A stretch of DNA of 64,000 bases, from NCBI RefSeq assembly GCF_004570385.1, contig NZ_SPQL01000002.1, positions 1-64,000 of the forward strand, given 5' to 3'. Under the pieces are notes generated by a model. That model had not been told where the DNA came from and did not search any database. It saw only the letters and a program-made list of their open reading frames with translations. Position numbers and translations under genes: made by a program. Positions 1 to 64,000 of the stretch are shown here, piece by piece (within the stretch, counting starts at the first letter, position 1; each line of letters opens with the position of its first letter). Source of the DNA: Blastococcus sp. CT_GayMR19 (GTDB lineage: Bacteria > Actinomycetota > Actinomycetes > Mycobacteriales > Geodermatophilaceae).

Positions 1-1
1 C

Positions 2-196
2 CCACCGCCGACGGCGGCCGAGCCCGCGCCCGCTCCGGCCCCGCCCCCGGCGGCACCGGTGCCGCTTCCGCCGGCACCCGTCCCGCCGAGCGTTCCGTTG
101 CCGCCGGCACCGCTGCCGCCTGCGCCTCCGCCGGCACTGGTCCCCGGCGTGACCTGCGGCCTACCGCTCCAGCCCGTCTGCCCACCGCCGGCCTGA
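2..196 (+). CDS. C-terminal tail of a proline-rich protein (partial)
   Basis: An open frame enters from the left edge and ends at the TGA at 194-196. The roughly 64 visible residues are almost entirely Pro, Ala and Val, with PPAP and PLPP patterns, followed by a short tail with two cysteines (VTCGLPLQPVCPPPA). The repetitive CCG/GCA codon run is typical of a low-complexity linker or C-terminal tail of a secreted or wall-associated actinobacterial protein. No catalytic domain is visible, so no function can be assigned. The frame is chosen because it is the one that gives Pro-Ala rather than Arg/Gly-rich sequence and it ends cleanly. Confidence 0.45.
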   Translation, partial: PPPTAAEPAPAPAPPPAAPVPLPPAPVPPSVPLPPAPLPPAPPPALVPGVTCGLPLQPVCPPPA

Positions 197-228
197 TCGG
201 CGGGCGGTGTCCGAGCTCTTCGCGCGGG

Positions 229-435
229 TCAGTCCGCGGCGGCGAACCGGTTCCGCGTCACCGGCCCCACGCGGTCGGCGAGAGCACGCCGGCCGTTCCG
301 CAGACGCTGCACCGCCGCACGAACGGAGGAGGAGGTCGACTCCCCCTGCTCACGGCGCTCCGCGGCCAATCCCAGCACCGCAACCACGACCGCGAGGCCG
401 TACCAGGCCCCGAGGGCCCCCATCGTCCATGCCAT
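229..435 (-). CDS. Small single-pass membrane protein (68 aa), function unknown
   Basis: The protein starts MAWTMGALGAWYGLAVVVAV, giving one hydrophobic helix at about residues 6-24. A charged region rich in Arg, Glu and Ser follows, and it ends RFAAAD. The start at 435 is preferred over upstream alternatives because a GAGGAG Shine-Dalgarno lies about 11 nt before it. The N-terminal anchor with a basic cytoplasmic tail resembles many small uncharacterised actinobacterial membrane proteins. It lies beside another small membrane protein on the same strand (581-748). No family was recognised. Confidence 0.5.
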   Translation of the reverse strand: MAWTMGALGAWYGLAVVVAVLGLAAERREQGESTSSSVRAAVQRLRNGRRALADRVGPVTRNRFAAAD

Positions 436-580
436 GACAGTTCCGTCTCCTCGATCGACAAACGTCCTCATGGCGTTATCGGGCGTTCGTCGGCCCAGGC
501 GAGCCGAAGCCGGGCCCTTTCTCACTCGGAGGGGTGCTGATCAGCCCTGGGCCGTGGCTCAGCCCTGGGCCGCGGCCGGG

Positions 581-748
581 TCAGCCCGGGTGAACGACCA
601 CCGAGTGCGGGAACGGATCGTTGCTGTCGTCGAAGGCGCCGAGGTGCGAGAAGGCGACGAGGCCGGCCGCGGCGGCCACGGCGGCGAGGGACGCGGCGAC
701 CCTCCGGGCCCACTCCTGGGCGCGGCCCCGGCCACTCGTGTCCGTCAT
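581..748 (-). CDS. Very small membrane protein (55 aa), function unknown
   Basis: The likely start is the ATG at 748, which follows a GAGG box at about -10. The product begins MTDTSGRGRAQEWARRVAAS and has one alanine-rich membrane helix at roughly residues 17-36. A short acidic/His-containing tail (FDDSNDPFPHSVVVHPG) follows. It is upstream of and co-directional with the 68-aa membrane protein. Coding character is reasonable, but the short length keeps the call tentative. Confidence 0.4.
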   Translation of the reverse strand: MTDTSGRGRAQEWARRVAASLAAVAAAAGLVAFSHLGAFDDSNDPFPHSVVVHPG

Positions 749-901
749 GGCGGCAATCCTCGCCGCCCAGGTGACCGTCCGTGACCGTCGCCCCGGCCAT
801 GCGCCCGTTCGGGCGACGCATATCCCTCGAAGGGGCCGGGCCGGACCACCGTCCGTCACCGGACCAAGCCGTGGTCCGCCCGCGAACGGCGTCGGCGCCG
901 G

Positions 902-1633
902 TCAGGAGACGGACCCGCCCGCCCGGCCCGGCCGCTCGGTGGGTGGGCGGAGGACGGCGAACGGGTCGGTGACCTCCAGCGTCGGGGACGCGAACCGGTA
1001 GAGCATCGCCGGGCGTCCCCCGGCGCGGCCGGACGCCGTGTGCTCCCCCGTCGCCGCCAGCACACCCCGGCGCAGCAGCACCCGCTGGAGGTTCGTCGCC
1101 GTCACCTCGTAGCCCAGTGCGGCGACGTAGACCTCGCGCAGCTCCGCGATCGTGAACGTCGGCGGGGCGAGGGCGAACCCCACGTTCGTGTACGAGAGCT
1201 TCGCCCGCAGCCGGGCGAGCGCCGAGCCCACGACCGAGCCGTGGTCGAACGCGGTCACCGGCAATGCGTCCACCGGGTGCCACGTGGTGTCCTCCGGCAG
1301 GACCGGGTCCAGGTCGGACGGGATCAGCCCCAGGTAGGCCGTCGCCACCGTCCGACCCCGTGGGTCGCGGGACGGGTCGCTACGCGTCTCCAGCTGCTCG
1401 AGGTGCGCGAGCTGCCGCACCTCGACCTTCGACGCCAGCTGCCGCGCGACCGACGCGCCCAGCGTCTCGTCGGCCAGGAGCGGTCCGCCGGGCAGCGCCC
1501 ACGCGCCCGCGAACGGCTCGGCCGCGCGCCGCCAGAGCATGACGTGCAGCCGCGCCGACCGGACCTGCAGCACCACGGCGAGCGCGTGGTGGGGATAGGC
1601 CGGCCGATCCGGTGAGGACCACACAGATGTCAC
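902..1633 (-). CDS. nrtR: NrtR-type Nudix-related transcriptional regulator of NAD synthesis
   Basis: This 243-aa protein has an N-terminal Nudix-like fold (about residues 15-140, with GAWALPGGPL) and a C-terminal winged-helix part (about 150-225, FTIAELREVYVAALG). That is the architecture of NrtR regulators, which sense ADP-ribose or related metabolites and repress NAD genes. The Nudix box is degenerate: after GGPLLADETLG comes ASVARQLASKVEV, without the REL-EE-G metal-binding glutamates, so hydrolysis is unlikely. It is transcribed divergently from nadABC across a 71-bp gap holding a palindrome. The GTG start at 1633 sits 7 nt after a TAGCAT -10 box, suggesting a leaderless mRNA. The role is inferred from architecture and context. 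Confidence 0.88.
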   Translation of the reverse strand: MTSVWSSPDRPAYPHHALAVVLQVRSARLHVMLWRRAAEPFAGAWALPGGPLLADETLGASVARQLASKVEVRQLAHLEQLETRSDPSRDPRGRTVATAYLGLIPSDLDPVLPEDTTWHPVDALPVTAFDHGSVVGSALARLRAKLSYTNVGFALAPPTFTIAELREVYVAALGYEVTATNLQRVLLRRGVLAATGEHTASGRAGGRPAMLYRFASPTLEVTDPFAVLRPPTERPGRAGGSVS

Positions 1634-1640
1634 GACGGGA

Positions 1641-1650
1641 ATGCTAGGTT
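1641..1650. promoter_or_regulatory. Overlapping divergent -10 elements of nrtR and nadA
   Basis: The ten bases ATGCTAGGTT hold TAGGTT (1645-1650) reading toward nadA and, on the other strand, TAGCAT (1646-1641) reading toward nrtR. The nrtR box is 7 nt before its GTG, giving a leaderless mRNA. The nadA box predicts a start site near 1657 and a leader of about 48 nt that contains GGAGG at 1695-1699. The two promoters therefore share bases and cannot both be occupied. Motif reading only. Confidence 0.55.
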
Positions 1651-1659
1651 GCTCCCGTC

Positions 1660-1684
1660 GGTTTTCGACTGTGAGTAAGAAACC
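1660..1684. promoter_or_regulatory. Candidate NrtR operator, 25-bp imperfect palindrome
   Basis: The dyad is GGTTT-n3-ACT-GTG-AGT-n3-AAACC, centred on 1672. Eight of eleven positions match between the arms. It lies at the predicted nadA transcription start and in the -35 zone of nrtR, so one bound protein could shut both promoters. Assignment to NrtR is inferred from its place between nrtR and the NAD operon. Confidence 0.55.
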
Positions 1685-1704
1685 ACCCCCCGACGGAGGC
1701 CCCG

Positions 1705-2718
1705 GTGACCGCCATCCTCACCGCCCCGACCGCAGCCACCTGGTCCGATGAGCAGTGGGCCTCCTGGCGCGCCGACGTGCGCCGGCTCGCCGCCGAGCGG
1801 GACGCGGTGATCCTGGCGCACAACTACCAGGCCCCGGAGATCCAGGACGTCGCCGACCACGTGGGCGACTCCCTCGCGCTCTCGCGGCTCGCGGCCTCGA
1901 GCGACGCCTCCACGATCGTCTTCGCCGGCGTCCACTTCATGGCCGAGACCGCCAAGATCCTCGCGCCGGAGAAGACCGTGCTGGTCCCGGACGCGAACGC
2001 GGGCTGCTCGCTGGCCGACACGATCACGGCCGATCAGCTGCGCGCCTGGAAGGCCGAGCACCCCGGCGCGGTCGTCGTCTCCTACGTCAACACCACCGCC
2101 GAGGTGAAGGCCGAGACCGACGTCTGCTGCACGTCGTCCAACGCCGTCGAGGTCGTCGAGTCGATCCCGGCCGACCGCGAGGTGCTCTTCCTCCCCGACC
2201 AGTTCCTCGGCGCGCACGTCCAGCGCGTCACCGGGCGGCAGAACATGCGCATCTGGATGGGCGAGTGCCACGTGCACGCCGGCATCTCCCCCACCGACCT
2301 GCGGCAGAGCGTCGCGAACGCCCCCGACGCCGAGCTGCTCGTCCACCCCGAGTGCGGCTGCGCCACGAGCGCGCTCTGGATGGTCTCGGACGGCCAGCTG
2401 CCGACCGAGCGGGTCCACGTGCTGTCCACGGGCGGAATGCTGGAGGAGGCCCGGCGGACGACGGCGAAGCGGGTGCTGGTCGCGACCGAGATCGGCATGC
2501 TCCACCAGCTCCGCCAGGCCAACCCGGTCACGGACTTCCAGCCGGTCAACGCCCGCGCGGCCTGCCCCTACATGAAGATGTCGACGCCGGAGAAGCTGCT
2601 GCGCGCCCTGCGCGAGGGCCGCGACGAGGTCACCGTCGACCCCGACATCGCCGCCCGGGCCCGCTCCGCCGTCGAGGCGATGATCGCCCTCGGCACGCCG
2701 TCCCCGGTCGCGGAATGA
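1705..2718 (+). CDS. nadA: Quinolinate synthase A
   Basis: NadA condenses iminoaspartate with dihydroxyacetone phosphate to quinolinate in the cytoplasm, using a [4Fe-4S] cluster. The 337-aa product has the family hallmarks: [20 protein letters not shown] near the N-terminus, and three cluster-cysteine regions [20 protein letters not shown] and [10 protein letters not shown]. Length is normal for the family. The GTG start at 1705 follows GGAGG at 1695-1699. It is the first gene of nadA-nadB-nadC, and its stop overlaps the nadB start (ATGA). Confidence 0.97.
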
Positions 2719-4388
2719 GGCTGCTCCCGGTGCGGCGCACCGCCGTCGTCTGCACCGCGCTGCCACTGCCCCCCGCCGCCCGGCGCCGCACGACCGACGT
2801 CGTGGTCGTCGGCAGCGGCGCCGCCGGTCTGATGACCGCCGTCGCGCTGGCCGACGCCGGACGCGCCGTCACCCTGGTCACCAAGGGGGCGCTCGGTGAC
2901 GGCAGCACCGCGTGGGCCCAGGGCGGCCTCGCCGCGGTCCTCGGGCCCGACGACGACGCCGACCTGCACGTCGAGGACACCCTGGTCGCCGGTGCGGGCC
3001 TCTGCGACGAGGACGCCGTCCGCACCCTGGTCGCGGAGGCGCCCGCCGCCATCGCCGAGCTGCGAGCGCTCGGCGCCCGCCTCGACCTGGCGACGGACGG
3101 ACGCCCGGCGCTGACCCGGGAGGGCGGGCACAGCCGCGACCGGATCGTGCACGCCGGCGGCGATGCCAGCGGTGCCGAGGTCACCCGCACGCTGACCGGC
3201 GCACTCCGGGCCCGCGGCATCGACGTGCTCGAGCACACCGCCGCCCTCGACGCCCTGCGCAGCGCCGACGGCCGGGTCGTCGGTCTCCGGGTCGCCCGCA
3301 TCGACGACGGCGCGCTGGTCGACCACACCGAGCTCCGCGCGCGGGCCGTCGTCCTCGCCACCGGCGGGTACGGGCAGGTCTACGCGGCCGCCTCCGCCCC
3401 CGCGGGCACCACCGGCGACGGCCTCGCTTTGGCGCTGCGCGCCGGCGCCGAGGTCTCCGACGTCGAGATGGTGCAGTTCCACCCGACGGTGCTCTGGACG
3501 GGGCCGGGCGCCGAGGGGCAGCAGACGCTGGTCTCCGAGGCCGTGCGCGGCGAGGGTGCCGTGCTGGTCGACGGGTCGGGACGCCGGATCATGGTCGGCG
3601 CCCACCCGCTGGCCGACCTCGCCCCGCGCGACGTCGTGTCCGCCACGATCGCCACCCACCTCGCGGCGACCGGCGAGCAGCACGTCTGGCTCGACGCGAC
3701 CGCGCTCGGGGCCGAATTCCTCGCCCGCCGCTTCCCCGGCATCCTCCGCGCCTGCCGCGAGGCCGGATTCGACCTCACCCGCGAGCCCGTGCCGGTCGCC
3801 CCGGCCGCGCACTACACGTGCGGCGGCGTGCTGGCCGACCTCGACGGGCGGACGAGCGTGACCGGTCTCTACGCCGTCGGCGAGGTCGCGTGCACCGGCG
3901 TCCACGGCGCCAACCGGCTGGCCTCCAACTCGATTCCGGAGGGGCTGGTCGCGGCCCGGCGGTGCGCGGAGCTGCTCGCGGACGAGCTGCCCACCGGCGG
4001 GGAACACGTCGACGGCAGAGCTTCGACCGGGGCGATCGACGCCACCGCCCGGCCGGCCGTCACCGCCGCCATGACCCGGTTCGCCGGCGTCCTGCGCGAC
4101 GGGGAAGGCCTTCGCCGGCTGACCGGCGTGCTGGCCGGCGTCCCCCGGCTGGCCCGGCGCCGCCCCCTGGACGTGGCCGCGCTCGAGGCGACCGCGCTGC
4201 ACACCGTCGCGACCCTGGTGAGCACCGGGGCCCTGGCCCGGACGGAGAGCCGGGGCGCGCACCGGCGGTCCGACGCACCCGGGACCCGACCCGAGTGGCA
4301 GGTCCGTCTCGTGCACCGGCTCGACGACGACGGCCGGCTGCACACGCGCACCGAGCCGATCCGCGTGCCTGCCCGGGTCGTGGCATGA
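2715..4388 (+). CDS. nadB: L-aspartate oxidase
   Basis: NadB oxidises L-aspartate to iminoaspartate with FAD, supplying NadA. The 557-aa protein carries the dinucleotide-binding motif [11 protein letters not shown] at about residues 29-39, then [12 protein letters not shown], the fumarate-reductase-like region [17 protein letters not shown], and the FAD C-terminal motif [16 protein letters not shown]. The start is the ATG at 2715 that overlaps the nadA stop, indicating translational coupling. The first 25 residues are an extension before the flavin domain. Its stop overlaps the nadC start in the same way. Confidence 0.96.
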
Positions 4389-5269
4389 CACTGCGCCGCG
4401 AGATCGCCGCCGCCCTCACGTCGGCCGGGCTCGACCCGGCCGAGGTCGAGGCGGTCATCCGCCGAGCGCTGGAGGAGGACCTCGCCTACGGCCCCGACGT
4501 CACCACCGAGGCGACGGTTCCCCATAACGCACGGGCCACCGGGGTCGTCGTCCCGCGGTCGGCCGGTGTGCTCGCCGGGGTGCCGGTCGCCGCGGCCGTC
4601 TTCGACCTCATCGGGGGCCCGGCCGTGGACGTCGTCCTGCACGCGACGGACGGGACGCCGGCCGAGCCGGGGCGTGCCGTCCTCACCGTCAGCGGCCCCA
4701 CCCGGGCGCTGCTGACCGCCGAGCGAACCGCGCTGAACCTGGTGAGCCACCTGTCCGGCGTGGCGACGATCACCGGCCGCTGGGTGGACGCCGTCGCCGG
4801 CACCGGCGCGGCCATCCGGGACACCCGCAAGACCACCCCCGGGCTGCGCGCGCTGGAGAAGTACGCCGTCCGCTGCGGCGGCGGGGTCAACCACCGGATG
4901 GGCCTCGGCGACGCCGCGCTGATCAAGGACAACCACGTGGCCGCCGCGGGCGGTCTCACGGCGGCGGTCGAGGCGGTAAGGGCGACCGCGCCGGACGTCC
5001 ACCTGGAGGTCGAGTGCGACACGCTCGACCAGGTCAAGGAGGCGCTCGCGGCCGGGGTGGAGCTCGTGCTGCTCGACAACTTCGGGCTGGGTCAGACCCG
5101 CGAAGCCGTGGCGATGGTCCGCGGCACCGGCGTCCGGCTGGAGGCCAGTGGCGGGCTCGACCTGGCCCGGGCGGCCGCGGTGGCCGCCACGGGAGTCGAC
5201 TACCTGGCCGTCGGCGCGCTCACCCACAGCGCCCCGGTGCTCGATCTCGGCTTCGACCTACGCGGCTGA
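4385..5269 (+). CDS. nadC: Nicotinate-nucleotide pyrophosphorylase (quinolinate phosphoribosyltransferase)
   Basis: NadC converts quinolinate and PRPP to nicotinate mononucleotide, CO2 and pyrophosphate, completing the de novo branch. The 294-aa protein has the substrate-binding RDTRKTTPGLR motif, YAVRCGGGVNHR, the KDNHV motif, the HLEVECDT strand and LLDNF. The ATG at 4385 overlaps the nadB stop by four bases. Length and motif order match the family. It is the last gene of the operon; a possible tiny gene on the opposite strand overlaps its last codons. Confidence 0.97.
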   Translation: MTLRREIAAALTSAGLDPAEVEAVIRRALEEDLAYGPDVTTEATVPHNARATGVVVPRSAGVLAGVPVAAAVFDLIGGPAVDVVLHATDGTPAEPGRAVLTVSGPTRALLTAERTALNLVSHLSGVATITGRWVDAVAGTGAAIRDTRKTTPGLRALEKYAVRCGGGVNHRMGLGDAALIKDNHVAAAGGLTAAVEAVRATAPDVHLEVECDTLDQVKEALAAGVELVLLDNFGLGQTREAVAMVRGTGVRLEASGGLDLARAAAVAATGVDYLAVGALTHSAPVLDLGFDLRG

Positions 5270-5377
5270 GTCGTCCCGCGGCGGCGCCGGATGCGCGTCG
5301 AGGAAGCGCTGCGCCCGCTGCGTCTCCCGTCGGGACTGCGCCTCCACCCAGCGGTCCTCGTCGGTCTCGGTCGCCAC
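5258..5377 (-). CDS. Possible 39-aa acidic/basic small protein, unknown
   Basis: A short frame starting with GTG at 5377 gives VATETDEDRWVEAQSRRETQ and continues RAQRFLDAHPAPPRDDSAA, stopping 12 bases inside the end of nadC. The amino-acid composition (charged helix, then a Pro/Asp tail) and strong third-position GC favour coding. The ribosome-binding site is weak and the frame could extend upstream. The remaining intergenic bases 5378-5603 show no other convincing gene. Confidence 0.3.
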   Translation of the reverse strand: MATETDEDRWVEAQSRRETQRAQRFLDAHPAPPRDDSAA

Positions 5378-5615
5378 GCCTGCAGCCTGTCCGACCACCG
5401 CGGCCGCGGCCGACCCGCGACGACCCGTTCCGCGTCGGGTGACGGTCGGCGAAGGCACCGCGCACCGCTGTGACGCCCCGCGGGCCCGCTCTCGTCGGCG
5501 CTCCGCGCACCGCGAACCGCGGACTTCCCGCGTGCAGGGGGGCGCAGGACAATGCGTCGTCCAGCCCAGCGCGGCCGGCACATCCGCACGCCGGCCCTGT
5601 CCCAAGGAGCCAGGC

Positions 5616-5867
5616 ATGGCCCTCTTCATGGACGTGCACAACAAGGTGGACGGCCTCACCGCCGAGGCCGTCGCGGGGGCGCACCAGCGGGACCTCGAGG
5701 TGCAGGCCAAGCACGGCGTCGAGTACCAGCGCTACTGGTTCGACGAGGCCTCGGGCAAGGTGTTCTGCCTGGTCGAGGCGCCCGACGCCGAGGCCGCGGC
5801 GACGGTCCACCGCGAAGCGCACGGCCTGCTGGCCGACGAGATCATCCCCGTTCGCGAAGGAAGCTGA
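5616..5867 (+). CDS. DUF4242 / SCO4226-type small nickel-binding-like protein
   Basis: This 83-aa protein (MALFMDVHNKVDGLTAEAVA, then HQRDLEVQAKHGVEYQRYWF and GKVFCLVEAPDAEAA) matches the ferredoxin-like DUF4242 family. The Streptomyces member SCO4226 of that family binds nickel. Candidate ligands His8, His24 and His34 are present, with Tyr37 and Tyr40 nearby. An AAGGAG box at 5604-5609 precedes the ATG. It appears to be a single-gene unit. Its physiological role is unknown; stress or metal handling is inference. Confidence 0.75.
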   Translation: MALFMDVHNKVDGLTAEAVAGAHQRDLEVQAKHGVEYQRYWFDEASGKVFCLVEAPDAEAAATVHREAHGLLADEIIPVREGS

Positions 5868-6049
5868 CCGCCCGCGCATTCCCCCGATCAACGCCCGTCC
5901 AGCGCCCCCTCGGCGACCCGGAGAGATCTCCGAGCGGGCGGTGATCCCGGTGGGCGCCGTCCCCACTTGTTGCCAAAGTTCGGGCGACGCTCCCGTAGCC
6001 GCGAGGTACGAGAGACCCCTGTGACGGGAGCTGCGCTTTCTCACGTCGA

Positions 6050-8068
6050 GTGACGGCGCGAACACGACTCTCCGTCGGCAGGTTCCGTCACTTCTCGCTT
6101 CGAGTGAGTGACTCTGTGGTCGTGAGCCTTCCCGCGCCCGAGATGCCCCGGCCCCCCGCGGGCACCCCCGGAGCCGCCCGGCAGCGACTGCGGGCCATCG
6201 ACACCCTGCTCGCCGACCGCGGCCAGCTCTTCCAGGCCCTGTTCCTCTCCGCCCCCATCCCGAAGGCGCTCGTCGACCTCGACGGCCACATCCTCGTGGC
6301 GAACCCGATGCTGTGCGCCCTCGCGGGACGCACTGCCGAGGAGCTCGCCGGGCGGCACCTGGACCTGCTGGACCACCCCGACAACCCGGTCGTCGGCGAC
6401 CTCGGCCTGGACGCCGCGCCGGGCGAGCCGCAGCTGGACCCGCACCTGCTCAACGACGGGGAGCGCCGGCTGCGGCGCTCCGACGGCAGCGAGCTCTGGG
6501 TGGTCCAGTCCCACGAGGTCGTCCGGCACAACACCGGCGCCCCGCAGTTCGTCGTCCTCTCGCTCGTGGACGTCACCGACCGCCGCCGCGCGGAGGAGGA
6601 CCTGGTCCGCCGCGCGTTCGTCGACCCGCTCACCGGCCTGCCCAACGCCCGCGCCCTCACCGACCGGCTGCGGCACGCGGTCGCGCTGTCCCGGCGCCGC
6701 GGGCTGCAGGTGGGCCTGGTGCACCTCAACATCGACCGCTTCAAGGCGGTCAACGACACCCTCGGCCACGAGGCCGGCGACCTGCTGCTCTGCCAGGTGG
6801 CCGACCGGCTCCGGTGGAGCACCCGCGTCGAGGACACCGCGGTGCGCCTCGGCGCGGACGAGTTCCTCGTGGTCGCCGAGGACGTCGAGGACCTGGACGG
6901 CCTGCGCGCGCTCGCCGACCGCCTGCTCGGCGTGCTCGACGAGCCGTTCGTCGTCAACGAGCGCGAGATCAGCCTGTCGGCCAGCGTGGGGCTCACCCTC
7001 GGCGCGGACATGACCCCCGACGACCTGCTGCGCCAGGCCCAGAGCGCGCTGACCAAGGCCAAGTCCGAGGGCAGCCGCGCCCGCGTCGAGGTCTACGAGG
7101 CCGCGCTCACCCACGGCGAGATCGACGCGCTCCAGCTGGAGACCGACCTGCGCCACGCGCTCGACAACGAGGAGCTGCGGCTCTTCTACCAGCCGATCGT
7201 GCACCTGGCCGACGAGACGCTGCTGGGCTACGAGGCGCTGATCCGCTGGGAGCACCCGACCCGAGGGCTCCTCCCCCCGGCGGCCTTCCTGTCCGCCGCC
7301 GAGGACAACCGGCTGACCGCCAAGCTCGGCGCCTGGGTGCTCCGGCGGGCCTGCAACGACGCCGCCTCCTGGCCGCCGGACCTCCGCGTGCACGTCAACA
7401 TCTCCGCCCGCCACCTCGCCGAGGAGGGCTTCAGCGAGCTCGTCGCCGCGGCGCTGGCGGAGTCCGGCCTGGCCCCCGAGCGGCTCGAGCTCGAGATCAC
7501 CGAGTCGACGGCGCTGTTCGCGGCGGAGGCCACCCTGCACTCGGTCGCCGTCGTCACCGATCAGGGCGTCACGCTCGCCCTGGACGACTTCGGCACGGGC
7601 TACTCGGCGATCACCGCACTGCACCGGCTGCCCATCCACACCGTCAAGATCGACCGCTCCTTCGTCGCCGACGTGGTGACCGAGCCGGCCACGGCCGCCC
7701 TCGTCCAAGGGCTGCTCCAGCTCGGGCGGGGCATGGGGCTGCAGGTCATCGCCGAGGGCATCGAGGACCTCGACCAGGCCGCCTGGCTGCTCGACCACGG
7801 GTGCGCCATGGCGCAGGGCTACGCGTTCGGCCGGCCGGCGCCGCTGCCCAGCCCCACCGAGGTGCTGCTCGGCGAGCTCATCGACGCCCCGGCCGAGATC
7901 GTCGCCGGCGAGCTCATGCCCGAGCCGCTGCCGCCGATGACGCGACCGGCCCCGCGCGGGATCGACCCGGCCGCGGCCTTCCACCACGACTTCGGCGTCG
8001 ACGAGACCGGTGAGTTCGTGACGCGCCGGGACCTGTTCGAGGACCTGGTCGACCCCGAGGACGACTGA
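6050..8068 (+). CDS. PAS-GGDEF-EAL cyclic-di-GMP protein, probable phosphodiesterase
   Basis: The soluble 672-aa protein has a PAS domain at about residues 57-180 (ALFLSAPIPKALVDLDGHIL), a GGDEF domain beginning DPLTGLPNARAL at about 192, and an EAL domain from about 365. The GGDEF signature is degraded to GADEF (268-272), so cyclase activity is doubtful. The EAL side keeps YEALIRW (395-397), DDFGTGYSAIT and KIDRSF, consistent with c-di-GMP hydrolysis. The start is uncertain: GTGs at 6050, 6104 and 6122 are all possible and none has a strong Shine-Dalgarno. A hairpin lies over the early candidates. Confidence 0.9.
   Translation: MTARTRLSVGRFRHFSLRVSDSVVVSLPAPEMPRPPAGTPGAARQRLRAIDTLLADRGQLFQALFLSAPIPKALVDLDGHILVANPMLCALAGRTAEELAGRHLDLLDHPDNPVVGDLGLDAAPGEPQLDPHLLNDGERRLRRSDGSELWVVQSHEVVRHNTGAPQFVVLSLVDVTDRRRAEEDLVRRAFVDPLTGLPNARALTDRLRHAVALSRRRGLQVGLVHLNIDRFKAVNDTLGHEAGDLLLCQVADRLRWSTRVEDTAVRLGADEFLVVAEDVEDLDGLRALADRLLGVLDEPFVVNEREISLSASVGLTLGADMTPDDLLRQAQSALTKAKSEGSRARVEVYEAALTHGEIDALQLETDLRHALDNEELRLFYQPIVHLADETLLGYEALIRWEHPTRGLLPPAAFLSAAEDNRLTAKLGAWVLRRACNDAASWPPDLRVHVNISARHLAEEGFSELVAAALAESGLAPERLELEITESTALFAAEATLHSVAVVTDQGVTLALDDFGTGYSAITALHRLPIHTVKIDRSFVADVVTEPATAALVQGLLQLGRGMGLQVIAEGIEDLDQAAWLLDHGCAMAQGYAFGRPAPLPSPTEVLLGELIDAPAEIVAGELMPEPLPPMTRPAPRGIDPAAAFHHDFGVDETGEFVTRRDLFEDLVDPEDD
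6087..6112 (+). promoter_or_regulatory. Hairpin at the possible start region of the PAS-GGDEF-EAL gene
   Basis: GTCACT pairs with AGTGAC, and an inner CTCG pairs with CGAG around a 3-nt loop. If translation starts at 6104 or 6122, this stem would cover the ribosome entry zone. If it starts at 6050, the hairpin lies inside the coding region. Function is unproven. Confidence 0.3.
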
Positions 8069-8127
8069 CCCGGACGGCCGACGGGCTGCGTGAGGGAGCA
8101 CACAGGGCGTCGGACCTGCGAAGACGC

Positions 8128-8133
8128 AACGAT
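8128..8133 (+). promoter_or_regulatory. Leaderless-type -10 element (AACGAT)
   Basis: AACGAT ends 6 nt before the ATG at 8140, and no Shine-Dalgarno lies between. This fits the NANNNT-N6-start pattern seen at other genes of this window. The hexamer is a weaker match to the consensus than the TAG-type boxes. Confidence 0.35.
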
Positions 8134-8139
8134 GCAGCC

Positions 8140-8925
8140 ATGCGCATCGACGTCGCCGCCACGCTCACCGTCTCCTCCCCCGCCCCGGCGACGGCGCTCC
8201 TCCAGGTCGCCGTCGCCGCCCCGGTGTCCGAGCAGCTGACGGTCCTCTCCGGCGCCACTTCCGTGGAGCCGGAGGAGCTCGAGGTGGACGGCGCCCGGGT
8301 GCACCGCCTCGAGCTGCGCGAGGGGCAGACCACCATCACCTACTCCGCCGCGGCGGAGACCGGCGGAGGCCCGCGCCCGGTGACGCCGGCCGAGTGGGCC
8401 GCGGCGCTGCGTCCCAGCCGCTACTGCCCGTCGGACCAGCTCGAAGGGTTCGCCACCACCGAGTTCGACCGCTCCCTGCCGCGGGCCGAGCTCGTGCCCG
8501 CCGTCGCCGAGTGGGTGAACCGGCGCCTGGTCTACACCTCCGGCGCCAGCCGGCCGGTGGACACCGCCGTCGACACGCTCCTGGCGGGCCAGGGCGTGTG
8601 CCGCGACTACGCGCACCTCACGATCACGCTGCTCCGGGCGCTGGAGATCCCCGCGCGGCTGGTGGCCGTCTACGCGCCGGGGCTGTCCCCGATGGACTTC
8701 CACGCGGTGGTCGAGGCCGACATCGACGGCACCTGGTGCGTGGTCGACGCCACCCGGCTGGCGCCGACCAGCTCGCTGGTGCGGATCTGCGCCGGCCGGG
8801 ACGCCGCCGACACCGCGTTCCTGTCGCTGTTCGGCGGTCAGGCGCGGTTCGAGTCGATGACCGTCACGGCGACGACGGCGGGCCTGCTGCCACCCCCGGA
8901 CGACGCGCCGTTCCCACTGCCTTGA
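8140..8925 (+). CDS. Transglutaminase-like cysteine protease-fold protein
   Basis: The 261-aa protein has an N-terminal beta-rich region (about 1-90) and a transglutaminase-like core with the full triad visible: Cys154 in GVCRDYAHL, His188 in MDFHAVVEAD and Asp203 in VVDATRL. Such bacterial proteins act as peptidases or amidohydrolases rather than true cross-linkers; the substrate here is unknown. There is no signal peptide, so it is probably cytoplasmic. Its 3' end overlaps the convergent flavoprotein gene by about 60 bp. Confidence 0.88.
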   Translation: MRIDVAATLTVSSPAPATALLQVAVAAPVSEQLTVLSGATSVEPEELEVDGARVHRLELREGQTTITYSAAAETGGGPRPVTPAEWAAALRPSRYCPSDQLEGFATTEFDRSLPRAELVPAVAEWVNRRLVYTSGASRPVDTAVDTLLAGQGVCRDYAHLTITLLRALEIPARLVAVYAPGLSPMDFHAVVEADIDGTWCVVDATRLAPTSSLVRICAGRDAADTAFLSLFGGQARFESMTVTATTAGLLPPPDDAPFPLP

Positions 8926-9844
8926 TCGTCCTCAGGTCGGCCCACGGGATCGGCGGGCGGGCCAGCGAGCGGCGGTCCAGGTAGCCCTGCGCGGTGCGCC
9001 GGAGTGCGCGCAGCTGACGAATGATCGCCAGGGGGGTCGCGGTGCCACCGCCGCCGATGATCCGCTCGGGCCGGAAGGTCCAGCCGTCACCCTCGACGAG
9101 CTCCCCGGTCACGACGACGCTTCGCAGCGACCACAGCTGCTCGTCGTGGGAGTGGGCGAGCAGGCTGACCGGCCCCGGTCGCAGCGAGTCGTCCGGGGGC
9201 ACGGCCAGCCGCAGCCGCCCGGCGGCGGCCGGCCCCGTGACGCGGACCCGCCGGAGGCTCGGCATGCCGTCGTCGGTGCGGCTGGCCAGGACCGCGCTGG
9301 GATAGCCCGCCAGCTCCGACAGCGCCGCACCGGACACACCCTGCGATCCGCCGTCCGGAACGGTCGCCGGGCCCGGCGGCAGCGGCGGCCGGACCGTCCA
9401 GGCCGTCGGGGTCACCGTGATCAGCAGCCGCATGTAGTACCAGTCGAAGAACCGTCGGGTGACGGCGTTGGCGCCGTAGGTCTTGTTGAAGGGCTGCCTC
9501 TCGTGCAGCCGCCGCCAGTACTCGGCGTTGGGCAGGACGTCTGTGACGATCTCGTCGGGGCAGACGGCCGTGCCCTGGACGAGCACCTGCGGAGCGCCGA
9601 CCAGGCCGCTGGCCGTCGGCTCGCTGAACAGCATCGCCACCCGGCCGTCGCGGCGGATGTTGTAGGCCTTCTGGGGCAGCGCGATCGACGTCGTGATGAG
9701 GAACGTGCCGTCCGGGCGGTGCAGCGTGGCCGTGGGCCAGGCGATCGGCACGCCGTCCTTGCCGAGGGTGGCGAACTCGCAGGTGCGATACCGATCGAGG
9801 ACGGCGAGGACGTCCGGATCGGATGGCGGCATCGCGCTCGTCAT
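8864..9844 (-). CDS. Pyridoxamine 5'-phosphate oxidase-like split-barrel flavoprotein
   Basis: The 326-aa protein begins with a split-barrel FMN-binding domain (CEFATLGKDGVPIAWPTATL, then FLITTSIALPQKAYNIRRDG) that resembles the PPOX family. The second half contains another barrel-like segment (LAGYPSAVLASRTDDGMPSL). Members use FMN, F420 or heme; which is bound here cannot be told. The start at 9844 is chosen over an upstream in-frame methionine because the conserved fold begins soon after it and a GGAG box lies 12 nt upstream. Confidence 0.75.
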   Translation of the reverse strand: MTSAMPPSDPDVLAVLDRYRTCEFATLGKDGVPIAWPTATLHRPDGTFLITTSIALPQKAYNIRRDGRVAMLFSEPTASGLVGAPQVLVQGTAVCPDEIVTDVLPNAEYWRRLHERQPFNKTYGANAVTRRFFDWYYMRLLITVTPTAWTVRPPLPPGPATVPDGGSQGVSGAALSELAGYPSAVLASRTDDGMPSLRRVRVTGPAAAGRLRLAVPPDDSLRPGPVSLLAHSHDEQLWSLRSVVVTGELVEGDGWTFRPERIIGGGGTATPLAIIRQLRALRRTAQGYLDRRSLARPPIPWADLRTIKAVGTARRPGVAAGPPSSP

Positions 9845-9900
9845 GTGCGGCGGCTCCAGTGCGGCGGGCAGCGGGCGGGCCCGATGCTGGCAGCACGGAA

Positions 9901-11325
9901 TCACCCGCGGTAGGTCTCCAGCAGCCGCAGCCAGATCTCGTTGATCGTCGGATAGGCCGGGACGGCGTGCCACAGCCGCGCGATCGGCACCTCGCCGACG
10001 ATCGCGATGGTCGCCGCCTGGATCATCTCGGCGACACCGGACCCGATGAACGTCATCCCGAGCAGCACCTCGCGCTCGGTGTCGAGAACCGCGATCGCCG
10101 TCCCCGTGTAGCCGTCGGCGAACACCGAGGCCCCGGCCACGTTGCCGATCGCGTACTCGACGACGCGGTGCGGCAGCTCGCGCCTCGCCGCCTCGACCGA
10201 CGTCAGCCCCACGCTCGCGACCTGCGGATCGGTGAAGACGACGGACGGCGTCGCGTCGTGGTCGGCGGTGGCCACGAACGGCGACCAGGCGGCCATCGAG
10301 ACCTGCTCGCCCTTCGCGCGCGCGACGATCGCCGCACCGGCCTGGCGTGCCTGGTACTTGCCCATGTGGGTGAGCAGCTTCCGGCCGTTGACGTCACCGA
10401 TCCCGTAGAGCCAGTCGGAGCCGCGGACCCGCAGGGAGTCGTCGACGTCGAGGTACCTGCCCGCCTCCAGCCCGACGGTCTCCACGCCGATGCCCGTGGT
10501 GCGCGGCCGGCGGCCGACGGCGACCAGGACCTCGTCGCCGCGCACCTCGCCCTCGGGCGTCGTGAGCACCACCTCGGAGCCGTCGCGGCGGGCCGCGCTC
10601 ACGCCGCTGCCCAGCCGGAGGTCGACCCCGTGCTCGCGCAGAGAGGCGGCGACGGCGTCGCCGGCGGCCGGTTCCAGCGGTGGCAGCAGACGGTCCCCCA
10701 GTTCGATGAGGGTGATCTGCGAGCCGAGCGCTTGCCAGGCCGTCGCCATCTCGCAGCCGACCACCCCGCCGCCGACGACCAGCAGGCGGCCGGGCACCTC
10801 CTTGGCGCTGGTGGCCTCGCGCGGCGTCCACGGCTCGATCTCGCGCAGCCCCTCGATCGGCGGGACGGCCGCGTCGGAGCCGGTGCAGACCGCGACCGCG
10901 TGCCGGGCGGTGAGCCGGGTCTCGGTGCCGTCCGCGTCGGTGACGACGACGGTCTTCTCGCCGTCCAGCCGCCCCGTGCCGCGGACCAGGGTGATCCCGG
11001 CGCCCAGCACCCACGCGGCCTGCCCGGAGTCGTCCCAGTGCGAGGTGAACGTGTTGCGACGTTCGAGGGTCGCCGCGACGTCCTGCTCCCCCGTGACGGC
11101 CTGCGCCGCCCCGGACACCGCACGCGCCTCGGTCAGCGCCTCGGTTCCGCGCAGCAGCGCCTTGCTCGGCATGCAGGCCCAGTAGGAGCACTCACCGCCG
11201 ACGAGCTCGGACTCGACGAGCGCCGCGGTCAGACCACCCCGGACGACGATGTCGGCGACGTTCTCCCCCGTCGACCCGGCACCGAGGACGACGACGTCAT
11301 AGGTGCTGTCCGCTGCACTGGTCAT
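9901..11325 (-). CDS. Disulfide-type NAD(P)/FAD oxidoreductase (dihydrolipoamide dehydrogenase/mercuric reductase family)
   Basis: The 474-aa flavoprotein has an FAD motif (VVVLGAGSTGENVA), the redox-active pair in GGECSYWACMPSKALL (Cys-X4-Cys), an NAD(P) motif (LLVVGGGVVGCEMA) and the second FAD motif YGIGDVNG. The C-terminal interface region reads AVPAYPTINEIW. The usual catalytic His of the HPT-E motif is replaced by Tyr, so it is unlikely to be a standard lipoamide dehydrogenase. The start at 11325 leaves a 74-bp gap to the divergent ThDP enzyme. The physiological substrate is unknown. Confidence 0.9.
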   Translation of the reverse strand: MTSAADSTYDVVVLGAGSTGENVADIVVRGGLTAALVESELVGGECSYWACMPSKALLRGTEALTEARAVSGAAQAVTGEQDVAATLERRNTFTSHWDDSGQAAWVLGAGITLVRGTGRLDGEKTVVVTDADGTETRLTARHAVAVCTGSDAAVPPIEGLREIEPWTPREATSAKEVPGRLLVVGGGVVGCEMATAWQALGSQITLIELGDRLLPPLEPAAGDAVAASLREHGVDLRLGSGVSAARRDGSEVVLTTPEGEVRGDEVLVAVGRRPRTTGIGVETVGLEAGRYLDVDDSLRVRGSDWLYGIGDVNGRKLLTHMGKYQARQAGAAIVARAKGEQVSMAAWSPFVATADHDATPSVVFTDPQVASVGLTSVEAARRELPHRVVEYAIGNVAGASVFADGYTGTAIAVLDTEREVLLGMTFIGSGVAEMIQAATIAIVGEVPIARLWHAVPAYPTINEIWLRLLETYRG

Positions 11326-11341
11326 GCCACTGATCCTGTCG

Positions 11342-11366
11342 GTGTGGTCGACTGCCCGCCATGCCC
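11342..11366 (+). repeat. 25-bp upstream repeat, copy 1
   Basis: This segment (GTGTGGTCGACTG followed by CCCGCCATGCCC) recurs at 13068-13092 with one mismatch. Both copies are aligned on an ATGCCC that begins or may begin a gene. It includes the palindrome GTCGAC. It may be a shared promoter or operator; see copy 2. Confidence 0.55.
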
Positions 11367-11399
11367 CTCGGCGCCACGCGGTCCGGCGGAGACCCCGCG

Positions 11400-13028
11400 A
11401 TGAGCCCCGCACCACCCGTCGCCCGACGGATCCTCGAGGCGTTCGCGGCGGCCGGCGTGCGGACGGCCTTCGGACTCCCCGGCGTGCACAACCTGTCCTT
11501 CTGGCGCGAGACCGGATCCGGGCTGCCGAGGATCGTCGGGGTCCGGCACGAGCAGACCGCCGTCTACGCGGCCGACGGGCTGGCGCGCTCGACCGGCGGG
11601 CTCGGCGTCGCCCTCACCACGACCGGCCCCGGCGCCGCGAACGCCGCCGGCGCGTTCGGGGAGGCCGCGGCGTCGGGTACCCCGGTGGTGCTGGTGGCCA
11701 GCGAGGTGTCGACCCAGCTGGCGCGGCCCGGCGTCCGCCGCGGGATCCTGCACGAGTCCCGCGACCAGGCCGGCATCTTCGAACCGCTGGCCAAGGCGGT
11801 GTTCCGGCCGAGGACTCCGGAGGACGCCGCCACGGCCGTGGCCGAGGCCATCCGCGCCGCCATGACGGGTCCTCGCGGCCCGGTCTACCTGGACGTCCCG
11901 ACCGATGTCCTGTCCGAGCCGGGCCCGCCGGTTCCCGAGCTGTCCGTCGACCGCACCGCGCCGGACGAGGCCTCGGTCCACGCCCTGCACACGCTGGTCG
12001 AGCGGTCCCCGAACGTCGTCCTGTGGATCGGCGGCGGCGCCGTCCAGGCCGACGCAGGCGCCGAGGTGGCGGCACTCGCCGAACGGCTGCAGGCCCCGGT
12101 GGTGACGACCTTCGCGGCGCGCGGCATCCTCCCGGCGGACCATCCCTGCACCGTGGGCCTCCCGCCGCACGAGCCCGAGGTCGCCGCGCTGATCGCCGAC
12201 GCGGATCTGATGATCGCGGTGGGCAGCGACTTCGACGGGATGATGACCCGGAACTGGTCGATGCCGTTGCCCGCCGCGATGGCGGCCGTCAACTGCGACC
12301 CCGCGGACCTCACCAAGAACTACGAGCCGGCCGTGGCCCTGCTCGCCGACGCGAAGCTCGCCCTGCGCGCGCTGCTGACGCTGCCCGGCCGGCCCCGGCC
12401 CCCGGTCGAGGAACGTCTGGCGGACATCCGTGCCACGTGCTGGGACCGGCTCGGTACGGATCCCCGAGCCGCGGCAGGACTCGAGTTCCTGCAGTCGGTC
12501 CGGACCGGGCTGCCGGCCGGCGCGGTGGTCGTCGCGGACATGGCCATTCCTGGCTACTGGTTCGGTGGCTACGGCCGCGTGGACCGGCCGAGGACGCTGC
12601 AGTACCCCGTCGGCTGGGGAACGCTCGGCTACGCACTGCCCGCCTCCATCGGCCCGGGGGTCCTCCGGGACCGTCCGGTGCTCGCGGTGTGCGGGGACGG
12701 CGGCTTCATGTTCGCCGTCGGTGAGCTGGCGACGCTCGCGCAGGAACGGCTCCCGGTGACCGTCCTCGTCGTCGACGACGGCGGCTACGGGATGCTGCGC
12801 TACGACCAGGACCACGCCGGAGACGAGCACCGCGGTGTCGATCTGGTGCGCCCGGACTTCGCTGCGCTCGCCGAGTCCTTCGGCATCGCGGCGGCGAGGG
12901 TGAGCGGGGTGGGACCGGCGCTGGCCGGGGCCCTCGCCGAGGCCATGGGCAGCGGCGAGCCGCGGCTGGTGGTCACGGAGGCCGCCATGGTCCCCCCGCG
13001 CACCACGTCCCCGCGCTGGCACGAGTGA
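11400..13028 (+). CDS. Thiamine-diphosphate-dependent enzyme, acetolactate synthase-like
   Basis: The 542-aa protein has the three-domain ThDP plan. The N-terminal PYR domain carries the activating glutamate in GVRHEQTAVYAADGLAR. A central Rossmann-like domain spans about 190-330. The C-terminal PP domain has the cofactor motif CGDGGFMFAVGELATLAQE ending in DDGGYGMLR. It resembles acetolactate synthase large subunits and benzoylformate decarboxylases, but no small subunit is adjacent and the substrate is open. The start at 11400 has a GGAG box; an in-frame ATG at 11361 is aligned with the 25-bp repeat and could be the true start (555 aa). Confidence 0.88.
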   Translation: MSPAPPVARRILEAFAAAGVRTAFGLPGVHNLSFWRETGSGLPRIVGVRHEQTAVYAADGLARSTGGLGVALTTTGPGAANAAGAFGEAAASGTPVVLVASEVSTQLARPGVRRGILHESRDQAGIFEPLAKAVFRPRTPEDAATAVAEAIRAAMTGPRGPVYLDVPTDVLSEPGPPVPELSVDRTAPDEASVHALHTLVERSPNVVLWIGGGAVQADAGAEVAALAERLQAPVVTTFAARGILPADHPCTVGLPPHEPEVAALIADADLMIAVGSDFDGMMTRNWSMPLPAAMAAVNCDPADLTKNYEPAVALLADAKLALRALLTLPGRPRPPVEERLADIRATCWDRLGTDPRAAAGLEFLQSVRTGLPAGAVVVADMAIPGYWFGGYGRVDRPRTLQYPVGWGTLGYALPASIGPGVLRDRPVLAVCGDGGFMFAVGELATLAQERLPVTVLVVDDGGYGMLRYDQDHAGDEHRGVDLVRPDFAALAESFGIAAARVSGVGPALAGALAEAMGSGEPRLVVTEAAMVPPRTTSPRWHE

Positions 13029-13067
13029 CCTGATCCGACCGGGGACGCCGGCCCCTCGGCGCTCGGC

Positions 13068-13092
13068 GTGTGGTCGACTGGCCGCCATGCCC
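13068..13092 (+). repeat. 25-bp upstream repeat, copy 2
   Basis: This is identical to 11342-11366 except for one base (G for C after GTCGACTG). It ends at the start codon of the flavin reductase gene at 13087. The match across the start codon suggests a shared control element or a local duplication linking the ThDP enzyme and the reductase. Confidence 0.55.
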
Positions 13093-13599
13093 GTCGATCC
13101 CGCGGACTTCACCACGGCGCTGCGGCAGTACGCCGCCGGCGTCTGCCTGCTCACCGTGCAGGACGACATCGACGACGTCGGGACGACGGTCAGCTCGGTC
13201 ATGAGCGTCTCCGCCGCGCCACCGCTGGTCGCCGTCGGGCTGACCGCCGGCGGGTACCCGGTCGAGGTGCTCGAGGCGGTCGGCCGGTGCGCGCTGACCG
13301 TGCTGGGCGCGCAGCACGCGATCGTGGCCAGCCGGTTCGCCTCGCACGGGCGGCCCAGCGCACGCCACCTGCTCGAGTCGGTGCCGTGGACGCGCGCCAC
13401 CGGCAGCGGCGCGATCGTCCTCCGCGACGGCCTGGCCTCGGTGGACTGCCGGCTGGAGCGCCTCGTGCCGGCCGGCGACCACGTGCTGGCCCTCCTGGAG
13501 CTCGAGGACGTCCCGGTGCTCAACCCGGCCGCCGCGCCGCTGGTCCGCCTGCGCGGCCGATACGTCGACGAGTCGGGCAGCGCCCTCGGCCGACCGTGA
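13087..13599 (+). CDS. Flavin reductase-like FMN-binding protein
   Basis: The 170-aa protein has the flavin-reductase split barrel: FTTALRQYAAGVCLLTVQ, then TTVSSVMSVSAAPPLVAVGL, and near the C-terminus LALLELEDVPVLNPAAAPLV. It fits short-chain reductases that supply reduced FMN or FAD to partner monooxygenases. No oxygenase is adjacent; the nearest redox genes are the ThDP enzyme and the divergent flavoprotein. The ATG at 13087 is directly downstream of the 25-bp repeat. Confidence 0.85.
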   Translation: MPVDPADFTTALRQYAAGVCLLTVQDDIDDVGTTVSSVMSVSAAPPLVAVGLTAGGYPVEVLEAVGRCALTVLGAQHAIVASRFASHGRPSARHLLESVPWTRATGSGAIVLRDGLASVDCRLERLVPAGDHVLALLELEDVPVLNPAAAPLVRLRGRYVDESGSALGRP

Positions 13600-13749
13600 C
13601 CGGCTGCCGGGAAGATCTGCCGGTGCGTGTCACATTCCGGGCGTCGGCGGTGCTCTCTCCATGTGGAACTCATTCGGCCGGCGGTGACCGCCCCCCTGTC
13701 GGTGGCCGGACTGCGCCCGGCCCGGCCTGAGCGGACGGGGACGGGGACG

Positions 13750-14268
13750 GTGGGCATCTCGCGGGACCGGACGGACATCCGGCCGGATCTCGAGGCCGTG
13801 TTCCGCAGCGACTACCCGCGGGTGGTGTCGATCGCCGCCCGCGTCCTCGGCTCGCGCGATCAGGCCGAGGACGTCGCCCAGGAGGTGTTCCTCTCCTTCG
13901 GCCGCTCGTCGGTACCGGTGGGCGAGGCCGCGGGCTGGCTGACCGTGGCCGCCACGCACACGGCCCTCAACCTGCTCCGCTCCGGGCGCCGCCGCAGCGC
14001 ACGGGAGGAGTCCGCCGGCGACGGCCCGACCGTCGTCCCCGATGTCGCCGACCTCGTGATCACCCGCGAGGAACGGAGCTCCGTCCGTGCCGCGCTCGCC
14101 CGGCTGCCGCACAAGCAGGCCGCCGCGCTTGTGCTCCGGCACAGCGGCCTCAGCTACGCCGAGGTCGCCGCCGCACTCGATCTGTCCCCAGGGAGCGTGG
14201 GCACCACCGTGCGCCGCGCCGAGTCCGTCCTGCTCAAGGAGCTGAACCGCCATGCGTCACCCGAGTGA
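13750..14268 (+). CDS. ECF-type RNA polymerase sigma factor
   Basis: This 172-aa sigma-70 family protein has region 2 (LEAVFRSDYPRVVSIAARVL, then QAEDVAQEVFLSF) and region 4 (LARLPHKQAAALVLRHSGLS, YAEVAAALDLSPGSVGTTV). The GTG at 13750 is preferred because GGGGACGG lies just upstream and the family domain starts soon after; an upstream ATG at 13627 would add 41 unlikely residues. It overlaps the next gene, a zinc-finger anti-sigma factor, by 17 bp. Together they form a sigma/anti-sigma switch whose regulon is unknown. Confidence 0.9.
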   Translation: MGISRDRTDIRPDLEAVFRSDYPRVVSIAARVLGSRDQAEDVAQEVFLSFGRSSVPVGEAAGWLTVAATHTALNLLRSGRRRSAREESAGDGPTVVPDVADLVITREERSSVRAALARLPHKQAAALVLRHSGLSYAEVAAALDLSPGSVGTTVRRAESVLLKELNRHASPE

Positions 14269-15331
14269 GGGCGTCCTGCGCCGACTGGTCGACGAGCCGG
14301 CCGGTGTGACCGACGACGATCGCGCCCACGTCGCCGCCTGCCCGGCCTGCCTGGCTGCACTGGACACCGCCCGCGCCGACGCGCGGCTCGTCGGCGCCGC
14401 GCTGGCGACCTCCGGCGCCGTCGACACCGACGCGGCGTGGGCCCGGCTCTCGACGACGACCGCGACCGCCGCACCGCGGCCGGCTGCCTTCAGCAGCCGG
14501 CGGAGCCGCTGGCGGACGACGGTTCGCCGTCCCGCGATCGCCGCACTCAGCGCGGTGGTCCTGGTGACCGGAGCGGGCGTCGCCGCGGCCAACGACTGGC
14601 TGCCGATCTTCCAGACCGAGCGCGTCGATCCGGTCGAGATCACCTCGACCGACCTCGTCCAGGTGCCCGACCTGTCCGCCTACGGCGACCTCGAGGTCAC
14701 GAAGGAACCGGCGCCGGAGCAGGTGGCCGACGCGGCCGCTGCCCGTGAGCGGACCGGTCTCGACGTCCCCGAGGTGGCCGAGCTGCCCGAGGGCGTGACC
14801 GGGACCCCGGCCTACCAGGCCGCCGGCGTCGCGAGCGCCACGTTCACCTTCTCGGCGGCGAAGGCGGCCCAGGCGGCCGCCGCCGAGGGCGAGGTCCTGC
14901 CGCCCCCGCCCGCCGGGCTCGACGGCAGCTCGCTGCGGCTCGATGCCGGTCCGGCCGTCGCGGCGATCTGGTCGCAGCCGACCGGCGTGCCGACGCTCGT
15001 CGTCGCCCGGGTGGTCGCACCCACGGTCTACTCGTCGGGCGTGCCGTTCGAGACCGTGCGCGACTACCTGCTGTCCCTCCCCGGCCTGCCCGACGGGCTC
15101 GCGGACCAGCTGCGCGACCTATCGGCCGAGGGCGGAACGCTGCCGCTGCCCGTACCGGCGGAGCTGGTGACCAGCTCCACGGCCGACGTCGGCGGCTCGG
15201 AGGCGACCGTGCTCACCTCCCGCGACGGGCTCTTCGCCGGGGTGGTCTGGGTCGAGGACGGGGTGATGACGGGTGTCGCCGGAACGCTGAGCGCCGACGA
15301 GCTCCTGTCGGTCGCCCGTGACCTCAGCTGA
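14252..15331 (+). CDS. Membrane anti-sigma factor with zinc-binding (ZAS-type) N-terminus
   Basis: The 359-aa protein starts with a short cytoplasmic domain holding the ZAS-like motif His26-X3-Cys30-X2-Cys33 (HVAACPACL). One transmembrane helix follows at about 95-112 (AIAALSAVVLVTGAGVAAA), and then a large extracytoplasmic domain of some 245 residues. The gene overlaps the sigma gene, so the two are coupled. The extracellular part probably senses an envelope or periplasmic signal; its ligand is not apparent. Confidence 0.85.
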   Translation: MRHPSEGVLRRLVDEPAGVTDDDRAHVAACPACLAALDTARADARLVGAALATSGAVDTDAAWARLSTTTATAAPRPAAFSSRRSRWRTTVRRPAIAALSAVVLVTGAGVAAANDWLPIFQTERVDPVEITSTDLVQVPDLSAYGDLEVTKEPAPEQVADAAAARERTGLDVPEVAELPEGVTGTPAYQAAGVASATFTFSAAKAAQAAAAEGEVLPPPPAGLDGSSLRLDAGPAVAAIWSQPTGVPTLVVARVVAPTVYSSGVPFETVRDYLLSLPGLPDGLADQLRDLSAEGGTLPLPVPAELVTSSTADVGGSEATVLTSRDGLFAGVVWVEDGVMTGVAGTLSADELLSVARDLS

Positions 15332-15337
15332 GGCCAC

Positions 15338-15343
15338 TAGCGT
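15338..15343 (+). promoter_or_regulatory. Leaderless-type -10 element (TAGCGT)
   Basis: TAGCGT ends 7 nt before the GTG at 15351 with no Shine-Dalgarno between. This predicts that the ABC exporter genes start their own leaderless transcript just after the anti-sigma gene. Confidence 0.55.
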
Positions 15344-15350
15344 CCGGGGA

Positions 15351-16337
15351 GTGACCACCGAGATCCCGGCCGCGGCCCCCACGGCCGACGTGCTCGCCGG
15401 CCTGCCGGCGTCGCCGGCGGTCTGGTGCTCCGGTCTGCGCAAGCGGTACGGACGCCAGACCGCCGTCGACGACGTCTCCTTCACGGTCGCCCGCGGCGAG
15501 GTGCTGGGCCTGCTGGGCCCCAACGGTGCCGGCAAGACCAGCGTCATCAAGATGCTGCTGGGCCTCGTGCAGCCCGACGCGGGCGAGGTGATGCTGCTCG
15601 GCCGGCGGTCGTCCGATCCACGGTCGCGCAGTGCCGTCGGCTACCTGCCCGAGCTGTTCCGCTACCAGCCGTGGCTGACCCCGACCGAGGTGCTCGACCT
15701 GCACGTCCGGCTCTCACGGGCCGACGTCGGTGCCTCCGAGAGCCGCGAGTGCCTGGCCCTCGTCGGCCTGGCGGACCGTGCCGGCGACCGGGTCGGCGGG
15801 TTCTCCAAGGGCATGCAGCAGCGGCTCGGGCTCGCGGTCGCGCTGGTCGCCCGGCCGGAGCTCGTCGTGCTCGACGAGCCGACGAGCGCGCTCGACCCGC
15901 TCGGCCGGGTCGACGTCCGGGACCTCGTGCTCTCGCTGAAGTCGCGCGGCATCGCCGTGCTGCTCAACTCCCACCTCATCGGGGAGGTCGAGCGCGTGTG
16001 CGACCGGGTGGTGATCCTCGACAAGGGCCGGGTGGCGGCATCGGGCAGCCTCGCCGAGCTGCTGGTTCAGCGCGAGGTCCGGCTGCGGCTGGCCGACGCG
16101 GACGGCCGTGCGGAGGACCGGATGCGCGCCTCCGGCACGCTGACGCGCAGCGGCGACTGGTTCACCGTCCAGCTCGCCGCGGACGACGACGGCGTCACCG
16201 TGCCCGACCTGGTGCGCGACCTCGTCGGCCTGGGTGTCCGCGTGCACGCCGTCGAGCCGGCGCGGATCAGCCTCGAGGAGCGCCTGCTCGCCGTGCTGCG
16301 GCACGAGGAGCCCGCCCGCGCGGAGCCCGCCCCGTGA
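15351..16337 (+). CDS. ABC exporter ATP-binding protein
   Basis: The 328-aa ATPase has Walker A GPNGAGKT (near residue 57), signature FSKGMQQRL, Walker B LVVLDEPTSALDPLGR and an H-loop region LLNSHLIGE. The C-terminal roughly 100 residues form the extension typical of CcmA/NatA-type exporters. The GTG at 15351 is preferred because of the -10 box just before it. Its stop codon overlaps the GTG of the first 77-bp repeat unit, and the partner permease lies beyond the repeats. The substrate is unknown. Confidence 0.93.
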   Translation: MTTEIPAAAPTADVLAGLPASPAVWCSGLRKRYGRQTAVDDVSFTVARGEVLGLLGPNGAGKTSVIKMLLGLVQPDAGEVMLLGRRSSDPRSRSAVGYLPELFRYQPWLTPTEVLDLHVRLSRADVGASESRECLALVGLADRAGDRVGGFSKGMQQRLGLAVALVARPELVVLDEPTSALDPLGRVDVRDLVLSLKSRGIAVLLNSHLIGEVERVCDRVVILDKGRVAASGSLAELLVQREVRLRLADADGRAEDRMRASGTLTRSGDWFTVQLAADDDGVTVPDLVRDLVGLGVRVHAVEPARISLEERLLAVLRHEEPARAEPAP

Positions 16338-16414
16338 CCGAGCTTGCGAGGTCACGGACGGACACGGCACCGCCGGTCGCGTGGCCGACGAGCGCCGGCG
16401 AGGAGGGCACGTGA
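16334..16414 (+). CDS. Mini-ORF 1 of the 77-bp repeat (26 aa)
   Basis: GTG at 16334 overlaps the ATPase stop. The peptide begins VTELARSRTDTAPPVAW and ends PTSAGEEGT. The stop at 16412-16414 overlaps the GTG of unit 2. It is likely to be translated by coupling if the junction works like other GTGA overlaps here, but the peptide may have no function beyond carrying ribosomes forward. Confidence 0.4.
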   Translation: MTELARSRTDTAPPVAWPTSAGEEGT

Positions 16415-16491
16415 CCGAGCTTGCGAGGTCACCGATGGACACAGCACCGCCGGTCGCGTGGCCGACGAGCGCCGGCGAGGAGGGCACGTGA
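16411..16491 (+). CDS. Mini-ORF 2 of the 77-bp repeat (26 aa)
   Basis: Second copy, beginning VTELARSPMDTAPPVAW. It differs from copy 1 at two residues (Pro-Met for Arg-Thr). It overlaps both neighbours by GTGA. Conservation of the frame across copies may simply reflect recent duplication. Confidence 0.4.
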   Translation: MTELARSPMDTAPPVAWPTSAGEEGT

Positions 16492-16568
16492 CCGAGCTTG
16501 CGAGGTCACCGATGGACACGGCACCGCCGGTCGCGTGGCCGACGAGCGCCGGCGAGGAGGCCACGTGA
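16488..16568 (+). CDS. Mini-ORF 3 of the 77-bp repeat (26 aa)
   Basis: Third copy, with the same peptide as copy 2 except Ala for Gly next to the C-terminus (EEAT). Its stop overlaps the GTG that starts the permease at 16565. The GAGGAGG inside its end is also the ribosome-binding site of the permease. Confidence 0.4.
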   Translation: MTELARSPMDTAPPVAWPTSAGEEAT

Positions 16569-17416
16569 CCGCACTGATCATCGCCGGGCTCACGTTGCGC
16601 GAGGCCGCCCGACGGCGGGTCGTGTGGGCACTCCTGGCGCTCACCGTGGTGCTGCTCGCGCTCAGCGGCTGGGGCTTCTCGAAGCTGATCGGCCTGGACA
16701 GCGAGCTGGGCACCATGACCAGCGGGGAAGCACGCCTCGTCGCCTCGCTGCTGCTCAACCTGATCATGTTCGGCTTCAGCCTCATCGCGGCGATCGGCAC
16801 GGCCTTCCTCGCCGGGCCCACCCTGGCCGGCGAGGTCGAGTCCGGGCAGGCGCTGGCGATCCTCGCCCGCCCGGTCCGCCGCTCGGCCGTGCTGCTTGGG
16901 AAGTGGCTCGGCCTGGCCGCCTTCGGCTGCGGTTACGTGATCCTGGCCGGCCTCGCCCAGATCCTCGTCGTCTTCTTCGTGGTCGGCTATTGGCCGCCGG
17001 CGCCGGCCACCGGGCTCGCGCTGCTCGCGGCGGAGACCGTCGTGCTGCTGACGCTGGCTCTCCTGCTGTCCAGCGTCGTCTCGCCGATGGCCTCGGGCAT
17101 CGTCTCCGTCGGGCTGTTCGGGGCGACGTGGGTCGCCGGAGTGGTCGGGGGGCTCGGCGGGGCGCTGGGCAACGAGGGCGTCGAGCGCGTGGGCATCGTG
17201 TCGCGGATGATCCTGCCCACCGACGGGCTGTGGCGCGGGGCGATGAACGGCTTCCAGGACCCGGGCGCCCTCTTCCAGATGAACGCCGACGAGGGGGGTG
17301 GGTTCCCGTTCCTGGCCGACGCCCCGCTGACCCCCGCGTACCTGGTCTGGGCCGCGGTGTGGATCGCCGTGATCTGGGGTCTGACCGCGCTGTCCTTCTC
17401 GCGCCGCGACGTGTGA
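16565..17416 (+). CDS. ABC-2 type exporter permease
   Basis: The 283-aa integral membrane protein begins VTALIIAGLTLREAARRRVV and has about six hydrophobic segments, including ALLALTVVLLALSGWGF, LIMFGFSLIAAIGTAFLAGP and TLALLLSSVVSPMASGIVSV. This topology and the position after an exporter ATPase mark it as the membrane half of the same ABC system. The GTG at 16565 follows GAGGAGG and overlaps the third mini-ORF. The exported substrate is unknown. Confidence 0.85.
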   Translation: MTALIIAGLTLREAARRRVVWALLALTVVLLALSGWGFSKLIGLDSELGTMTSGEARLVASLLLNLIMFGFSLIAAIGTAFLAGPTLAGEVESGQALAILARPVRRSAVLLGKWLGLAAFGCGYVILAGLAQILVVFFVVGYWPPAPATGLALLAAETVVLLTLALLLSSVVSPMASGIVSVGLFGATWVAGVVGGLGGALGNEGVERVGIVSRMILPTDGLWRGAMNGFQDPGALFQMNADEGGGFPFLADAPLTPAYLVWAAVWIAVIWGLTALSFSRRDV

Positions 17417-17431
17417 GCGCTGCGGCGGCGC

Positions 17432-17486
17432 GAGTGTGCGGAAATCGGGGCCTCGACCGCGGCTGAGCCCCGATTTCTGCACACTC
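17432..17486. repeat. Long intergenic inverted repeat, possible terminator or dispersed repeat
   Basis: Arms of 20 bp at 17432-17451 and 17467-17486 (GAGTGTGC-n-GAAATCGGGGC) match with one mismatch, flanked by further complementary GCGGC. The loop is 15 nt. It begins 15 bp after the permease stop, so it can terminate that transcript, although there is no T-run. Its low-GC AAATC core is unusual here, which hints at a dispersed palindromic element. Confidence 0.7.
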
Positions 17487-17534
17487 GCCGCACCGGCGGC
17501 CGGGGCAGGAGTTCTGGACCCACGCTGCCGCGAC

Positions 17535-17540
17535 TAGCGT
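17535..17540 (+). promoter_or_regulatory. -10 element (TAGCGT) of the FO synthase gene
   Basis: TAGCGT ends 10 nt before the ATG at 17551, and the gap has no Shine-Dalgarno. Transcription would start at or a few bases before the start codon. Confidence 0.5.
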
Positions 17541-17550
17541 TCTCGGCGTC

Positions 17551-20154
17551 ATGAGTCCGCTGCCTCCTCCGTCCGGGTCTGCCGTCCGCCGCGCCGTCGT
17601 GCGCGCCGAGCGGGGTGTCGCGCTGGACGCCATCGAGGCGGAGACGCTGCTGCACGCCCGCGGGCTCGGCGAGGGCGAGCCGCTCGACCGGCTGCTGGCG
17701 GCCGCCGGTCGGGTCCGCGACGCCGGGCTGGCCTCGGCCGGGCGGCCGGGCGTCGTCACCTACAGCCGCAAGGTGTTCATCCCGCTCACCCACCTGTGCC
17801 GCGACCGCTGCCACTACTGCACGTTCGTGACGACGCCGGGGCAGCTGCGCGCCGCCGGCAAGGCGCCCTACCTCTCCCCCGACGAGGTCCTCGACGTCGC
17901 CCGGGCCGGCGCGGCGATGGGCTGCAAGGAGGCGCTGTTCACCCTCGGCGACCGGCCGGAGGAGCGCTGGCCGGTGGCCCGCGAGTGGCTGCACGCACAC
18001 GGCTTCGACTCGACCCTGGCCTATCTGCGCGCCATGGCGATCCGGGTGCTGGAGGAGACCGGGCTGCTCCCCCACCTCAACCCGGGCGTGCTGTCGTGGG
18101 AGGAGATCCAGCGGCTCAAGCCGGTCTCCGCCTCCATGGGGATGATGCTGGAGACCACGGCGACGCGGCTCTGGTCGGAGCCCGGCGGCCCGCACTTCGG
18201 CTCGCCCGACAAGGAGCCCGCCGTCCGGCTGCGGGTGCTCGAGAACGCCGGCCGCTCCGCCGTCCCGTTCACGACCGGCGTGCTGCTGGGGATCGGGGAG
18301 AACTACGCCGAGCGCGTCGACGCGATCCGCGAGATCAAGGCCTCGGCGCAGCGGCACGGGCACGTGCAGGAGGTCATCGTCCAGAACTTCCGCGCGAAGC
18401 CGCGGACGGCGATGCAGGCGCACGACGACCTGGACCTGCAGGAGTACGTGGCCGCGGTGGCCGTGACCCGGCTGCTGCTCGGCCCGAAGGCACGGGTGCA
18501 GGCGCCACCGAACCTGTCGGACTCCACCGAGCTCGGGCTCCTGCTCCGGGCCGGGGTCGACGACTGGGGCGGTGTGTCGCCGCTGACCCCCGACCACGTC
18601 AATCCCGAGCGGCCGTGGCCGAACATCGACAAGCTCGCGCTGCTCACCGCGGAAGCCGGTTTCGAGCTGCGCGAGCGGCTGGCCGCCCAGCCCCCGTACG
18701 TGCTCGCGCCCGAGCCGTGGCTGGACCCGCGGGTGCGCCCGCACGTGTTCGCCCTCGCCGGACCGGACGGGCTCGCCGTCGAGGGCCGGGTCCCGGTGGG
18801 CCTGCCCTGGCAGGAGCCGGACGAGTCGTGGACGTCGTCGGGCCGGGTCGACCTGCACGTCGAGGTGGACACGATCGGCCGGACGTCGGACCGGCGCAGC
18901 GACTTCGATGCCGTCTACGGCGACTGGGCCGAACTCCGCGACCGGACGACGTCAGCACGGGACGGGCACTCCACCGCGCTGCACGCCGGCGACCGCGAGG
19001 TGCTGGCCGCACTGCTGCACGCCGAGCAGGACCCGGCCGGGCTGAGCGACGCCGAGTACCTCGCCCTGCTCGGCGCGGACGGCACGGACCTGGAGAACCT
19101 CGCCGCGCTGGCCGATGCCGTCCGCGCCGACGTCAACGGCGACTCAGTCACCTACGTCGTGAACCGGAACATCAACTTCACCAACGTCTGCTACACCGGC
19201 TGCCGGTTCTGCGCCTTCGCCCAGCGGCGCACCGACGCCGACGCCTACACGCTGTCGATGCAGCAGGTGGGCGACCGGGTGGACGAGGCGTGGGCGGCCG
19301 GCGCGACCGAGATCTGCATGCAGGGCGGCATCCACCCCGACCTGCCCGGCACGGCGTACTTCGACCTGGCCCGCGAGGTGAAGAAGCGGCAGCCCGGCAT
19401 CCATCTGCACGCGTTCAGCCCGATGGAGATCGTCAACGGCGCGGCCCGCACCGGGCTGTCGTTCGTCGACTTCCTCACCGCCGCGAAGGAGGCGGGCCTG
19501 GACTCGGTGCCGGGCACCGCGGCGGAGATCCTCGACGACGACGTCCGCTGGGTGCTGACCAAGGGCAAGCTGCCGACGGCGACCTGGCTGGAGATCGTCC
19601 GGACGGCGCACCGCGTGGGCCTGCCGACCACCTCGACGATGATGTACGGGCACGTGGACACCCCGGCGCACTGGGTCGCGCACCTGCGGACCCTGGCCGC
19701 GCTGCAGGACGAGACCGGCGGCTTCACCGAGTTCGTGCTGCTGCCCTTCGTGCACCACAACTCCCCGATCTACCTGGCCGGCGTGGCCCGCCCGGGGCCG
19801 ACGGTGCGGGAGAACCGGGCCGTGCACGCCGTCGCCCGGCTGTTGCTGCACGGGCGGATCCACAACATCCAGACGTCGTGGGTGAAGCTGGCCGAGGCCG
19901 GCACGAAGGCGGTGCTGCGGGGCGGGGCGAACGACCTGGGCGGCACGCTGATGGAGGAGACGATCAGCCGGATGGCCGGCAGCGAGAACGGCTCGCTGAA
20001 GACGATCGCCGAGCTGGAGGCCATCGCCGCCGCCGTCGGGCGTCCGGCCCGTCAGCGCACCACCGAGTACGGCACGCCGTCCGCCGAGCGCCTCGCCACC
20101 GCGCGCTCCGACGACGGCCGGCGCCGGCTCACGCTGTCGATCACGCCGTCCTGA
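17551..20154 (+). CDS. fbiC: Bifunctional FO synthase (CofG-CofH fusion) of coenzyme F420 synthesis
   Basis: This 867-aa fusion has two radical-SAM domains. The CofG half has its cluster motif CRDRCHYC at Cys83, Cys87 and Cys90. The CofH half has CYTGCRFC at Cys547, Cys551 and Cys554. Together they make 7,8-didemethyl-8-hydroxy-5-deazariboflavin (FO) from tyrosine and the riboflavin precursor 5-amino-6-ribitylaminouracil. Length and domain order match actinobacterial FbiC. It shows that the organism makes F420. No other F420 gene is adjacent, and the gene appears monocistronic. Confidence 0.97.
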
Positions 20155-20226
20155 CGGAGTCACTCGCACGGGCGCCACGCAGAACAGCTTCTTGCTCGGC
20201 CGCCGCGGCCCTGGGAGTCTCCGCGC

Positions 20227-20658
20227 GTGACGACGACCGAGGCCCGCCCGCGGACCGACCGCGACTGGCGGCTGGTGGGGTGGCTGATCGCCGTGGCCGT
20301 GCTGGGCACCCTGCCCTACCTGATCGGGGTACTCCTGCCCTACTACGTCAACGGCCTGCACCTCCTGCCGCTGGAGGAGATGGCGAGCGGTCGGCACGAT
20401 CCCAAGGATCTGTGGCCGCAGGGATTCGTCGGGGGCCTTGCCCAGTTGGCCGGCTTCCTCTCGCTCGCCCTGACGCCGCTCGCCCTGGCCTTCATAGGTC
20501 TCGGGAGCGCGGCGGCGGGGATCGCCGGCCTGCTGACCGGAGACATCCGCCGCACCGCCGCGGCAGCGATGATCGTCCTCACCGGCGCGTGCGCCCTGGG
20601 GCTCGCCTGGTTCCTCGGGGACACCAGCGCTGCCCTCACCACGTGGCGGATGGACTGA
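20227..20658 (+). CDS. Membrane protein, tandem paralogue A, unrecognised family
   Basis: The 143-aa protein has a short charged N-terminus, a first helix at about 17-40 (LVGWLIAVAVLGTLPYLIGV), an external-type loop, and two or three further hydrophobic segments from about 68 to 132. The loop carries PYYVNGLHLLPLEEMASG followed by HDPKDLWPQG, nearly repeated in the next gene. The GTG at 20227 follows AGTCT by 6 nt, suggesting a leaderless start. No family is recognised. The fixed Asp/His/Trp loop could bind a ligand or partner. Confidence 0.75.
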   Translation: MTTTEARPRTDRDWRLVGWLIAVAVLGTLPYLIGVLLPYYVNGLHLLPLEEMASGRHDPKDLWPQGFVGGLAQLAGFLSLALTPLALAFIGLGSAAAGIAGLLTGDIRRTAAAAMIVLTGACALGLAWFLGDTSAALTTWRMD

Positions 20659-20780
20659 TCGCGCACGCCAGCGAGGCTCCGCGCCGGGGCCTGCGTTCCT
20701 CGTAGGTTCCGACCACCCTGACCTCCGGTGGCGCGTCGCGCTTCCGGGTCACGGGCCTTGTCGCCCCACCGCTCGCCTGC

Positions 20781-20786
20781 CAGGCT
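20781..20786 (+). promoter_or_regulatory. Leaderless-type -10 element (CAGGCT)
   Basis: CAGGCT ends 6 nt before the GTG at 20793. The same hexamer at the same spacing stands before the leader ORF at 58969, which supports a real promoter. Confidence 0.4.
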
Positions 20787-20792
20787 GCGGCC

Positions 20793-21257
20793 GTGGCGGT
20801 GGCGGTGACGGTGACGGTGACGAAGGAGGCGGACACGAGCACGCCGCGCACGTGGCGGTCGGTCGTCGTCCTGGTGGCCTGGCTCGTGGCCTGCGTCGCC
20901 CCTTTCGTGGTGGGCCTGGTGATTCCGTACTACGTGAACGGCCTCGATGCCCTGCCGCTGGCCGAGCTCACGAGCGGGGCGCATGACCCGAAGGACCTCT
21001 GGCCGCAGGGCAGCGGGCGCGGCTGGGTGGATCTGGCCGCCGGCCTCTCGCTGTCCTTGGCGCCGCTCGGGGTGATGGCCGTCGGAGGGCTCAGCGCGCT
21101 CGCCGTCGTCCAGGAATTCGGAACCTTCCCGCAGAGCCGGCGGGCTGCACGTCCCGTCGCCGTCGCGCTGCTCCTCGTGGCGCTCACCGTCGCCGCGCTG
21201 CTGATCTGGTCCGCCACACCGATGGCCTCCGCGCTGGTGAGCTGGCGCCTCGACTGA
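20793..21257 (+). CDS. Membrane protein, tandem paralogue B, unrecognised family
   Basis: The 154-aa protein shares the loop pattern of its upstream neighbour (PYYVNGLDALPLAELTSG, then HDPKDLWPQG) and the ending SWRLD versus TWRMD, so the pair is a tandem duplication. Hydrophobic segments lie at about 22-47, 82-104 and 122-144. The N-terminus is encoded by a run of GTG-containing hexamers (GTGGCG twice, GTGACG three times) giving VAVAVTVTVT. Several in-frame GTGs could therefore start translation. Function is unknown. Confidence 0.72.
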   Translation: MAVAVTVTVTKEADTSTPRTWRSVVVLVAWLVACVAPFVVGLVIPYYVNGLDALPLAELTSGAHDPKDLWPQGSGRGWVDLAAGLSLSLAPLGVMAVGGLSALAVVQEFGTFPQSRRAARPVAVALLLVALTVAALLIWSATPMASALVSWRLD

Positions 21258-21263
21258 GCCCGG

Positions 21264-22022
21264 TCACCGCCCGGCCAGTGTGGTGACCACGGTCGCCAGG
21301 CCGGTGAGCATCACCAGGATCAGCGTGAGCCTGCGGAACAGGTCGACGGGCAGCCGCGAGCCGTAGGCCAGGCCGACGGTGTTGCCCACCAGCGCGCCGG
21401 GCAGCCACCACGCCAGCAGGGGGCCGAGCCGGTCCAGCTCGAGCCCGCCGCTCATCGCGATCAGGGCGAGCGCGATCCCGTTGCAGCAGATGAGGTACAC
21501 CGCCATGTCCGCGATGAACTCCCGCGGTTCGGCCCGCTGGCGGGAGAGCAGGATGACCGGCGGTGGCCCGTTCAGCGACGTCGTCATGCCCAGGAACCCA
21601 CCGAGCAGCCCGGCCACCCCCGACTGCAGGCGGGGCGGCGGCCCGGCGTCCGCCGCGCGGGGAGCCGGCGGCCGGAACAGCAGATAGGCGGCCACGGCGA
21701 CGGCCACGCTGCCGGCGCCCACCTTGAGCACGGCGTCGTCGACGGCGTCCCGCAGGAGCAGGCCCAGGAGCAGACCCGGCACGCAGCCGAGAACCAGCCA
21801 GCCGGCCCGGCGACGGTTGACGAAGGAACGCAGCCGCGCCACCGCGAACAACCGGGCCACACCGGAGATCGTCAGGTTCACGATCACGACGTCGGGCAGC
21901 GCGAACCCGGTCAGCAGGAGCAGCGGGGTGCAGACCAGGGCGAATCCGAACCCCGTGACGCCGCCCAGCACGCTGGCCAGGAAGACGACCACGCCGCCCG
22001 CGACCAGCAAGAGCACGTCCAC
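21264..22022 (-). CDS. TauE/SafE-family sulfite/anion exporter-like membrane protein
   Basis: The 252-aa protein has about eight hydrophobic helices arranged as two halves. These include LLLVAGGVVVFLASVLGG near the N-terminus and GVAGLLGGFLGMTTSLNGPP in the second half, a signature-like glycine-rich helix of the TauE/SafE family. Members move sulfite, sulfoacetate or other organic anions; the substrate here is not evident. It is convergent with the tandem paralogues, ending 7 bp from the second one. Confidence 0.85.
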   Translation of the reverse strand: MDVLLLVAGGVVVFLASVLGGVTGFGFALVCTPLLLLTGFALPDVVIVNLTISGVARLFAVARLRSFVNRRRAGWLVLGCVPGLLLGLLLRDAVDDAVLKVGAGSVAVAVAAYLLFRPPAPRAADAGPPPRLQSGVAGLLGGFLGMTTSLNGPPPVILLSRQRAEPREFIADMAVYLICCNGIALALIAMSGGLELDRLGPLLAWWLPGALVGNTVGLAYGSRLPVDLFRRLTLILVMLTGLATVVTTLAGR

Positions 22023-22294
22023 GACGCGTCACCCTGCCAAACGCCGCCGGGCACCGCGTCCGAGCACCCCTGGCGGGGAGGGCGCCGCGGGGACGACACA
22101 CTGCCCCGGGCCGGCGGGCGTCATCCCGTCGTGACGCCGTGCACCGCGGCGCATGACGCGGACCCAGCGCACAAACGCGCCGGCCGGCGGTGTCCACCTG
22201 AGCGCTACCGGAGCCGCCCTCCGCCCGTCATGTCCTCGCGCGGGCGTCGTCCTCATGAGCAGAGCGCGGAAAGCCGACCGTGAGGAGTACCGAC

Positions 22295-22585
22295 GTGAGC
22301 TTCACCCGTCACCTCGACGCCCAGATCGAAGCGATCGCACTGCGGAACCGGACGGTCGAGCGCCGCCGCGAGGCGCTCGAGAACCTCCGGCGGCTCGCCG
22401 TCCAACTGGAGGCCGCGTCCGCCCTGGACCGGCGGGCCGACCGGTCCAACCCCACCCTTGCGGCCGTGCTCCGCGAACGGGCCGACGAGCGTCGTCGCAT
22501 TGCGGAGGTCGTCCGCGCCCATCTCGACGCCGAAGGTCTGTCCAGCGAATGCCGCCGGTTGCTGCCGAGACGGAGCCGCCCCTGA
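22295..22585 (+). CDS. Helical small protein (96 aa), unknown
   Basis: The product begins VSFTRHLDAQIEAIALRNRT and is rich in Arg, Glu and Ala with heptad-like spacing, predicting a helical hairpin or coiled coil over most of its length. The GTG at 22295 is chosen because GAGGAG lies about 7 nt upstream; a GTG at 22280 would overlap that site. It ends with a basic tail RRLLPRRSRP. No cysteine or catalytic motif suggests an enzyme, and no family was recognised. Confidence 0.6.
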   Translation: MSFTRHLDAQIEAIALRNRTVERRREALENLRRLAVQLEAASALDRRADRSNPTLAAVLRERADERRRIAEVVRAHLDAEGLSSECRRLLPRRSRP

Positions 22586-22688
22586 CCGGGCCCCGCACGC
22601 GCGGGTCCCGATGCGGCGGCGTCGGGCGGCTGGGCAGCTCGTCGGCCCGCTAGGTTGCCCTGACCGAGCCCGGCCCGCGAGGAGAGTC

Positions 22689-23123
22689 ATGGCACACGAC
22701 GAATGGCACCGTCCGCTGCGGCACGTCCGCGCCGGGGACCTGTCGCCGGACACCGGTCAGACGCCCGGGATGTCCCGGCGCGAGGCCGTGTCCGCCCAGA
22801 CGGTCGGCTCCGAGCGCGTCTGGATGGGCCAGACGGCGGTGGCCGCCCGGACGGCGTCCGCCAACCACCACCACGGCGACTCCGAGACGGCGATCTACGT
22901 CGTGTCGGGCCACCCCGTGTTCGTCTTCGCCGAGAACGGTCAGGAGGTCCGGTTGACGCCCGGGCCGGGCGACTACGTCTTCGTTCCTCCCTTCACGCCG
23001 CACCGGGAGGAGAACCCGACGGACGACGAGGCCGTCGTGGTGCTCGCCCGCAGCACCCAGGAGGCGATCGTCGTCAACCTGCCGGGCCCGCTGACCGACG
23101 AGGACGGCGACCCCCGGACATAA
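22689..23123 (+). CDS. Cupin-domain protein
   Basis: The 144-aa protein has a single cupin barrel with metal-binding motif 1 NHHHGDSETAIYVVSG and motif 2 PGDYVFVPPFTPHREENPT. The three histidines in motif 1, the following Glu and the motif-2 His are the likely metal ligands. The ATG at 22689 follows GAGGAGAG. Small cupins may be isomerases, dioxygenases or ligand-binding proteins; nothing nearby points to a pathway. Confidence 0.85.
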   Translation: MAHDEWHRPLRHVRAGDLSPDTGQTPGMSRREAVSAQTVGSERVWMGQTAVAARTASANHHHGDSETAIYVVSGHPVFVFAENGQEVRLTPGPGDYVFVPPFTPHREENPTDDEAVVVLARSTQEAIVVNLPGPLTDEDGDPRT

Positions 23124-23214
23124 CGCTTTCGCAGCTTTGCGCTGGTCAGGCCGGACATTGCGGGACGATCCGGGCCACCCGCGGGAGGACCGCGGGCCTC
23201 GGAGAGGAGCCGAC

Positions 23215-23589
23215 GTGCCGGCCTCGGACCGCCTGACCCTGCGCAACGCGTACCTGTACCTGGTCTGCCTGATCACGCTGGTGGTCAGCCTGTTCGCCGC
23301 GGTCTCGCTGGTGCGCAGCACCGTGGGCGTGTTCTACCCGGACCCGGGCTACTACGGCTACTTCCCCGACCCGGCGAGCCCCGACGGCGGAATGAGCGAC
23401 GAGGAGATCGAGCGCCAGGAGGAGCTCGCCAAGGACTCGCAACGGCGCCAGGAGGTGCTCAGCCTGGTCGGGTCGGCCACCACGCTGCTGATCGTCGGCC
23501 CGGTGTACGTCTACCACTGGCGGCGGGTGCAGTCGGAACTGCCGGCGCGTCCCGGCCAGGACGTCGCGGGCGGTCCGCCGGCACCGTGA
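23215..23589 (+). CDS. Two-helix membrane protein with DUF5671-like look, unknown role
   Basis: The 124-aa protein starts VPASDRLTLRNAYLYLVCLI. It has a first helix at about 11-35, a tyrosine/proline-rich loop (FYPDPGYYGYFPDPASPDGG), a charged helix, and a second membrane helix at about 82-98 ending in VYHWRRVQ. The GTG at 23215 follows GGAGAGGAG. The layout (TM, loop, TM, H-W-R-R) resembles small DUF5671-type membrane proteins, but the match is by eye and uncertain. Confidence 0.6.
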   Translation: MPASDRLTLRNAYLYLVCLITLVVSLFAAVSLVRSTVGVFYPDPGYYGYFPDPASPDGGMSDEEIERQEELAKDSQRRQEVLSLVGSATTLLIVGPVYVYHWRRVQSELPARPGQDVAGGPPAP

Positions 23590-23660
23590 CGACGGGCGGA
23601 GGGACGGCGGCCCGTGGACACTGACCGGATGCACCCCGACGTCGTCCCGGCCCCCCGCGC

Positions 23661-24308
23661 ATGAGCTCCGTCGTCGTCTTCGACCTGGACAAGGTGCTGC
23701 TCGGCGGCGACGCCTCGACGCTGTTCCTGTCCGGACGGCTCAGCCAGGCCCCCGCCCGTCTGGTACCCCTGCTGCTCGCCTCGCCCCTGCTGCTCCCCGG
23801 GTCCGCGCTGCCGCAGTCGCGGCCGCTGGCCGCTCGGCTCATGACCCGGATCGCCGTCGGCGGCAGCTCCGGGGACGACGTCGAGGCGGTCGCCGAGGCC
23901 TACCGCCGGGCCCTGGCCCGCAAGCCCGAAGCCGCCGTGGCCGAGGCCATCGCCTGCCTGCGGCGGCACCAGGCCGACGGCGACCTGGTGGTGGTCGCGA
24001 CCGGGTGCGAGGAGATCCTGGCCCGCGGATTCCTCGCCGCGGTCGGGCTGGGGGACCTCGACGTCGTCGGCTCCACCGGCAGGCTCTGGCCGCCGCGGGT
24101 GCGCCGGGCCATGGGCGAGGCGAAGGTGGCGATGCTGATCGAGCGGGGCTATCCGCCGCCGTGGAAGGCGGTCTACAGCGACAGCCCGTCGGACCTGCCG
24201 TTGTTCTCGGGCAGCCCGCGGCCGGTCCTGGTCAACAACGACGAGAAGGCGGCGCAGCAGGTCGAGCGGACCCTGGGCCGCCGTCCCGAGACGGTCACGT
24301 GGCGCTGA
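23661..24308 (+). CDS. HAD-superfamily phosphatase (HAD-IB type)
   Basis: The 215-aa protein shows the haloacid dehalogenase motifs in order: motif I FDLDKVLLGG with nucleophile Asp8 and Asp10, motif II VVVATGC, motif III lysine in GEAKVAML, and motif IV YSDSPSDLPLF. This pattern matches subclass IB hydrolases such as SerB-like phosphatases. A Leu/Pro-rich stretch at about 30-50 forms the cap region. The substrate is unknown. Its end overlaps the convergent GGDEF-EAL gene by 14 bp. Confidence 0.85.
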   Translation: MSSVVVFDLDKVLLGGDASTLFLSGRLSQAPARLVPLLLASPLLLPGSALPQSRPLAARLMTRIAVGGSSGDDVEAVAEAYRRALARKPEAAVAEAIACLRRHQADGDLVVVATGCEEILARGFLAAVGLGDLDVVGSTGRLWPPRVRRAMGEAKVAMLIERGYPPPWKAVYSDSPSDLPLFSGSPRPVLVNNDEKAAQQVERTLGRRPETVTWR

Positions 24309-26175
24309 AGCCCGCAGCCCTGCCCCGGGTACGGGCGCTCGACCGGGGCGCCGGGATCCGGACCCGACCGGGCTGCTGCTCGGCGGCCGGACGGGGACGC
24401 CCGAACAGGTAGCCCTGCGCGTGCGAGCAGCTCAGCTCCTCCAGGACGGCGTGCTGCTCCTGGGTCTCCACGCCCTCGGCGACGACGTCCAGGTGCAGGC
24501 TGCGCGCGAGCTCGATGATCGAGGCCACCAGGGTCGTCGACGGTCCGCCCGTACCGAGTTCCTGGACGAAGCTGCGGTCGATCTTGACGATGTCGGCGGG
24601 GAGCCGGCGCAGGTAGGACAGGCTCGAGTAGCCGGTTCCGAAGTCGTCGATGGCGATGCGGACGCCGAGGGTGCGCAGCGCGCGCAGCTGGTCGACGACC
24701 TGCTCGACGTCGCTCATCAGCACGCCCTCGGTCACCTCCAGCGTGAGCTGGCGCGCCGGAAGGCCGCTGGCGGCCAGCGCGTCCGCGACCGCCTGGACGA
24801 CGTCGTCGTCGGCGAGCTGCCGGGGCGAGAGGTTGACTGCCATGTCGATCGGCCGCCCGGTCTGCCGGGTCCACGCGGCCGCCTGCTCGGTGGCCTGAGC
24901 CAGGACCCAGCGGCCGATCTCCACGATGTGCCCGCCGTCCTCGGCGAGCGGGATGAACTCCGCCGGCGGCACGAGCCCGCGCGTCGGGTGGTGCCACCGC
25001 AGCAGCGCCTCGTACCCGGTCGTCCCGCCGTCGGCCAGGGAGATGGTCGGCTGGTAGTGCACCGCGAGCTGACCGGAGGCGACGACGCCGGCCAGGTCCT
25101 CGACCAGCTCGACCTTGCTCTGCGCGGCCTGGGCCATGCCGTCGGCGTAGCGCACCAGCCGGTTCTTGCCCTGGGCCTTGGCCATGTACATCGCCAGGTC
25201 GGCGTTGCGGAGCAGTGTGCCGGAGCTGCGGTCGGAGGTCGTGAGCGTGGACGCGAGGCCGATGCTCACGCGGATCCCGAGCGGCCGCCCGTCGATCTGC
25301 ACCGGGTCGGACAGCGCGACCAGCATCCGCTCGGCGATCTTCCCCGCGGTCGTCGGCCCGTTGGCGATGAGCACGGCGAACTCGTCGCCGCCGAGGCGCG
25401 CCACGACGTCCCCCGGGCGGACGCAGCCCTGCAGTCTCGCGCCCACCGCGAGCAGGAGCAGGTCCCCGGCGTCGTGACCCCGGGCGTCGTTGACGTCCTT
25501 GAAGTCGTCGACGTCGAGCAGCAGCACCGTGACCGCACCGGTCCGGTGCTGCAGCAGCCGGTCGGTCGCCTCGACCAGCATCGTCCGGTTGGCCAGGCCG
25601 GTGAGCTGGTCGCGGAGGCCCTGCTGCTCGTTGAGCCGCCAGGCCGCGAGATGCGCCAGGCTCGCGGCCAGCACGAATGCCCCGTGCACGCCGGCCCAGG
25701 CCCACGGGTTGTGGTGGGCCGCGCTGTGCCCGAACACCGAATGCGGGAACAGCGTGCCGAGGACGCCGTGGTGGATCAGGACCACGACCAGGGCGACGCC
25801 GAAGGGCACCCAGTCCTGGTACAGCGAGACCAGCCCGACCATGACGAAGAAGTGGAAGTGGGCCTCGGTGAGCCCGTGCATCAGGTAGACCAGGAGCATC
25901 GAGGCCGCGAGCAGGCTCATCGTCGCCGCGGCCGCCTGGACGGCGCGCGCCACCCGGGGCAGCACGGCCACCACGACGGGCAGGGCCACGGCGCCCGCCT
26001 CGAGCAGCGCCACCTGAACGGCCTCACCGGTGAGCAGCGCCACCACGCCCAGCACGGCCGCCTGGACCAGGGCGATCCGCACGATCGTGCGGTGCCGTCG
26101 CTGCCACACCTCGTCGGGCAGCAGACGTCCCTCGGGCAGCAGCTGGTTCAGCCGGTCGCGGAGTCTGGGGAGCAC
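24295..26175 (-). CDS. Membrane GGDEF-EAL cyclic-di-GMP protein with histidine-bearing sensor module
   Basis: The 626-aa protein has an N-terminal membrane region of about 170 residues, a complete GGDEF domain (RLGGDEF, 260-266, after DQLTGLANR at 189) and an EAL domain (YEALLRW, EAL at 389-391, later DDFGTGYSSLSYL and KIDRSF). Both enzyme signatures are intact, so either cyclase or phosphodiesterase activity is possible. Residues 100-183 (GLTEAHFHFF, LYQDWVPF, HH at 135-136, PHSVF at 144-148) closely match the chemoreceptor encoded at 39095-40423. That shared membrane module probably senses the same signal. Confidence 0.93.
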   Translation of the reverse strand: MLPRLRDRLNQLLPEGRLLPDEVWQRRHRTIVRIALVQAAVLGVVALLTGEAVQVALLEAGAVALPVVVAVLPRVARAVQAAAATMSLLAASMLLVYLMHGLTEAHFHFFVMVGLVSLYQDWVPFGVALVVVLIHHGVLGTLFPHSVFGHSAAHHNPWAWAGVHGAFVLAASLAHLAAWRLNEQQGLRDQLTGLANRTMLVEATDRLLQHRTGAVTVLLLDVDDFKDVNDARGHDAGDLLLLAVGARLQGCVRPGDVVARLGGDEFAVLIANGPTTAGKIAERMLVALSDPVQIDGRPLGIRVSIGLASTLTTSDRSSGTLLRNADLAMYMAKAQGKNRLVRYADGMAQAAQSKVELVEDLAGVVASGQLAVHYQPTISLADGGTTGYEALLRWHHPTRGLVPPAEFIPLAEDGGHIVEIGRWVLAQATEQAAAWTRQTGRPIDMAVNLSPRQLADDDVVQAVADALAASGLPARQLTLEVTEGVLMSDVEQVVDQLRALRTLGVRIAIDDFGTGYSSLSYLRRLPADIVKIDRSFVQELGTGGPSTTLVASIIELARSLHLDVVAEGVETQEQHAVLEELSCSHAQGYLFGRPRPAAEQQPGRVRIPAPRSSARTRGRAAGFSAT

Positions 26176-26301
26176 ACCGTCCTATCGGCAGCGGTCGTTG
26201 CCTGGTGCACCAGAACCGCCGGGTATCTCGCCCGTAAGGGGGGTGCCGCTCACCACACTGCCGGTGGTCGATCGCGCGACCCCTGGCCTGCCCGTCGTCA
26301 G

Positions 26302-26307
26302 TAGCCT
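26302..26307 (+). promoter_or_regulatory. Leaderless-type -10 element (TAGCCT)
   Basis: TAGCCT ends 6 nt before the GTG at 26314, with no Shine-Dalgarno in between. Confidence 0.55.
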
Positions 26308-26313
26308 CGCGGC

Positions 26314-26736
26314 GTGGGGCACTTCGGGAAGTACGCGTACAGCGCCGGCCGGTGGAGCACGGGCGGGCCGACCGCCGTGCCGTTCCTGCTGATCGACGTC
26401 CACGACAGCGACATCGCGACGGTCGACTACCGCGCGGCCGACGCCTCCGGCGGCCGGTTCTTCCTGGGCTGCGAGCCCCGGTTCTACTTCGAGGAGCCGG
26501 ACGCCGGGGCGCCGGTGGACACGGTCGCCGAGTCGGAGGGCTTCGCCCGGTGGGCGAGGGACGTCACGGGAACGGACGTCGACCCCGCCGACGTCCGGCA
26601 GCTCCTGGCCCCGACGGAGGCGGCGCCGGCACGCGAGGACGACGTCGTCGTCGAGGACGTCGTGGGGCGCCTGCTCGGCCTCGCCGGACTCCCGTCGCCC
26701 GACTGGCCCAGGGACGACGACGCACCGGCCGGGTGA
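26314..26736 (+). CDS. Hypothetical protein (140 aa)
   Basis: The product begins MGHFGKYAYSAGRWSTGGPT (GTG-initiated) and continues with a beta-rich-looking core (VPFLLIDVHDSDIATVDYRA, GGRFFLGCEPRFYFEEP). An acidic helical C-terminus ends VVGRLLGLAGLPSPDW. It is soluble, with one cysteine. The start is fixed by the -10 box 6 nt upstream. It is divergent from the membrane GGDEF-EAL gene; no family was recognised and no function can be given. Confidence 0.7.
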   Translation: MGHFGKYAYSAGRWSTGGPTAVPFLLIDVHDSDIATVDYRAADASGGRFFLGCEPRFYFEEPDAGAPVDTVAESEGFARWARDVTGTDVDPADVRQLLAPTEAAPAREDDVVVEDVVGRLLGLAGLPSPDWPRDDDAPAG

Positions 26737-26809
26737 CGGCGGCAACGGGCCGGAGTCCGCGCCGCCGAGGGGCCCGGGTGACCGGACATGTGCCCGAGCG
26801 GGCGGCCCG

Positions 26810-27550
26810 TCACGGCGGGCGGGGACCGGGGGCCGCCGCCGGCCGGTCCTCGACATCCTTGGGCAGCAGGATCGTCCGCAGGAGCAGCAACCAGACCAGG
26901 GTGAAGACGACGCTCGCGGCGACGTCGGTGGGCCAGTGCATCCCGCGGTAGAGCCTGCTGACCAGCACGAACGCCGCCACGGCCACCGCCAGGAACCAGC
27001 TCGACGCCCGGAGCCGGTGCCGGGGGTGGGTGCGGGCCAGACCGAGGGCCAGTCCCACCCCGAGGGCGATCGTCGCCGCGGTGTGCCCGGACGGGAAGCT
27101 CGAGGTCGGCGGCGCGATGTCCAGCTGCTCGATCGGCGGGCGGACGCGGTCGATCGCGAGTGCCGCGAGGAGGAACAGCCCGGTCTCCCCGGCGACGGCC
27201 ACCGCGAGGAAGGCGGGGAGCCGGGGACCCTGCCCCCGCCAGGCGAGCAGGAGACAGCCCGCGGCGGTCAGGATCACGATGGTGACGGTCGACCCCAGCA
27301 CGCTGCCGTAGTGCGTCACCTCGTTCCAGAACGGCGTGCGACCGGCCGCGAGCGTGCGCTCGAAGGCGAGCTCCTCGGCGGCGACCGCGCTGTCGTCCAG
27401 ACCGCGGGTGATCAGCAGTCCCAGCCCGAGCAGTACCGCCTCCACCAGGAGGAACGCGCCCGCGATCAGGCCGATCAGCCGCGGGAGCCGGCGCACGCGC
27501 GCGCCCGCCAGGACCCCCGCCCGTCCGCCGGCCCTGCCCGGCTGCTCCAT
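26810..27550 (-). CDS. PAP2-family membrane phosphatase
   Basis: The 246-aa protein has about six membrane helices and the phosphatidic-acid phosphatase type 2 motifs: a variant motif 1 DRVRPP, motif 2 SSFPSGHTAA and motif 3 SRLYRGMHWPTDV with the catalytic His. The lysine usually seven residues before the motif-1 RP is absent, so activity may be altered. The ATG at 27550 follows GGAGGAGA. Such enzymes dephosphorylate lipid phosphates or undecaprenyl pyrophosphate; the exact substrate is unknown. Confidence 0.88.
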   Translation of the reverse strand: MEQPGRAGGRAGVLAGARVRRLPRLIGLIAGAFLLVEAVLLGLGLLITRGLDDSAVAAEELAFERTLAAGRTPFWNEVTHYGSVLGSTVTIVILTAAGCLLLAWRGQGPRLPAFLAVAVAGETGLFLLAALAIDRVRPPIEQLDIAPPTSSFPSGHTAATIALGVGLALGLARTHPRHRLRASSWFLAVAVAAFVLVSRLYRGMHWPTDVAASVVFTLVWLLLLRTILLPKDVEDRPAAAPGPRPP

Positions 27551-27647
27551 CGCTCTCCTCCGACCCGCACCGGGCCGACGTGCACGCATCGGGCTCCCGG
27601 TCGGCCCGACACGTGCACAGTGGCGGCTCCGCGCCCCCGACGGGCGG

Positions 27648-28802
27648 TCAGCCGACGCCGAGGTCGCGGGCGATGAGCATCCGCTGCACCTCGCTGGTGC
27701 CCTCGCCGATCTCCAGGATCTTCGCGTCGCGGTAGAAGCGGCCGACCGGGAACTCGTTCATGAATCCGTAGCCGCCGTGCACCTGGGTCGCGTACCGGGC
27801 GTTGTCCATGGCGATCTCCGAGCTGTACAGCTTGGCGATCGAGGCCTCGCGCTTGAACGGCTCGCCGCGGAGCATCTTCTCCGCCGCCCGGTAGTAGGCC
27901 AGCCGCGCGGTCGAGGCCCGCACCTCCATGTCGGCGATCATGAACTGGATCGCCTGGTTGCGGCCGATCGGCTGCCCGAACGCCTCGCGCTGCGCCGCGT
28001 ACTTGATCGACTCGTCGACGCAGCCCTGTGCCAGCCCGACCGACAGCGCCGAGATCGCGATCCGGCCCTCGTCGAGGATCGAGAGGAACTGCGCGTAGCC
28101 GCGCCCCCGCTCCCCCACCAGGTTCTCCTCCGGCACGCGCACGTCGCTGAACGACAGCTCGCGGGTGTCCGAGGCGTTCCAGCCGACCTTCGAGTACCGC
28201 TGGCCGACGACGAAGCCCGGCGTCCCCGAGGGGACGATGATCGCCGAGATCTCCTTGTGGCCGTCCGGCCGCGTACCGGTGACGGCGGTGACCGTGACGA
28301 GCTGCGTCAGGTCGGTGCCGGCGTTGGTGATGAACGCCTTCGACCCGTTGATGACCCAGTGGCCGTCCTCGAGGCGCGCGGTGGTCTTCGTCGCGCCGGC
28401 GTCCGAACCGCCGCCCGGCTCGGTCAGCCCGAACGCGCCCAGCGCCTCCCCCGAGCACAGCCGCGGCAGCCACTCCTGCTTCTGCGCTGGCGTGCCGAAC
28501 CGGTAGATCGGCATCGCGCCGAGGGAGACGCCGGCCTCCAGGGTGATCGCCACGGAGCTGTCGACCCGGCCCAGCTCCTCAAGGGCGACGCACAGGTCGA
28601 AGTAGGTGCCCCCCGAGCCGCCGTACTCCTCCGGGAAGGGCAGGCCGAACAGGCCGAGCTCACCCATCTGCCGCACGATCTGCGTCGGGAACTCGTCCCG
28701 CTCGTAGAACTCGCCGATCTGCGGGGCGATCACCTCCTGGGCGAACTCGCGCACCGTCTTGCGCAGGGTCTCGGTCTCGTCGTCGAGCCGGTAGTCCAGC
28801 AT
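27648..28802 (-). CDS. Acyl-CoA dehydrogenase of the leucine-type cluster (FadE19/isovaleryl-CoA dehydrogenase-like)
   Basis: This 384-aa FAD enzyme has the acyl-CoA dehydrogenase fold, with AFGLTEPGGGSDAG, the FAD/substrate region GFVVGQRYSKVGWNASDTRE, the helix QREAFGQPIGRNQAIQFMIA, and the C-terminal EIGEGTSEVQRMLIARDLG. It is the last gene of an operon whose order (carboxyltransferase, biotin carboxylase, dehydrogenase) matches accD1-accA1-fadE19 of mycobacteria. It probably oxidises a branched short-chain acyl-CoA such as isovaleryl-CoA. The exact substrate is inferred from context only. Confidence 0.93.
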   Translation of the reverse strand: MLDYRLDDETETLRKTVREFAQEVIAPQIGEFYERDEFPTQIVRQMGELGLFGLPFPEEYGGSGGTYFDLCVALEELGRVDSSVAITLEAGVSLGAMPIYRFGTPAQKQEWLPRLCSGEALGAFGLTEPGGGSDAGATKTTARLEDGHWVINGSKAFITNAGTDLTQLVTVTAVTGTRPDGHKEISAIIVPSGTPGFVVGQRYSKVGWNASDTRELSFSDVRVPEENLVGERGRGYAQFLSILDEGRIAISALSVGLAQGCVDESIKYAAQREAFGQPIGRNQAIQFMIADMEVRASTARLAYYRAAEKMLRGEPFKREASIAKLYSSEIAMDNARYATQVHGGYGFMNEFPVGRFYRDAKILEIGEGTSEVQRMLIARDLGVG

Positions 28803-28805
28803 CCG

Positions 28806-30809
28806 TCAGTTCTCCTGCTGCTCGGGAGCGTCGGCCGCCGGGGTCACCACGGCCACCCGCTCGTCCAGCCCGACCGTCTGGCCGGCTGTCACGTCGAGCG
28901 CGGTGACCGTTCCCGCCACGGGGGCGGTCAGCACGTGCTCCATCTTCATCGCCTCGACGACCAGCAGTGGGGTTCCCGCCGCCACCTCGTCGCCGACCGA
29001 CACCTGCACCACGGTCACGGTCCCGGGCATGGGCGAGCTGACGACGCCACCTGCGCTCGCGCCCTCGGCGTGCGCGGTGAGCCGCTCCTGCTCGCGCAGC
29101 GCGGTCACCCGGCCGTCCGCGGCCAGCCAGACCGTGCCGCCCGCGTGGACGAGGTAGTAGGACATCGTCAGCCCGTCGAGGCTCACGGTGATCCGGTCGC
29201 CGTCCCGGACGGCGCGGGCCGCCACGGGCTCGCCGTCCCCGACCTTGACCTCCGCCGCTTCCGACCGGCCGCGCAGCCGCACCTCGACCGGTTCCCCGCC
29301 CGAGGCCTGCAGCTTCCGGACCGTCCACGCCGGCTCACCCATCCGCCAGCCGTCCGGAACGTCCCACCGGTCGACGACGCCGCCGGCCGGCTCGCTCTCG
29401 ATCAGCAGGGCCAGGCCCGCCGCGGCGTACACGTGCGGCGGTGGCGGCTCGGGCAGCGTGAGGTCGTCGCCGCGGCGCTCGATCAGCCCCGTGTCGAGCT
29501 TCCCGGCGACGACGTCGGCGTCGTCGAGGAGCGCCCGCAGGAAGGCCGCGTTCGTCGTCACACCGAGGACGGCGGTGTGCCCGAGCGCCCCCACCAGCCG
29601 GGCGCGGGCGGTCTCGCGGGTCGGCGCCCAGGCGATGATCTTGGCCAGCATCGGGTCGTAGTCCGAGCCGACCACGGTGCCCACGGCGAGCGAGCTGTCG
29701 ACGCGGATGCCGGGGCCGGTCGGCTCCAGCAGCCCGAGCACCGTCCCGGCCTGCGGGAGGAAGCCGCGGGACGGGTCCTCGGCGTAGAGCCGCGCCTCGA
29801 TGGCGTGCCCGTCGAGGGTGACGTCGCTCTGGTCGACCGGCAGCCGTCCGCCCGCCGCGATCCGGATCTGCTGCTCGACCAGGTCCATGCCGGTGATCAG
29901 CTCGGTCACCGGGTGCTCGACCTGGAGCCGGGTGTTCATCTCCAGGAAGAAGAAGTCGCGCGGCCGGTCGGCGTCGACGATGAACTCGACGGTCCCGGCG
30001 CCGGTGTAGCCGACGGCCTTGGCCGCCTCGACCGCCGCCCGGCCCATCGAGGCGCGGGAGGCGGTGTCGAGCAGCGGCGACGGGGCCTCCTCGATCACCT
30101 TCTGGTGCCGTCGCTGCAGGCTGCACTCGCGCTCGCCGAGGTGGATGACGTTGCCGTGGGCGTCACCGAGCACCTGCACCTCGATGTGCCGGGAGTTGCC
30201 GACGTACCGCTCGACCAGCAGCGTGTCGTCGCCGAAGGAGCCCGCCGCCTCGCGCCGGGCACCGGCGATCGCGTCCGGCAGCTCCTCCTTCGAGCGCACG
30301 ACCCGCATGCCCTTGCCACCCCCGCCCGCGCTGGGCTTGAGCAGCACCGGGAAGCCGACGGCGACGGCGGCGTCGGTGACCTGTCCGTCGTCCATGCCGG
30401 GCTCGGTCCGGCCGGGGACGACGGGCACCCCGGCGGCCATCACGGTCTGCTTGGCGCGGATCTTGTCGGCCATCGCCTCGATCGCGGCGATCGGCGGCCC
30501 GATGAACACGATGCCGGCCTTCTCGCAGGCGCGGGCGAACTCCACGTTCTCCGACAGGAATCCGTAGCCCGGGTGGATGGCCTGGGCGCCGGTGCGCTCG
30601 GCGGCCTCGAGCACGCGCTCGATCGAGAGGTAGCTCTGCGCCGCGGGGGCCGGCCCGATGGGGACGGCGACGTCGGCCAGCCGGGTGTGCAGCGCACCGG
30701 CGTCGGCGTCGCTGTGCACGGCGACGGAGCGGATGCCCATCTCCCGCAGCGTGCGGATCACCCGGACGGCGATCTCGCCCCGGTTGGCCACGAGCACGGT
30801 CTCGAACAT
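28806..30809 (-). CDS. accA1: Biotin-dependent acyl-CoA carboxylase alpha subunit (3-methylcrotonyl-CoA type)
   Basis: The 667-aa protein begins [20 protein letters not shown] and carries the biotin carboxylase domain (ATP loop [13 protein letters not shown], then [20 protein letters not shown] and [16 protein letters not shown]) and a C-terminal biotin carrier with EAMKMEH. It carboxylates biotin and hands CO2 to the carboxyltransferase encoded just upstream. The ATG at 30809 is preferred by homologue N-termini; a GTG at 30818 is also possible. It follows the carboxyltransferase gene by 90 bp holding two perfect palindromes, and is 3 bp from the dehydrogenase gene. Confidence 0.93.
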
Positions 30810-30841
30810 GCCGCTCACCGTCCCCGACCGGCCGAGAACGC

Positions 30842-30894
30842 GCTTTCGGTACCGAAAGCCGCCGCGTCCACCGCCGCTTTCGGTACCGAAAGCG
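30842..30894. repeat. Two identical 18-bp palindromes between the two carboxylase genes
   Basis: The palindrome GCTTTCGGTACCGAAAGC occurs at 30842-30859 and at 30876-30893, with 34 bp between starts. The second copy extends to a perfect 20-mer at 30875-30894. They sit inside the operon between carboxyltransferase and biotin carboxylase genes. As RNA each would form a hairpin; as DNA each is a perfect dyad that could bind a protein. They may also be a dispersed repeat. Confidence 0.85.
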
Positions 30895-30899
30895 GGAAG

Positions 30900-32504
30900 T
30901 CACATGCGGAAGACGCCATAGCCAACCTCTTCCAGGGGTGCGTTGGCGCAGGCGGACAAGGCCAGGCCGAGCACGGTGCGGGTCTGCGCGGGATCGATGA
31001 CGCCGTCGTCCCAGAGGCGGGCGGTGGCGTAGTAGGGATGCCCCTGGAGCTCGTACTGGTCGCGGATCGGCTTCTTGAACGCCTCCTCGTCCTCGGCGGT
31101 CCACTCCTCGCCGCGGGCCTCGAGACCGTCGCGCCGGACCTGGGCCAGCACGCTGGCGGCCTGCTCCCCGCCCATCACGGAGATGCGGGCGTTGGGCCAG
31201 GTGAACAGGAAGCGGGGCGAGTAGGCGCGGCCGCACATCGAGTAGTTCCCCGCACCGAAGGAGCCGCCGATGACCACGGTCAGCTTGGGTACCCGCGCGC
31301 AGGCGACGGCAGTGACCATCTTGGCGCCGTGTTTGGCGATGCCGCCCGCCTCGTAGTCGCGGCCGACCATGAAGCCGGTGATGTTCTGCAGGAACAGCAA
31401 CGGGATCTTCCGCTTGTCGCAGAGCTCGATGAAGTGCGCACCCTTGAGCGCCGACTCGGCGAACAGCACGCCGTTGTTGGCGATGATCCCGACCGGGTGG
31501 CCGTGCAGGCGAGCGAAGCCGGTCACGAGGGTGGCCCCGTACAGCGGCTTGAACTCGGCGAACCGGCTGCCGTCGACCAGGCGGGCGATGACCTCGCGGA
31601 CGTCGTAGGGCGTGCGCGGGTCGGGCGGCACGACCTCGTAGATCGACGCCGGGTCGGCCAGCGGCTCCTCCACCGGCGCGACGTCCCAGGGGCGCGGGCT
31701 GCGTGGACCGAGGGTGCCCACGATCTGGCGGACGAGCTGCAGCGCGTGCGCGTCGTCGTCGGCCAGGTGGTCGGTGACGCCGCTGATCCGGCTGTGCAGG
31801 TCTCCGCCGCCGAGCTCCTCGGCCGTGACGACCTCGCCGGTCGCGGCCTTCACCAGCGGCGGGCCGCCCAGGAAGATCGTGCCCTGCTCCCGGACGATCA
31901 CCGCCTCGTCGCTCATCGCCGGGACGTACGCGCCGCCGGCGGTGCACGACCCGAGGACGGCGGCGATCTGCGGGATCGCCGCCTTCGACATCGTCGCCTG
32001 GTTGAAGAAGATCCGGCCGAAGTGCTCGCGGTCGGGGAAGACGTCGTCCTGCATCGGCAGGAAGGCCCCGCCCGAGTCGACGAGGTAGATGCAGGGCAGC
32101 CGGTTGTGCAGCGCCACCTCCTGTGCCCGCAGGTGCTTCTTCACCGTCATCGGGTAGTAGGTGCCGCCCTTGACGGTGGCGTCGTTGGCGACGACGACGC
32201 ACTCGCGGCCCGAGACGCGGCCGATCCCGGTGATGATCCCGGCGGCGGGCGCGTCGCCGTCGTAGAGGCCGTGCGCGGCCAGCGGGGAGAGCTCCAGGAA
32301 CGGGCTGCCGGCGTCGAGCAGGGTGTCGACCCGCTCGCGCGGGAGGAGCTTGCCCCGGTCGGCGTGCCGTTGCCGGGCGCGTTCACCGCCCCCGAGGGCC
32401 GCCTGGCGCAGCTGGTCGGCGAGGTCGGCCGCGAGCGCGGCGTGCGCCGCGGCGTTACGGTCGGCGTCGGCCGATGCGGTCCGGGGAAGCACCGGTGCGT
32501 CCAC
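30900..32504 (-). CDS. accD1: Acyl-CoA carboxylase beta subunit (3-methylcrotonyl-CoA carboxyltransferase type)
   Basis: The 534-aa protein has the two crotonase-like carboxyltransferase halves. The N-terminal half includes [33 protein letters not shown] and [16 protein letters not shown]. The C-terminal half has [40 protein letters not shown] and [15 protein letters not shown]. These are strong hallmarks of methylcrotonyl/geranyl-CoA carboxyltransferases. The GTG at 32504 is 7 nt after a TAACCT box on the same strand, so the operon mRNA is probably leaderless. Transcription is divergent from the TetR gene, with operators over the promoter. Confidence 0.93.
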
Positions 32505-32511
32505 GCCGCGA

Positions 32512-32517
32512 AGGTTA
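32512..32517 (-). promoter_or_regulatory. Leaderless-type -10 element of the accD1 operon (TAACCT)
   Basis: On the minus strand TAACCT ends 7 nt before the GTG at 32504. It overlaps the operator at 32515-32528, so bound repressor would block it. Confidence 0.5.
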
Positions 32518-32528
32518 ACGGTCGTTCA
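32515..32528. promoter_or_regulatory. TetR-type operator, copy 1 (TTAACGGTCGTTCA)
   Basis: This 14-bp near-palindrome differs by one base from the copy at 32580-32593. It overlaps the -10 box of the accD1 operon. Repression by the adjacent TetR protein is inferred. Confidence 0.65.
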
Positions 32529-32579
32529 CACGCGGGTCCAGACGCGGGGCCGAAATGGCCACATTGGCCCCTCCGAGGG

Positions 32580-32593
32580 TTAACGGCCGTTCA
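32580..32593. promoter_or_regulatory. TetR-type operator, copy 2 (TTAACGGCCGTTCA)
   Basis: This copy contains TTAACG at the position expected for the -35 of the regulator gene (18 bp before TACCAT at 32604). Occupancy would give autoregulation. The start-to-start distance to copy 1 is 65 bp. Confidence 0.65.
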
Positions 32594-32603
32594 CCGTCGC
32601 CGC

Positions 32604-32609
32604 TACCAT
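32604..32609 (+). promoter_or_regulatory. Leaderless-type -10 element of the TetR gene (TACCAT)
   Basis: TACCAT ends 7 nt before the ATG at 32617, and no Shine-Dalgarno is present. Confidence 0.55.
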
Positions 32610-32616
32610 CCGGACC

Positions 32617-33222
32617 ATGACGTCGACGCGCGTGCTGCAGGATGCCGCGCTCCATGCCGACGCGGAGCGCCCGTCCCGCCGGGACGAGATCCTGCGGGCC
32701 GCCGCGCAGCTGTTCGCCGAGCGCGGCTCCCGGGCGGTCGGCGTGGACGACGTCGGGGCGGCCGTGGGCGTGACCGGCCCGGCGATCTACCGGCACTTCG
32801 CGAGCAAGGACGCGATGCTGGCCGAGATGCTGCTGCGGATCAGCGAGACGCTGCTGGCCGGCGGCACGGACCGGGTCGCCGACGTGGGCGACGACGCAGC
32901 CACCCAACTGCGTGCCCTGATCGCCTTCCACGTCGACTTCGCGCTCGACAACCCCGCACTGATCACCGTGCAGGACCGGGACCTGGGCTCGCTCCCCGAC
33001 GGCGACGCCGCCCAGGTGCGTCGCCTGCAGCGTCGCTACGTCGAGGTGTGGGTGGCCGTCCTCGCCCGGCTGCGCCCCGAGGCCGGCGCCGCGCTCTGCC
33101 GGGCCCGCGCGCACGCCGTCTTCGGGCTGATCAACTCGACGCCGCACAGCGCCGGCCGGCTCCCCCGTCACGGGATGGCGGCCCTGCTGGCCGACATGGC
33201 CTGGGCCGCGGCCACCGCCTGA
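32617..33222 (+). CDS. TetR-family regulator of the adjacent acyl-CoA operon
   Basis: The 201-aa protein has a TetR DNA-binding domain at about 22-68 (RDEILRAAAQLFAERGSRAV, then VGVTGPAIYRHFASKDAMLA) and an all-helical ligand domain. Divergence from accD1-accA1-dehydrogenase, and two matching palindromes in the gap, make it the likely repressor of that operon and of itself. The ligand is probably a branched acyl-CoA intermediate (inference). The genomic arrangement parallels Rv2506 near accD1 in M. tuberculosis. Confidence 0.9.
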   Translation: MTSTRVLQDAALHADAERPSRRDEILRAAAQLFAERGSRAVGVDDVGAAVGVTGPAIYRHFASKDAMLAEMLLRISETLLAGGTDRVADVGDDAATQLRALIAFHVDFALDNPALITVQDRDLGSLPDGDAAQVRRLQRRYVEVWVAVLARLRPEAGAALCRARAHAVFGLINSTPHSAGRLPRHGMAALLADMAWAAATA

Positions 33223-33243
33223 GCTGCCCCGCGGGAGGAGCGG

Positions 33244-35043
33244 TCAGCTCCCCGAGAAGGGCGGCACCTCGAGTGCGAGCGCCTCGCCGGCCACCCGGTC
33301 GATCTCGGCCGACCCTCCCTCGGCATCGGGGTCGACCCAGGCCGCCTCCACGATCGTCACGGTGGAGCCCGAGAGCGCACTGGCGTACTCCGCCCCCGAC
33401 AGCTCGGCCGGGCTGCCCGAGTACCGGACGCCCTCCCGCAGCAGGTCGCTGACGTTGCCGCTGCCGTTCTGGTCGGCGAGCGACCGCAGGTCGCGGGCCG
33501 CCGTCGCGTCGGGCATCTGCACGCGGATCACCGAGACGACGACGTCCTCGCCACCGACGTCGGTCGAGTAGAGCGCCCGCGAGAGCCCGGTGCAGTCGGT
33601 GCCGCCGAACGACTCGGCGACCGCCCCGTACGCGTGCCCGGCGCAGGTGTCCTTCAGGTCCACGGCCTGGACGGTGTAGCTCGTCCCGGCGACCGCCTGG
33701 ACGTCGCCCACCTCCGGTCCAGGCGGAGCGTCCGCGGTCGGGGAACCCCCCGCGGTCCCGCGGCTGCCCGCGCCGTCGTCGCTCTGGCCACCCAGCAGGA
33801 GCCACCCGCCCACGCCGAGCAGCACGACGACCACGAGCGCGGCGGCGACGAGGAGACCGGTGCGCCGGCCGGAGCCCCGCTCCTGCGGTTCGTCCACCGA
33901 CGGCTCCGCCGCCTCGGCGGAGCGGCTCCAGAAGGCGACCGGCGGGGCGTCGGGTGTCTCCGCCTGCGGCTGGGCCGGGAACACCGACGTGCGGGGCGGC
34001 GGACCGGACGCGGGGAACACCGACGTGCGCGCGGACGACTCGGCGTCCGCGCGGTCCGGCTCGGCGTCGGAGAAGAGGCCGGCGATCCCGGCGTCGTCGT
34101 CCTGCGGGGCGTCGATCGCCACCGTGTCGCGCTGCGCGGGCACCGTTCCCGCCGGCGGCTGCGCGACCGCGGGCGGGGCCTGCTGCGCGACCGCGGGCGG
34201 GGCCTGCTGCGCGGCCTGCGCTGCTGCTGCCGACGCGGCCACCGCCTGGGCGATGGCCTCCGGTGAGGGCTGCTCACGCACCGGGGGGACGGGGGCCGGC
34301 CCCGGCGACGATGCGGGTGCGGCCGGCGCCTCGGGTGCAGCGGATGCGCTGGCCGCCATGGCCGCGGGAGTGAGCAGGTCCGCCCGCCGAAGGACGTAGG
34401 GCGAGTACGGGAAGCTCTCGCCGTTGAGCTCCTCCACGGTGGGCCCGCGTCCCTCCAGGCCGAGCGCCTCGAGGGCGGCCCGGACGTCGGCCGTCGTCCA
34501 GAGACGCGGGTTGTCGACGCCGGCGTACCGGCTGGCCCGTGCGATCCCGAGCAGCAGCGAGCGCGGCTCGAGGAGGGCGACCTGGTCGCCCTCGCCGAGA
34601 TCGCCGTCGGCCGGGAGCAGCCCCGTGACGTTCCCGACCAGGATCGTCAGCCGGGCGATCCGGCCCGGTTCGAGGCCGGCCCTCCGCAGCTTCATGGCCG
34701 TGTCCATGCCGGCCCGCATGAGGCCGTCGAGCGGGGTCGAGCCGCCGCCGGAGAGCTGGAGGGCCTGGCTCGGGCCGGATTCCGGGGCGATGGTCCAGGC
34801 ACCCTCGGGGGACGCCGTGACGACGCCGGACTGCCGGACGATCTCGGCGATCCGGACCACCGCCAGCCCCTCCGGGACGAACAGGACGGCGTCGGACATC
34901 CGGCGCTGCGACGCACCGTCCGCGAGCGGGATCGAGGCCATCACCGCGGCCCGGACCGAGCCGCCGGTGTCCCAGCGGGTGAGCTCGCCGAAGACCGCGC
35001 GTTCCCCCGCCGTCTTCAGGGGCACCGGGGTGAGGGCCAGCAC
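33244..35043 (-). CDS. Single-pass membrane protein with cytoplasmic domain, proline/alanine linker and external domain
   Basis: The 599-aa protein starts MLALTPVPLKTAGERAVFGE. It has a folded N-terminal domain of about 200 residues, then a low-complexity linker (repeats of APPAVAQ at about 280-295 and of TSVFPA near 345 and 357), and one membrane helix at about 402-424 (LLVAAALVVVVLLGVGGWLL). An external C-terminal domain of about 170 residues has two cysteines. The GTG at 35043 follows GGAGG. No enzyme motif was recognised; the layout suits a sensor or scaffold of the cell envelope. Confidence 0.72.
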   Translation of the reverse strand: MLALTPVPLKTAGERAVFGELTRWDTGGSVRAAVMASIPLADGASQRRMSDAVLFVPEGLAVVRIAEIVRQSGVVTASPEGAWTIAPESGPSQALQLSGGGSTPLDGLMRAGMDTAMKLRRAGLEPGRIARLTILVGNVTGLLPADGDLGEGDQVALLEPRSLLLGIARASRYAGVDNPRLWTTADVRAALEALGLEGRGPTVEELNGESFPYSPYVLRRADLLTPAAMAASASAAPEAPAAPASSPGPAPVPPVREQPSPEAIAQAVAASAAAAQAAQQAPPAVAQQAPPAVAQPPAGTVPAQRDTVAIDAPQDDDAGIAGLFSDAEPDRADAESSARTSVFPASGPPPRTSVFPAQPQAETPDAPPVAFWSRSAEAAEPSVDEPQERGSGRRTGLLVAAALVVVVLLGVGGWLLLGGQSDDGAGSRGTAGGSPTADAPPGPEVGDVQAVAGTSYTVQAVDLKDTCAGHAYGAVAESFGGTDCTGLSRALYSTDVGGEDVVVSVIRVQMPDATAARDLRSLADQNGSGNVSDLLREGVRYSGSPAELSGAEYASALSGSTVTIVEAAWVDPDAEGGSAEIDRVAGEALALEVPPFSGS

Positions 35044-35204
35044 GTCGTCCTCCGAGCGGTCGGGATCTGAGGGTCTCCGGCACCGGCCGTGAGGCGCCGG
35101 GGGGCGGCGCCGAGCCTGGGCGGGTGCGACCCGGCGCCGGCTGCAGCCCCCGACGCTACGTCATCCGGCGGGGCGTACCGGACTTCCGCGCCGGAAGCCC
35201 GTGA

Positions 35205-36398
35205 TCAGGCCGGGACGGAGGCCGGCTCGGCCGACCCGGGTGCGTCGGCGAGCGTCCAGCGGGCCAGCCAGGCACTCCGGGAAAGCGCGTCCACCACTGC
35301 CCACAGCAAACCGAAGCCCACCGCGACCGGCAGCAGGGACCACCAGTTCCACGGCGGCAGGAAACCGAGGGCCTCCTGGACGAGACCCACGCCGTACACG
35401 GCGGTCGCCACAAGCGGGCCCGCGGCCCAGCCGGGCACCCGGTGGGTGACGGCGAGGTCGACGAGCACCGCGCCGGCGATCAGCACCGCCGGCAGGACGG
35501 AGGGCGGGAAGCCGATCGCGACCAGGGCGAGCCCCGTGACGGCGCGATAGGCCAGGTAGCTCACGGCGACGATGGTCGCGGTCCAGCGCAGGCCCACGAT
35601 TCTGCGGGCGAGGACGAGCGAGAGGAGGCCCGCGCAGATCAGCCACGCCGGGTGCACCCAGGACGGCACCGGTAGCGCGAATTCCAGGGGCGACGCTCCC
35701 TGGGCGGCCGCGAAGTCCAGCAACTGCGGCTCGGCGGTGCTCTGCCCCGCGTTGTAGGACCGCACGGAGAGGACGCCGTACTCCTGGTGCTGGTTGGGGA
35801 ACAGCGCGTTCTCGACGAAGAAGAGCCACAGACCGAGCGAGACCAGGTCGCGGACGCGCCCGGGCGCGGCGTACAGCCACCAGCCCCGGATGGCGCCGGC
35901 CAGCATGATCGCCGTCCCCAGGTAGAGCAGCGCGTGGCTGGGGCTCCAGCTGGTGATGTCCAGCCCGTTGATGCGGTGATTGAGGATGTCGATCGGGACC
36001 GCCATCAGGAAGATCCCGATGCCCCACTGCATCAGCCGCAGCGCGCGGCGGTCGACGCCGTAGCCCGTGTAGCTGTGGAAGAGCACGAGGCCCACCACCA
36101 CCGCGGTGCCCGCGGAGTTGAGCAGGTGCGGCGGTGCGAGGTCGTCACGCAGCCAGCGGAAGTGCCAGGAGACGTCCCAGGACGAGCCCAGCAACTTGAG
36201 CAGGAAGGCACCGAGCCAGGCGGAGTAGAGCCAGCGGAGCTCGAGTTCCGTCGTGGGCCGCCCGGGCCGCCCCGGCGTGACGTAGGCCAGCCACAGCCAC
36301 CGCAGCAGCGCCACGGGGTGGGACAGCCCGGCATGCAACGAGCCCGGCGCCGGTGGCACGACCGACGGGGCCGAGGCTGGTGCGGCAGCAGAGGGCAC
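35205..36398 (-). CDS. Polytopic membrane protein (397 aa), unknown
   Basis: The protein begins [20 protein letters not shown] and then has about nine or ten hydrophobic helices, with conserved-looking polar spots such as [35 protein letters not shown] and [12 protein letters not shown]. The histidine- and tryptophan-rich loops suggest a metal or cofactor site. The GTG at 36398 is chosen because AAGGAAG precedes it; upstream frame sequence has no protein character. No family name can be given with confidence. It is divergent from orn. Confidence 0.75.
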
Positions 36399-36526
36399 GG
36401 GAACTTCCTTGGCTCGATGGAGCCCCGACAGTAACGGCGCCGGGCCCCGATTCCGACCCCTTCGAGCGGTGCCCTCGTGCGGGCGCGACGCGACGGGCGC
36501 CCGGGGCGGGGGGTGCGAACGGTGCG

Positions 36527-36532
36527 TACTGT
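36527..36532 (+). promoter_or_regulatory. Leaderless-type -10 element of orn (TACTGT)
   Basis: TACTGT ends 8 nt before the GTG at 36541. No Shine-Dalgarno is visible in the spacer. Confidence 0.5.
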
Positions 36533-36540
36533 CGGGCGAC

Positions 36541-37218
36541 GTGGCGGAGAGCGCGGGGCACCTGGTCTGGATCGACTGCGAGATGACCGGCCTGGAGCTG
36601 AGCCGGGACAAGCTGATCGAGGTCGCGGTGCTGATCACCGACTCCGAGCTCAACGTCCTGGACCCGGGGCTGGATCTGATCATCTCCGCCGACGACGCGG
36701 ACCTCGACGGCATGAACGACGTCGTCGCCGACATGCATGCGAAGTCCGGGCTGACCGACGCCGTCCGCGCGTCGACCCTCACCCTCGCCGAGGCCGAGCA
36801 GCAGCTGCTCGCCTACATCAAGCGCTTCGTCCCCGACCGCCGGACCGCGCCGCTGTGCGGCAACTCCATCGGCACCGACCGGGGGTTCCTCGCCCGGGAC
36901 ATGCCGGAGCTCGACGACCACCTGCACTACCGGATGGTCGACGTCTCCTCGGTGAAGGAGCTGGCCCGTCGCTGGTTCCCCCGCGTCTACTTCGCCCAGC
37001 CGCCCAAGGGGCTCGCGCACCGCGCCCTGGCCGACATCATCGAGTCGGTCCGGGAGCTGGCGTACTACCGCCGCACCCTGTTCGTGCCGGCCCCCGGCCC
37101 CAGCGGTGAGCAGGCCCGGGGGGCCGCCGACGAGGTGGTGGGCTCGTTCGCGGCGCTGCTGGCCGCCGGGGACGCCAATCCGGAGGACACCGCTCCCCCG
37201 GCCGCGTCGGAGGCCTGA
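36541..37218 (+). CDS. orn: Oligoribonuclease
   Basis: Orn is a DEDDh 3'-5' exonuclease that degrades 2-5-nt RNAs, including pGpG, the product of EAL-type c-di-GMP phosphodiesterases. The 225-aa protein shows Exo[21 protein letters not shown], the middle motif [35 protein letters not shown] and the ExoIII motif [14 protein letters not shown]. The tail of about 35 residues ([13 protein letters not shown] onward) is longer than in proteobacteria. The GTG start is supported by the -10 box. It lies immediately upstream of tRNA-His. Confidence 0.97.
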
Positions 37219-37228
37219 CCGGCTCCGG

Positions 37229-37234
37229 TATCGT
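37229..37234 (+). promoter_or_regulatory. Probable tRNA-His promoter -10 (TATCGT)
   Basis: TATCGT lies 45 nt before the tRNA. The nine-base context GGTATCGTT is identical to that upstream of tRNA-Lys (44211-44219). Confidence 0.5.
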
Positions 37235-37279
37235 TGCTGCGTTCCCCCGCCGGCGCCCTGTGCCGGTGCGGGAGACGTG

Positions 37280-37355
37280 GTGGGTGTAGCTCAGTTGGTA
37301 GAGCACCAGGTTGTGATCCTGGGTGTCGCGGGTTCGAGCCCCGTCACTCACCCCA
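37280..37355 (+). tRNA. tRNA-His (anticodon GTG)
   Basis: The cloverleaf reads acceptor GTGGGTG paired with CACTCAC, D-arm GCTCAGTTGGTAGAGC, anticodon stem CCAGG/CCTGG with loop TTGTGAT, T-arm with GGTTCGAGCC, and an encoded CCA at 37353-37355. The discriminator is C (37352), and the base before the acceptor (37279) is G, so the histidine-specific G-1:C73 pair is encoded in the gene. Confidence 0.97.
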
Positions 37356-37359
37356 CGAG

Positions 37360-37395
37360 GAGAGGCCCTGGTCAGGCAACTGACCAGGGCCTCTC
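37360..37395 (+). terminator. Strong hairpin after tRNA-His
   Basis: A perfect 16-bp stem (GAGAGGCCCTGGTCAG with its complement) closes a GCAA tetraloop. It starts 5 nt after the tRNA. There is no T-run, as is usual for actinobacterial I-shaped terminators. It probably also serves the convergent DUF5313 gene. Confidence 0.85.
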
Positions 37396-37469
37396 GCTGT
37401 CCGGGTGAGGGCCCCGGAGCCCAAGGGCCACGGAGCGAGGGCCGCGCCCGTCAGCTCAGGACGGCGGGC

Positions 37470-37928
37470 TCAGCGCTCCATGCGGTCGCGGTAGCGGGCG
37501 GCGCGCCTGGCGTTGGCGGCGCGCTTGCGGTCGCTCTCCCCCTGCTGGCGGACGAGGCTCGCGCGGTCCCGTACCCGGGTCGCGGTGCCGGCCGGATAGC
37601 CGGCCTTGACGACGCGGTTCTCCACGGCCTCGGGCATGTAGGCCACGGAGTAGAAGAGCGCCAGGGCCAGGCCGCCGCCGGCGCAGGCCAGGCGCAGCCC
37701 CCAGCCGGCCGGCAGGAAGGCCAGCAGCAGCGCGATCGGGATGGCCAGTTGCACGAGCATGCGGACGACGTGGCGCAGCCACCAGGTCGGGGTGGTGGTG
37801 TCGTGCAGCACCCAGCCGCGGTGCCGAGCGGGCAGGGCGCCGCCGAAGGCGTACCACAGCCAGCGGTGGAGGGCCGGGCGGACGATGGGCTCGGCCGGCG
37901 GGCCCGGCTCAGCGGTGGGGGTCGTCAT
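37470..37928 (-). CDS. DUF5313-family membrane protein
   Basis: The 152-aa protein begins MTTPTAEPGPPAEPIVRPAL and contains WLWYAFGGALPARHRGWVLH, then two membrane helices at about 60-100, and ends in a basic helix rich in Arg and Ala. The motif Y-x-F-G-G-x-L-P followed by W-V and a double transmembrane region resembles DUF5313 proteins of actinobacteria. The ATG at 37928 follows AGGAG. It is downstream of the MarR gene on the same strand, and its upstream region repeats a motif also found before that gene. Confidence 0.7.
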   Translation of the reverse strand: MTTPTAEPGPPAEPIVRPALHRWLWYAFGGALPARHRGWVLHDTTTPTWWLRHVVRMLVQLAIPIALLLAFLPAGWGLRLACAGGGLALALFYSVAYMPEAVENRVVKAGYPAGTATRVRDRASLVRQQGESDRKRAANARRAARYRDRMER

Positions 37929-37991
37929 GACGCTCCTGTGCTCCTGCTCGATCACGGTCACCGCTCCATGCTCCCTCAAAAGCTAGGGGTA

Positions 37992-38012
37992 CAAAGAGTT
38001 GGAGCACAAACT
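37992..38012. promoter_or_regulatory. Candidate MarR-site, copy upstream of the DUF5313 gene
   Basis: The core CAAAGAGTTGG followed by ACAAACT resembles 38593-38613 (15 of 21 positions identical). It lies about 64 bp before the ATG at 37928, within promoter distance. Confidence 0.4.
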
Positions 38013-38021
38013 GTCGGCAAG

Positions 38022-38567
38022 CTAACAGCCGCGCGGCGGAACGGCCAGGTTCAGGCGACGGTTGCTCGCGGGGCGGCGTCGCCGGCCGGGGCCCCCGAGC
38101 GCACGCTGGGAAGCGGCGATCACCTGGGTCAGCGCGCCGTGCAGGCTCATCAGTTCGTCGATCGGCATACCGAGCCGCTCGACGATGCCGGCGGGGATCT
38201 TCTCGGCCTGCTCGCGCAGCGCCCGGCCCTGATCGGTCAGCGTCAGGGCGAGGTTGCGCTGATCCTTCGGATCCCGCTCCCGGCGCAGCAGGCCGGCCGC
38301 CTCCAGCCGCTTGAGCAGCGGCGAGAGGGTGCCCGGGTCCAGTTGCAGCAGGCCGGAGAGGTGCTTGACCGACAGGGTTCCGTACTGCCACAGCGACAGC
38401 ATCACCAGGTACTGCGGGTGGGTCAGGCCAAGGGGCTCAAGGACCGGGCGGTAGACCGCGACCACGTTCCGGGCGGCCACCGAGAGGGCGAAGCACACCT
38501 GCCGGTCGAGGGCCAGCACGTCCTCCGCGCCGAGGGCGGCTTGCGGCGTCATCTCGCTGTTGGTCAC
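38022..38567 (-). CDS. MarR/OhrR-family transcriptional regulator
   Basis: The 181-aa protein has the winged-helix MarR fold (HPQYLVMLSLWQYGTLSVKH, LDPGTLSPLLKRLEAAGLLR, RERDPKDQRNLALTLTDQG). Its N-terminus has the OhrR-like segment LDRQVCFALSVAARNVVAVY with one cysteine at about residue 25, the place of the peroxide-sensing Cys in OhrR. No ohr gene is adjacent; the co-directional DUF5313 gene is a possible target. A 21-bp motif appears upstream of both genes. Redox sensing is inferred. Confidence 0.88.
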   Translation of the reverse strand: MTNSEMTPQAALGAEDVLALDRQVCFALSVAARNVVAVYRPVLEPLGLTHPQYLVMLSLWQYGTLSVKHLSGLLQLDPGTLSPLLKRLEAAGLLRRERDPKDQRNLALTLTDQGRALREQAEKIPAGIVERLGMPIDELMSLHGALTQVIAASQRALGGPGRRRRPASNRRLNLAVPPRGC

Positions 38568-38592
38568 CGCCCCAGCCTAGAACCCGTGCGCC

Positions 38593-38613
38593 CCAAGAGT
38601 TGGGCTACCAACC
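38593..38613. promoter_or_regulatory. Candidate MarR-site, copy upstream of the marR gene
   Basis: The core CCAAGAGTTGG followed by ACCAACC lies 26-46 bp before the start codon at 38567, suggesting autoregulation together with the copy at 37992. Confidence 0.4.
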
Positions 38614-38648
38614 ATTTCGGGGCGGAGCTGCCGCCTTGCTCGCCCTGC

Positions 38649-38677
38649 GGGAGAGGGAACCGATCAGGGCCTCTCCC
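38649..38677. terminator. Hairpin after the DUF1801 gene
   Basis: GGGAGAGG pairs with CCTCTCCC around a 13-nt loop, 9 bp beyond the stop of the minus-strand DUF1801 gene. This fits a GC-rich terminator separating it from the marR promoter. Confidence 0.55.
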
Positions 38678-38685
38678 CGACGGCG

Positions 38686-39045
38686 TCAGAGGCCCGCGGC
38701 CCGCCGTTCGACCAGGACGGCGACCACGCGGCCGACGAGCCCGTACGGGATCGGCTCCCGCAGCGGCAGCTGCATCGCGTCCTTCGCCCCGCGGTACGGC
38801 GCGACCTCGGCCGCGAGCGAACCCTCCAGTTCGGGCAACGGATAGATCCCGATGTGCTTCTTCCACGCCGCGACGTGCACCAGCGGCAGGCCGTCGAGGA
38901 CGAACGTGGGCATGGCGTAGCTGATCCGCTCCTCGACGCCGGGCGCCGCATCGCGGATCGTCCGCCGGATGCCTCGCATGATCACGCGGACGTCGTCGGG
39001 CAAGGCGGCGATGTACTCGTCGACCGTCCCGGACGTGCTCACCAT
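38686..39045 (-). CDS. DUF1801 (YdhG/Fra-like) protein
   Basis: The 119-aa protein starts MVSTSGTVDEYIAALPDDVR and contains RGIRRTIRDAAPGVEERISY, AMPTFVLDGLPLVHVAAWKK and HIGIYPLP, all typical of the small DUF1801 fold. Related proteins are described as iron-chaperone-like (Fra) or have unknown function. The ATG at 39045 follows GGGGAG. It ends before a GC-rich hairpin. The gene lies between the marR promoter region and the chemoreceptor gene; no specific role can be given. Confidence 0.85.
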   Translation of the reverse strand: MVSTSGTVDEYIAALPDDVRVIMRGIRRTIRDAAPGVEERISYAMPTFVLDGLPLVHVAAWKKHIGIYPLPELEGSLAAEVAPYRGAKDAMQLPLREPIPYGLVGRVVAVLVERRAAGL

Positions 39046-39094
39046 CGGACTCCCCTCACCGATTCCGCCGGGGACACTCTCCCCCGCAGCGCGA

Positions 39095-40423
39095 TCAGGC
39101 GCCGTCGACGATGCGCTGCAGGTCGGCGGCCATCCGGGTGGCCTCCTGCGAGGCGCCGACGACGGCCTCCTGGGCCTGCGCGGTGGAGGCGCTCTGCTCC
39201 TCGACCGCCGTGGCGATCGTGGCCTGAGCCTCGACGACCCCTGCGATGATCTCCTGCACCCTGCCCAGCGCCGTGCCGGCGGAGTCGACGTCGCCGCGCA
39301 CGGTGTCGACCACCCGGCGGATGCGCTCGGTCGCCTTGGCGGTCTCGCCGGCGAGGTCCTTGACCTCCCCGGCGACGACGGCGAAGCCCTTTCCCGCATC
39401 ACCGGCGCGGGCCGCCTCGATGGTGGCGTTGAGCGCGAGCAGGTTCGTCTGGTCGGCGATGGTCGAGATGCTCCCCGCGATCTGGTCGATCTCCGCCATC
39501 GTCGCGGCAAGGCGGTCGACGGTCTCGGCACTGTCCCGGGACCCGGCGCTCGCCTCCTGGGCAGTGGCACTGGCGGACGTGGCCGCAGCCGCGATCTCCG
39601 CGATGGCCGAGCGCAGGCCGGCCATCACGCTCGTGGCGGTGCCCACGTTGTCGTCCAGGCGCTTGCCGGCATCGACCAACTCGGCGAGATGACCCTCCAG
39701 GACGGCGGCACGTTGCTCGCGGGCCGCGAGCGCCGAGGCTGCCTCCTCCGCGGCCCGGGCCCGCTCGGCCGCGAGCTGGGACTGCGTGTCGGCCTGGGCG
39801 AGGGCCTGCTCCTCCGCCCGCCGCTGCTCGGCCCGCCGGGCGTGGTCGGCGTCCTCGGTGAACTTCCAGCCGTAGGCCAGGAACGTCGCCTCGGCCAGCA
39901 GGAAGACGGCGTGCAGCAGCGCGAAGAGCAGCGGGTTGGCCTGCGCCTCGTGCGTGGAGAAGACGGAGTGCGGCATCCACACGCTCATCGCCGCGTGGTG
40001 GACGGCCACGAAGACGACGGCGAGCAGGAACGGGACCCACGCCTGGTACAGAGCGACCAGCGCGAGCAGCACGTAGAACCAGATGTGCAGGTCGGTCAGG
40101 CCCCCACCGACGTGCACCAGCACGTCTGCCCCGATCATCAGCCCGAGGCTGACCGCGCTGGCGCGGACCACCTGGCTGCGCAGGACCTGACCGAGGACGA
40201 AGGCGACGGCGATCGCGGCGAGCTGACCCCAGAGGAGCCAGTCACTGACGCCCCTGACCACGCCGATGGCCGCAAGTGCAGGCACATGGATGACCAGCAC
40301 GGCGGAGATGATCCGATGCCGGCTCCGGAAGCTGGGCTCGTCGAGCCGCACCCCCCGGGGGACCTTGGACCAGAAGCCGGTCTCCCGGGGCTGCGCCGGC
40401 CCGGTCGGTGTCGTCGACGTCAC
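39095..40423 (-). CDS. Methyl-accepting chemotaxis-type receptor with histidine-bearing membrane module
   Basis: The 442-aa protein has about six membrane helices over residues 38-185, a coiled-coil linker rich in Glu/Ala/Gln (190-250), and an MCP signalling domain with the hairpin-tip-like sequence [20 protein letters not shown] followed by [20 protein letters not shown]. The membrane module has [21 protein letters not shown] at 142-143 and PHSVF at 151-155, closely matching the GGDEF-EAL protein at 24295-26175. There is no HAMP domain and no large extracellular sensor. No che or flagellar genes lie nearby. Confidence 0.92.
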
Positions 40424-40603
40424 GCCCTGCCTTTCGGCCGCACGCCGACTTTATCCACTACAAGTTCTGTTCGACGTCGTTCCGGTTGCGCCGTCCGCCC
40501 TGCGCGTCGCCCTGCCGGGACCAGTGGGGCGGCTGTGACCGATGTGCTGGACACACCCTCGGCGGTACTGGCCCTGCCCGGTCATCCTCCGGACTCTGTC
40601 GGT

Positions 40604-40846
40604 ATGACCACCGTCTACTCGTACGGCACGGCGCACGCGGTCGTGATGGTCGGCTCCTTCGGCGCGGAGGGGCTCAAGCCCCGGCAGATCGGCCCGGCCC
40701 ACGCGACGATCGGGCGGGTCAACGGCCAGAGCCGGAAGGCGCTCTGCGGCGCCTACGTGACCATCGACGAGCAGCTCCCCTGGCCGCCGGAAGGCTACGA
40801 CGAGCAGCACCTCTGCGAGAACTGCGCCGCCCTCGCCGCGCTCTGA
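40604..40846 (+). CDS. Small cysteine-containing protein (80 aa), unknown
   Basis: The likely product starts MTTVYSYGTAHAVVMVGSFG and ends with YDEQHLCENCAALAAL. Cysteines occur in ALCGAY and in the CENC pair, with His nearby, so a small metal site is possible. A GTG at 40538 would add 22 residues without protein-like features. The region 40424-40603 between it and the chemoreceptor gene holds the divergent promoters. No family was recognised. Confidence 0.6.
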   Translation: MTTVYSYGTAHAVVMVGSFGAEGLKPRQIGPAHATIGRVNGQSRKALCGAYVTIDEQLPWPPEGYDEQHLCENCAALAAL

Positions 40847-40862
40847 CCCGGCCACCCGTCGG

Positions 40863-41144
40863 TCATCCGCCCGCCACCGAGGGCAGCACCTGCACCTCGG
40901 CGCCGTCGCGCACCTCCGTCGCCAGCCCCTGCGTGAACCGCACGTCGTCGCCGTCGACGTAGACGTTCACGAACCGGCGCACCTGCCCGGTCTCGTCGCG
41001 GATCCGCCGTCCCAGCAGCGGATGCCGGGCAGCCAGCTCGTCGAGCAGGTCGGCCAGCGTCGTCCCCGCCGGTTCGACGTCGAGGTGCTTGGAGCCGCCG
41101 GCCAGGTCGGCGAGCACACCGGGCAGCACCACCTGGACGCTCAT
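40863..41144 (-). CDS. MoaD/ThiS-family sulfur-carrier-like protein
   Basis: The 93-aa protein has the beta-grasp look of MoaD (VQVVLPGVLADLAGGSKHLD, TTLADLLDELAARHPLLGRR, RFVNVYVDGDDVRFTQGLAT) and ends VLPSVAGG with the C-terminal Gly-Gly that is thiocarboxylated or conjugated in this family. It lies 13 bp after a BNR-repeat protein gene on the same strand. No moeB or other molybdopterin gene is close, so its partner is unknown. Confidence 0.9.
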   Translation of the reverse strand: MSVQVVLPGVLADLAGGSKHLDVEPAGTTLADLLDELAARHPLLGRRIRDETGQVRRFVNVYVDGDDVRFTQGLATEVRDGAEVQVLPSVAGG

Positions 41145-41157
41145 CCCCGCTCCCCTC

Positions 41158-42240
41158 TCACGGCAGCCGCACGGCGCGGACGGCGAGGACGTCGGGCAGG
41201 TGGTCGGCGACGAGGCTGAAAGTCTCGCCCTCGTCGGCGCTGGCGTAGACGCAGCCGTCGCGCGTTCCCACGTAGATCCCGGTCGGGTCGCGGTCGTCGG
41301 CGCACATGGCGTCGCGCATGACCGCCGTCCAGGCCCTGTCCGGCAGCCCCGTGCCGACCTCGGACCAGCTCTCGCCGGCGTCCCTGGTGCGGTGCACGCG
41401 CAGGCGTCCGTCCGGCGGCACCCGCTGCATGTCCGCGACGAGTGGAACCACCCAGGCGGTGCCGGGCGCATGCGGCGAGGTGACGATCGGAAAGCCGAAG
41501 TCCACCGGCAGCCCCTCGGCGATCGAGGTCCACGATCCCCCGCTGTCGTCGGTGCGGAAGACGCCGAAATGGTTCTGCGCGTACATGCGCTGGGGACCGC
41601 CCGCGTCGACGGCGACCTTGTGGACGCACTGGCCGTACTCGGGCATCGGGTCGGGCATGAAGACGGCGCTGATCCCGCGGCTGCGCGGTTCCCAGGAGTC
41701 CCCACGGTCCTCGCTGACGTACACGCCCCCGGTGCTCATGGCGATCGTCACCCGGTCCGAGGCGGCATCCGGCAGCACCGTGTGCACCGCCCCACCGCCG
41801 CCCCCGGGCTCCCAGGTCGGCCGGTGCGGGTGGTCCCAGAGGCCGCGGACCAGGTCGAAGGTGCAGCCGCCGTCGGCACTGCGCCACAGCGAGTGCGGCT
41901 CGCAGCCGGCCCACACGACATCCGGCCGGTCGTCGGTGTCGGGGCGCAGCTGCCACACCCGCGCCAGCGCGGCACCGGTGTCCTCGGGGAACCGGATCGC
42001 GCCGTGGTCGGTCTCCTGCCAGCTGGCGCCGAGGTCATCGGACCACATCACCGTGGGCCCCCAGTGGCCGTACTGGATGCCGGCGAGCACCCGCGGACGC
42101 TCGCGACGCGTGTCGACGGAGACCGCGGCCACCTCCTGGGCGAGGAGGTGCGGGCCGTCCACCGTCCAGGTGCGCCGGTCGTCGTCACTGCGGGCGAGCC
42201 ACAGCCCCTTGCGCGTACCGATGGCGAGCAGGTCGGTCAT
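41158..42240 (-). CDS. BNR/WD40-like repeat beta-propeller protein
   Basis: The 360-aa protein has repeated Asp-box-like motifs (SDDLGASWQETD, SADGGCTFDLV, SEDRGDSWEPR, TDDSGGSWTSI, TRDAGESWSEV, SADEGETFSLV), spaced as in six- or seven-bladed propellers of the sialidase/VPS10 type. There is no signal peptide, so it is probably cytoplasmic. Such proteins are often paired with a MoaD-like gene as here, which suggests a functional link, but the substrate or partner is unknown. Confidence 0.88.
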   Translation of the reverse strand: MTDLLAIGTRKGLWLARSDDDRRTWTVDGPHLLAQEVAAVSVDTRRERPRVLAGIQYGHWGPTVMWSDDLGASWQETDHGAIRFPEDTGAALARVWQLRPDTDDRPDVVWAGCEPHSLWRSADGGCTFDLVRGLWDHPHRPTWEPGGGGGAVHTVLPDAASDRVTIAMSTGGVYVSEDRGDSWEPRSRGISAVFMPDPMPEYGQCVHKVAVDAGGPQRMYAQNHFGVFRTDDSGGSWTSIAEGLPVDFGFPIVTSPHAPGTAWVVPLVADMQRVPPDGRLRVHRTRDAGESWSEVGTGLPDRAWTAVMRDAMCADDRDPTGIYVGTRDGCVYASADEGETFSLVADHLPDVLAVRAVRLP

Positions 42241-42374
42241 GACGCCCCTCCGGAGATCGACGGATCGACGGGGCGACCGTAGTGCGGAGAGCCGACACGA
42301 TCACGGTCTCCGCGCACCGGCCGTCGAGGCCGGAGGCGTCCCCTGGGAACGCAGACCGTCCCCAGGGGCAGAAC

Positions 42375-42794
42375 TCATCGGCGGGTCGCCCCGCCCCCCG
42401 GCTCGTCGGGCCGCAGCGGCCGGTCGGCACGGTGCTGGGCGCCCTGCCCGTCGGCGAGGCCGGGGGCCAGCTTCTCCGCCTTGGCCCGGAGCTCCTCGGC
42501 CGAGGAACGCTCGTCGTGCGCCTGCGCCACGCGCTCGCGCGCCTCGCGCTCGGCCACGGCGGCCCGTTCCTCGGCCTCCGCCTTCTCCCGCCGCGCGCGG
42601 GCGGCCTGCTCCTCGGCCAGCGCCTGCGTCTGGTCGGCCTTGGCGGACCGGACGTGCGCCTCCTGCAGGTGCTCGCGCGCCTGCTCCCGCTTCTTCGCCT
42701 GGGCGACGCCCGATCGCTTCGACATCGTCATGGCGATCAGCGCGAGCACGATCACCACGGCGACGACGATCAGAATGATGACCCACGTGTCCAT
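42375..42794 (-). CDS. Membrane-anchored coiled-coil protein (139 aa)
   Basis: The protein starts MDTWVIILIVVAVVIVLALI, a single N-terminal membrane helix at about 4-22. A long Ala/Glu/Arg/Gln-rich coiled coil follows (about 30-110), and then a Gly/Arg/Pro tail. The ATG at 42794 follows GAGGAGG. The layout resembles small apolipoprotein-like or YtxH-like membrane proteins of actinobacteria. It is probably anchored with the coiled coil in the cytoplasm; function is unknown. Confidence 0.75.
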   Translation of the reverse strand: MDTWVIILIVVAVVIVLALIAMTMSKRSGVAQAKKREQAREHLQEAHVRSAKADQTQALAEEQAARARREKAEAEERAAVAEREARERVAQAHDERSSAEELRAKAEKLAPGLADGQGAQHRADRPLRPDEPGGGATRR

Positions 42795-42880
42795 CGCTAT
42801 CCCTCCTCGGCCCCGTGCCCGGAAGGGTTCCCGCCGACGCCCCGCGGGAAACCGCGACCGCGAGCGCGCAGGTCAGGGGC

Positions 42881-44065
42881 CTACTTCAGGGCGCTCCCCG
42901 CCCGCCACTGGTCCCACGGGATGACCCAGTCGTAGATGTCGGAGCGCAGGTCGCCGGCGCTGGAGTTGCGGATCTCGACGATGTCGCCCGGCCGGGAGAA
43001 GTTGAAGAACCAGGCGGCTCGCTCGGTCGACATGTTGATGCAGCCGTGCGACACGTTGGTGTTGCCCTGCTGGGCGACCGACCACGGAGCGGCATGAACG
43101 AACTCGCCGCTGTCGGAGATGCGGACGGCGTACTCGACGGGCGTCCGGTAGCCCTCGGGACTGTCGACCGGGACGCCGTAGGTGCTGGAGTCCATGATCC
43201 GGTCGCGGTTCATCTCGGTGACGACGTGCGCGCCGTTGTAGCTCGGGTTGTCCGGGCTGCCGGCGCTGATCGGGAAGGTCTGCACCAGCTGGTCGCCGTC
43301 GTAGACCTCCATGATGTGGGTCGCGGTGTCGACGACGGAGACGTGCTTCGCCCCGATCGAGAAGGACACCGCCCGGTTCTTCTCACCCCACACGCCCGCG
43401 CCGAAGTCGACGCCGTAGAGATCGGCGTCCAGCGTCACGTCCGTGTTCGGGGGCCAGTACTGCGAGGGGCGGAAGTGGACCTCGGAGTCGCTGAACCAGT
43501 TCCACGACCCGTCGGTCGGGTTGGAGCTGGTGACGCGCAGACGGCTCTCGACGGCCGCCTTGTCGGCGACCGGATCGTCGAAGTACACCCGGATCGGCAT
43601 GCCGACCCCGACGACCATGCCGTCGAGCGGCCCGATCGACGGCGTGGAGAGGGTCTCGGGAGTGACGGTGGTGAAGGTGGCGGCCGCCTCCGCCTCCTCG
43701 TCGTCCGCGTTCTCCGCCGTGGCGGTGAGGGTGTAGCTCGTGCCGTACGCGAGCGGCGCCTCCGGCACGAAGACCTCGGCGCCGGGGTTCTCCGCCGAGT
43801 CGGTCAGCGAACCGGGAACCGCGGTCCCCTCGCCGTCGACCACCGTCACCTCGGCCAGTTCGCCGTCGGTCACGGAGACCTCCAGCGGGACGACGGGTGA
43901 GACGTCGGCCGATCCGTCGGCGACCGCGAGGGCGACCTGGGCAGGTGGCGCGTCGGCGGCCGGCTCCGGGGACCCCCCGCCGCCGCGGGCGTCGTCGCCG
44001 CTGCAGCCGGCCAGGAACGCCAGCATCGCCGCGGCCGCCACTGCCGCTGTTCGTCGCACCTGCAC
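42881..44065 (-). CDS. L,D-transpeptidase lipoprotein (Ldt, peptidoglycan cross-linking)
   Basis: The 394-aa protein has a lipoprotein signal peptide (VQVRRTAAVAAAAMLAFLAG, then Cys21), two Ig-like domains in the middle, and a YkuD catalytic domain at about 250-365. The active-site motif runs from HAAPWSV to NVSHGCINMS (Ser-His-Gly-Cys), with the nucleophilic Cys. It forms 3-3 cross-links in the outer wall. Architecture matches mycobacterial LdtMt2-type enzymes. The GTG at 44065 follows GAGGGGG; upstream in-frame ATG is less likely because it would precede the signal peptide. Confidence 0.93.
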   Translation of the reverse strand: MQVRRTAAVAAAAMLAFLAGCSGDDARGGGGSPEPAADAPPAQVALAVADGSADVSPVVPLEVSVTDGELAEVTVVDGEGTAVPGSLTDSAENPGAEVFVPEAPLAYGTSYTLTATAENADDEEAEAAATFTTVTPETLSTPSIGPLDGMVVGVGMPIRVYFDDPVADKAAVESRLRVTSSNPTDGSWNWFSDSEVHFRPSQYWPPNTDVTLDADLYGVDFGAGVWGEKNRAVSFSIGAKHVSVVDTATHIMEVYDGDQLVQTFPISAGSPDNPSYNGAHVVTEMNRDRIMDSSTYGVPVDSPEGYRTPVEYAVRISDSGEFVHAAPWSVAQQGNTNVSHGCINMSTERAAWFFNFSRPGDIVEIRNSSAGDLRSDIYDWVIPWDQWRAGSALK

Positions 44066-44212
44066 GACCCCCTCGACCACGTTCCCCCGCCCGACGGTGC
44101 GCGGGCGGGGTGGACCGGCTCCAGTGTCCATGCTGGAACGGTGCCTGGACGGTGTCGTTATGCAGCCGGAACCTGCCGGGGCACCCCGGACCGGCCACCG
44201 GCGGTGCGCTGG

Positions 44213-44218
44213 TATCGT
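44213..44218 (+). promoter_or_regulatory. Probable tRNA-Lys promoter -10 (TATCGT)
   Basis: TATCGT lies 31 nt before the tRNA within GGTATCGTT, the same nonamer as upstream of tRNA-His. Confidence 0.5.
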
Positions 44219-44249
44219 TCTCCCCTGTTGCCCGGCCCGCCGGCGCAGC

Positions 44250-44325
<76 letters not shown>

Positions 44326-44334
44326 CGATCGACC

Positions 44335-44364
44335 AGCGGCTTCGTCCCTCCGGACGGAGCCGCT
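44335..44364 (+). terminator. Hairpin after tRNA-Lys
   Basis: AGCGGCTTCGTCC pairs with GGACGGAGCCGCT (one wobble) around a 4-nt loop, 10 nt after the tRNA. This is a probable terminator. The stretch 44365-44550 up to the end of the convergent CDF gene shows nothing else convincing. Confidence 0.75.
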
Positions 44365-44550
44365 TCGTCGTCCCTGGCGCCCGACGCCGGCCCGGCCGCG
44401 CGGTCGCCGCAGGTAGCGGTCGCCGACAGCGGCGGGTCGTCAACCGCCTTCGCGCGGGCGACGAAGCCGGCTCGAGCACCTCCCGACGTCCCCGGTCGAG
44501 GGAACCTTGCGCAGCTGCGTGAGGCGGTGTCTCCCGGCGGTCCGGCCACG

Positions 44551-45546
44551 TCAGGACGGCGGGAGGTTCCCCAGGGGCAGCTCGCGGACGGGCGCGACGA
44601 CGACGTGGTGCAGCTTCCAGTCCACGCCGCGGACGGCGTCCCGGATCCGGTCCAGGTCGCCGAGGCCGAGCGCCGCGCCGGACGGCACCACGAACACCTC
44701 CGCGTGGAAGACGTGCCCTTCCTCGCGGACCCGCACCTGCACGGCGCCCACACCCCGCTCGGCCAGCGCGGCGTCCCGGATGCCGGCAACGGCGGGGTGC
44801 ACGGTCGTCCGGTCGTCGAAGACCGACGCCCGCGAGTCCATCAGGTCGCTCAGCGCCGTCCGCAGGTTCTTCCAGCCGTCGTAGCCGATCGAGGCGCCGA
44901 TGACGATGGCCGCAACGAAGTCCAGCCACCAGAGACCGAGGCCGATGCCCAGCACGCCGACGATGCCGGCCGCCGCCGTCTGCCAGTCCGCCTTGTTCAT
45001 GTCGGCATCGGCGTAGAGCACCTTGTCGTGCAGCTCGCGGGCCGGCGTCAGCTTGGCCCGACCGAGCAGCACCGGTGGGACGAGCGTGTAGGTGAGGGCG
45101 GCGATCATCAGCCAGCCCGCCCAGAACGTGTACCCGAAGACGGTCACGAGCCCGATCGGGACGTGGTCGGCGGACACCAGTCCGAGCGCCGATTCCGCTA
45201 CCAGGTAGGTGCCCATCGTCAGCAGCGCCACCGCTGCCACCAGGTAGCCGACGCTGACCGAGCGGTGGAAGCCGAACGGGTGGTCGCGGGTCGGCTCCTT
45301 GGACCGCACACGGTTGGTCACGAGGAACGCGATGGGCGGCAGGAAGGAGAGCAGGTCCTCGATCCACGCGGCCTTCATGGCCTGGGAGCTGCCGAGCGCG
45401 AGGTACATGGCCGTGACGGCGGTGACGAGGAAGGCGATGGTCAGCCACTCGAGGCGGACGGCGTGCTGCAGCACGCGGGTCTTGGCCGGCGGGAGCTCGA
45501 TCCGCTCCGCCAGCGTCTTCGCACGCCGTTCGCTCCGGGTCGTCAC
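44551..45546 (-). CDS. Cation diffusion facilitator (CDF) transporter
   Basis: The 331-aa protein has about six membrane helices. The first metal-site region is AAWIEDLLSFLPPIAFLVTN, followed by the histidine motif HPFGFHR and, in the fifth helix, DADMNKADWQTAAAGIVGVL. A cytoplasmic C-terminal domain ends PVRELPLGNLPPS. CDF proteins export Zn, Fe, Mn or similar metals against protons; the metal is not determinable here. The GTG start overlaps the stop of the binding-protein gene by four bases, placing it last in the ion operon. Confidence 0.92.
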   Translation of the reverse strand: MTTRSERRAKTLAERIELPPAKTRVLQHAVRLEWLTIAFLVTAVTAMYLALGSSQAMKAAWIEDLLSFLPPIAFLVTNRVRSKEPTRDHPFGFHRSVSVGYLVAAVALLTMGTYLVAESALGLVSADHVPIGLVTVFGYTFWAGWLMIAALTYTLVPPVLLGRAKLTPARELHDKVLYADADMNKADWQTAAAGIVGVLGIGLGLWWLDFVAAIVIGASIGYDGWKNLRTALSDLMDSRASVFDDRTTVHPAVAGIRDAALAERGVGAVQVRVREEGHVFHAEVFVVPSGAALGLGDLDRIRDAVRGVDWKLHHVVVAPVRELPLGNLPPS

Positions 45547-46043
45547 GGGCGCTCGCCGTCCAGCTCATCGGCCACCGCGGCCTCGTGCTCGAGCAGGAAG
45601 CGCTCGAGCGCGACCAGCAGCGCGTTCTCTCCCCGTCGCGCAGCCATCACGTGCGGCTCCGGCGAGCCGTCCGGGCCGGTCACGACGACGTAGGGCCGGG
45701 TGAGCGCGGCGGCGTCCACCCACGGCGTCTTCTCGGTCAGGCCGCCCACGACGACGTCCAGCTCGCCGCGGTGCAACTGCTCGATCAGGGACTCCTCACC
45801 GCCGTCCTGCCATTCGACGTCGGCGTCCCGCCCGGCCGCGAACTCCTCGATCAGGCGCACCTCCACGCCCGACCGCTCGCCGTCGTCCAGCGCCGTCCAC
45901 GGCTCGTGCTCAGACATGCCCACCCGGAGGACGCCGCCGGACGCGCGCTCGAGAGTGCCCTCGGGATCCACCGGGATGGCGGCACAGCCCGGCGCGGCCA
46001 CCAGGACGGCGACCGCGACGGCGAGGAACGTGCGCGGGCGCAT
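45543..46043 (-). CDS. Short solute-binding lipoprotein lacking lobe 2 (SBP_bac_3-like)
   Basis: The 166-aa protein has a lipobox signal (ending APGC, Cys20) and a segment resembling lobe 1 of family-3 solute-binding proteins (VLRVGMSEHEPWTALDDGER, VRLIEEFAAG, ELDVVVGGLTEKTPWVDAAA). After LTRPYVVV it passes directly to a terminal part like the end of the fold (HVMAARRGENALLVALERFL). The roughly 100 residues that form lobe 2 are missing, so it is single-lobe. No ABC transporter is present; it is coupled to a potassium channel upstream and a CDF gene downstream. Confidence 0.8.
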   Translation of the reverse strand: MRPRTFLAVAVAVLVAAPGCAAIPVDPEGTLERASGGVLRVGMSEHEPWTALDDGERSGVEVRLIEEFAAGRDADVEWQDGGEESLIEQLHRGELDVVVGGLTEKTPWVDAAALTRPYVVVTGPDGSPEPHVMAARRGENALLVALERFLLEHEAAVADELDGERP

Positions 46044-46047
46044 GCGC

Positions 46048-47850
46048 CTATGCCGCTCGCGTGCCGGTGAGCCGGCGCCAGATCCAGCTCGTCGGCACGC
46101 GCCGTCCCGTGACGACGTACTCGCGGGCCGCGTCGATCTGCAGGATGGTCCCCAGAGCCCGGCGGGCGGCGGGCCAGCCGGCGAACAGCAGTTCGTCCCC
46201 GGGGGCGAGGACGAAGTCCGAGCCGGGCGCGAGAGTCGCCTCGTCGCCCCGCAGCACCAGCAGCGGCACCGCATGCAACGACTCGTCGCGGTTCTCCGGA
46301 TTGCGCAGCAGATCCCCCAGCCGGGCCGTGCCCGAGTCGAGCCAGGCGGACAGCGCAGGTGCCTCCTGCGGGGTGAGCCGCTCCTTCCAGAGAGCCTGCA
46401 GGTGGGAGCCGCACACGTCGCTGAGACGGGCGACGAGTTCGGCCGCCCAGTCGTCGCCCTTCGCCGGCATCTCGCGCAGGAAGCGCCACAGCAGGGGCGT
46501 GGACAGCTGCGCGTAGATCTCGTGCGCGACGACCTCGGTCGGCACCAGCAGGGCATCGATCTCCATGGCGCCGAACAACGGCCCGCTGGCCGGCCGGTTC
46601 TGGCGCGCGGCGACGAACAGCGACGGATTGATCCGCCGGGCCGCGGCCACCAGGGACAGGTTGGTCGTGTCGTTGTCGGTGCCCGCCACGAATCCGACGG
46701 CGCCCTCGAGGTCCGCCCGTTCGAGCACGCCCGGTTGCGAGGGGTCGCCCACCACGACGTCCTCGGCGTCCGCGACCACGGGTCGGGACTCGATGACGGT
46801 GACGGCCAGCCCCTCGCGCCGCAGGTCCGCAGTCAGCTCCCGACCGAGCCGGCCGTACCCGCAGACGACCCACCGGCCGCTGCGTGGCGGTGAGCCGCGG
46901 GACGGGAGAGCGGCACCCGGTCCGCTCTCCAGCCAGGTCAGCAACTGGTAGGCGGCCGGCGTCCGCAGGGCGAGCCGGAGGTGGTCGCCGAAGACGTCGA
47001 AGGGATTGACGACGCTGGGCCTGCCGAAGGCACGCATCCGGTCGGCCATCGCCCGGGACGTCGCACGGGCGATGACGGGGACGTCGGGGCGCAGCAGCGC
47101 GGCCGACATGACGACGGCCAGGTTGGCCTCGTCGTCGTCGGTCAGCGCGACGACCGCCTCGCACGACGCATGACCGAGGCCCGCGACCCCGAGATGACCG
47201 GGATCCCGCACGTCCGCCGCCAGACCGGGGACGTCGGCGTGGTAGCTCTCCAGCTCCAGCCCGTCGATCCGCTCGGCGGCGTTGTCGAGGACGACGAACC
47301 GCCGGCCGAGCGCGTCCATCGAGTGCCCGAGCAGCTCCCCCGCGCGCCCGTAGCCGGCGACGAGCACGAAGGGCTCGCCCAGCCGGGCGACCTTCCGGGT
47401 GAAGCGCTGCAGCGCGAGCGCCGAGCGGAACGACCGGTCCTGGAGCAGGGCGAGCAGGGACCCGATCGCGTACGCCCAGCCGACCACGGTGAGGTAGATG
47501 GAGATCGTCACCCACATCCGCTGGTTGTAGGTGAACGGGTACGGGAGCTCGCCGAAGCCGATGGTCGTCGCGGTGTAGCTCATGATGTAGAAGGCGTCGA
47601 AGAAGCCCATCTCGTGGGGCCGGCCCTCCGGGTCCTCCCCCGGGATGAGGGTCAGGCCCAGCACGCTCACCGCGAAGATGGCGATGAGCACGATCAGCGG
47701 CGCACGCATCCGCCGCAGGATCAGGAAGACCGTCGCCGAGGCCTTCGCCGCGGACGCCGCGGCCACCCGCACCGACGCCCGCCGCAGCCGCCGCTCGTCG
47801 TCGTCGGTGTCGAAGATCCGGGTCCAGAAGGCGAGGAGGGGGTTGCCCAC
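46048..47850 (-). CDS. Potassium-channel protein with two RCK (TrkA-N/C) modules
   Basis: The 600-aa protein has an N-terminal pore domain with two membrane helices and a selectivity-filter sequence TTIGFGE (95-101), a variant of the TVGYG filter. Two RCK halves follow, each with an NAD-type Rossmann motif (VAGYGRAGELLG near 165, VCGYGRLGRELT near 338) and, in the second, a TrkA-C-like end. The GTG at 47850 follows GGAGA. It lies 12 bp after the DUF6394 gene and 4 bp before the binding-protein gene, so it is operon-encoded. Confidence 0.9.
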   Translation of the reverse strand: MGNPLLAFWTRIFDTDDDERRLRRASVRVAAASAAKASATVFLILRRMRAPLIVLIAIFAVSVLGLTLIPGEDPEGRPHEMGFFDAFYIMSYTATTIGFGELPYPFTYNQRMWVTISIYLTVVGWAYAIGSLLALLQDRSFRSALALQRFTRKVARLGEPFVLVAGYGRAGELLGHSMDALGRRFVVLDNAAERIDGLELESYHADVPGLAADVRDPGHLGVAGLGHASCEAVVALTDDDEANLAVVMSAALLRPDVPVIARATSRAMADRMRAFGRPSVVNPFDVFGDHLRLALRTPAAYQLLTWLESGPGAALPSRGSPPRSGRWVVCGYGRLGRELTADLRREGLAVTVIESRPVVADAEDVVVGDPSQPGVLERADLEGAVGFVAGTDNDTTNLSLVAAARRINPSLFVAARQNRPASGPLFGAMEIDALLVPTEVVAHEIYAQLSTPLLWRFLREMPAKGDDWAAELVARLSDVCGSHLQALWKERLTPQEAPALSAWLDSGTARLGDLLRNPENRDESLHAVPLLVLRGDEATLAPGSDFVLAPGDELLFAGWPAARRALGTILQIDAAREYVVTGRRVPTSWIWRRLTGTRAA

Positions 47851-47862
47851 GACGGTCTCCGA

Positions 47863-48249
47863 TCAGCCGCGGTGGAACGACACCGTCTCGATGACGAGCA
47901 GCACCACGGAGACGATGTTGGCCAGCAGCGCTCCCCCGGAGAGGGAGACGACGCTCGCCGTCCAGGCCGCGGTCATGCCCGCGGTGGAGACGTACGTGGC
48001 GTAGCCGAACATGAGAGCGGCACCGATGAGCTGGAGGTCGGCGACCAGACTCGTGGCCAGGTGGACCGCACCGATCTGCGTGCGGTCACCGAACTTCAGC
48101 ACGGTCGCGATGAGGTTGACCACGACGGCCGCGAACAGCTCGTAGGGGTTGTGCAGCGTCGGGTCCGAGATGTCGCCGATGAAGAACCCGAAGTTCAGCG
48201 TCGCGGCGAGCACGACGAAGAAGCCGAAGACCACCTTCTCCAGGTTCAC
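47863..48249 (-). CDS. DUF6394-family membrane protein
   Basis: The 128-aa protein begins VNLEKVVFGFFVVLAATLNF and continues GFFIGDISDPTLHNPYELFA, then LIATVLKFGDRTQIGAVHLA. This is a strongly characteristic pattern that I recognise as DUF6394. It has about four hydrophobic segments. DUF6394 proteins are found next to RCK potassium channels in other bacteria, as here, so a channel-accessory role is plausible. The GTG at 48249 follows GGGAG; it is the first gene of the ion operon. Confidence 0.75.
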   Translation of the reverse strand: MNLEKVVFGFFVVLAATLNFGFFIGDISDPTLHNPYELFAAVVVNLIATVLKFGDRTQIGAVHLATSLVADLQLIGAALMFGYATYVSTAGMTAAWTASVVSLSGGALLANIVSVVLLVIETVSFHRG

Positions 48250-48491
48250 CCGCACTCCCGTCGTCGGCCTGCCCAGCGTGCGGGGACACACGCAGGGGCG
48301 CGAACTGTAGCGCCAGCGGCGGGAATCGTCCCCCCGTCGACCTTTCCCCGCACGAAACGTGACCTGGGGGGGGCGGGCAGCACGCACTGCGCACGCAGGG
48401 CTTCCCCGCCGCACGCGGGCGATGAATCATCGGCGGACACCGTCACCGGCCACGGATGGGGCCCGGCGGCAACGACGCCCGAGGAGCCGCC

Positions 48492-48784
48492 GTGGCCGCC
48501 GCCGATCCGGGAACAGCACTCCCGGCGAGCCACGTGCAGGCGGCGCCCCGTCCGACCCGCGACGTCCACCGGGTGGTGGTGACCGGCGGCGCCGGGTTCC
48601 TCGGCTCGCACCTGTGCACGCGGCTGGTCGCCGAGGGCGTCGACGTCGTCTGCCTCGACAACCTGCTCACCGGCAGCGCCGCCAACGTCGGCCACCTGCA
48701 GGGAGCCGACGGGTTCCGCGTCATCCGGCGCGAGGTGACCGACTTCGTGCACGTGCCGGGCCCGGTCGACCAGTTCGGCATCGG
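48492..48784 (+). pseudogene. Truncated NAD-dependent epimerase/dehydratase head
   Basis: From a GTG at 48492 the frame gives a leader and then RVVVTGGAGFLGSHLCTRLV, EGVDVVCLDNLLTGSAANVG, and RVIRREVTDFVHVPGPVD. These are the first about 80 residues of a UDP-glucuronate decarboxylase/dTDP-glucose dehydratase-type SDR. At GPVD, where homologues continue with a membrane-associated core and catalytic YxxxK, the match stops. The following bases belong to an unrelated gene in another frame. No active site remains, so this is a broken gene. Confidence 0.8.
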
Positions 48785-48916
48785 CGGCAGTGGCAGTGGC
48801 ACTGGGAGATCATCGTGACGGCGAGCGTCATCGCGACGGTGCCGATGATCGTGCTGTTCTTCCTCGGTCAGCGGCCCTTCGTCGAGGGCATCGCCACCAC
48901 GGGCAGCAAGGGCTGA
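48785..48916 (+). pseudogene. C-terminal remnant of a carbohydrate ABC permease (MalG type)
   Basis: In a frame different from the epimerase head the bases encode RRQWQWHWEIIVTASVIATV and then PMIVLFFLGQRPFVEGIATT, ending GSKG before the TGA at 48914-48916. This is the typical last helix and GIATTG-KG tail of sugar ABC transporter permeases. The rest of that gene and the other transporter components are absent. The junction lies within a few bases of GGCAGTGGCAGTGGC, a short repeat. Confidence 0.8.
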
Positions 48917-48962
48917 CCGGCGGGTCGTCCGCGACCGGATCGTGGCCGTACGGCCGGGTCCG

Positions 48963-48968
48963 TAGGGT
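48963..48968 (+). promoter_or_regulatory. Leaderless-type -10 element (TAGGGT)
   Basis: TAGGGT ends 6 nt before the GTG at 48975. No Shine-Dalgarno is present. Confidence 0.55.
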
Positions 48969-48974
48969 CGGCCG

Positions 48975-50132
48975 GTGATCTGGAAGCGGGCCGTGTTCGC
49001 CCTGTTCGCCGTGGCGGCGGGCACCAACGTCCCGACCCCGTTGCTGCTCGTCTACCAGGAGCGGCTCGACCTGTCGGCCGAGGTGCTCACGGCACTCTTC
49101 GGCTGCTACGCCGCCGGCCTCGTCCCGGCCCTGCTGCTCGCCGGGCCCCTGTCGGATCGGCTCGGCCGCCGTCGGGTCGCGATACCGGGCATCGTGCTGT
49201 CGGCACTGGCGTCGCTGGCCTTCGCGGCCGCGGGCGACTCCCTGAGCCTGCTGTTCCTCGCCCGCTTCGCGCAGGGGGTCGTCAGCGGCGTCGTCTTCAG
49301 CGTCGGGAGCGCGTGGGTCGGCGAGCTGTCCCTGGCCTCCGGGGAGGGAGCCGGTGGCCGCCGCGCGGCGTTCGCCATGACGGCCGGCTTCTCGCTCGGC
49401 CCGCTGACCAGTGGACTGCTCGGCCAGTACGCGCCGGCCCCCACCGTGCTCCCGTACCTCATCCACGTGGCGCTGGTCGCCGTCGGTCTCGCGCTGGCGG
49501 TCCGGCTGCCCGAGACCGTCGACCTGCTGCACCCGAGCCGGACGGGGCCGGACAGGGCACGGTCCTCGCCGCTGATCCGCGCCGGGGACGGACTGCTGGT
49601 GCTCACGGTCCTGGCCCCGGTCGCGGTGTGCGTCTACGCGTTTCCGTCCACGATCATCAACGCCGTCCCCCTGCTCGTGGACCTGCCCTACGGCGGGGTG
49701 GCGGTCACCGGCGTGCTGGCCGGGGTCACCCTCGGCGCCGGCACGGTCGTCGCGGGGCTGCAACGCCGGCTCGGCCCGTGGACGGCGGTCGTCGGCGCCG
49801 CTCTGGGGACGGTGGGCTTCGGAGCCGCCGCGGCATTCGCCACCACCGGTGCGCTGCCGTGGCTGATCGCCGCGGCGCCCCTGCTCGGGGCCGGCGGCGG
49901 GCTCTGCCTGGCAGCGGGACTGACGCTCACCGCCCGGCTGGCCGCCCCGGCCCGGCTCGGCGCGCTGACCTCGCTGTTCCTGGCGTGTGCCTACATCGGC
50001 TTCGCGGCGCCGTTCGTGATGGCCGTGGCCGCCCGGGCGACGTCCCCCACGGTGCCACTGGCCGTGGGCGCCGTCCTCACCGGCGTCCTCGCCCTGCGCC
50101 TGCTCCCGGTCGCGCGCGCCAACCGGCTGTAA
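48975..50132 (+). CDS. MFS-type transporter
   Basis: The 385-aa protein has about twelve hydrophobic segments and the loop 2-3 motif GPLSDRLGRRRVAIPG typical of the major facilitator superfamily. Segment LLFLARFAQGVVSGVVFSVG lies at helices 3-4. It most resembles drug or metabolite exporters of the 12-TM group. The start is supported by a leaderless -10 box. It begins about 60 bp after the deletion scar and ends before a bidirectional hairpin. The substrate is unknown. Confidence 0.85.
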   Translation: MIWKRAVFALFAVAAGTNVPTPLLLVYQERLDLSAEVLTALFGCYAAGLVPALLLAGPLSDRLGRRRVAIPGIVLSALASLAFAAAGDSLSLLFLARFAQGVVSGVVFSVGSAWVGELSLASGEGAGGRRAAFAMTAGFSLGPLTSGLLGQYAPAPTVLPYLIHVALVAVGLALAVRLPETVDLLHPSRTGPDRARSSPLIRAGDGLLVLTVLAPVAVCVYAFPSTIINAVPLLVDLPYGGVAVTGVLAGVTLGAGTVVAGLQRRLGPWTAVVGAALGTVGFGAAAAFATTGALPWLIAAAPLLGAGGGLCLAAGLTLTARLAAPARLGALTSLFLACAYIGFAAPFVMAVAARATSPTVPLAVGAVLTGVLALRLLPVARANRL

Positions 50133-50161
50133 CCACGCGACCCGACGAACCGCAGAAAGAA

Positions 50162-50197
50162 GGCGGCGCCCCCTCCCCGGAGGGAAGAGGCGCCGCC
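50162..50197. terminator. Bidirectional GC-rich hairpin between convergent MFS and livK-like genes
   Basis: GGCGGCGCC pairs with GGCGCCGCC, and an inner CCTCC pairs with GGAGG. It lies 30 bp after the MFS stop and 18 bp from the end of the binding-protein gene, so it can end both transcripts. Confidence 0.75.
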
Positions 50198-50214
50198 GTC
50201 GTGCCGGCCGTCGA

Positions 50215-51459
50215 TCAGCCGGCGATCTTCTCCGCGAACTCGCCCTCGAAGGCCTCGGCCGCGACCGTGGCGCCGCCGGGGACGTCCGCCGGCCGCAGGA
50301 TGAAGCTGGAGAGGCTGGGCGACTTGCCGGTCTCGAAGCCCCGCAGCGGGACGATCAGGTCACCGGTGTCGACCTCCTCGAGCGCGTCGAAGGCCTCCCG
50401 CACGCCGGCGCGGGTGAGGTCACCGTTCTCGCACGCCGCGTCGAGCACCTGCTTCATGGTCTCGGACATGCCGAGGCCGAAGAGCACGCCGGTGCTCGGG
50501 GTGACCTCGGGGTAGGCCTCCTCGTACTGCTTCAGCTCCTCGGGGTGCTGGTCGAACGTGGAGAACGGGGCGGCCACGTAGAGCCGCTCCTTCAGCACGT
50601 CCGCCGTCGGGCCGGCCAGCAGGCCGGGCGCGAAGACCGGGTTGCTGCCGAGGATCGGCACGTCGAGGCCCTGGGCCGCGGCCACGCCGGCGGCGGACGC
50701 CGTCTGCGTGGGCGAGACGGTGAGGACGATCGCGTTGACCCCGGCCGCCTTGAACTGGGTGATCTGGGCGCTCATGTCCTGGTCGGTCGCCTTGATCTGC
50801 GCCTCGACCACGGTGAGGTTCATCTCCTCGGCCACGGCCTTGGTGCCGGCCAGGCCGTTCGCGCCGTACTCACCCTCGAAGTAGATGTGGCCGACGGTGT
50901 CGCCCTCCTTGAGGAGACCCTCCTCGAACAGGTACGAGTAGCCGTTGGCGATCTCGACGTCGTAGGTCGCGCCCAGGACACCCGTACCCGGGATCTCCGT
51001 GAGGGTCTTGGACCACGCCGACGGGAAGTTGACGATCTCGTCGGCCTCGTACTCGGGGGCCAACGCCGTGTTGATCGGCGAGCCGATCGTCTGCTGCATG
51101 GCCAGGACGCTGTCCTTCATCCCGCTGTAGAGCTGGACGCCCTGCTGGGGGACGTAGCCCGTGTCCTGGATGTTGAGCTCGACGTCGTAGGTGTCGCAGA
51201 CCTTGTTGTTCTCCCAGAACAGCGTGTTGGCGTTGGTGATGTCGTTGCCGAGGGCAGCGAACACACCGGTGAGGTCGGTCAGGACGCCCAGGGTGATCGT
51301 GTTGCCCTCGACGCCGATGTCGGTCTGGACCTCGGCGGCCGCGCCGCCACCGCCGCCGCCGCCGCTGCTCTCCGGCGCCTTCGTGCTACAGCCGGTTGCC
51401 GTCACGACGACGGCGGCGGCCACGACGACCGCGCTCCGAGAAGTCTTCCCTAGCTTCAT
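50215..51459 (-). CDS. ABC transporter substrate-binding lipoprotein, branched-chain amino-acid type
   Basis: The 414-aa protein has a lipobox (TATGC, Cys24), a Gly-rich spacer and a type-I periplasmic binding fold of the LivJ/K class (TITLGVLTDLTGVFAALGND, VELNIQDTGYVPQQGVQLYS, VGHIYFEGEYGANGLAGTKA, FKAAGVNAIVLTVSPTQTAS). It is the last gene of the livFGHM operon; its start overlaps the end of the livM-like gene. The true ligand could be a branched-chain amino acid, urea, an amide or an aromatic compound. Confidence 0.93.
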   Translation of the reverse strand: MKLGKTSRSAVVVAAAVVVTATGCSTKAPESSGGGGGGGAAAEVQTDIGVEGNTITLGVLTDLTGVFAALGNDITNANTLFWENNKVCDTYDVELNIQDTGYVPQQGVQLYSGMKDSVLAMQQTIGSPINTALAPEYEADEIVNFPSAWSKTLTEIPGTGVLGATYDVEIANGYSYLFEEGLLKEGDTVGHIYFEGEYGANGLAGTKAVAEEMNLTVVEAQIKATDQDMSAQITQFKAAGVNAIVLTVSPTQTASAAGVAAAQGLDVPILGSNPVFAPGLLAGPTADVLKERLYVAAPFSTFDQHPEELKQYEEAYPEVTPSTGVLFGLGMSETMKQVLDAACENGDLTRAGVREAFDALEEVDTGDLIVPLRGFETGKSPSLSSFILRPADVPGGATVAAEAFEGEFAEKIAG

Positions 51460-52712
51460 GTGGTGCTCCCTTGTGCTGGACGATCGGACGGACTGGGGCT
51501 GGTGGAGGTAGTGGAGGTATCGGTGGACGGGGGTGGGGTGCTGGCGCCGCCGCCGGGACGTGCGCGGGCGCGGCCGCGGCCGGTGATGCGGTTGGCGATG
51601 CCGGCGAGGCCGGCGGGCTCGAAGAGGATCACGAGGATGATCGCGGCGCCGAAAAGGAAGCGGGCCGCCTCGCCGGCCGCCAGTCCGCCCCCGCCCTGTC
51701 CGCCGACGAACGGGATGATGTCGGCGTAGCGCTGGAAGACCAGCGGCAGGGCGCTGACGAAGATCGCCCCGAGGACGGCTCCGTTGACCGAGCCGAGGCC
51801 GCCCAGCACGATCATGGCGAGATAGAGGATCGAGAGCTCGAGCCCGAAGGACTCCGGCGCGATGCTGCCGATGGACAGGGCGTACATGACACCCGAGAGC
51901 CCGGCGTACATCGAGCTGACCAGGAAGATGCGCGCCTTGTAGCCCTGGACGTTGACGCCCATGACCGCCGCCGCGACCTCGCTGTCCCGCAGGGTCTGCA
52001 GCGCCCGCCCGGGGCGGCTGCGCAGGATGTTCCGCGCGAACAGGTACGCGGCGAGCGCGAGGACCAGCCCCAGGTACCAGAGCCGCTCGGCCTCCCGGAA
52101 CGGGACGCCGATGACGTAGAGCTCCGGGTCGCGGTTGCCGAAGGTGAACCCGAACAGCGAGAACTCCGGCGCCGTGCGCCCGTTGAAGCCACCGGTGACC
52201 GACGTCCAGGCATTGAGCACGTGGATGCCGATGAAGACCAGCGCCAGGGAGGCGACACCGAGGTAGATGCCCCGCAGCCGCGCCGCGATCGGGCTGAAGA
52301 TCAGGCCGGCGAGGCCGGCGAGCAGCACTCCGACGATCATCCCGACGATCGGCGGGAACGAGAGCCCGTCGAGATCCGCGACGCCCAGACCGCCCGGCTC
52401 GCCGGAGACGAAGACGTAGCTGACCGCGCCGACGGCGAGGAAGAAGGCGTGCGCGAGGGACAGCTGGCCGGTGGTCCCCACGAGCAGGTTCAGCCCGATG
52501 GCGCCCACGATCGCGCCGAACACCGCGAAGCCGGTGCGCAGCCAGAACTCGGGGACGTAGAGGGGCAGCGCGAGCAGGACCACCAGCAGGGCGGCCACGA
52601 GCAGCAGCTTGATCAGCGAGCGGGCCGACCGGCCGCCGCCGGCCCCGTTGCTCCCCTTGGCTCCGTTGCGACGGGTCGCGCCCTTGGCGGCCACAGCGGT
52701 CGACTCAGACAC
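51456..52712 (-). CDS. livM: Branched-chain amino-acid type ABC permease (LivM-like)
   Basis: The 418-aa membrane protein has a disordered charged N-terminus (SESTAVAAKGATRRNGAKGS) and eight to ten helices with the LivM region VGTTGQLSLAHAFFLAVGAV and the cytoplasmic EAA-like loop LRDSEVAAAVMGVNVQGYKA. A long Thr/Ser/Pro tail follows the last helix. It pairs with the LivH-like permease just upstream, overlapping by 8 bp. Together they form the membrane channel of the uptake system. Confidence 0.92.
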   Translation of the reverse strand: MSESTAVAAKGATRRNGAKGSNGAGGGRSARSLIKLLLVAALLVVLLALPLYVPEFWLRTGFAVFGAIVGAIGLNLLVGTTGQLSLAHAFFLAVGAVSYVFVSGEPGGLGVADLDGLSFPPIVGMIVGVLLAGLAGLIFSPIAARLRGIYLGVASLALVFIGIHVLNAWTSVTGGFNGRTAPEFSLFGFTFGNRDPELYVIGVPFREAERLWYLGLVLALAAYLFARNILRSRPGRALQTLRDSEVAAAVMGVNVQGYKARIFLVSSMYAGLSGVMYALSIGSIAPESFGLELSILYLAMIVLGGLGSVNGAVLGAIFVSALPLVFQRYADIIPFVGGQGGGGLAAGEAARFLFGAAIILVILFEPAGLAGIANRITGRGRARARPGGGASTPPPSTDTSTTSTSPSPSDRPAQGSTT

Positions 52713-53595
52713 GGGTCAGCTCCTTGGTGCCGAACAGCCCGGACGGACGGAACATCAGGACGGCGATCATCACGATGAACGGGACGACGGCGCTGAACCC
52801 GCGACCGAGGAACAGCAGCTGGTCCTGGTAGCCGGCGGCGAGGGCCTCGGCGATGCCGATGAGCAGTCCGCCCACGAGGGCACCCCCGGTGGAGTCGAGC
52901 CCCCCGAGGATCGCCGCGGGGAAGGCCCGGAGCCCGACCGCGTAGGCGGCCGGGGTGACGCCCGGGGTGGGCGACCCGACCAGGAAGAGGGCGGCGACCG
53001 CGGCGAGGATGCCGGCGACCACCCAGGCCAGCGCGGAGACCTGCCCCTGCTTGATGCCCATGAGCGCGGCCGTCTCGCCGTCCTCGGCGGAGGCCCGCAT
53101 CGCGATGCCCCAGTTGGAGTACTTGAACGCCGCGAAGAACAACCCGATGAGGACCGCGGCGACCGCGATCGCGACCAGGCGGTTCTGGCTGATGCCGACG
53201 TCACCGAGCCGGAACGACCCGCCACCCCACGGGTGCGGGACGTTGAGGATGTCCGAGCCGATCCGCCGGATCATCTCGGTCAGGATGATGATGTCGACGC
53301 CGATCGTCACGATCGCGAGACTGATCACCGCTGCCCCGCGGAGCCGGTTGATGATCAGCCGCTCCACCAGGACGGCCGCCAGGGCCGTGACGGCCAGCCC
53401 GACCAGCACCGCCGGGAAGAAGCCGATCGAGTCCGACGCGCGGGCGATCGTGTAGGCGCCCAGCAGGAGCAGCGAGCCGTGGGTGAAGCTCACGACCTCG
53501 CTGGCCTTGAAGATGATCACGAAGCCGAGGGCGATGAGCGCGTACAGCGCGCCGAGTGAGACGCCGTTGAGCAGCAACGACAGGAACTGGGTCAC
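52705..53595 (-). CDS. livH: Branched-chain amino-acid type ABC permease (LivH-like)
   Basis: The 296-aa membrane protein starts MTQFLSLLLNGVSLGALYAL and has about eight helices. It includes the LivH-type SASEDGETAALMGIKQGQVS loop (EAA-like) and GLRAFPAAILGGLDSTGGAL. It is the second permease of the system. The gene overlaps livG by 4 bp and livM by 8 bp, consistent with one polycistronic message. The start is the GTG at 53595, which overlaps the livG stop. Confidence 0.93.
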   Translation of the reverse strand: MTQFLSLLLNGVSLGALYALIALGFVIIFKASEVVSFTHGSLLLLGAYTIARASDSIGFFPAVLVGLAVTALAAVLVERLIINRLRGAAVISLAIVTIGVDIIILTEMIRRIGSDILNVPHPWGGGSFRLGDVGISQNRLVAIAVAAVLIGLFFAAFKYSNWGIAMRASAEDGETAALMGIKQGQVSALAWVVAGILAAVAALFLVGSPTPGVTPAAYAVGLRAFPAAILGGLDSTGGALVGGLLIGIAEALAAGYQDQLLFLGRGFSAVVPFIVMIAVLMFRPSGLFGTKELTRV

Positions 53596-54451
53596 GAGTG
53601 CGTCCCGGGAGTGTCGGAGGAATGTGCGGCGGCCGCGGCCGGATCGATCTCGTCACCGGATCCCAGGTAGGCCCGGATGACCTCGGGGTCGGCCTGCACC
53701 TCGGCGGGGGTCCCGTCGGCGATGCGCCGTCCGAAGTCGAGGACGGTGACCCGGTCGGCCAGTGACATGACCATGCCCATGTCGTGCTCCACGAGCACGA
53801 CCGAGATGCCCAGCGCCGAACGGATCTCCAGGATCGCCTCCGCCATGCGATGGGTCTCCTCGGCGTTCATCCCGGCGACCGGCTCGTCGAGCAGGAGCAG
53901 CCGGGGCTCGGTGCAGAGCGCCCGCGCCACCTCGACGCGCTTCTGGTCGCCGTAGGACAGCACACCGACGGGCGTGTGCAGCTTGTTCCCGAGCTCGAGG
54001 AACTCGGCGATCTCGGCCACCCGGGCGCCGTGCACCTTGCCCTCGCGCGTCGCGCGCGGGAGCCGCAGCCCGGCGGCGAGGAAGCCGGCCTTCGTGAGGT
54101 GGTGACGGCCGAGCATGAGGTTCTCGGCCACGGTCTGGCCGGCCGACAGGGCGATGTTCTGGAAGGCCCGGGCCACGCCGATGCCGGCGATCTTGTACGG
54201 CCGCATCTGGTCCAGCCGGTGGTCGCCGAACCGGACCTGCCCCTCGGCGGCCTTGTAGACGCCGGAGAGAACGTTGAACATCGTCGACTTGCCCGCGCCG
54301 TTCGGCCCGATGACGGCGTGGATCGTGCCGGGCTGGACGGTGAACGAGACCCCGGACAGCGCCTTGATCGCCCCGAAGCGGACGCTGACGTTGTCGACCT
54401 CGACGGGCGGGATGTCCGGCCGGACGTCCGCCTCGACAGGGGAGCCGGCGG

Positions 54452-54464
<13 letters not shown>
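53592..54464 (-). CDS. livG: Branched-chain amino-acid type ABC ATPase (LivG-like)
   Basis: The 290-aa ATPase has Walker A GPNGAGKST, the LivG-specific insert region HHLTKAGFLAAGLRLPRATR, the signature LSYGDQKRVEVARAL, Walker B LLLLDEPVAGMNAEETHR and the H-loop LVEHDMG. The first 19 residues (MDGMTAGSPVEADVRPDIP) are a linker before the ATPase fold. It overlaps livF by 13 bp and livH by 4 bp. It energises uptake together with LivF. Confidence 0.94.
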
Positions 54465-55240
<776 letters not shown>

Positions 55241-55855
55241 GGACAGCACTTCCTCTCTGCGTCGTCCTGCGACGCGGGGGCGAGGGGCGGATCGGGAGGA
55301 GACGAACAGGTCACGAGAGGGCGGACGCCGCGCCGGTCGGCCGGCGGCGTGCCCCACGGGTCCCGGCACCGGGGGCAGGGGGTGCCCCGGGGCCTGACCG
55401 GAGGGACCAGGCGGCCGGGGCGAGGCGAACGGCACATCGGCCGGGCACACACCCCTCGCGTGACCTGGCCCACATGGGGCGTGACTCTAAGGGCATTAAG
55501 GCCCCAACCGAGCAGCGGGAGATAACGGATCGGTCACCATGCCGTAGTCCACCCCTTCGAGGGGGCTCCCCGCGGGCCCCGGCCGGTCGACGTGGTGCGT
55601 CCCCACACCGCTCCTGGGGCGACCCACGTGCGCACACCACATTGCGCAAGGGGCGTTGCCCCTCCGCTCGGTCGTCCGGGAATCGGCACTGCCCGGTCGG
55701 GTGGAACGGGGTCCGCTGCAGCACGCGCGCGGTGCCGGCCTGCTCCGTGAGCAGGAGCGGCGGCCCGCATGTCCCCCTCCGCCGACGGCGCCAGGTGCTT
55801 CCGGGATCCGGGCCGGTTGCCTATCGTCGTGCCCTCCGAGCGCACAGGGGTCGCC
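55241..55855. other. 615-bp intergenic region, divergent promoters
   Basis: No gene with coding character was found between livF and the metallophosphoesterase gene. The AT-richest part, CTAAGGGCATTAAGG (55487-55501), probably holds the livF promoter: on the minus strand it gives TTAATG and TTAGAG. A small hairpin AGGGGC-GTT-GCCCCT lies at 55649-55663. TATCGT at 55822-55827 is a candidate -10 for the metallophosphoesterase gene. Confidence 0.5.
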
Positions 55856-56854
55856 ATGAAGCCTCGCCGTCGGACGCCGGTTCCCGTGCGGCTGCCGGCC
55901 CTCCTCGTGGCACTCCTGCTCGTCTCGACGGGGTGCTCGGAGGGCCGCGCCACCCCGACAGCGCCCGCGGAGACCGCCGGAGCGGGCGGCCAGGAGAGCG
56001 AACGCACGGAGCCCGCTGCCGCAACCGCGGTCACGATCATCGGAGCCGGGGACATCGCCGGCGACAGGGAGGAGGCCGCCGCGACGGCGGCGCTGATCCA
56101 GGCCGCAGCTCCCGCCGCGGTCTTCACGACGGGCGACAACGCGTACCCCGACGGCGCGTTGTCGGACTACCTGGAGAAGTACGACCCGACCTGGGGGGCG
56201 TTCAAGGACCGGACCAATCCGGTGCCGGGCAACCACGAGTACCACTCCGATCCGCCGGCCGGGTACCTGGCCTACTTCGGGGCCGCCAACGTCACCAATC
56301 CCGTCGACGGCGGTGCGTACTACGCCTGGGACGTCGGCAACGGCTGGCGGGCCTACGCACTCAACACCGAGATCAGCACCTCCGGTGCGCAACTGGAGTG
56401 GCTGCAGGACGACGTGGCCGCCCATCCGGGGCAGCACTACATCCTCTACACGCACCGTCCCCGGTACACCTCCAGCGACAACCACGGGCCCTCCGACGAC
56501 GTCTGCCCGCTGTGGGACGCCCTGGCCCTCACCGGCGGGCTGGAGATCGTCCTGTTCGGGCACAACCACCAGTACGAGCGGTTCGCACCCATGGACTGCG
56601 CCGGACAGGCCGGCGACGCGGGCGCCCGGAGCTTCGTGATCGGCTCGGGCGGCAAGGAGCTCTACGGATTCGGACCGGCCCAGCCGGGCAGCGAGTTCCG
56701 CAACGACAGCGACTTCGGGGTGCTCAAGTTCAATCTGTACGAGAGCTCCTACGAATGGGAGTTCATCGCCTCCGGCAGGGGCCAGGACGGCAACGGCACG
56801 ATGGACACGGGCAACGCCGGTCAGATCCTCGACAAGGGGAGCGCGGCCGTCTGA
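55856..56854 (+). CDS. Secreted metallophosphoesterase lipoprotein
   Basis: The 332-aa protein has a lipobox signal (STGC, Cys27), a Thr/Ala/Glu-rich spacer, and a calcineurin-like phosphoesterase domain. The metal motifs run in order: GAGDIAGD, FTTGDNAYPDG, VPGNHEYH, LYTHRP and FGHNHQYERF. It is likely to be anchored outside the membrane and to release phosphate from phosphomonoesters or diesters. The ATG at 55856 is the start that leads directly into the signal peptide; AGGGG stands 7 nt upstream. Confidence 0.92.
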   Translation: MKPRRRTPVPVRLPALLVALLLVSTGCSEGRATPTAPAETAGAGGQESERTEPAAATAVTIIGAGDIAGDREEAAATAALIQAAAPAAVFTTGDNAYPDGALSDYLEKYDPTWGAFKDRTNPVPGNHEYHSDPPAGYLAYFGAANVTNPVDGGAYYAWDVGNGWRAYALNTEISTSGAQLEWLQDDVAAHPGQHYILYTHRPRYTSSDNHGPSDDVCPLWDALALTGGLEIVLFGHNHQYERFAPMDCAGQAGDAGARSFVIGSGGKELYGFGPAQPGSEFRNDSDFGVLKFNLYESSYEWEFIASGRGQDGNGTMDTGNAGQILDKGSAAV

Positions 56855-56975
56855 GCGCCGGACCGGCCGGATCCCGCCACGGACGGGAACGGCGGGCCGC
56901 GACGTCGCGCCAGTTCCTCATGGCGCGTGCGCGGATCTTCCGGAACGGGGGCGGTGTCCTTACCCTCCCCGGGGC

Positions 56976-57746
56976 ATGAGAGGTCGCCGGGGCTCCTGGA
57001 GTGCGCTCACCGTCTGCGTTCTTGTCGCCCTCGCCATGGCCTCGGCGACTCCCGCGAACGCGGCCGTGCCGACGGGCAGCCGGGTCGTCTTCGTGGGCGA
57101 CTACGAGACGGGTGACTTCAGTCAGTGGACCGACTGCCAGAACCGGACGCACAGCGCGTCCTGCTCGCGCTTCCGCGAGTCGTTCTACGGCATGCAGGTC
57201 CAAGGGGCGATCAACCGGCAGGGGCGGTGGGCCGCCCGGTACGAGGTGCGCAACGGCGACAAGCCCTCCTGGGGCGGTGGCGAGCGCGCTGAGGTGGCCC
57301 GGTACGACATCGGCCGGGTGTACGAGGGCGACGAGCGCTGGTACGAGTTCAGTCTGCTGTTCGACGCCGCCTTCCCTGCGGTGACGGGCGACTTCCTCGT
57401 GGTCATGCAGTGGCACGCGGGAAGAGGGTCCCCGCCGATGGCGCTCAAGGTGGACGCGCAGGGCCAGCTCCTGCTGGACGGCTCGGGCCCGGACGCTCCC
57501 ACGATGGTCATCGGTGACATCGCGCGCGGGCAGTGGGTCGACTACGTGGTGCACGCCACGTTCGGCAGGTCGATCTCGAACGGGTGGGCCGAGGTGTACC
57601 GGAACGGCGTCCTCGCCGTCCCGCGGCACGCCCGCGACAACATGTCCAGCCGCTCGAACTACCTGAAGATGGGCATCTACCGCGACCCGCGCGAGACGAC
57701 GACCGCGGTGATGTGGCAGGACGGACTCCGCGTCACCGCTCCCTGA
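56976..57746 (+). CDS. Secreted polysaccharide lyase-like protein (heparin-lyase-I family fold)
   Basis: The 256-aa protein has a classical signal peptide ending near PANAAVP (about residue 31). A beta-jelly-roll follows, with VVFVGDYETGDFSQWTDCQN, RRNGDK-type sequence in YEVRNGDKPSWGGGERAEVA, YEFSLLFDAAFP, and VVMQWHAGRGSPPMALKV. These match the actinobacterial heparin-lyase-I-like family (PF14099). It probably acts on an acidic polysaccharide outside the cell, but the substrate is unproven. It is next to the secreted metallophosphoesterase. Confidence 0.82.
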   Translation: MRGRRGSWSALTVCVLVALAMASATPANAAVPTGSRVVFVGDYETGDFSQWTDCQNRTHSASCSRFRESFYGMQVQGAINRQGRWAARYEVRNGDKPSWGGGERAEVARYDIGRVYEGDERWYEFSLLFDAAFPAVTGDFLVVMQWHAGRGSPPMALKVDAQGQLLLDGSGPDAPTMVIGDIARGQWVDYVVHATFGRSISNGWAEVYRNGVLAVPRHARDNMSSRSNYLKMGIYRDPRETTTAVMWQDGLRVTAP

Positions 57747-57802
57747 GCCGGCGCCCGCCCCGTCGCAGGGAAGGGCGGGTCGCCCTCCGGCGTTCAGCGG
57801 AC

Positions 57803-58885
57803 GTGGGCATCCGGAGTGTCGACGTCGTGGTCATCGGTGCCGGGCAGGCCGGGCTCAGCACCGCGTGGGCGCTGGCCCACCAGGGATTCGAGCCGGAGAC
57901 CGGCTTCGTCGTCCTCGACGGCGACGACGGCCCCGGCGGCGCGTGGCAGCACCGCTGGCCGTCGCTGACCGTCGGCACCACCCACCGGGTGCACGACCTG
58001 CCCGGTCTCGCGTTCGAGCCCGACGCCGGGAACCTGCGTGCCGCCGACGTCGTCCCGGCGTACTTCGCCGAGTACGAGCGCCGCTTCGACCTGCCCGTCC
58101 ACCGGCCGGTGCACGTCCGCGCGGTCTCCCGCACCGACGCCGGGAGCTTCCTGGTGCGGACCGACACGGGCGACTGGACGGCGCAGGCGGTCGTCAACGC
58201 GACCGGCACCTGGACCCGTCCCTTCGTGCCCCGCTACCCCGGCCAGGAGACCTTCGCCGGCCGGCAGCTGCACACCGTCGACTACGGGGATGCCGCCGAG
58301 TTCGCCGGGCAGCACGTCGTCGTGGTCGGCGGCGGGGCGTCGGCCGTGCAGCTCCTCGGTGAGATCTCGCAGGTCGCCTCGACGACCTGGGTGACCCGCC
58401 GCCCGCCGGTGTGGCGCGAGGGGCCGTTCGACGAGGAGGCGGGGCGCCGCGCGGTCGCGCTCGTCGAGGGGGCGGTGCGGGAGGGACGCCGACCCGGCAG
58501 CGTCGTCGGCGTCACCGGGCTCCTGACGTCCACGCCCTACGTCCGGGACGCGCTCGACCGCGGCGTCCTGGAGCGGCTGCCGATGTTCGACCGCATCACC
58601 GAGGACGGCGTCGCCTGGGCGGACGGCCGGTTCGTGGCCGCCGACGCGATCCTCTGGGCCACCGGATTCCGGGCGGCGCTGGGGCACCTCGCGCCTTTGC
58701 ACCTGCGCGGTCCCGGCGGCGGCATCCGCATGGACGGGACGCACGTCGCCGGCGAGCCGCGGGTGCACCTGGTCGGCTACGGGCCGTCGGCCAGCACGAT
58801 CGGGGCCAACCGCGCGGGGCAGGCGGCCGCCCGCAGCCTGCGCCGGCTGCTCCGTCCACAGGGGGAACTCCCCCGCAGCGCCTGA
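57803..58885 (+). CDS. FAD/NAD(P)-dependent monooxygenase-like oxidoreductase
   Basis: The 360-aa protein carries the first dinucleotide motif VVVIGAGQAGLSTAWAL near the N-terminus and the second in VVVVGGGASAVQLLGEI at about residue 172. In between is ATGTWTRPFVPRYPG, near the place of the FMO/BVMO signature, and later ILWATGFRAAL. This pattern matches flavin-containing monooxygenase-like proteins and CzcO-type oxidoreductases. The GTG at 57803 is closest to the FAD motif. The substrate is unknown; the gene stands alone. Confidence 0.85.
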   Translation: MGIRSVDVVVIGAGQAGLSTAWALAHQGFEPETGFVVLDGDDGPGGAWQHRWPSLTVGTTHRVHDLPGLAFEPDAGNLRAADVVPAYFAEYERRFDLPVHRPVHVRAVSRTDAGSFLVRTDTGDWTAQAVVNATGTWTRPFVPRYPGQETFAGRQLHTVDYGDAAEFAGQHVVVVGGGASAVQLLGEISQVASTTWVTRRPPVWREGPFDEEAGRRAVALVEGAVREGRRPGSVVGVTGLLTSTPYVRDALDRGVLERLPMFDRITEDGVAWADGRFVAADAILWATGFRAALGHLAPLHLRGPGGGIRMDGTHVAGEPRVHLVGYGPSASTIGANRAGQAAARSLRRLLRPQGELPRSA

Positions 58886-58894
58886 GTTCCTCCC

Positions 58895-58923
58895 TTCAGG
58901 GACCGTTCAGGGTCTGTTCAGGG
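58895..58923 (+). promoter_or_regulatory. Three 11-bp direct repeats (TTCAGGG), OmpR-type box
   Basis: TTCAGGG occurs at 58895-58901, 58906-58912 and 58917-58923, exactly 11 bp apart (two copies read GTTCAGGG). Direct repeats with an 11-bp period are the hallmark of OmpR/PhoB-type response-regulator sites. They end about 34 bp before the -10 box of the leader ORF, so activation of the ABC exporter is likely. The regulator is not in this window. Confidence 0.6.
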
Positions 58924-58956
58924 GTTCCCCCGATGTGCCGAGGGCACCCCGGCCGA

Positions 58957-58962
58957 CAGGCT
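58957..58962 (+). promoter_or_regulatory. Leaderless-type -10 element (CAGGCT)
   Basis: CAGGCT ends 6 nt before the ATG of the 13-codon leader ORF at 58969, identical in sequence and spacing to 20781-20786. Confidence 0.45.
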
Positions 58963-58968
58963 GCTCCC

Positions 58969-59010
58969 ATGACTTCCTCCTCGCTTCCGAGCCGCGGCGC
59001 GACCGCATGA
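58969..59010 (+). CDS. 13-residue leader peptide coupled to ABC ATPase
   Basis: The short frame encodes MTSSSLPSRGATA and stops with a TGA that overlaps the ATG of the ATPase gene (ATGA, 59007-59010). It starts where a leaderless transcript would begin. Because the ATPase ATG has no Shine-Dalgarno of its own, translation of the leader probably brings ribosomes to it. It could alternatively be the true N-terminal part only by frameshift, which is not suggested. Confidence 0.5.
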   Translation: MTSSSLPSRGATA

Positions 59011-59930
59011 TCGTCGCCTCCGGACTCACCAAGACCTACGGCTCGAAGACCGCGGTCGACGGCATCAGCTTCACCGTCGAGCCCGGCCGGGTCACCGGCT
59101 TCCTCGGGCCCAACGGCGCCGGGAAGTCGACCACCATGCGGATGGTCCTCGGCCTCGACCGCCCCACCGCGGGCAGCGTGACCGTCAACGGCCGCCGGTA
59201 CGCCGACTCCCCCGCACCGCTCCGCGAGGTCGGCGCGCTGCTGGAGGCCAAGGCCGTCCACCCCGGCCGGTCGGCGCGGAACCACCTGCGCTGGCTGGCC
59301 GCGACCAATGGCATCCCCGTCGGACGCGTCGACGAGGTGCTCGATCTCGTCGGCCTGACCGAGGTCGCCCGCCAGCGGGTGGGCAAGTTCTCGCTCGGCA
59401 TGGGCCAGCGGCTCGGCATCGCCGTCGCCCTGCTCGGCGACCCGCGCGTCGTCGTCCTCGACGAGCCGGTCAACGGCCTGGACCCCGAGGGCATCCGCTG
59501 GGTCCGCAATCTCGCCCGCCGCCTGGCGGCCGAAGGCCGCACGGTGTTCGTCTCCAGCCACCTCATGTCCGAGATGGCACTGACCGCGGACCACCTGGTG
59601 GTCATCGGCCGCGGCCGGGTGCTCGCCGACTGCTCGATGTCGGACTTCATCGCCGAGCACGCCGCCTCCTACGTGCTGGTGCGCAGCCCGCAGCGCGGGG
59701 AGGTCGCCGACGTCCTGCGCCGGCACGGCCTCGACGTCGCGGTGCACGAGGACGACGAACTCCGCGTGCAGGGCCTCGACGCGCCGTCCATCGGCGAGCT
59801 CGTCGGCAAGAACGGCCTCTACCTGCACGAGCTGACCCTCGTCCGCTCCTCCCTGGAGGACGCCTTCATGACCTTGACCGCCGACAGCGTGGAGTACCAC
59901 GCCGCCACTCCTGCAGGGATCGCCCGATGA
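59007..59930 (+). CDS. ABC exporter ATP-binding protein
   Basis: The 307-aa ATPase begins MIVASGLTKTYGSKTAVDGI, with Walker A GPNGAGKST, signature FSLGMGQRL, Walker B VVVLDEPVNGLDPEG and H-loop VSSHLMSEM. It belongs to the exporter class often linked to bacitracin/lantibiotic-type or daunorubicin-type permeases. It overlaps the leader ORF upstream and the permease downstream by 4 bp each. Control by the 11-bp direct repeats suggests induction by a two-component system, perhaps under envelope stress (inference). Confidence 0.93.
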   Translation: MIVASGLTKTYGSKTAVDGISFTVEPGRVTGFLGPNGAGKSTTMRMVLGLDRPTAGSVTVNGRRYADSPAPLREVGALLEAKAVHPGRSARNHLRWLAATNGIPVGRVDEVLDLVGLTEVARQRVGKFSLGMGQRLGIAVALLGDPRVVVLDEPVNGLDPEGIRWVRNLARRLAAEGRTVFVSSHLMSEMALTADHLVVIGRGRVLADCSMSDFIAEHAASYVLVRSPQRGEVADVLRRHGLDVAVHEDDELRVQGLDAPSIGELVGKNGLYLHELTLVRSSLEDAFMTLTADSVEYHAATPAGIAR

Positions 59931-60760
59931 CCATGACCCCGATCTCCCGGACCGTCGAGCTCGACCCGAACCGGAACGTCCCGGGGATCCGGCGGCCCGG
60001 GTTCTCCGACACGCTCCGGGCCGAGTGGATCAAGTTCTGGACCGTCCGGTCGACGCAGTGGTCGGTGGCCACGCTGTTCGTCATGGGCGCGGGCCTCACC
60101 GTGCTGGTCTGCTGGGCCGCCGCCGGGGAGCTGGCCAGCGAGACGGCCGACGAGGCAGCGGCCGCCTTCGTCACCTGGGGCCTGATGCTCGCCCAGATCG
60201 CCGCCGTCGTCCTGGGTGCGATGGTCGTGACCAGCGAGTACGGCACCGGCATGATCCGGGCCACGCTGGCGGCGACCCCGAGCCGGGGCGCCGTCCTGGC
60301 GGCCAAGGCCCTGGTCCTCACCACGACCCTGTTCGTCGTGGGCACGGCCACCGCCTTCGCCGGCTACTTCGGGGGGAACCCGTTCCTCGAGAACGAGGGC
60401 GTCGGCGTCGCCCTGAGCGACGACGGCGTGCTGCGGGCGATGGTCGGCAGCGGGCTCTACATGGCCGGCCTCGGGCTGTTCGCCGCGGCGGTGGGACTGC
60501 TGGTCCGCCACACGGCTGCCGCGCTGTCGATCGTGCTCGGTCTGGTCTTCGTCGTCGGCAACATGGTGTTCCTCCTCCCCGGCGCCTGGGGCGAGTGGAT
60601 CGGCAAGCTCATGCCGGGCAACGCCGGGTCCGCCGTCTCGTCGGCGGCGTCGTTCAACCCGATGCTGCTCGACCCGTGGGTCGGCTACGCCGTCTTCATC
60701 GGCGAGGTGGCCGTCGTCCTCCTGGCCGGCTACCTCGTCCTCCGCAGCCGGGACGCCTGA
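59927..60760 (+). CDS. ABC-2 type exporter permease
   Basis: The 277-aa protein has a cytoplasmic N-terminus of about 45 residues and then six hydrophobic helices, including VATLFVMGAGLTVLVCW, WGLMLAQIAAVVLGAMVV, ALVLTTTLFVVGTATAFAG and GEVAVVLLAGYLVLRSRD. The segment TSEYGTGMIRATLAATPSRG is typical of the first cytoplasmic loop of this permease class. The ATG overlaps the ATPase stop (ATGA). The export substrate is unknown. Confidence 0.9.
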   Translation: MTMTPISRTVELDPNRNVPGIRRPGFSDTLRAEWIKFWTVRSTQWSVATLFVMGAGLTVLVCWAAAGELASETADEAAAAFVTWGLMLAQIAAVVLGAMVVTSEYGTGMIRATLAATPSRGAVLAAKALVLTTTLFVVGTATAFAGYFGGNPFLENEGVGVALSDDGVLRAMVGSGLYMAGLGLFAAAVGLLVRHTAAALSIVLGLVFVVGNMVFLLPGAWGEWIGKLMPGNAGSAVSSAASFNPMLLDPWVGYAVFIGEVAVVLLAGYLVLRSRDA

Positions 60761-60773
60761 CCGGACGAGCCCG

Positions 60774-60837
60774 TTGCGGGTGTTGTCCCGACATTGCGGG
60801 TGCTGCAGCACGCGCAACGCAGGGACAACACCCGCAA
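60774..60837. repeat. Intergenic compound inverted repeat
   Basis: Perfect 16-bp arms (TTGCGGGTGTTGTCCC with its complement) stand at 60774-60789 and 60822-60837. The centre holds a second palindrome, GTGCTGCAGCAC, flanked by another TTGCGGG copy. It starts 14 bp after the ABC permease stop and can form a double-hairpin terminator, or be a dispersed repeat unit. Its arms differ from those of the repeat at 17432. Confidence 0.75.
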
Positions 60838-60898
60838 TGCGGGGCCCCAGCGCCGCCCCTGTCGTCAGGACGCCGGTCCGGCCAGGCACAGTGGAGGC

Positions 60899-61240
60899 AT
60901 GACCGACCCAGCCGCTGACGGTGCCCGCCGCGCCGAGGAGCTCCTCCGGCTGCTGACCGACGGCGACGAGGAGGGCGCCGGCCTCCTGCTCGACGAACTC
61001 GCCGAGGTGCGCGACCTGGTGTTCGCCGGGGCCGGGCTCACCGCCGTCGCCCGCAGCGAGGCACGCAGCCTGCCCCCCGCGCAGCGCGCCCAGGCCAACA
61101 CCCGTCAGTTGCGGCTCGGCATCCTCCGCGACGCGAACCGCGACGACCCCGCGGGCCTGCGGGTCTGGCTGCGCCAGGCGGCCGACGAGATCCTGCTGAT
61201 CCGGTCCCAGCAGGAGATCGCCGACAGCCTCGCCGGATGA
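60899..61240 (+). CDS. Helical protein (113 aa), unknown
   Basis: The product begins MTDPAADGARRAEELLRLLT and is almost entirely amphipathic helix with Leu/Ala/Glu/Arg, e.g. GAGLLLDELAEVRDLVFAGA and RVWLRQAADEILLIRSQQEI. No cysteines or catalytic motif are seen. GGAGG precedes the ATG at 60899 by 1-2 nt, which is close, and CACAGT (60890-60895) is a possible -10 for a leaderless mRNA. It may be a small regulatory or partner protein; no family was recognised. Confidence 0.65.
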   Translation: MTDPAADGARRAEELLRLLTDGDEEGAGLLLDELAEVRDLVFAGAGLTAVARSEARSLPPAQRAQANTRQLRLGILRDANRDDPAGLRVWLRQAADEILLIRSQQEIADSLAG

Positions 61241-61275
61241 TCCGCACCCCCGCCGCCGGACGAGAACGAAACGCC

Positions 61276-61305
61276 TTGTTGCCGCAACTCCCGCGGCTCT
61301 AGCCT
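61276..61305 (+). promoter_or_regulatory. Promoter of the SGNH-hydrolase gene (TTGTTG-N18-TAGCCT)
   Basis: TTGTTG (61276-61281) and TAGCCT (61300-61305) are spaced 18 bp apart, predicting a start site at about 61312. The stem GGTCTC-GCCGCT-GAGACC (61312-61329) would form the very 5' end of the mRNA, followed by a GGGGGACGGGGG region before the GTG at 61351. A hairpin at +1 may stabilise or regulate the message. Confidence 0.5.
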
Positions 61306-61350
61306 CCAGCCGGTCTCGCCGCTGAGACCACGGGGGACGGGGGCCCAGGC

Positions 61351-63462
61351 GTGAGCACCAAGGACAGCGGGATGACGCGCGTCCGCAACTTCTTCGATCA
61401 CCCACCCAGCCGTCAGACCCTGTGGTTCCTCGTGAGCGTCGGGCTCCTCTACTGGGGCGCCCGAGGCGGAGCCTCGCGCACGGTGATCATGGGACTGTTC
61501 GTCCTGTACGCGATCGCGGGCACGGTCTGGGTGCGGTCCCAGTACGAGGACTCGCTCGACGGCAGGCGCCACACCCTGCCCCACACCTCGCTGATCGCCA
61601 TCGGCGTACTCGCAGCGGGGCTCGGTGCGGCCGGTTGGTTCCGCGAGCAGAGCCTCGAGACTCTCGTGCTGACGGCGTTGATCCTCTTCTTCGTCGGCCT
61701 CGGGTTCCGGATCGTCGTCCTGCGCCACCGCGAGGACAGGGTCTCCCTCGGAAGATGGGCGCTCGTCGCTGGCGGCGTCAGCTACTTTCTCGGCTGCGCG
61801 GCCTTGGGGCGAGCGCACTGGCTCGTAGCTGCGGTATTGCTTGTCGTGGCGCTCTTCCTGCTCCCTTCTGGGCTGGCGATGCTGTCCGAGGAGGCCATCC
61901 ACCGCAATTGGCGGATCCGGACGCCGCGACAGCGGCTCGTCCGCATGACCCTCGGCGTCGTCGCCTTCGCGCTGATCGCCGTCGCCTCGGCGGATGTCGC
62001 CGACTCTCCGCTGGTCCTGCTGGCGTTCGCGGCCTTCGGCCTCCTCGTCGTGGCGCTGACGTCGTCGACGATGGCCGATGTCGCGGCGGTGCTGGCGTTG
62101 GTCGCCTTCATGGGGATCACACCGAGGCAGGCGGCCCTGCCGCCGGAGCTCACACCCTCGGCCGACCGTTCCAACGTTCTCGTCGCCCTCGGCGACTCCT
62201 ACATGTCGGGCGAAGGGGCAGCGACCTTCTACGAGAGGACCGACGAGGGGGGTGGCAATGGCTGCCGCCGGTCACCGACAGCCTGGGCCGCCGTCGCCGG
62301 CCAGCAAGATCCCTTCGACGGCCTCGACTTCCTTGCCTGCTCAGGCGCGTCGACGTACAACGTGCGCGAACCCATCGCCGCCAGGAGCCCCGGGCCGGAG
62401 ACCCCGAAAGACCCCCGACCGCATGCCCAGGACGGAGAGATCTCGACCCAACTGGCGCAGTACCAAAATCGCGCGGACGCCCGGAAGTACACCCCCCGCC
62501 TGGTCGTGCTCAGCATCGGCGGAAACGACGCAGGCTTCGGGACGATCGGCCAGATGTGCGTGGCGCCGGGCAACTGCGGCACCGAGGCCGCCCTGTGGAA
62601 CGGCGGCCTGGAGCAGGTGGAGGAGTCGCTGCGCGCGACGTACCAGGAGGTCCGGGAGACGTTCGGCCGCACCCCGGTCGCCGTCATCCCGTATCCGGAT
62701 CCCATCTACAACGGCCCCGGGAGCAACTGCGAGCTCATCGCGTTGAGCCCCCGGGAGCGGACCTTCATCGGCGAGTTCCTGGCCGGGCTCAACAACAAGA
62801 TCCGGACGGTCGCCGAGGAGTTCGACTTCTTCTACCTGGTCGAGATGGAAGGCGCCCTGGCGAACTCCGGCCTGCAGCTCTGCGACCCGGTGAACGAGGG
62901 CCGTCCCGGGCTGAACTTCATCGGCCTGCGGTCGGTCAACGGGGACCCGGCACAGCGGTTCAACCCGAGCAACTGGACGCACAACAGCCTGCACCCCAAC
63001 GAGCGGGGGCACGCCGCCATGCTCCGGGTCTTCAAGAACTGGCGGGATGAGGTGGACCCGAAGCCGGGCGACGACCCTGCCTCGGCGCCGGAACCAGGCG
63101 ACCTCCAGGCCGGCGCCGACCAGGCATCGGACCTCCCGGACACCACGGCGGCGTGCGACGTCTACGGCCATCTGACGCCGGACGTGTACAGCAGGGCCGA
63201 CGGTGAGGGTTGCCGCAACCAGGGCTCCGACTGGGCCCTGAAGCAAGTGGGCGTCCAGGCCGGCCTGGTAGGGGTTATCGGGGCACTGGCGGCGGCCGCG
63301 GCGTGGACTGCCAGTGCCGCCTACTTCGGCTGGAGGCGGGCCCGATGGCCTCAGGTTCTCGAGAAGCGTGAGGAGGCCGCGCGTCAGGCGATGGAGCGTG
63401 GGGAGGCCGCGCGGACCGCCAGCGGGACCAGCACCGCGAGCAGTGCCGACGCGAGCACGTAG
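61351..63462 (+). CDS. Membrane-anchored SGNH-family lipase/esterase
   Basis: The 703-aa protein has an N-terminal region with eight or so membrane helices (about residues 22-262), then an SGNH/GDSL hydrolase domain with block I ALGDSYMSGEG, block III SIGGNDAGFG and block V LHPNERGHAAM (the catalytic Ser, Asn/Gly and His). The domain has several extra cysteines and lies outside the membrane. A last transmembrane helix is at about 630-650, followed by an Arg/Glu-rich tail. Possible roles are acylglycerol or cell-wall ester hydrolysis. The 3' end overlaps the convergent MFS gene by about 79 bp. Confidence 0.88.
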   Translation: MSTKDSGMTRVRNFFDHPPSRQTLWFLVSVGLLYWGARGGASRTVIMGLFVLYAIAGTVWVRSQYEDSLDGRRHTLPHTSLIAIGVLAAGLGAAGWFREQSLETLVLTALILFFVGLGFRIVVLRHREDRVSLGRWALVAGGVSYFLGCAALGRAHWLVAAVLLVVALFLLPSGLAMLSEEAIHRNWRIRTPRQRLVRMTLGVVAFALIAVASADVADSPLVLLAFAAFGLLVVALTSSTMADVAAVLALVAFMGITPRQAALPPELTPSADRSNVLVALGDSYMSGEGAATFYERTDEGGGNGCRRSPTAWAAVAGQQDPFDGLDFLACSGASTYNVREPIAARSPGPETPKDPRPHAQDGEISTQLAQYQNRADARKYTPRLVVLSIGGNDAGFGTIGQMCVAPGNCGTEAALWNGGLEQVEESLRATYQEVRETFGRTPVAVIPYPDPIYNGPGSNCELIALSPRERTFIGEFLAGLNNKIRTVAEEFDFFYLVEMEGALANSGLQLCDPVNEGRPGLNFIGLRSVNGDPAQRFNPSNWTHNSLHPNERGHAAMLRVFKNWRDEVDPKPGDDPASAPEPGDLQAGADQASDLPDTTAACDVYGHLTPDVYSRADGEGCRNQGSDWALKQVGVQAGLVGVIGALAAAAAWTASAAYFGWRRARWPQVLEKREEAARQAMERGEAARTASGTSTASSADAST

Positions 63463-64000
63463 GTCCACGGCAGCCCGATCCCCGCGGCGAGGATCCCGAG
63501 ACCGAGGGCGCCGGCGGCGGTGCCGGCGTCGAACGAGGCGTTCCACATCGCGCTCGCCGACGTCGCCCCGCCCTCCCCGGCGCGGGCGAAGGCGGTCAGC
63601 AGCGTCAGGTTCTGCACCGCGCCGAAGCCGGCGCCGAACACCGCGGCCCCCACGAGGACCCAGGCGTCTCCCGCGAGGAGCCCCGCGGCCACGGCGATCA
63701 GCCCGGCCGCTCCGAGGACGAGAGCCAGGGGCAGCAGCCGGCGGCTGCCGAACCGGTCGGCGAGCAGCCCCGCACGCCAGCGCGTCACCGCCCCGGTGAG
63801 CCCGAAGAGCAGCAGGGCCGCCGTCGCCAGTGCGCCATCCGGACGCTCGATGGGCAGGAAGGTGACCAGGCCCCCACCGGCCAGGGTGACCACGAAGAGC
63901 ACGACCGACGGAGCCACCGCGGCCATGGCCGCGATCCGACCGGCCCCGGCCGGACCCCGGACCTCCTGGGGAGGCATCGCGCGAACCAGGGTCGGGACCA
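63384..64000 (-). CDS. MFS transporter, C-terminal half (partial, runs off the window)
   Basis: The frame stays open to the right edge; upstream of the internal ATG at 63977 the reading continues VPTLVRA, so the start lies outside. The visible roughly 205 residues have six hydrophobic segments and the GLLADRFGSRRLLPLALVLG loop, as in the second half of a 12-TM major facilitator. It is most like sugar or drug exporters. The gene converges on the SGNH hydrolase with a long overlap. Confidence 0.82.
   Translation of the reverse strand, partial: VPTLVRAMPPQEVRGPAGAGRIAAMAAVAPSVVLFVVTLAGGGLVTFLPIERPDGALATAALLLFGLTGAVTRWRAGLLADRFGSRRLLPLALVLGAAGLIAVAAGLLAGDAWVLVGAAVFGAGFGAVQNLTLLTAFARAGEGGATSASAMWNASFDAGTAAGALGLGILAAGIGLPWTYVLASALLAVLVPLAVRAASPRSIA

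Follow-up and report, generated by a model that had tools for sequence, protein, structure and literature searches.

The window analysed here is a stretch of 64,000 nucleotides from the genome of Blastococcus sp. CT_GayMR19 (contig NZ_SPQL01000002.1, positions 1 to 64,000). Three tandem units of 77 bp lie in it between an ABC transporter ATPase gene and the gene of an ABC-2 family permease (Table 1). TRF gave a period of 77 bp in 3.1 copies with 96% matches at 16333-16571, so the three near-identical units of the preliminary description are real. Identity among the three was 96-97%, and at most 0.896 to other 77-bp units compared. Each unit holds a mini-ORF with a GTG start, 26 codons and a stop. 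The ATPase stop TGA lies inside GTGA at 16334-16337, and the ATPase, the mini-ORFs and the permease are joined by four 4-nt stop-start GTGA overlaps. Both this chain, which had been claimed earlier, and the GTGACC...GGTCAC repeat said to open each unit were borne out by the sequence. A perfect 24-bp tandem repeat of 2.3 copies was noticed elsewhere in the window, at 34158-34213.

Table 1. Features at the ATPase-permease junction (window coordinates).
Feature	Position	Strand	Details
ABC transporter ATPase gene	15318..16337	+	ORF; PF00005 E 1.5e-29; stop TGA 16335-16337 overlaps unit 1
Unit 1, 77 bp	16334..16410	+	mini-ORF 16334-16414, translated VTELARSRTDTAPPVAWPTSAGEEGT and stop
Unit 2, 77 bp	16411..16487	+	mini-ORF 16411-16491
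Unit 3, 77 bp	16488..16564	+	mini-ORF 16488-16568; stop overlaps permease start GTG 16565
ABC-2 family permease gene	16565..17416	+	283 codons and stop; PF12679 E 2.2e-13; ORF end
Shine-Dalgarno-like GAGGAGG, unit 1	16400..16406	+	sequence; also 16477-16483, 16554-16560; 4 nt to next GTG
5' hairpin, unit 1	16334..16355	+	GTGACC-GA-G[CTTG]C-GA-GGTCAC; also 16411-16432, 16488-16509; includes mini-ORF start codon
3' hairpin, unit 1	16375..16416	+	register i+j=125; also 16452-16493, 16529-16570

The unit belongs to a dispersed family. A DNA search returned 43 matches in the own genome. A sequence-only model, R1, was built by aligning 28 units of the own genome, 27 of which belong to the 42 units first read or their neighbours, and it found 54 places at E<=1e-3. 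These correspond to 50 loci, two of them triple arrays; 49 lie beyond the ATPase-permease array. The units fall into two subfamilies, GTGACC and GTGAGC. Single units made up 45 of the 47 own-genome arrays, and array length among genomes ranged from 1 to 7. The longest array seen has seven tandem units before one gene (L131, G009:C51:4350-6015), and the second triple 77-bp array of the own genome, of the GTGAGC subfamily, is located about 100 bp downstream of a tRNA gene (L002, G000:C3:68751-68987). At another locus (L039, G000:C35:183690-184691) four short equal-score matches exactly 324 bp apart probably represent a long repeat within a gene. BLAST matches were found in 25 of 41 relatives, the own genome counted, namely in 16/16 genomes of the genus, 7/9 of the rest of the family and 2/16 of the rest of the order, the latter two at about 9e-4. 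With R1 at E<=1e-5, 33 of 150 genomes of the order matched, 20 of these in the same family, and a genome of another family (G147) had at least 30 matches. R1 also matched 10 of 148 genomes of the class, eight of which belong to other orders. Units in seven loci matched no curated Rfam family at E<=1, and a known RNA family was rejected as their identity. Carriage by plasmids or phages was rejected as well: phages gave no match, and the only plasmid match, 39 bp in an ABC gene, was put down to chance.

The copies are placed at the starts of genes. A coding ORF, called by length and GC pattern, follows directly downstream on the same strand in all 47 own-genome arrays read. As a fallback, the preliminary description had considered a dispersed repeat compatible with the frame, and this is the correct identity: the unit is scattered, yet in phase with genes. 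The genome-wide search it had suggested showed scatter over many sites (the 54 places above), but not out of phase with genes, since every own-genome array read stands before a coding ORF. By context, the 47 arrays comprised 26 with a 4-nt overlap with the upstream coding ORF, 3 near a stop, 5 with a TANNNT box (4-9 nt before GTG), 4 with a Shine-Dalgarno (SD) sequence and 9 unclassified. Over all genomes, a coding ORF started at the 3' end in 100 of 109 arrays, and the 109 contexts were 55 overlaps, 13 boxes, 11 SD, 5 near a stop and 25 unclassified; 4 more with the box carry both marks. The TANNNT box, which in these sequences precedes 56 of 5113 GTGA sites, suggests leaderless starts. A start codon was found near the 3' end of 137 of 144 non-redundant units; among the 137, spacing was 77 in 104 and the start was RTGA in 136. 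All 19 downstream and 11 upstream proteins of a hand-chosen set had Pfam matches, read as FliH-FliI, FlgN-FlgK, SdhA-SdhB, RibBA-RibH and others. At ATGA targets the element often retains GTGA at its left end (L033, L017, L020), and GTGA therefore seems to be part of the element.

Relatives often lack the unit at the same place. The ATPase-permease junction is empty, a bare 4-nt stop-start overlap, in 13 of 14 congeners, the exception being one unit in G002, and in 22 of 23 named loci, the exception being three units in B. capsensis; four contigs are common to the two sets. With nothing intervening in the 13 congeneric loci, the two genes are indeed normally adjacent, as had been assumed. At the same junction, G169, a member of another genus of the family, carries an array of about three units (locus L138) that belongs to the other subfamily and includes a partial duplication; this locus was met through the unit search and stands outside the two rates. 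The comparison of unit number across relatives proposed earlier thus gave 0, 1 or about 3 units; the number does vary, which permits copy-number tuning and goes no further. On a tree of 45 rows, with L138 placed by the permease only, unit number needs 4 changes, at least three of them forced by well-supported branches. At ten other own-genome loci the unit was left out, its two flanks were fused and the result was searched against 16 genomes of the genus, the own included; at nine of the ten loci at least one congener aligned straight across the unit-free junction among the matches listed. L005 had no unit-free junction in congeners among the matches listed from these 16 genomes, and G004 looks occupied at the L036 locus. 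The 28 congener alignments that span the junction, at eight loci, had a start codon at the junction in each case, RTGA in 23 and GTGG in 5; as spanning alignments only, they give no rate of empty sites. The dispersed copies at start codons, together with the empty junctions, argue that the unit is mobile, a mini-element that settles exactly on start codons, whether in operon overlaps or at starts that look leaderless or have an SD. Strictly independent insertions at the ATPase-permease junction were rejected, as the nearest relatives of the window units include the same-locus units of G002 (0.896) and B. capsensis (0.87-0.883). By their sequence likeness the window, G002 and B. capsensis units may come from one old insertion with precise losses; the G169 array, being of the other subfamily, is separate.

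The mini-ORF with its 4-nt overlap was intact, after cleaning, in 52 of 55 first units at overlap sites, 23 of 35 units at leader sites, 26 of 32 tandem-internal units and 4 of 5 near-stop units. Between overlap and leader sites the difference had a Fisher p of 8e-4 in a post hoc contrast over all genomes; in the own genome alone it was 25/26 against 11/14 (p 0.11). The relay thus seems to be kept where coupling exists; against this, the units at leader sites were slightly more diverged (p 0.012). Length variants were in frame in 6 of 9 cases at overlap sites and 2 of 11 at leader sites (p 0.065); over all contexts 13 of 33 were multiples of three. Variation was alike at the three codon positions (entropy 0.78, 0.73 and 0.70), so nothing favours a peptide, and a peptide function of the mini-ORF was rejected. 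The retention of coupling through mini-ORFs at overlap sites is supported. The coupling proposed in the preliminary description is upheld by the anatomy and by the post hoc contrast, which is not significant in the own genome taken alone.

Two hairpins were recognised in the unit; the second and larger one, on the 3' side, had escaped the preliminary description, as had the GAGGAGG within each unit and the 49 other loci. Pairing statistics were taken from 99 unique 77-bp units, with shuffles that ignore relatedness. The 5' hairpin, register i+j=23, had 0.975 Watson-Crick, wobble or G.A pairs, and the next register 0.844; with Watson-Crick and wobble pairs only it fell to 0.721 and was exceeded by a five-pair helix at i+j=15 (0.806). 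The 3' hairpin, with 19 pairs, reached 0.915 with G.A and 0.627 without, against at most 0.647 and 0.543 in other registers with at least 10 pairs; one four-pair register had 0.841. Its outer stem pairs with the next start-codon region, its inner part has tandem G.A pairs, and the SD lies in its 3' strand. The tandem G.A pairs 7-8/15-16, 54-55/70-71 and 57-58/67-68 were each retained in at least 0.91. Pair 5-18 was formed in 98 of 99 units (shuffle mean 47.3), as CG, GC, AT, TA and wobble types, and in the 3' hairpin 43-82 was formed in 90 (46.7), 50-75 in 84 (60.8) and 49-76 in 61 (39.6). Part of the covariation signal is carried by the two subfamilies; the occurrence of A-T and T-A at pair 5-18 speaks for compensatory change on more than one occasion. 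At other pairs, e.g., 46-79 and 51-74, covariation was not seen among the 99 units. Minimum-energy folding was near that of shuffles (RNA z -0.81, 21/99 below -2; DNA z -0.02). By eye, units in other orders have GNA loops in place of CTTG (L264, L268) or a shortened C[GAA]G 3' hairpin (L263, L268, L269), and in L267 the 3' hairpin is paired throughout and closed by a CTTG loop. In columns 36-44 of the 99 units, column 37 tracks column 82, the fifth base of the downstream start region, closer than does its pairing partner, column 43, as if columns 36-38 mimicked the target and competed for arm 42-44.

The preliminary description knew of no described system of this kind; the mycobacterial MIRUs are one, going by passages of three sources. 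A review describes them in part of its text as mini-elements that are mobile and sit on start codons, overlapping by -4 (PMC12548453), H37Rv has three identical 77-bp MIRU units between senX3 and regX3 (PMC4213456, in one passage), and a gene leaderless in M. marinum has a counterpart in M. bovis with a 77-nt 5' UTR that equals one MIRU (PMC4128351, likewise). The Blastococcus unit is like MIRU in being short, with a mini-ORF that overlaps both neighbours by DTGA (in the 52 overlap-site first units and in this array), in its many dispersed copies on the strand of the downstream gene, in its insertion at start codons that are empty in relatives, and in its tandem arrays of variable length. It differs in having two hairpins, loops of the CNNG and GNYR types and arms that can pair with GTGANC, and in that R1 detected no sequence homology with mycobacterial copies. 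MIRUs are reportedly without dyad symmetry, which the Blastococcus unit does possess; the MIRU copies compared here also fit a hairpin if G.A pairs are counted. Of 10 genomes from a PE-rich genus, which we take to be Mycobacterium, 9 had matches to a MIRU-type pattern and none to its reversed control. The copies had mostly DTGA-type ends, GAGGAG before the start and, in some cases, a 53-bp tandem. Against 29 of 30 MIRU loci (L143 omitted) R1 gave 8 hits of at most 17.6 bits and none on the MIRU core; homology by R1 was rejected, as the best of these chance hits compares with at least 28 bits for class-wide R1 hits. Seventy-two MIRU copies fit one G.A-rich hairpin register at 0.892, against at most 0.685, with the cap GC[GNA]GC; a single typed consensus, tested by shuffling, gave 21/2000. 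The search pattern fixed the loop and the 3' strand, so only the 5' strand tests this hairpin independently, and the copies are nearly identical and thus give no covariation. Matches to a MIRU10 primer, with 1-2 mismatches, occurred in 2 of 396 genomes; at one of the two loci (L140) there is a MIRU-like motif. Several Mycobacterium-like genomes (G233, G125, G473, G073) are rich in MIRU-type units, seemingly a wider distribution than the one given in a passage of PMC4213456, namely M. leprae and the M. tuberculosis complex. MIRU-like elements outside mycobacteria were not reported in open-licence literature among the matches listed. The Blastococcus units are MIRU-like but a distinct family in soil actinobacteria.

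We regard it as highly probable that Geodermatophilaceae harbour a MIRU-like mobile mini-element, of which these units are copies, and that it inserts at RTGA starts and passes coupling on via its mini-ORF. A 77-bp element with its own GTGANC left end would insert immediately 5' of an RTGA start codon, presumably with no target duplication. At a stop-start overlap the upstream gene would then stop on the GTGA of the element, the ribosome would restart on the mini-ORF, and the mini-ORF would stop on the RTGA of the downstream gene, with GAGGAGG of the element as putative SD. Coupling would be handed on, not broken. One insertion at the ATPase-permease junction was probably duplicated locally to three units.

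Compatible with this, and different in what is selected, is a selfish element, whose hairpins would serve transposition and whose frame would be kept at overlaps only because breakage harms the host. We lean slightly towards this view. It agrees with the loss of the relay at 12 of 35 leader sites, with the loop exchange from CTTG to GNA seen by eye in other orders, and with L013 and L030, in which the start codon is lost (GCGACC) and the arms GGTCGC and GGGCGC keep the changed pair; DNA folding equal to that of shuffles speaks against it, as does the mobilising enzyme not found in the search with PF01797. A rather doubtful reading is an RNA gate, in which the 3' hairpin would hide the downstream SD and start codon until a ribosome on the mini-ORF opens it. 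The outer stem and the recurrence of pairs 43-82, 50-75 and 49-76 fit such a gate, but 43-82 partly follows the two subfamilies and so is not independent, and computed start-codon pairing was 0.74 against 0.68 with the interior shuffled, that of the SD only 0.47. Selection on unit number as a means of setting the ATPase:permease ratio is very unlikely: unit number does differ at the junction (3 in the window, 1 in G002, 3 in B. capsensis, about 3 in G169) and needs the 4 changes on the tree, but three of these may be one gain and two losses, the same element precedes unrelated genes (S9, isocitrate dehydrogenase, carboxyltransferase), and single units prevail in the own genome while most relatives have none at this junction.

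Subterminal hairpins occur in the single-stranded DNA elements REP/RAYT and IS200/IS605, together with short internal arms that can pair with the target, and by this analogy the Blastococcus unit resembles them. It differs from them in that PF01797, the Y1 transposase, had no match in the own genome and 15 congeners (0/16); 2 of 31 genomes matched overall, both in other families. Y1/RAYT mobilisation was rejected on this result, in a search that covered PF01797 only. An autonomous partner was also rejected among the partial hits inspected: L181 was a degenerate remnant, and L182 (G000:C14:127510-129147) a 38-bp internally deleted unit. The latter still forms a mini-ORF with a 4-nt ATGA overlap, and the gene after it is presumably panB. 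Streptomyces telomere DNA hairpins have, according to a passage of PMC7205883, CTTG or GNA loops with sheared purine pairs, loop types which also occur in Blastococcus-type units and MIRUs. These hairpins are chromosome ends and the Blastococcus units interspersed repeats, so this is an analogy only; the shared loop types are a lead pointing to a possible function as single-stranded DNA. An unlikely but conceivable extension places these units and the MIRUs of mycobacteria in a single class of single-stranded DNA elements, as its two branches. Their hairpins, with CNNG or GNA loops and tandem G.A pairs of the sheared type, and their internal GTGANC-complementary arms would guide insertion to start codons, and an undiscovered enzyme would mobilise them. 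If the reading were true, base pairing would give the targeting of start codons and the mini-ORF relay the harmlessness.

A second abundant family with no detectable homology to MIRU offers a comparative system: the same operon junctions can be compared empty and filled, array length runs from 1 to 7 units, and the hosts are environmental. It makes testable how such elements locate start codons, and whether the stop-restart relay costs or tunes expression.
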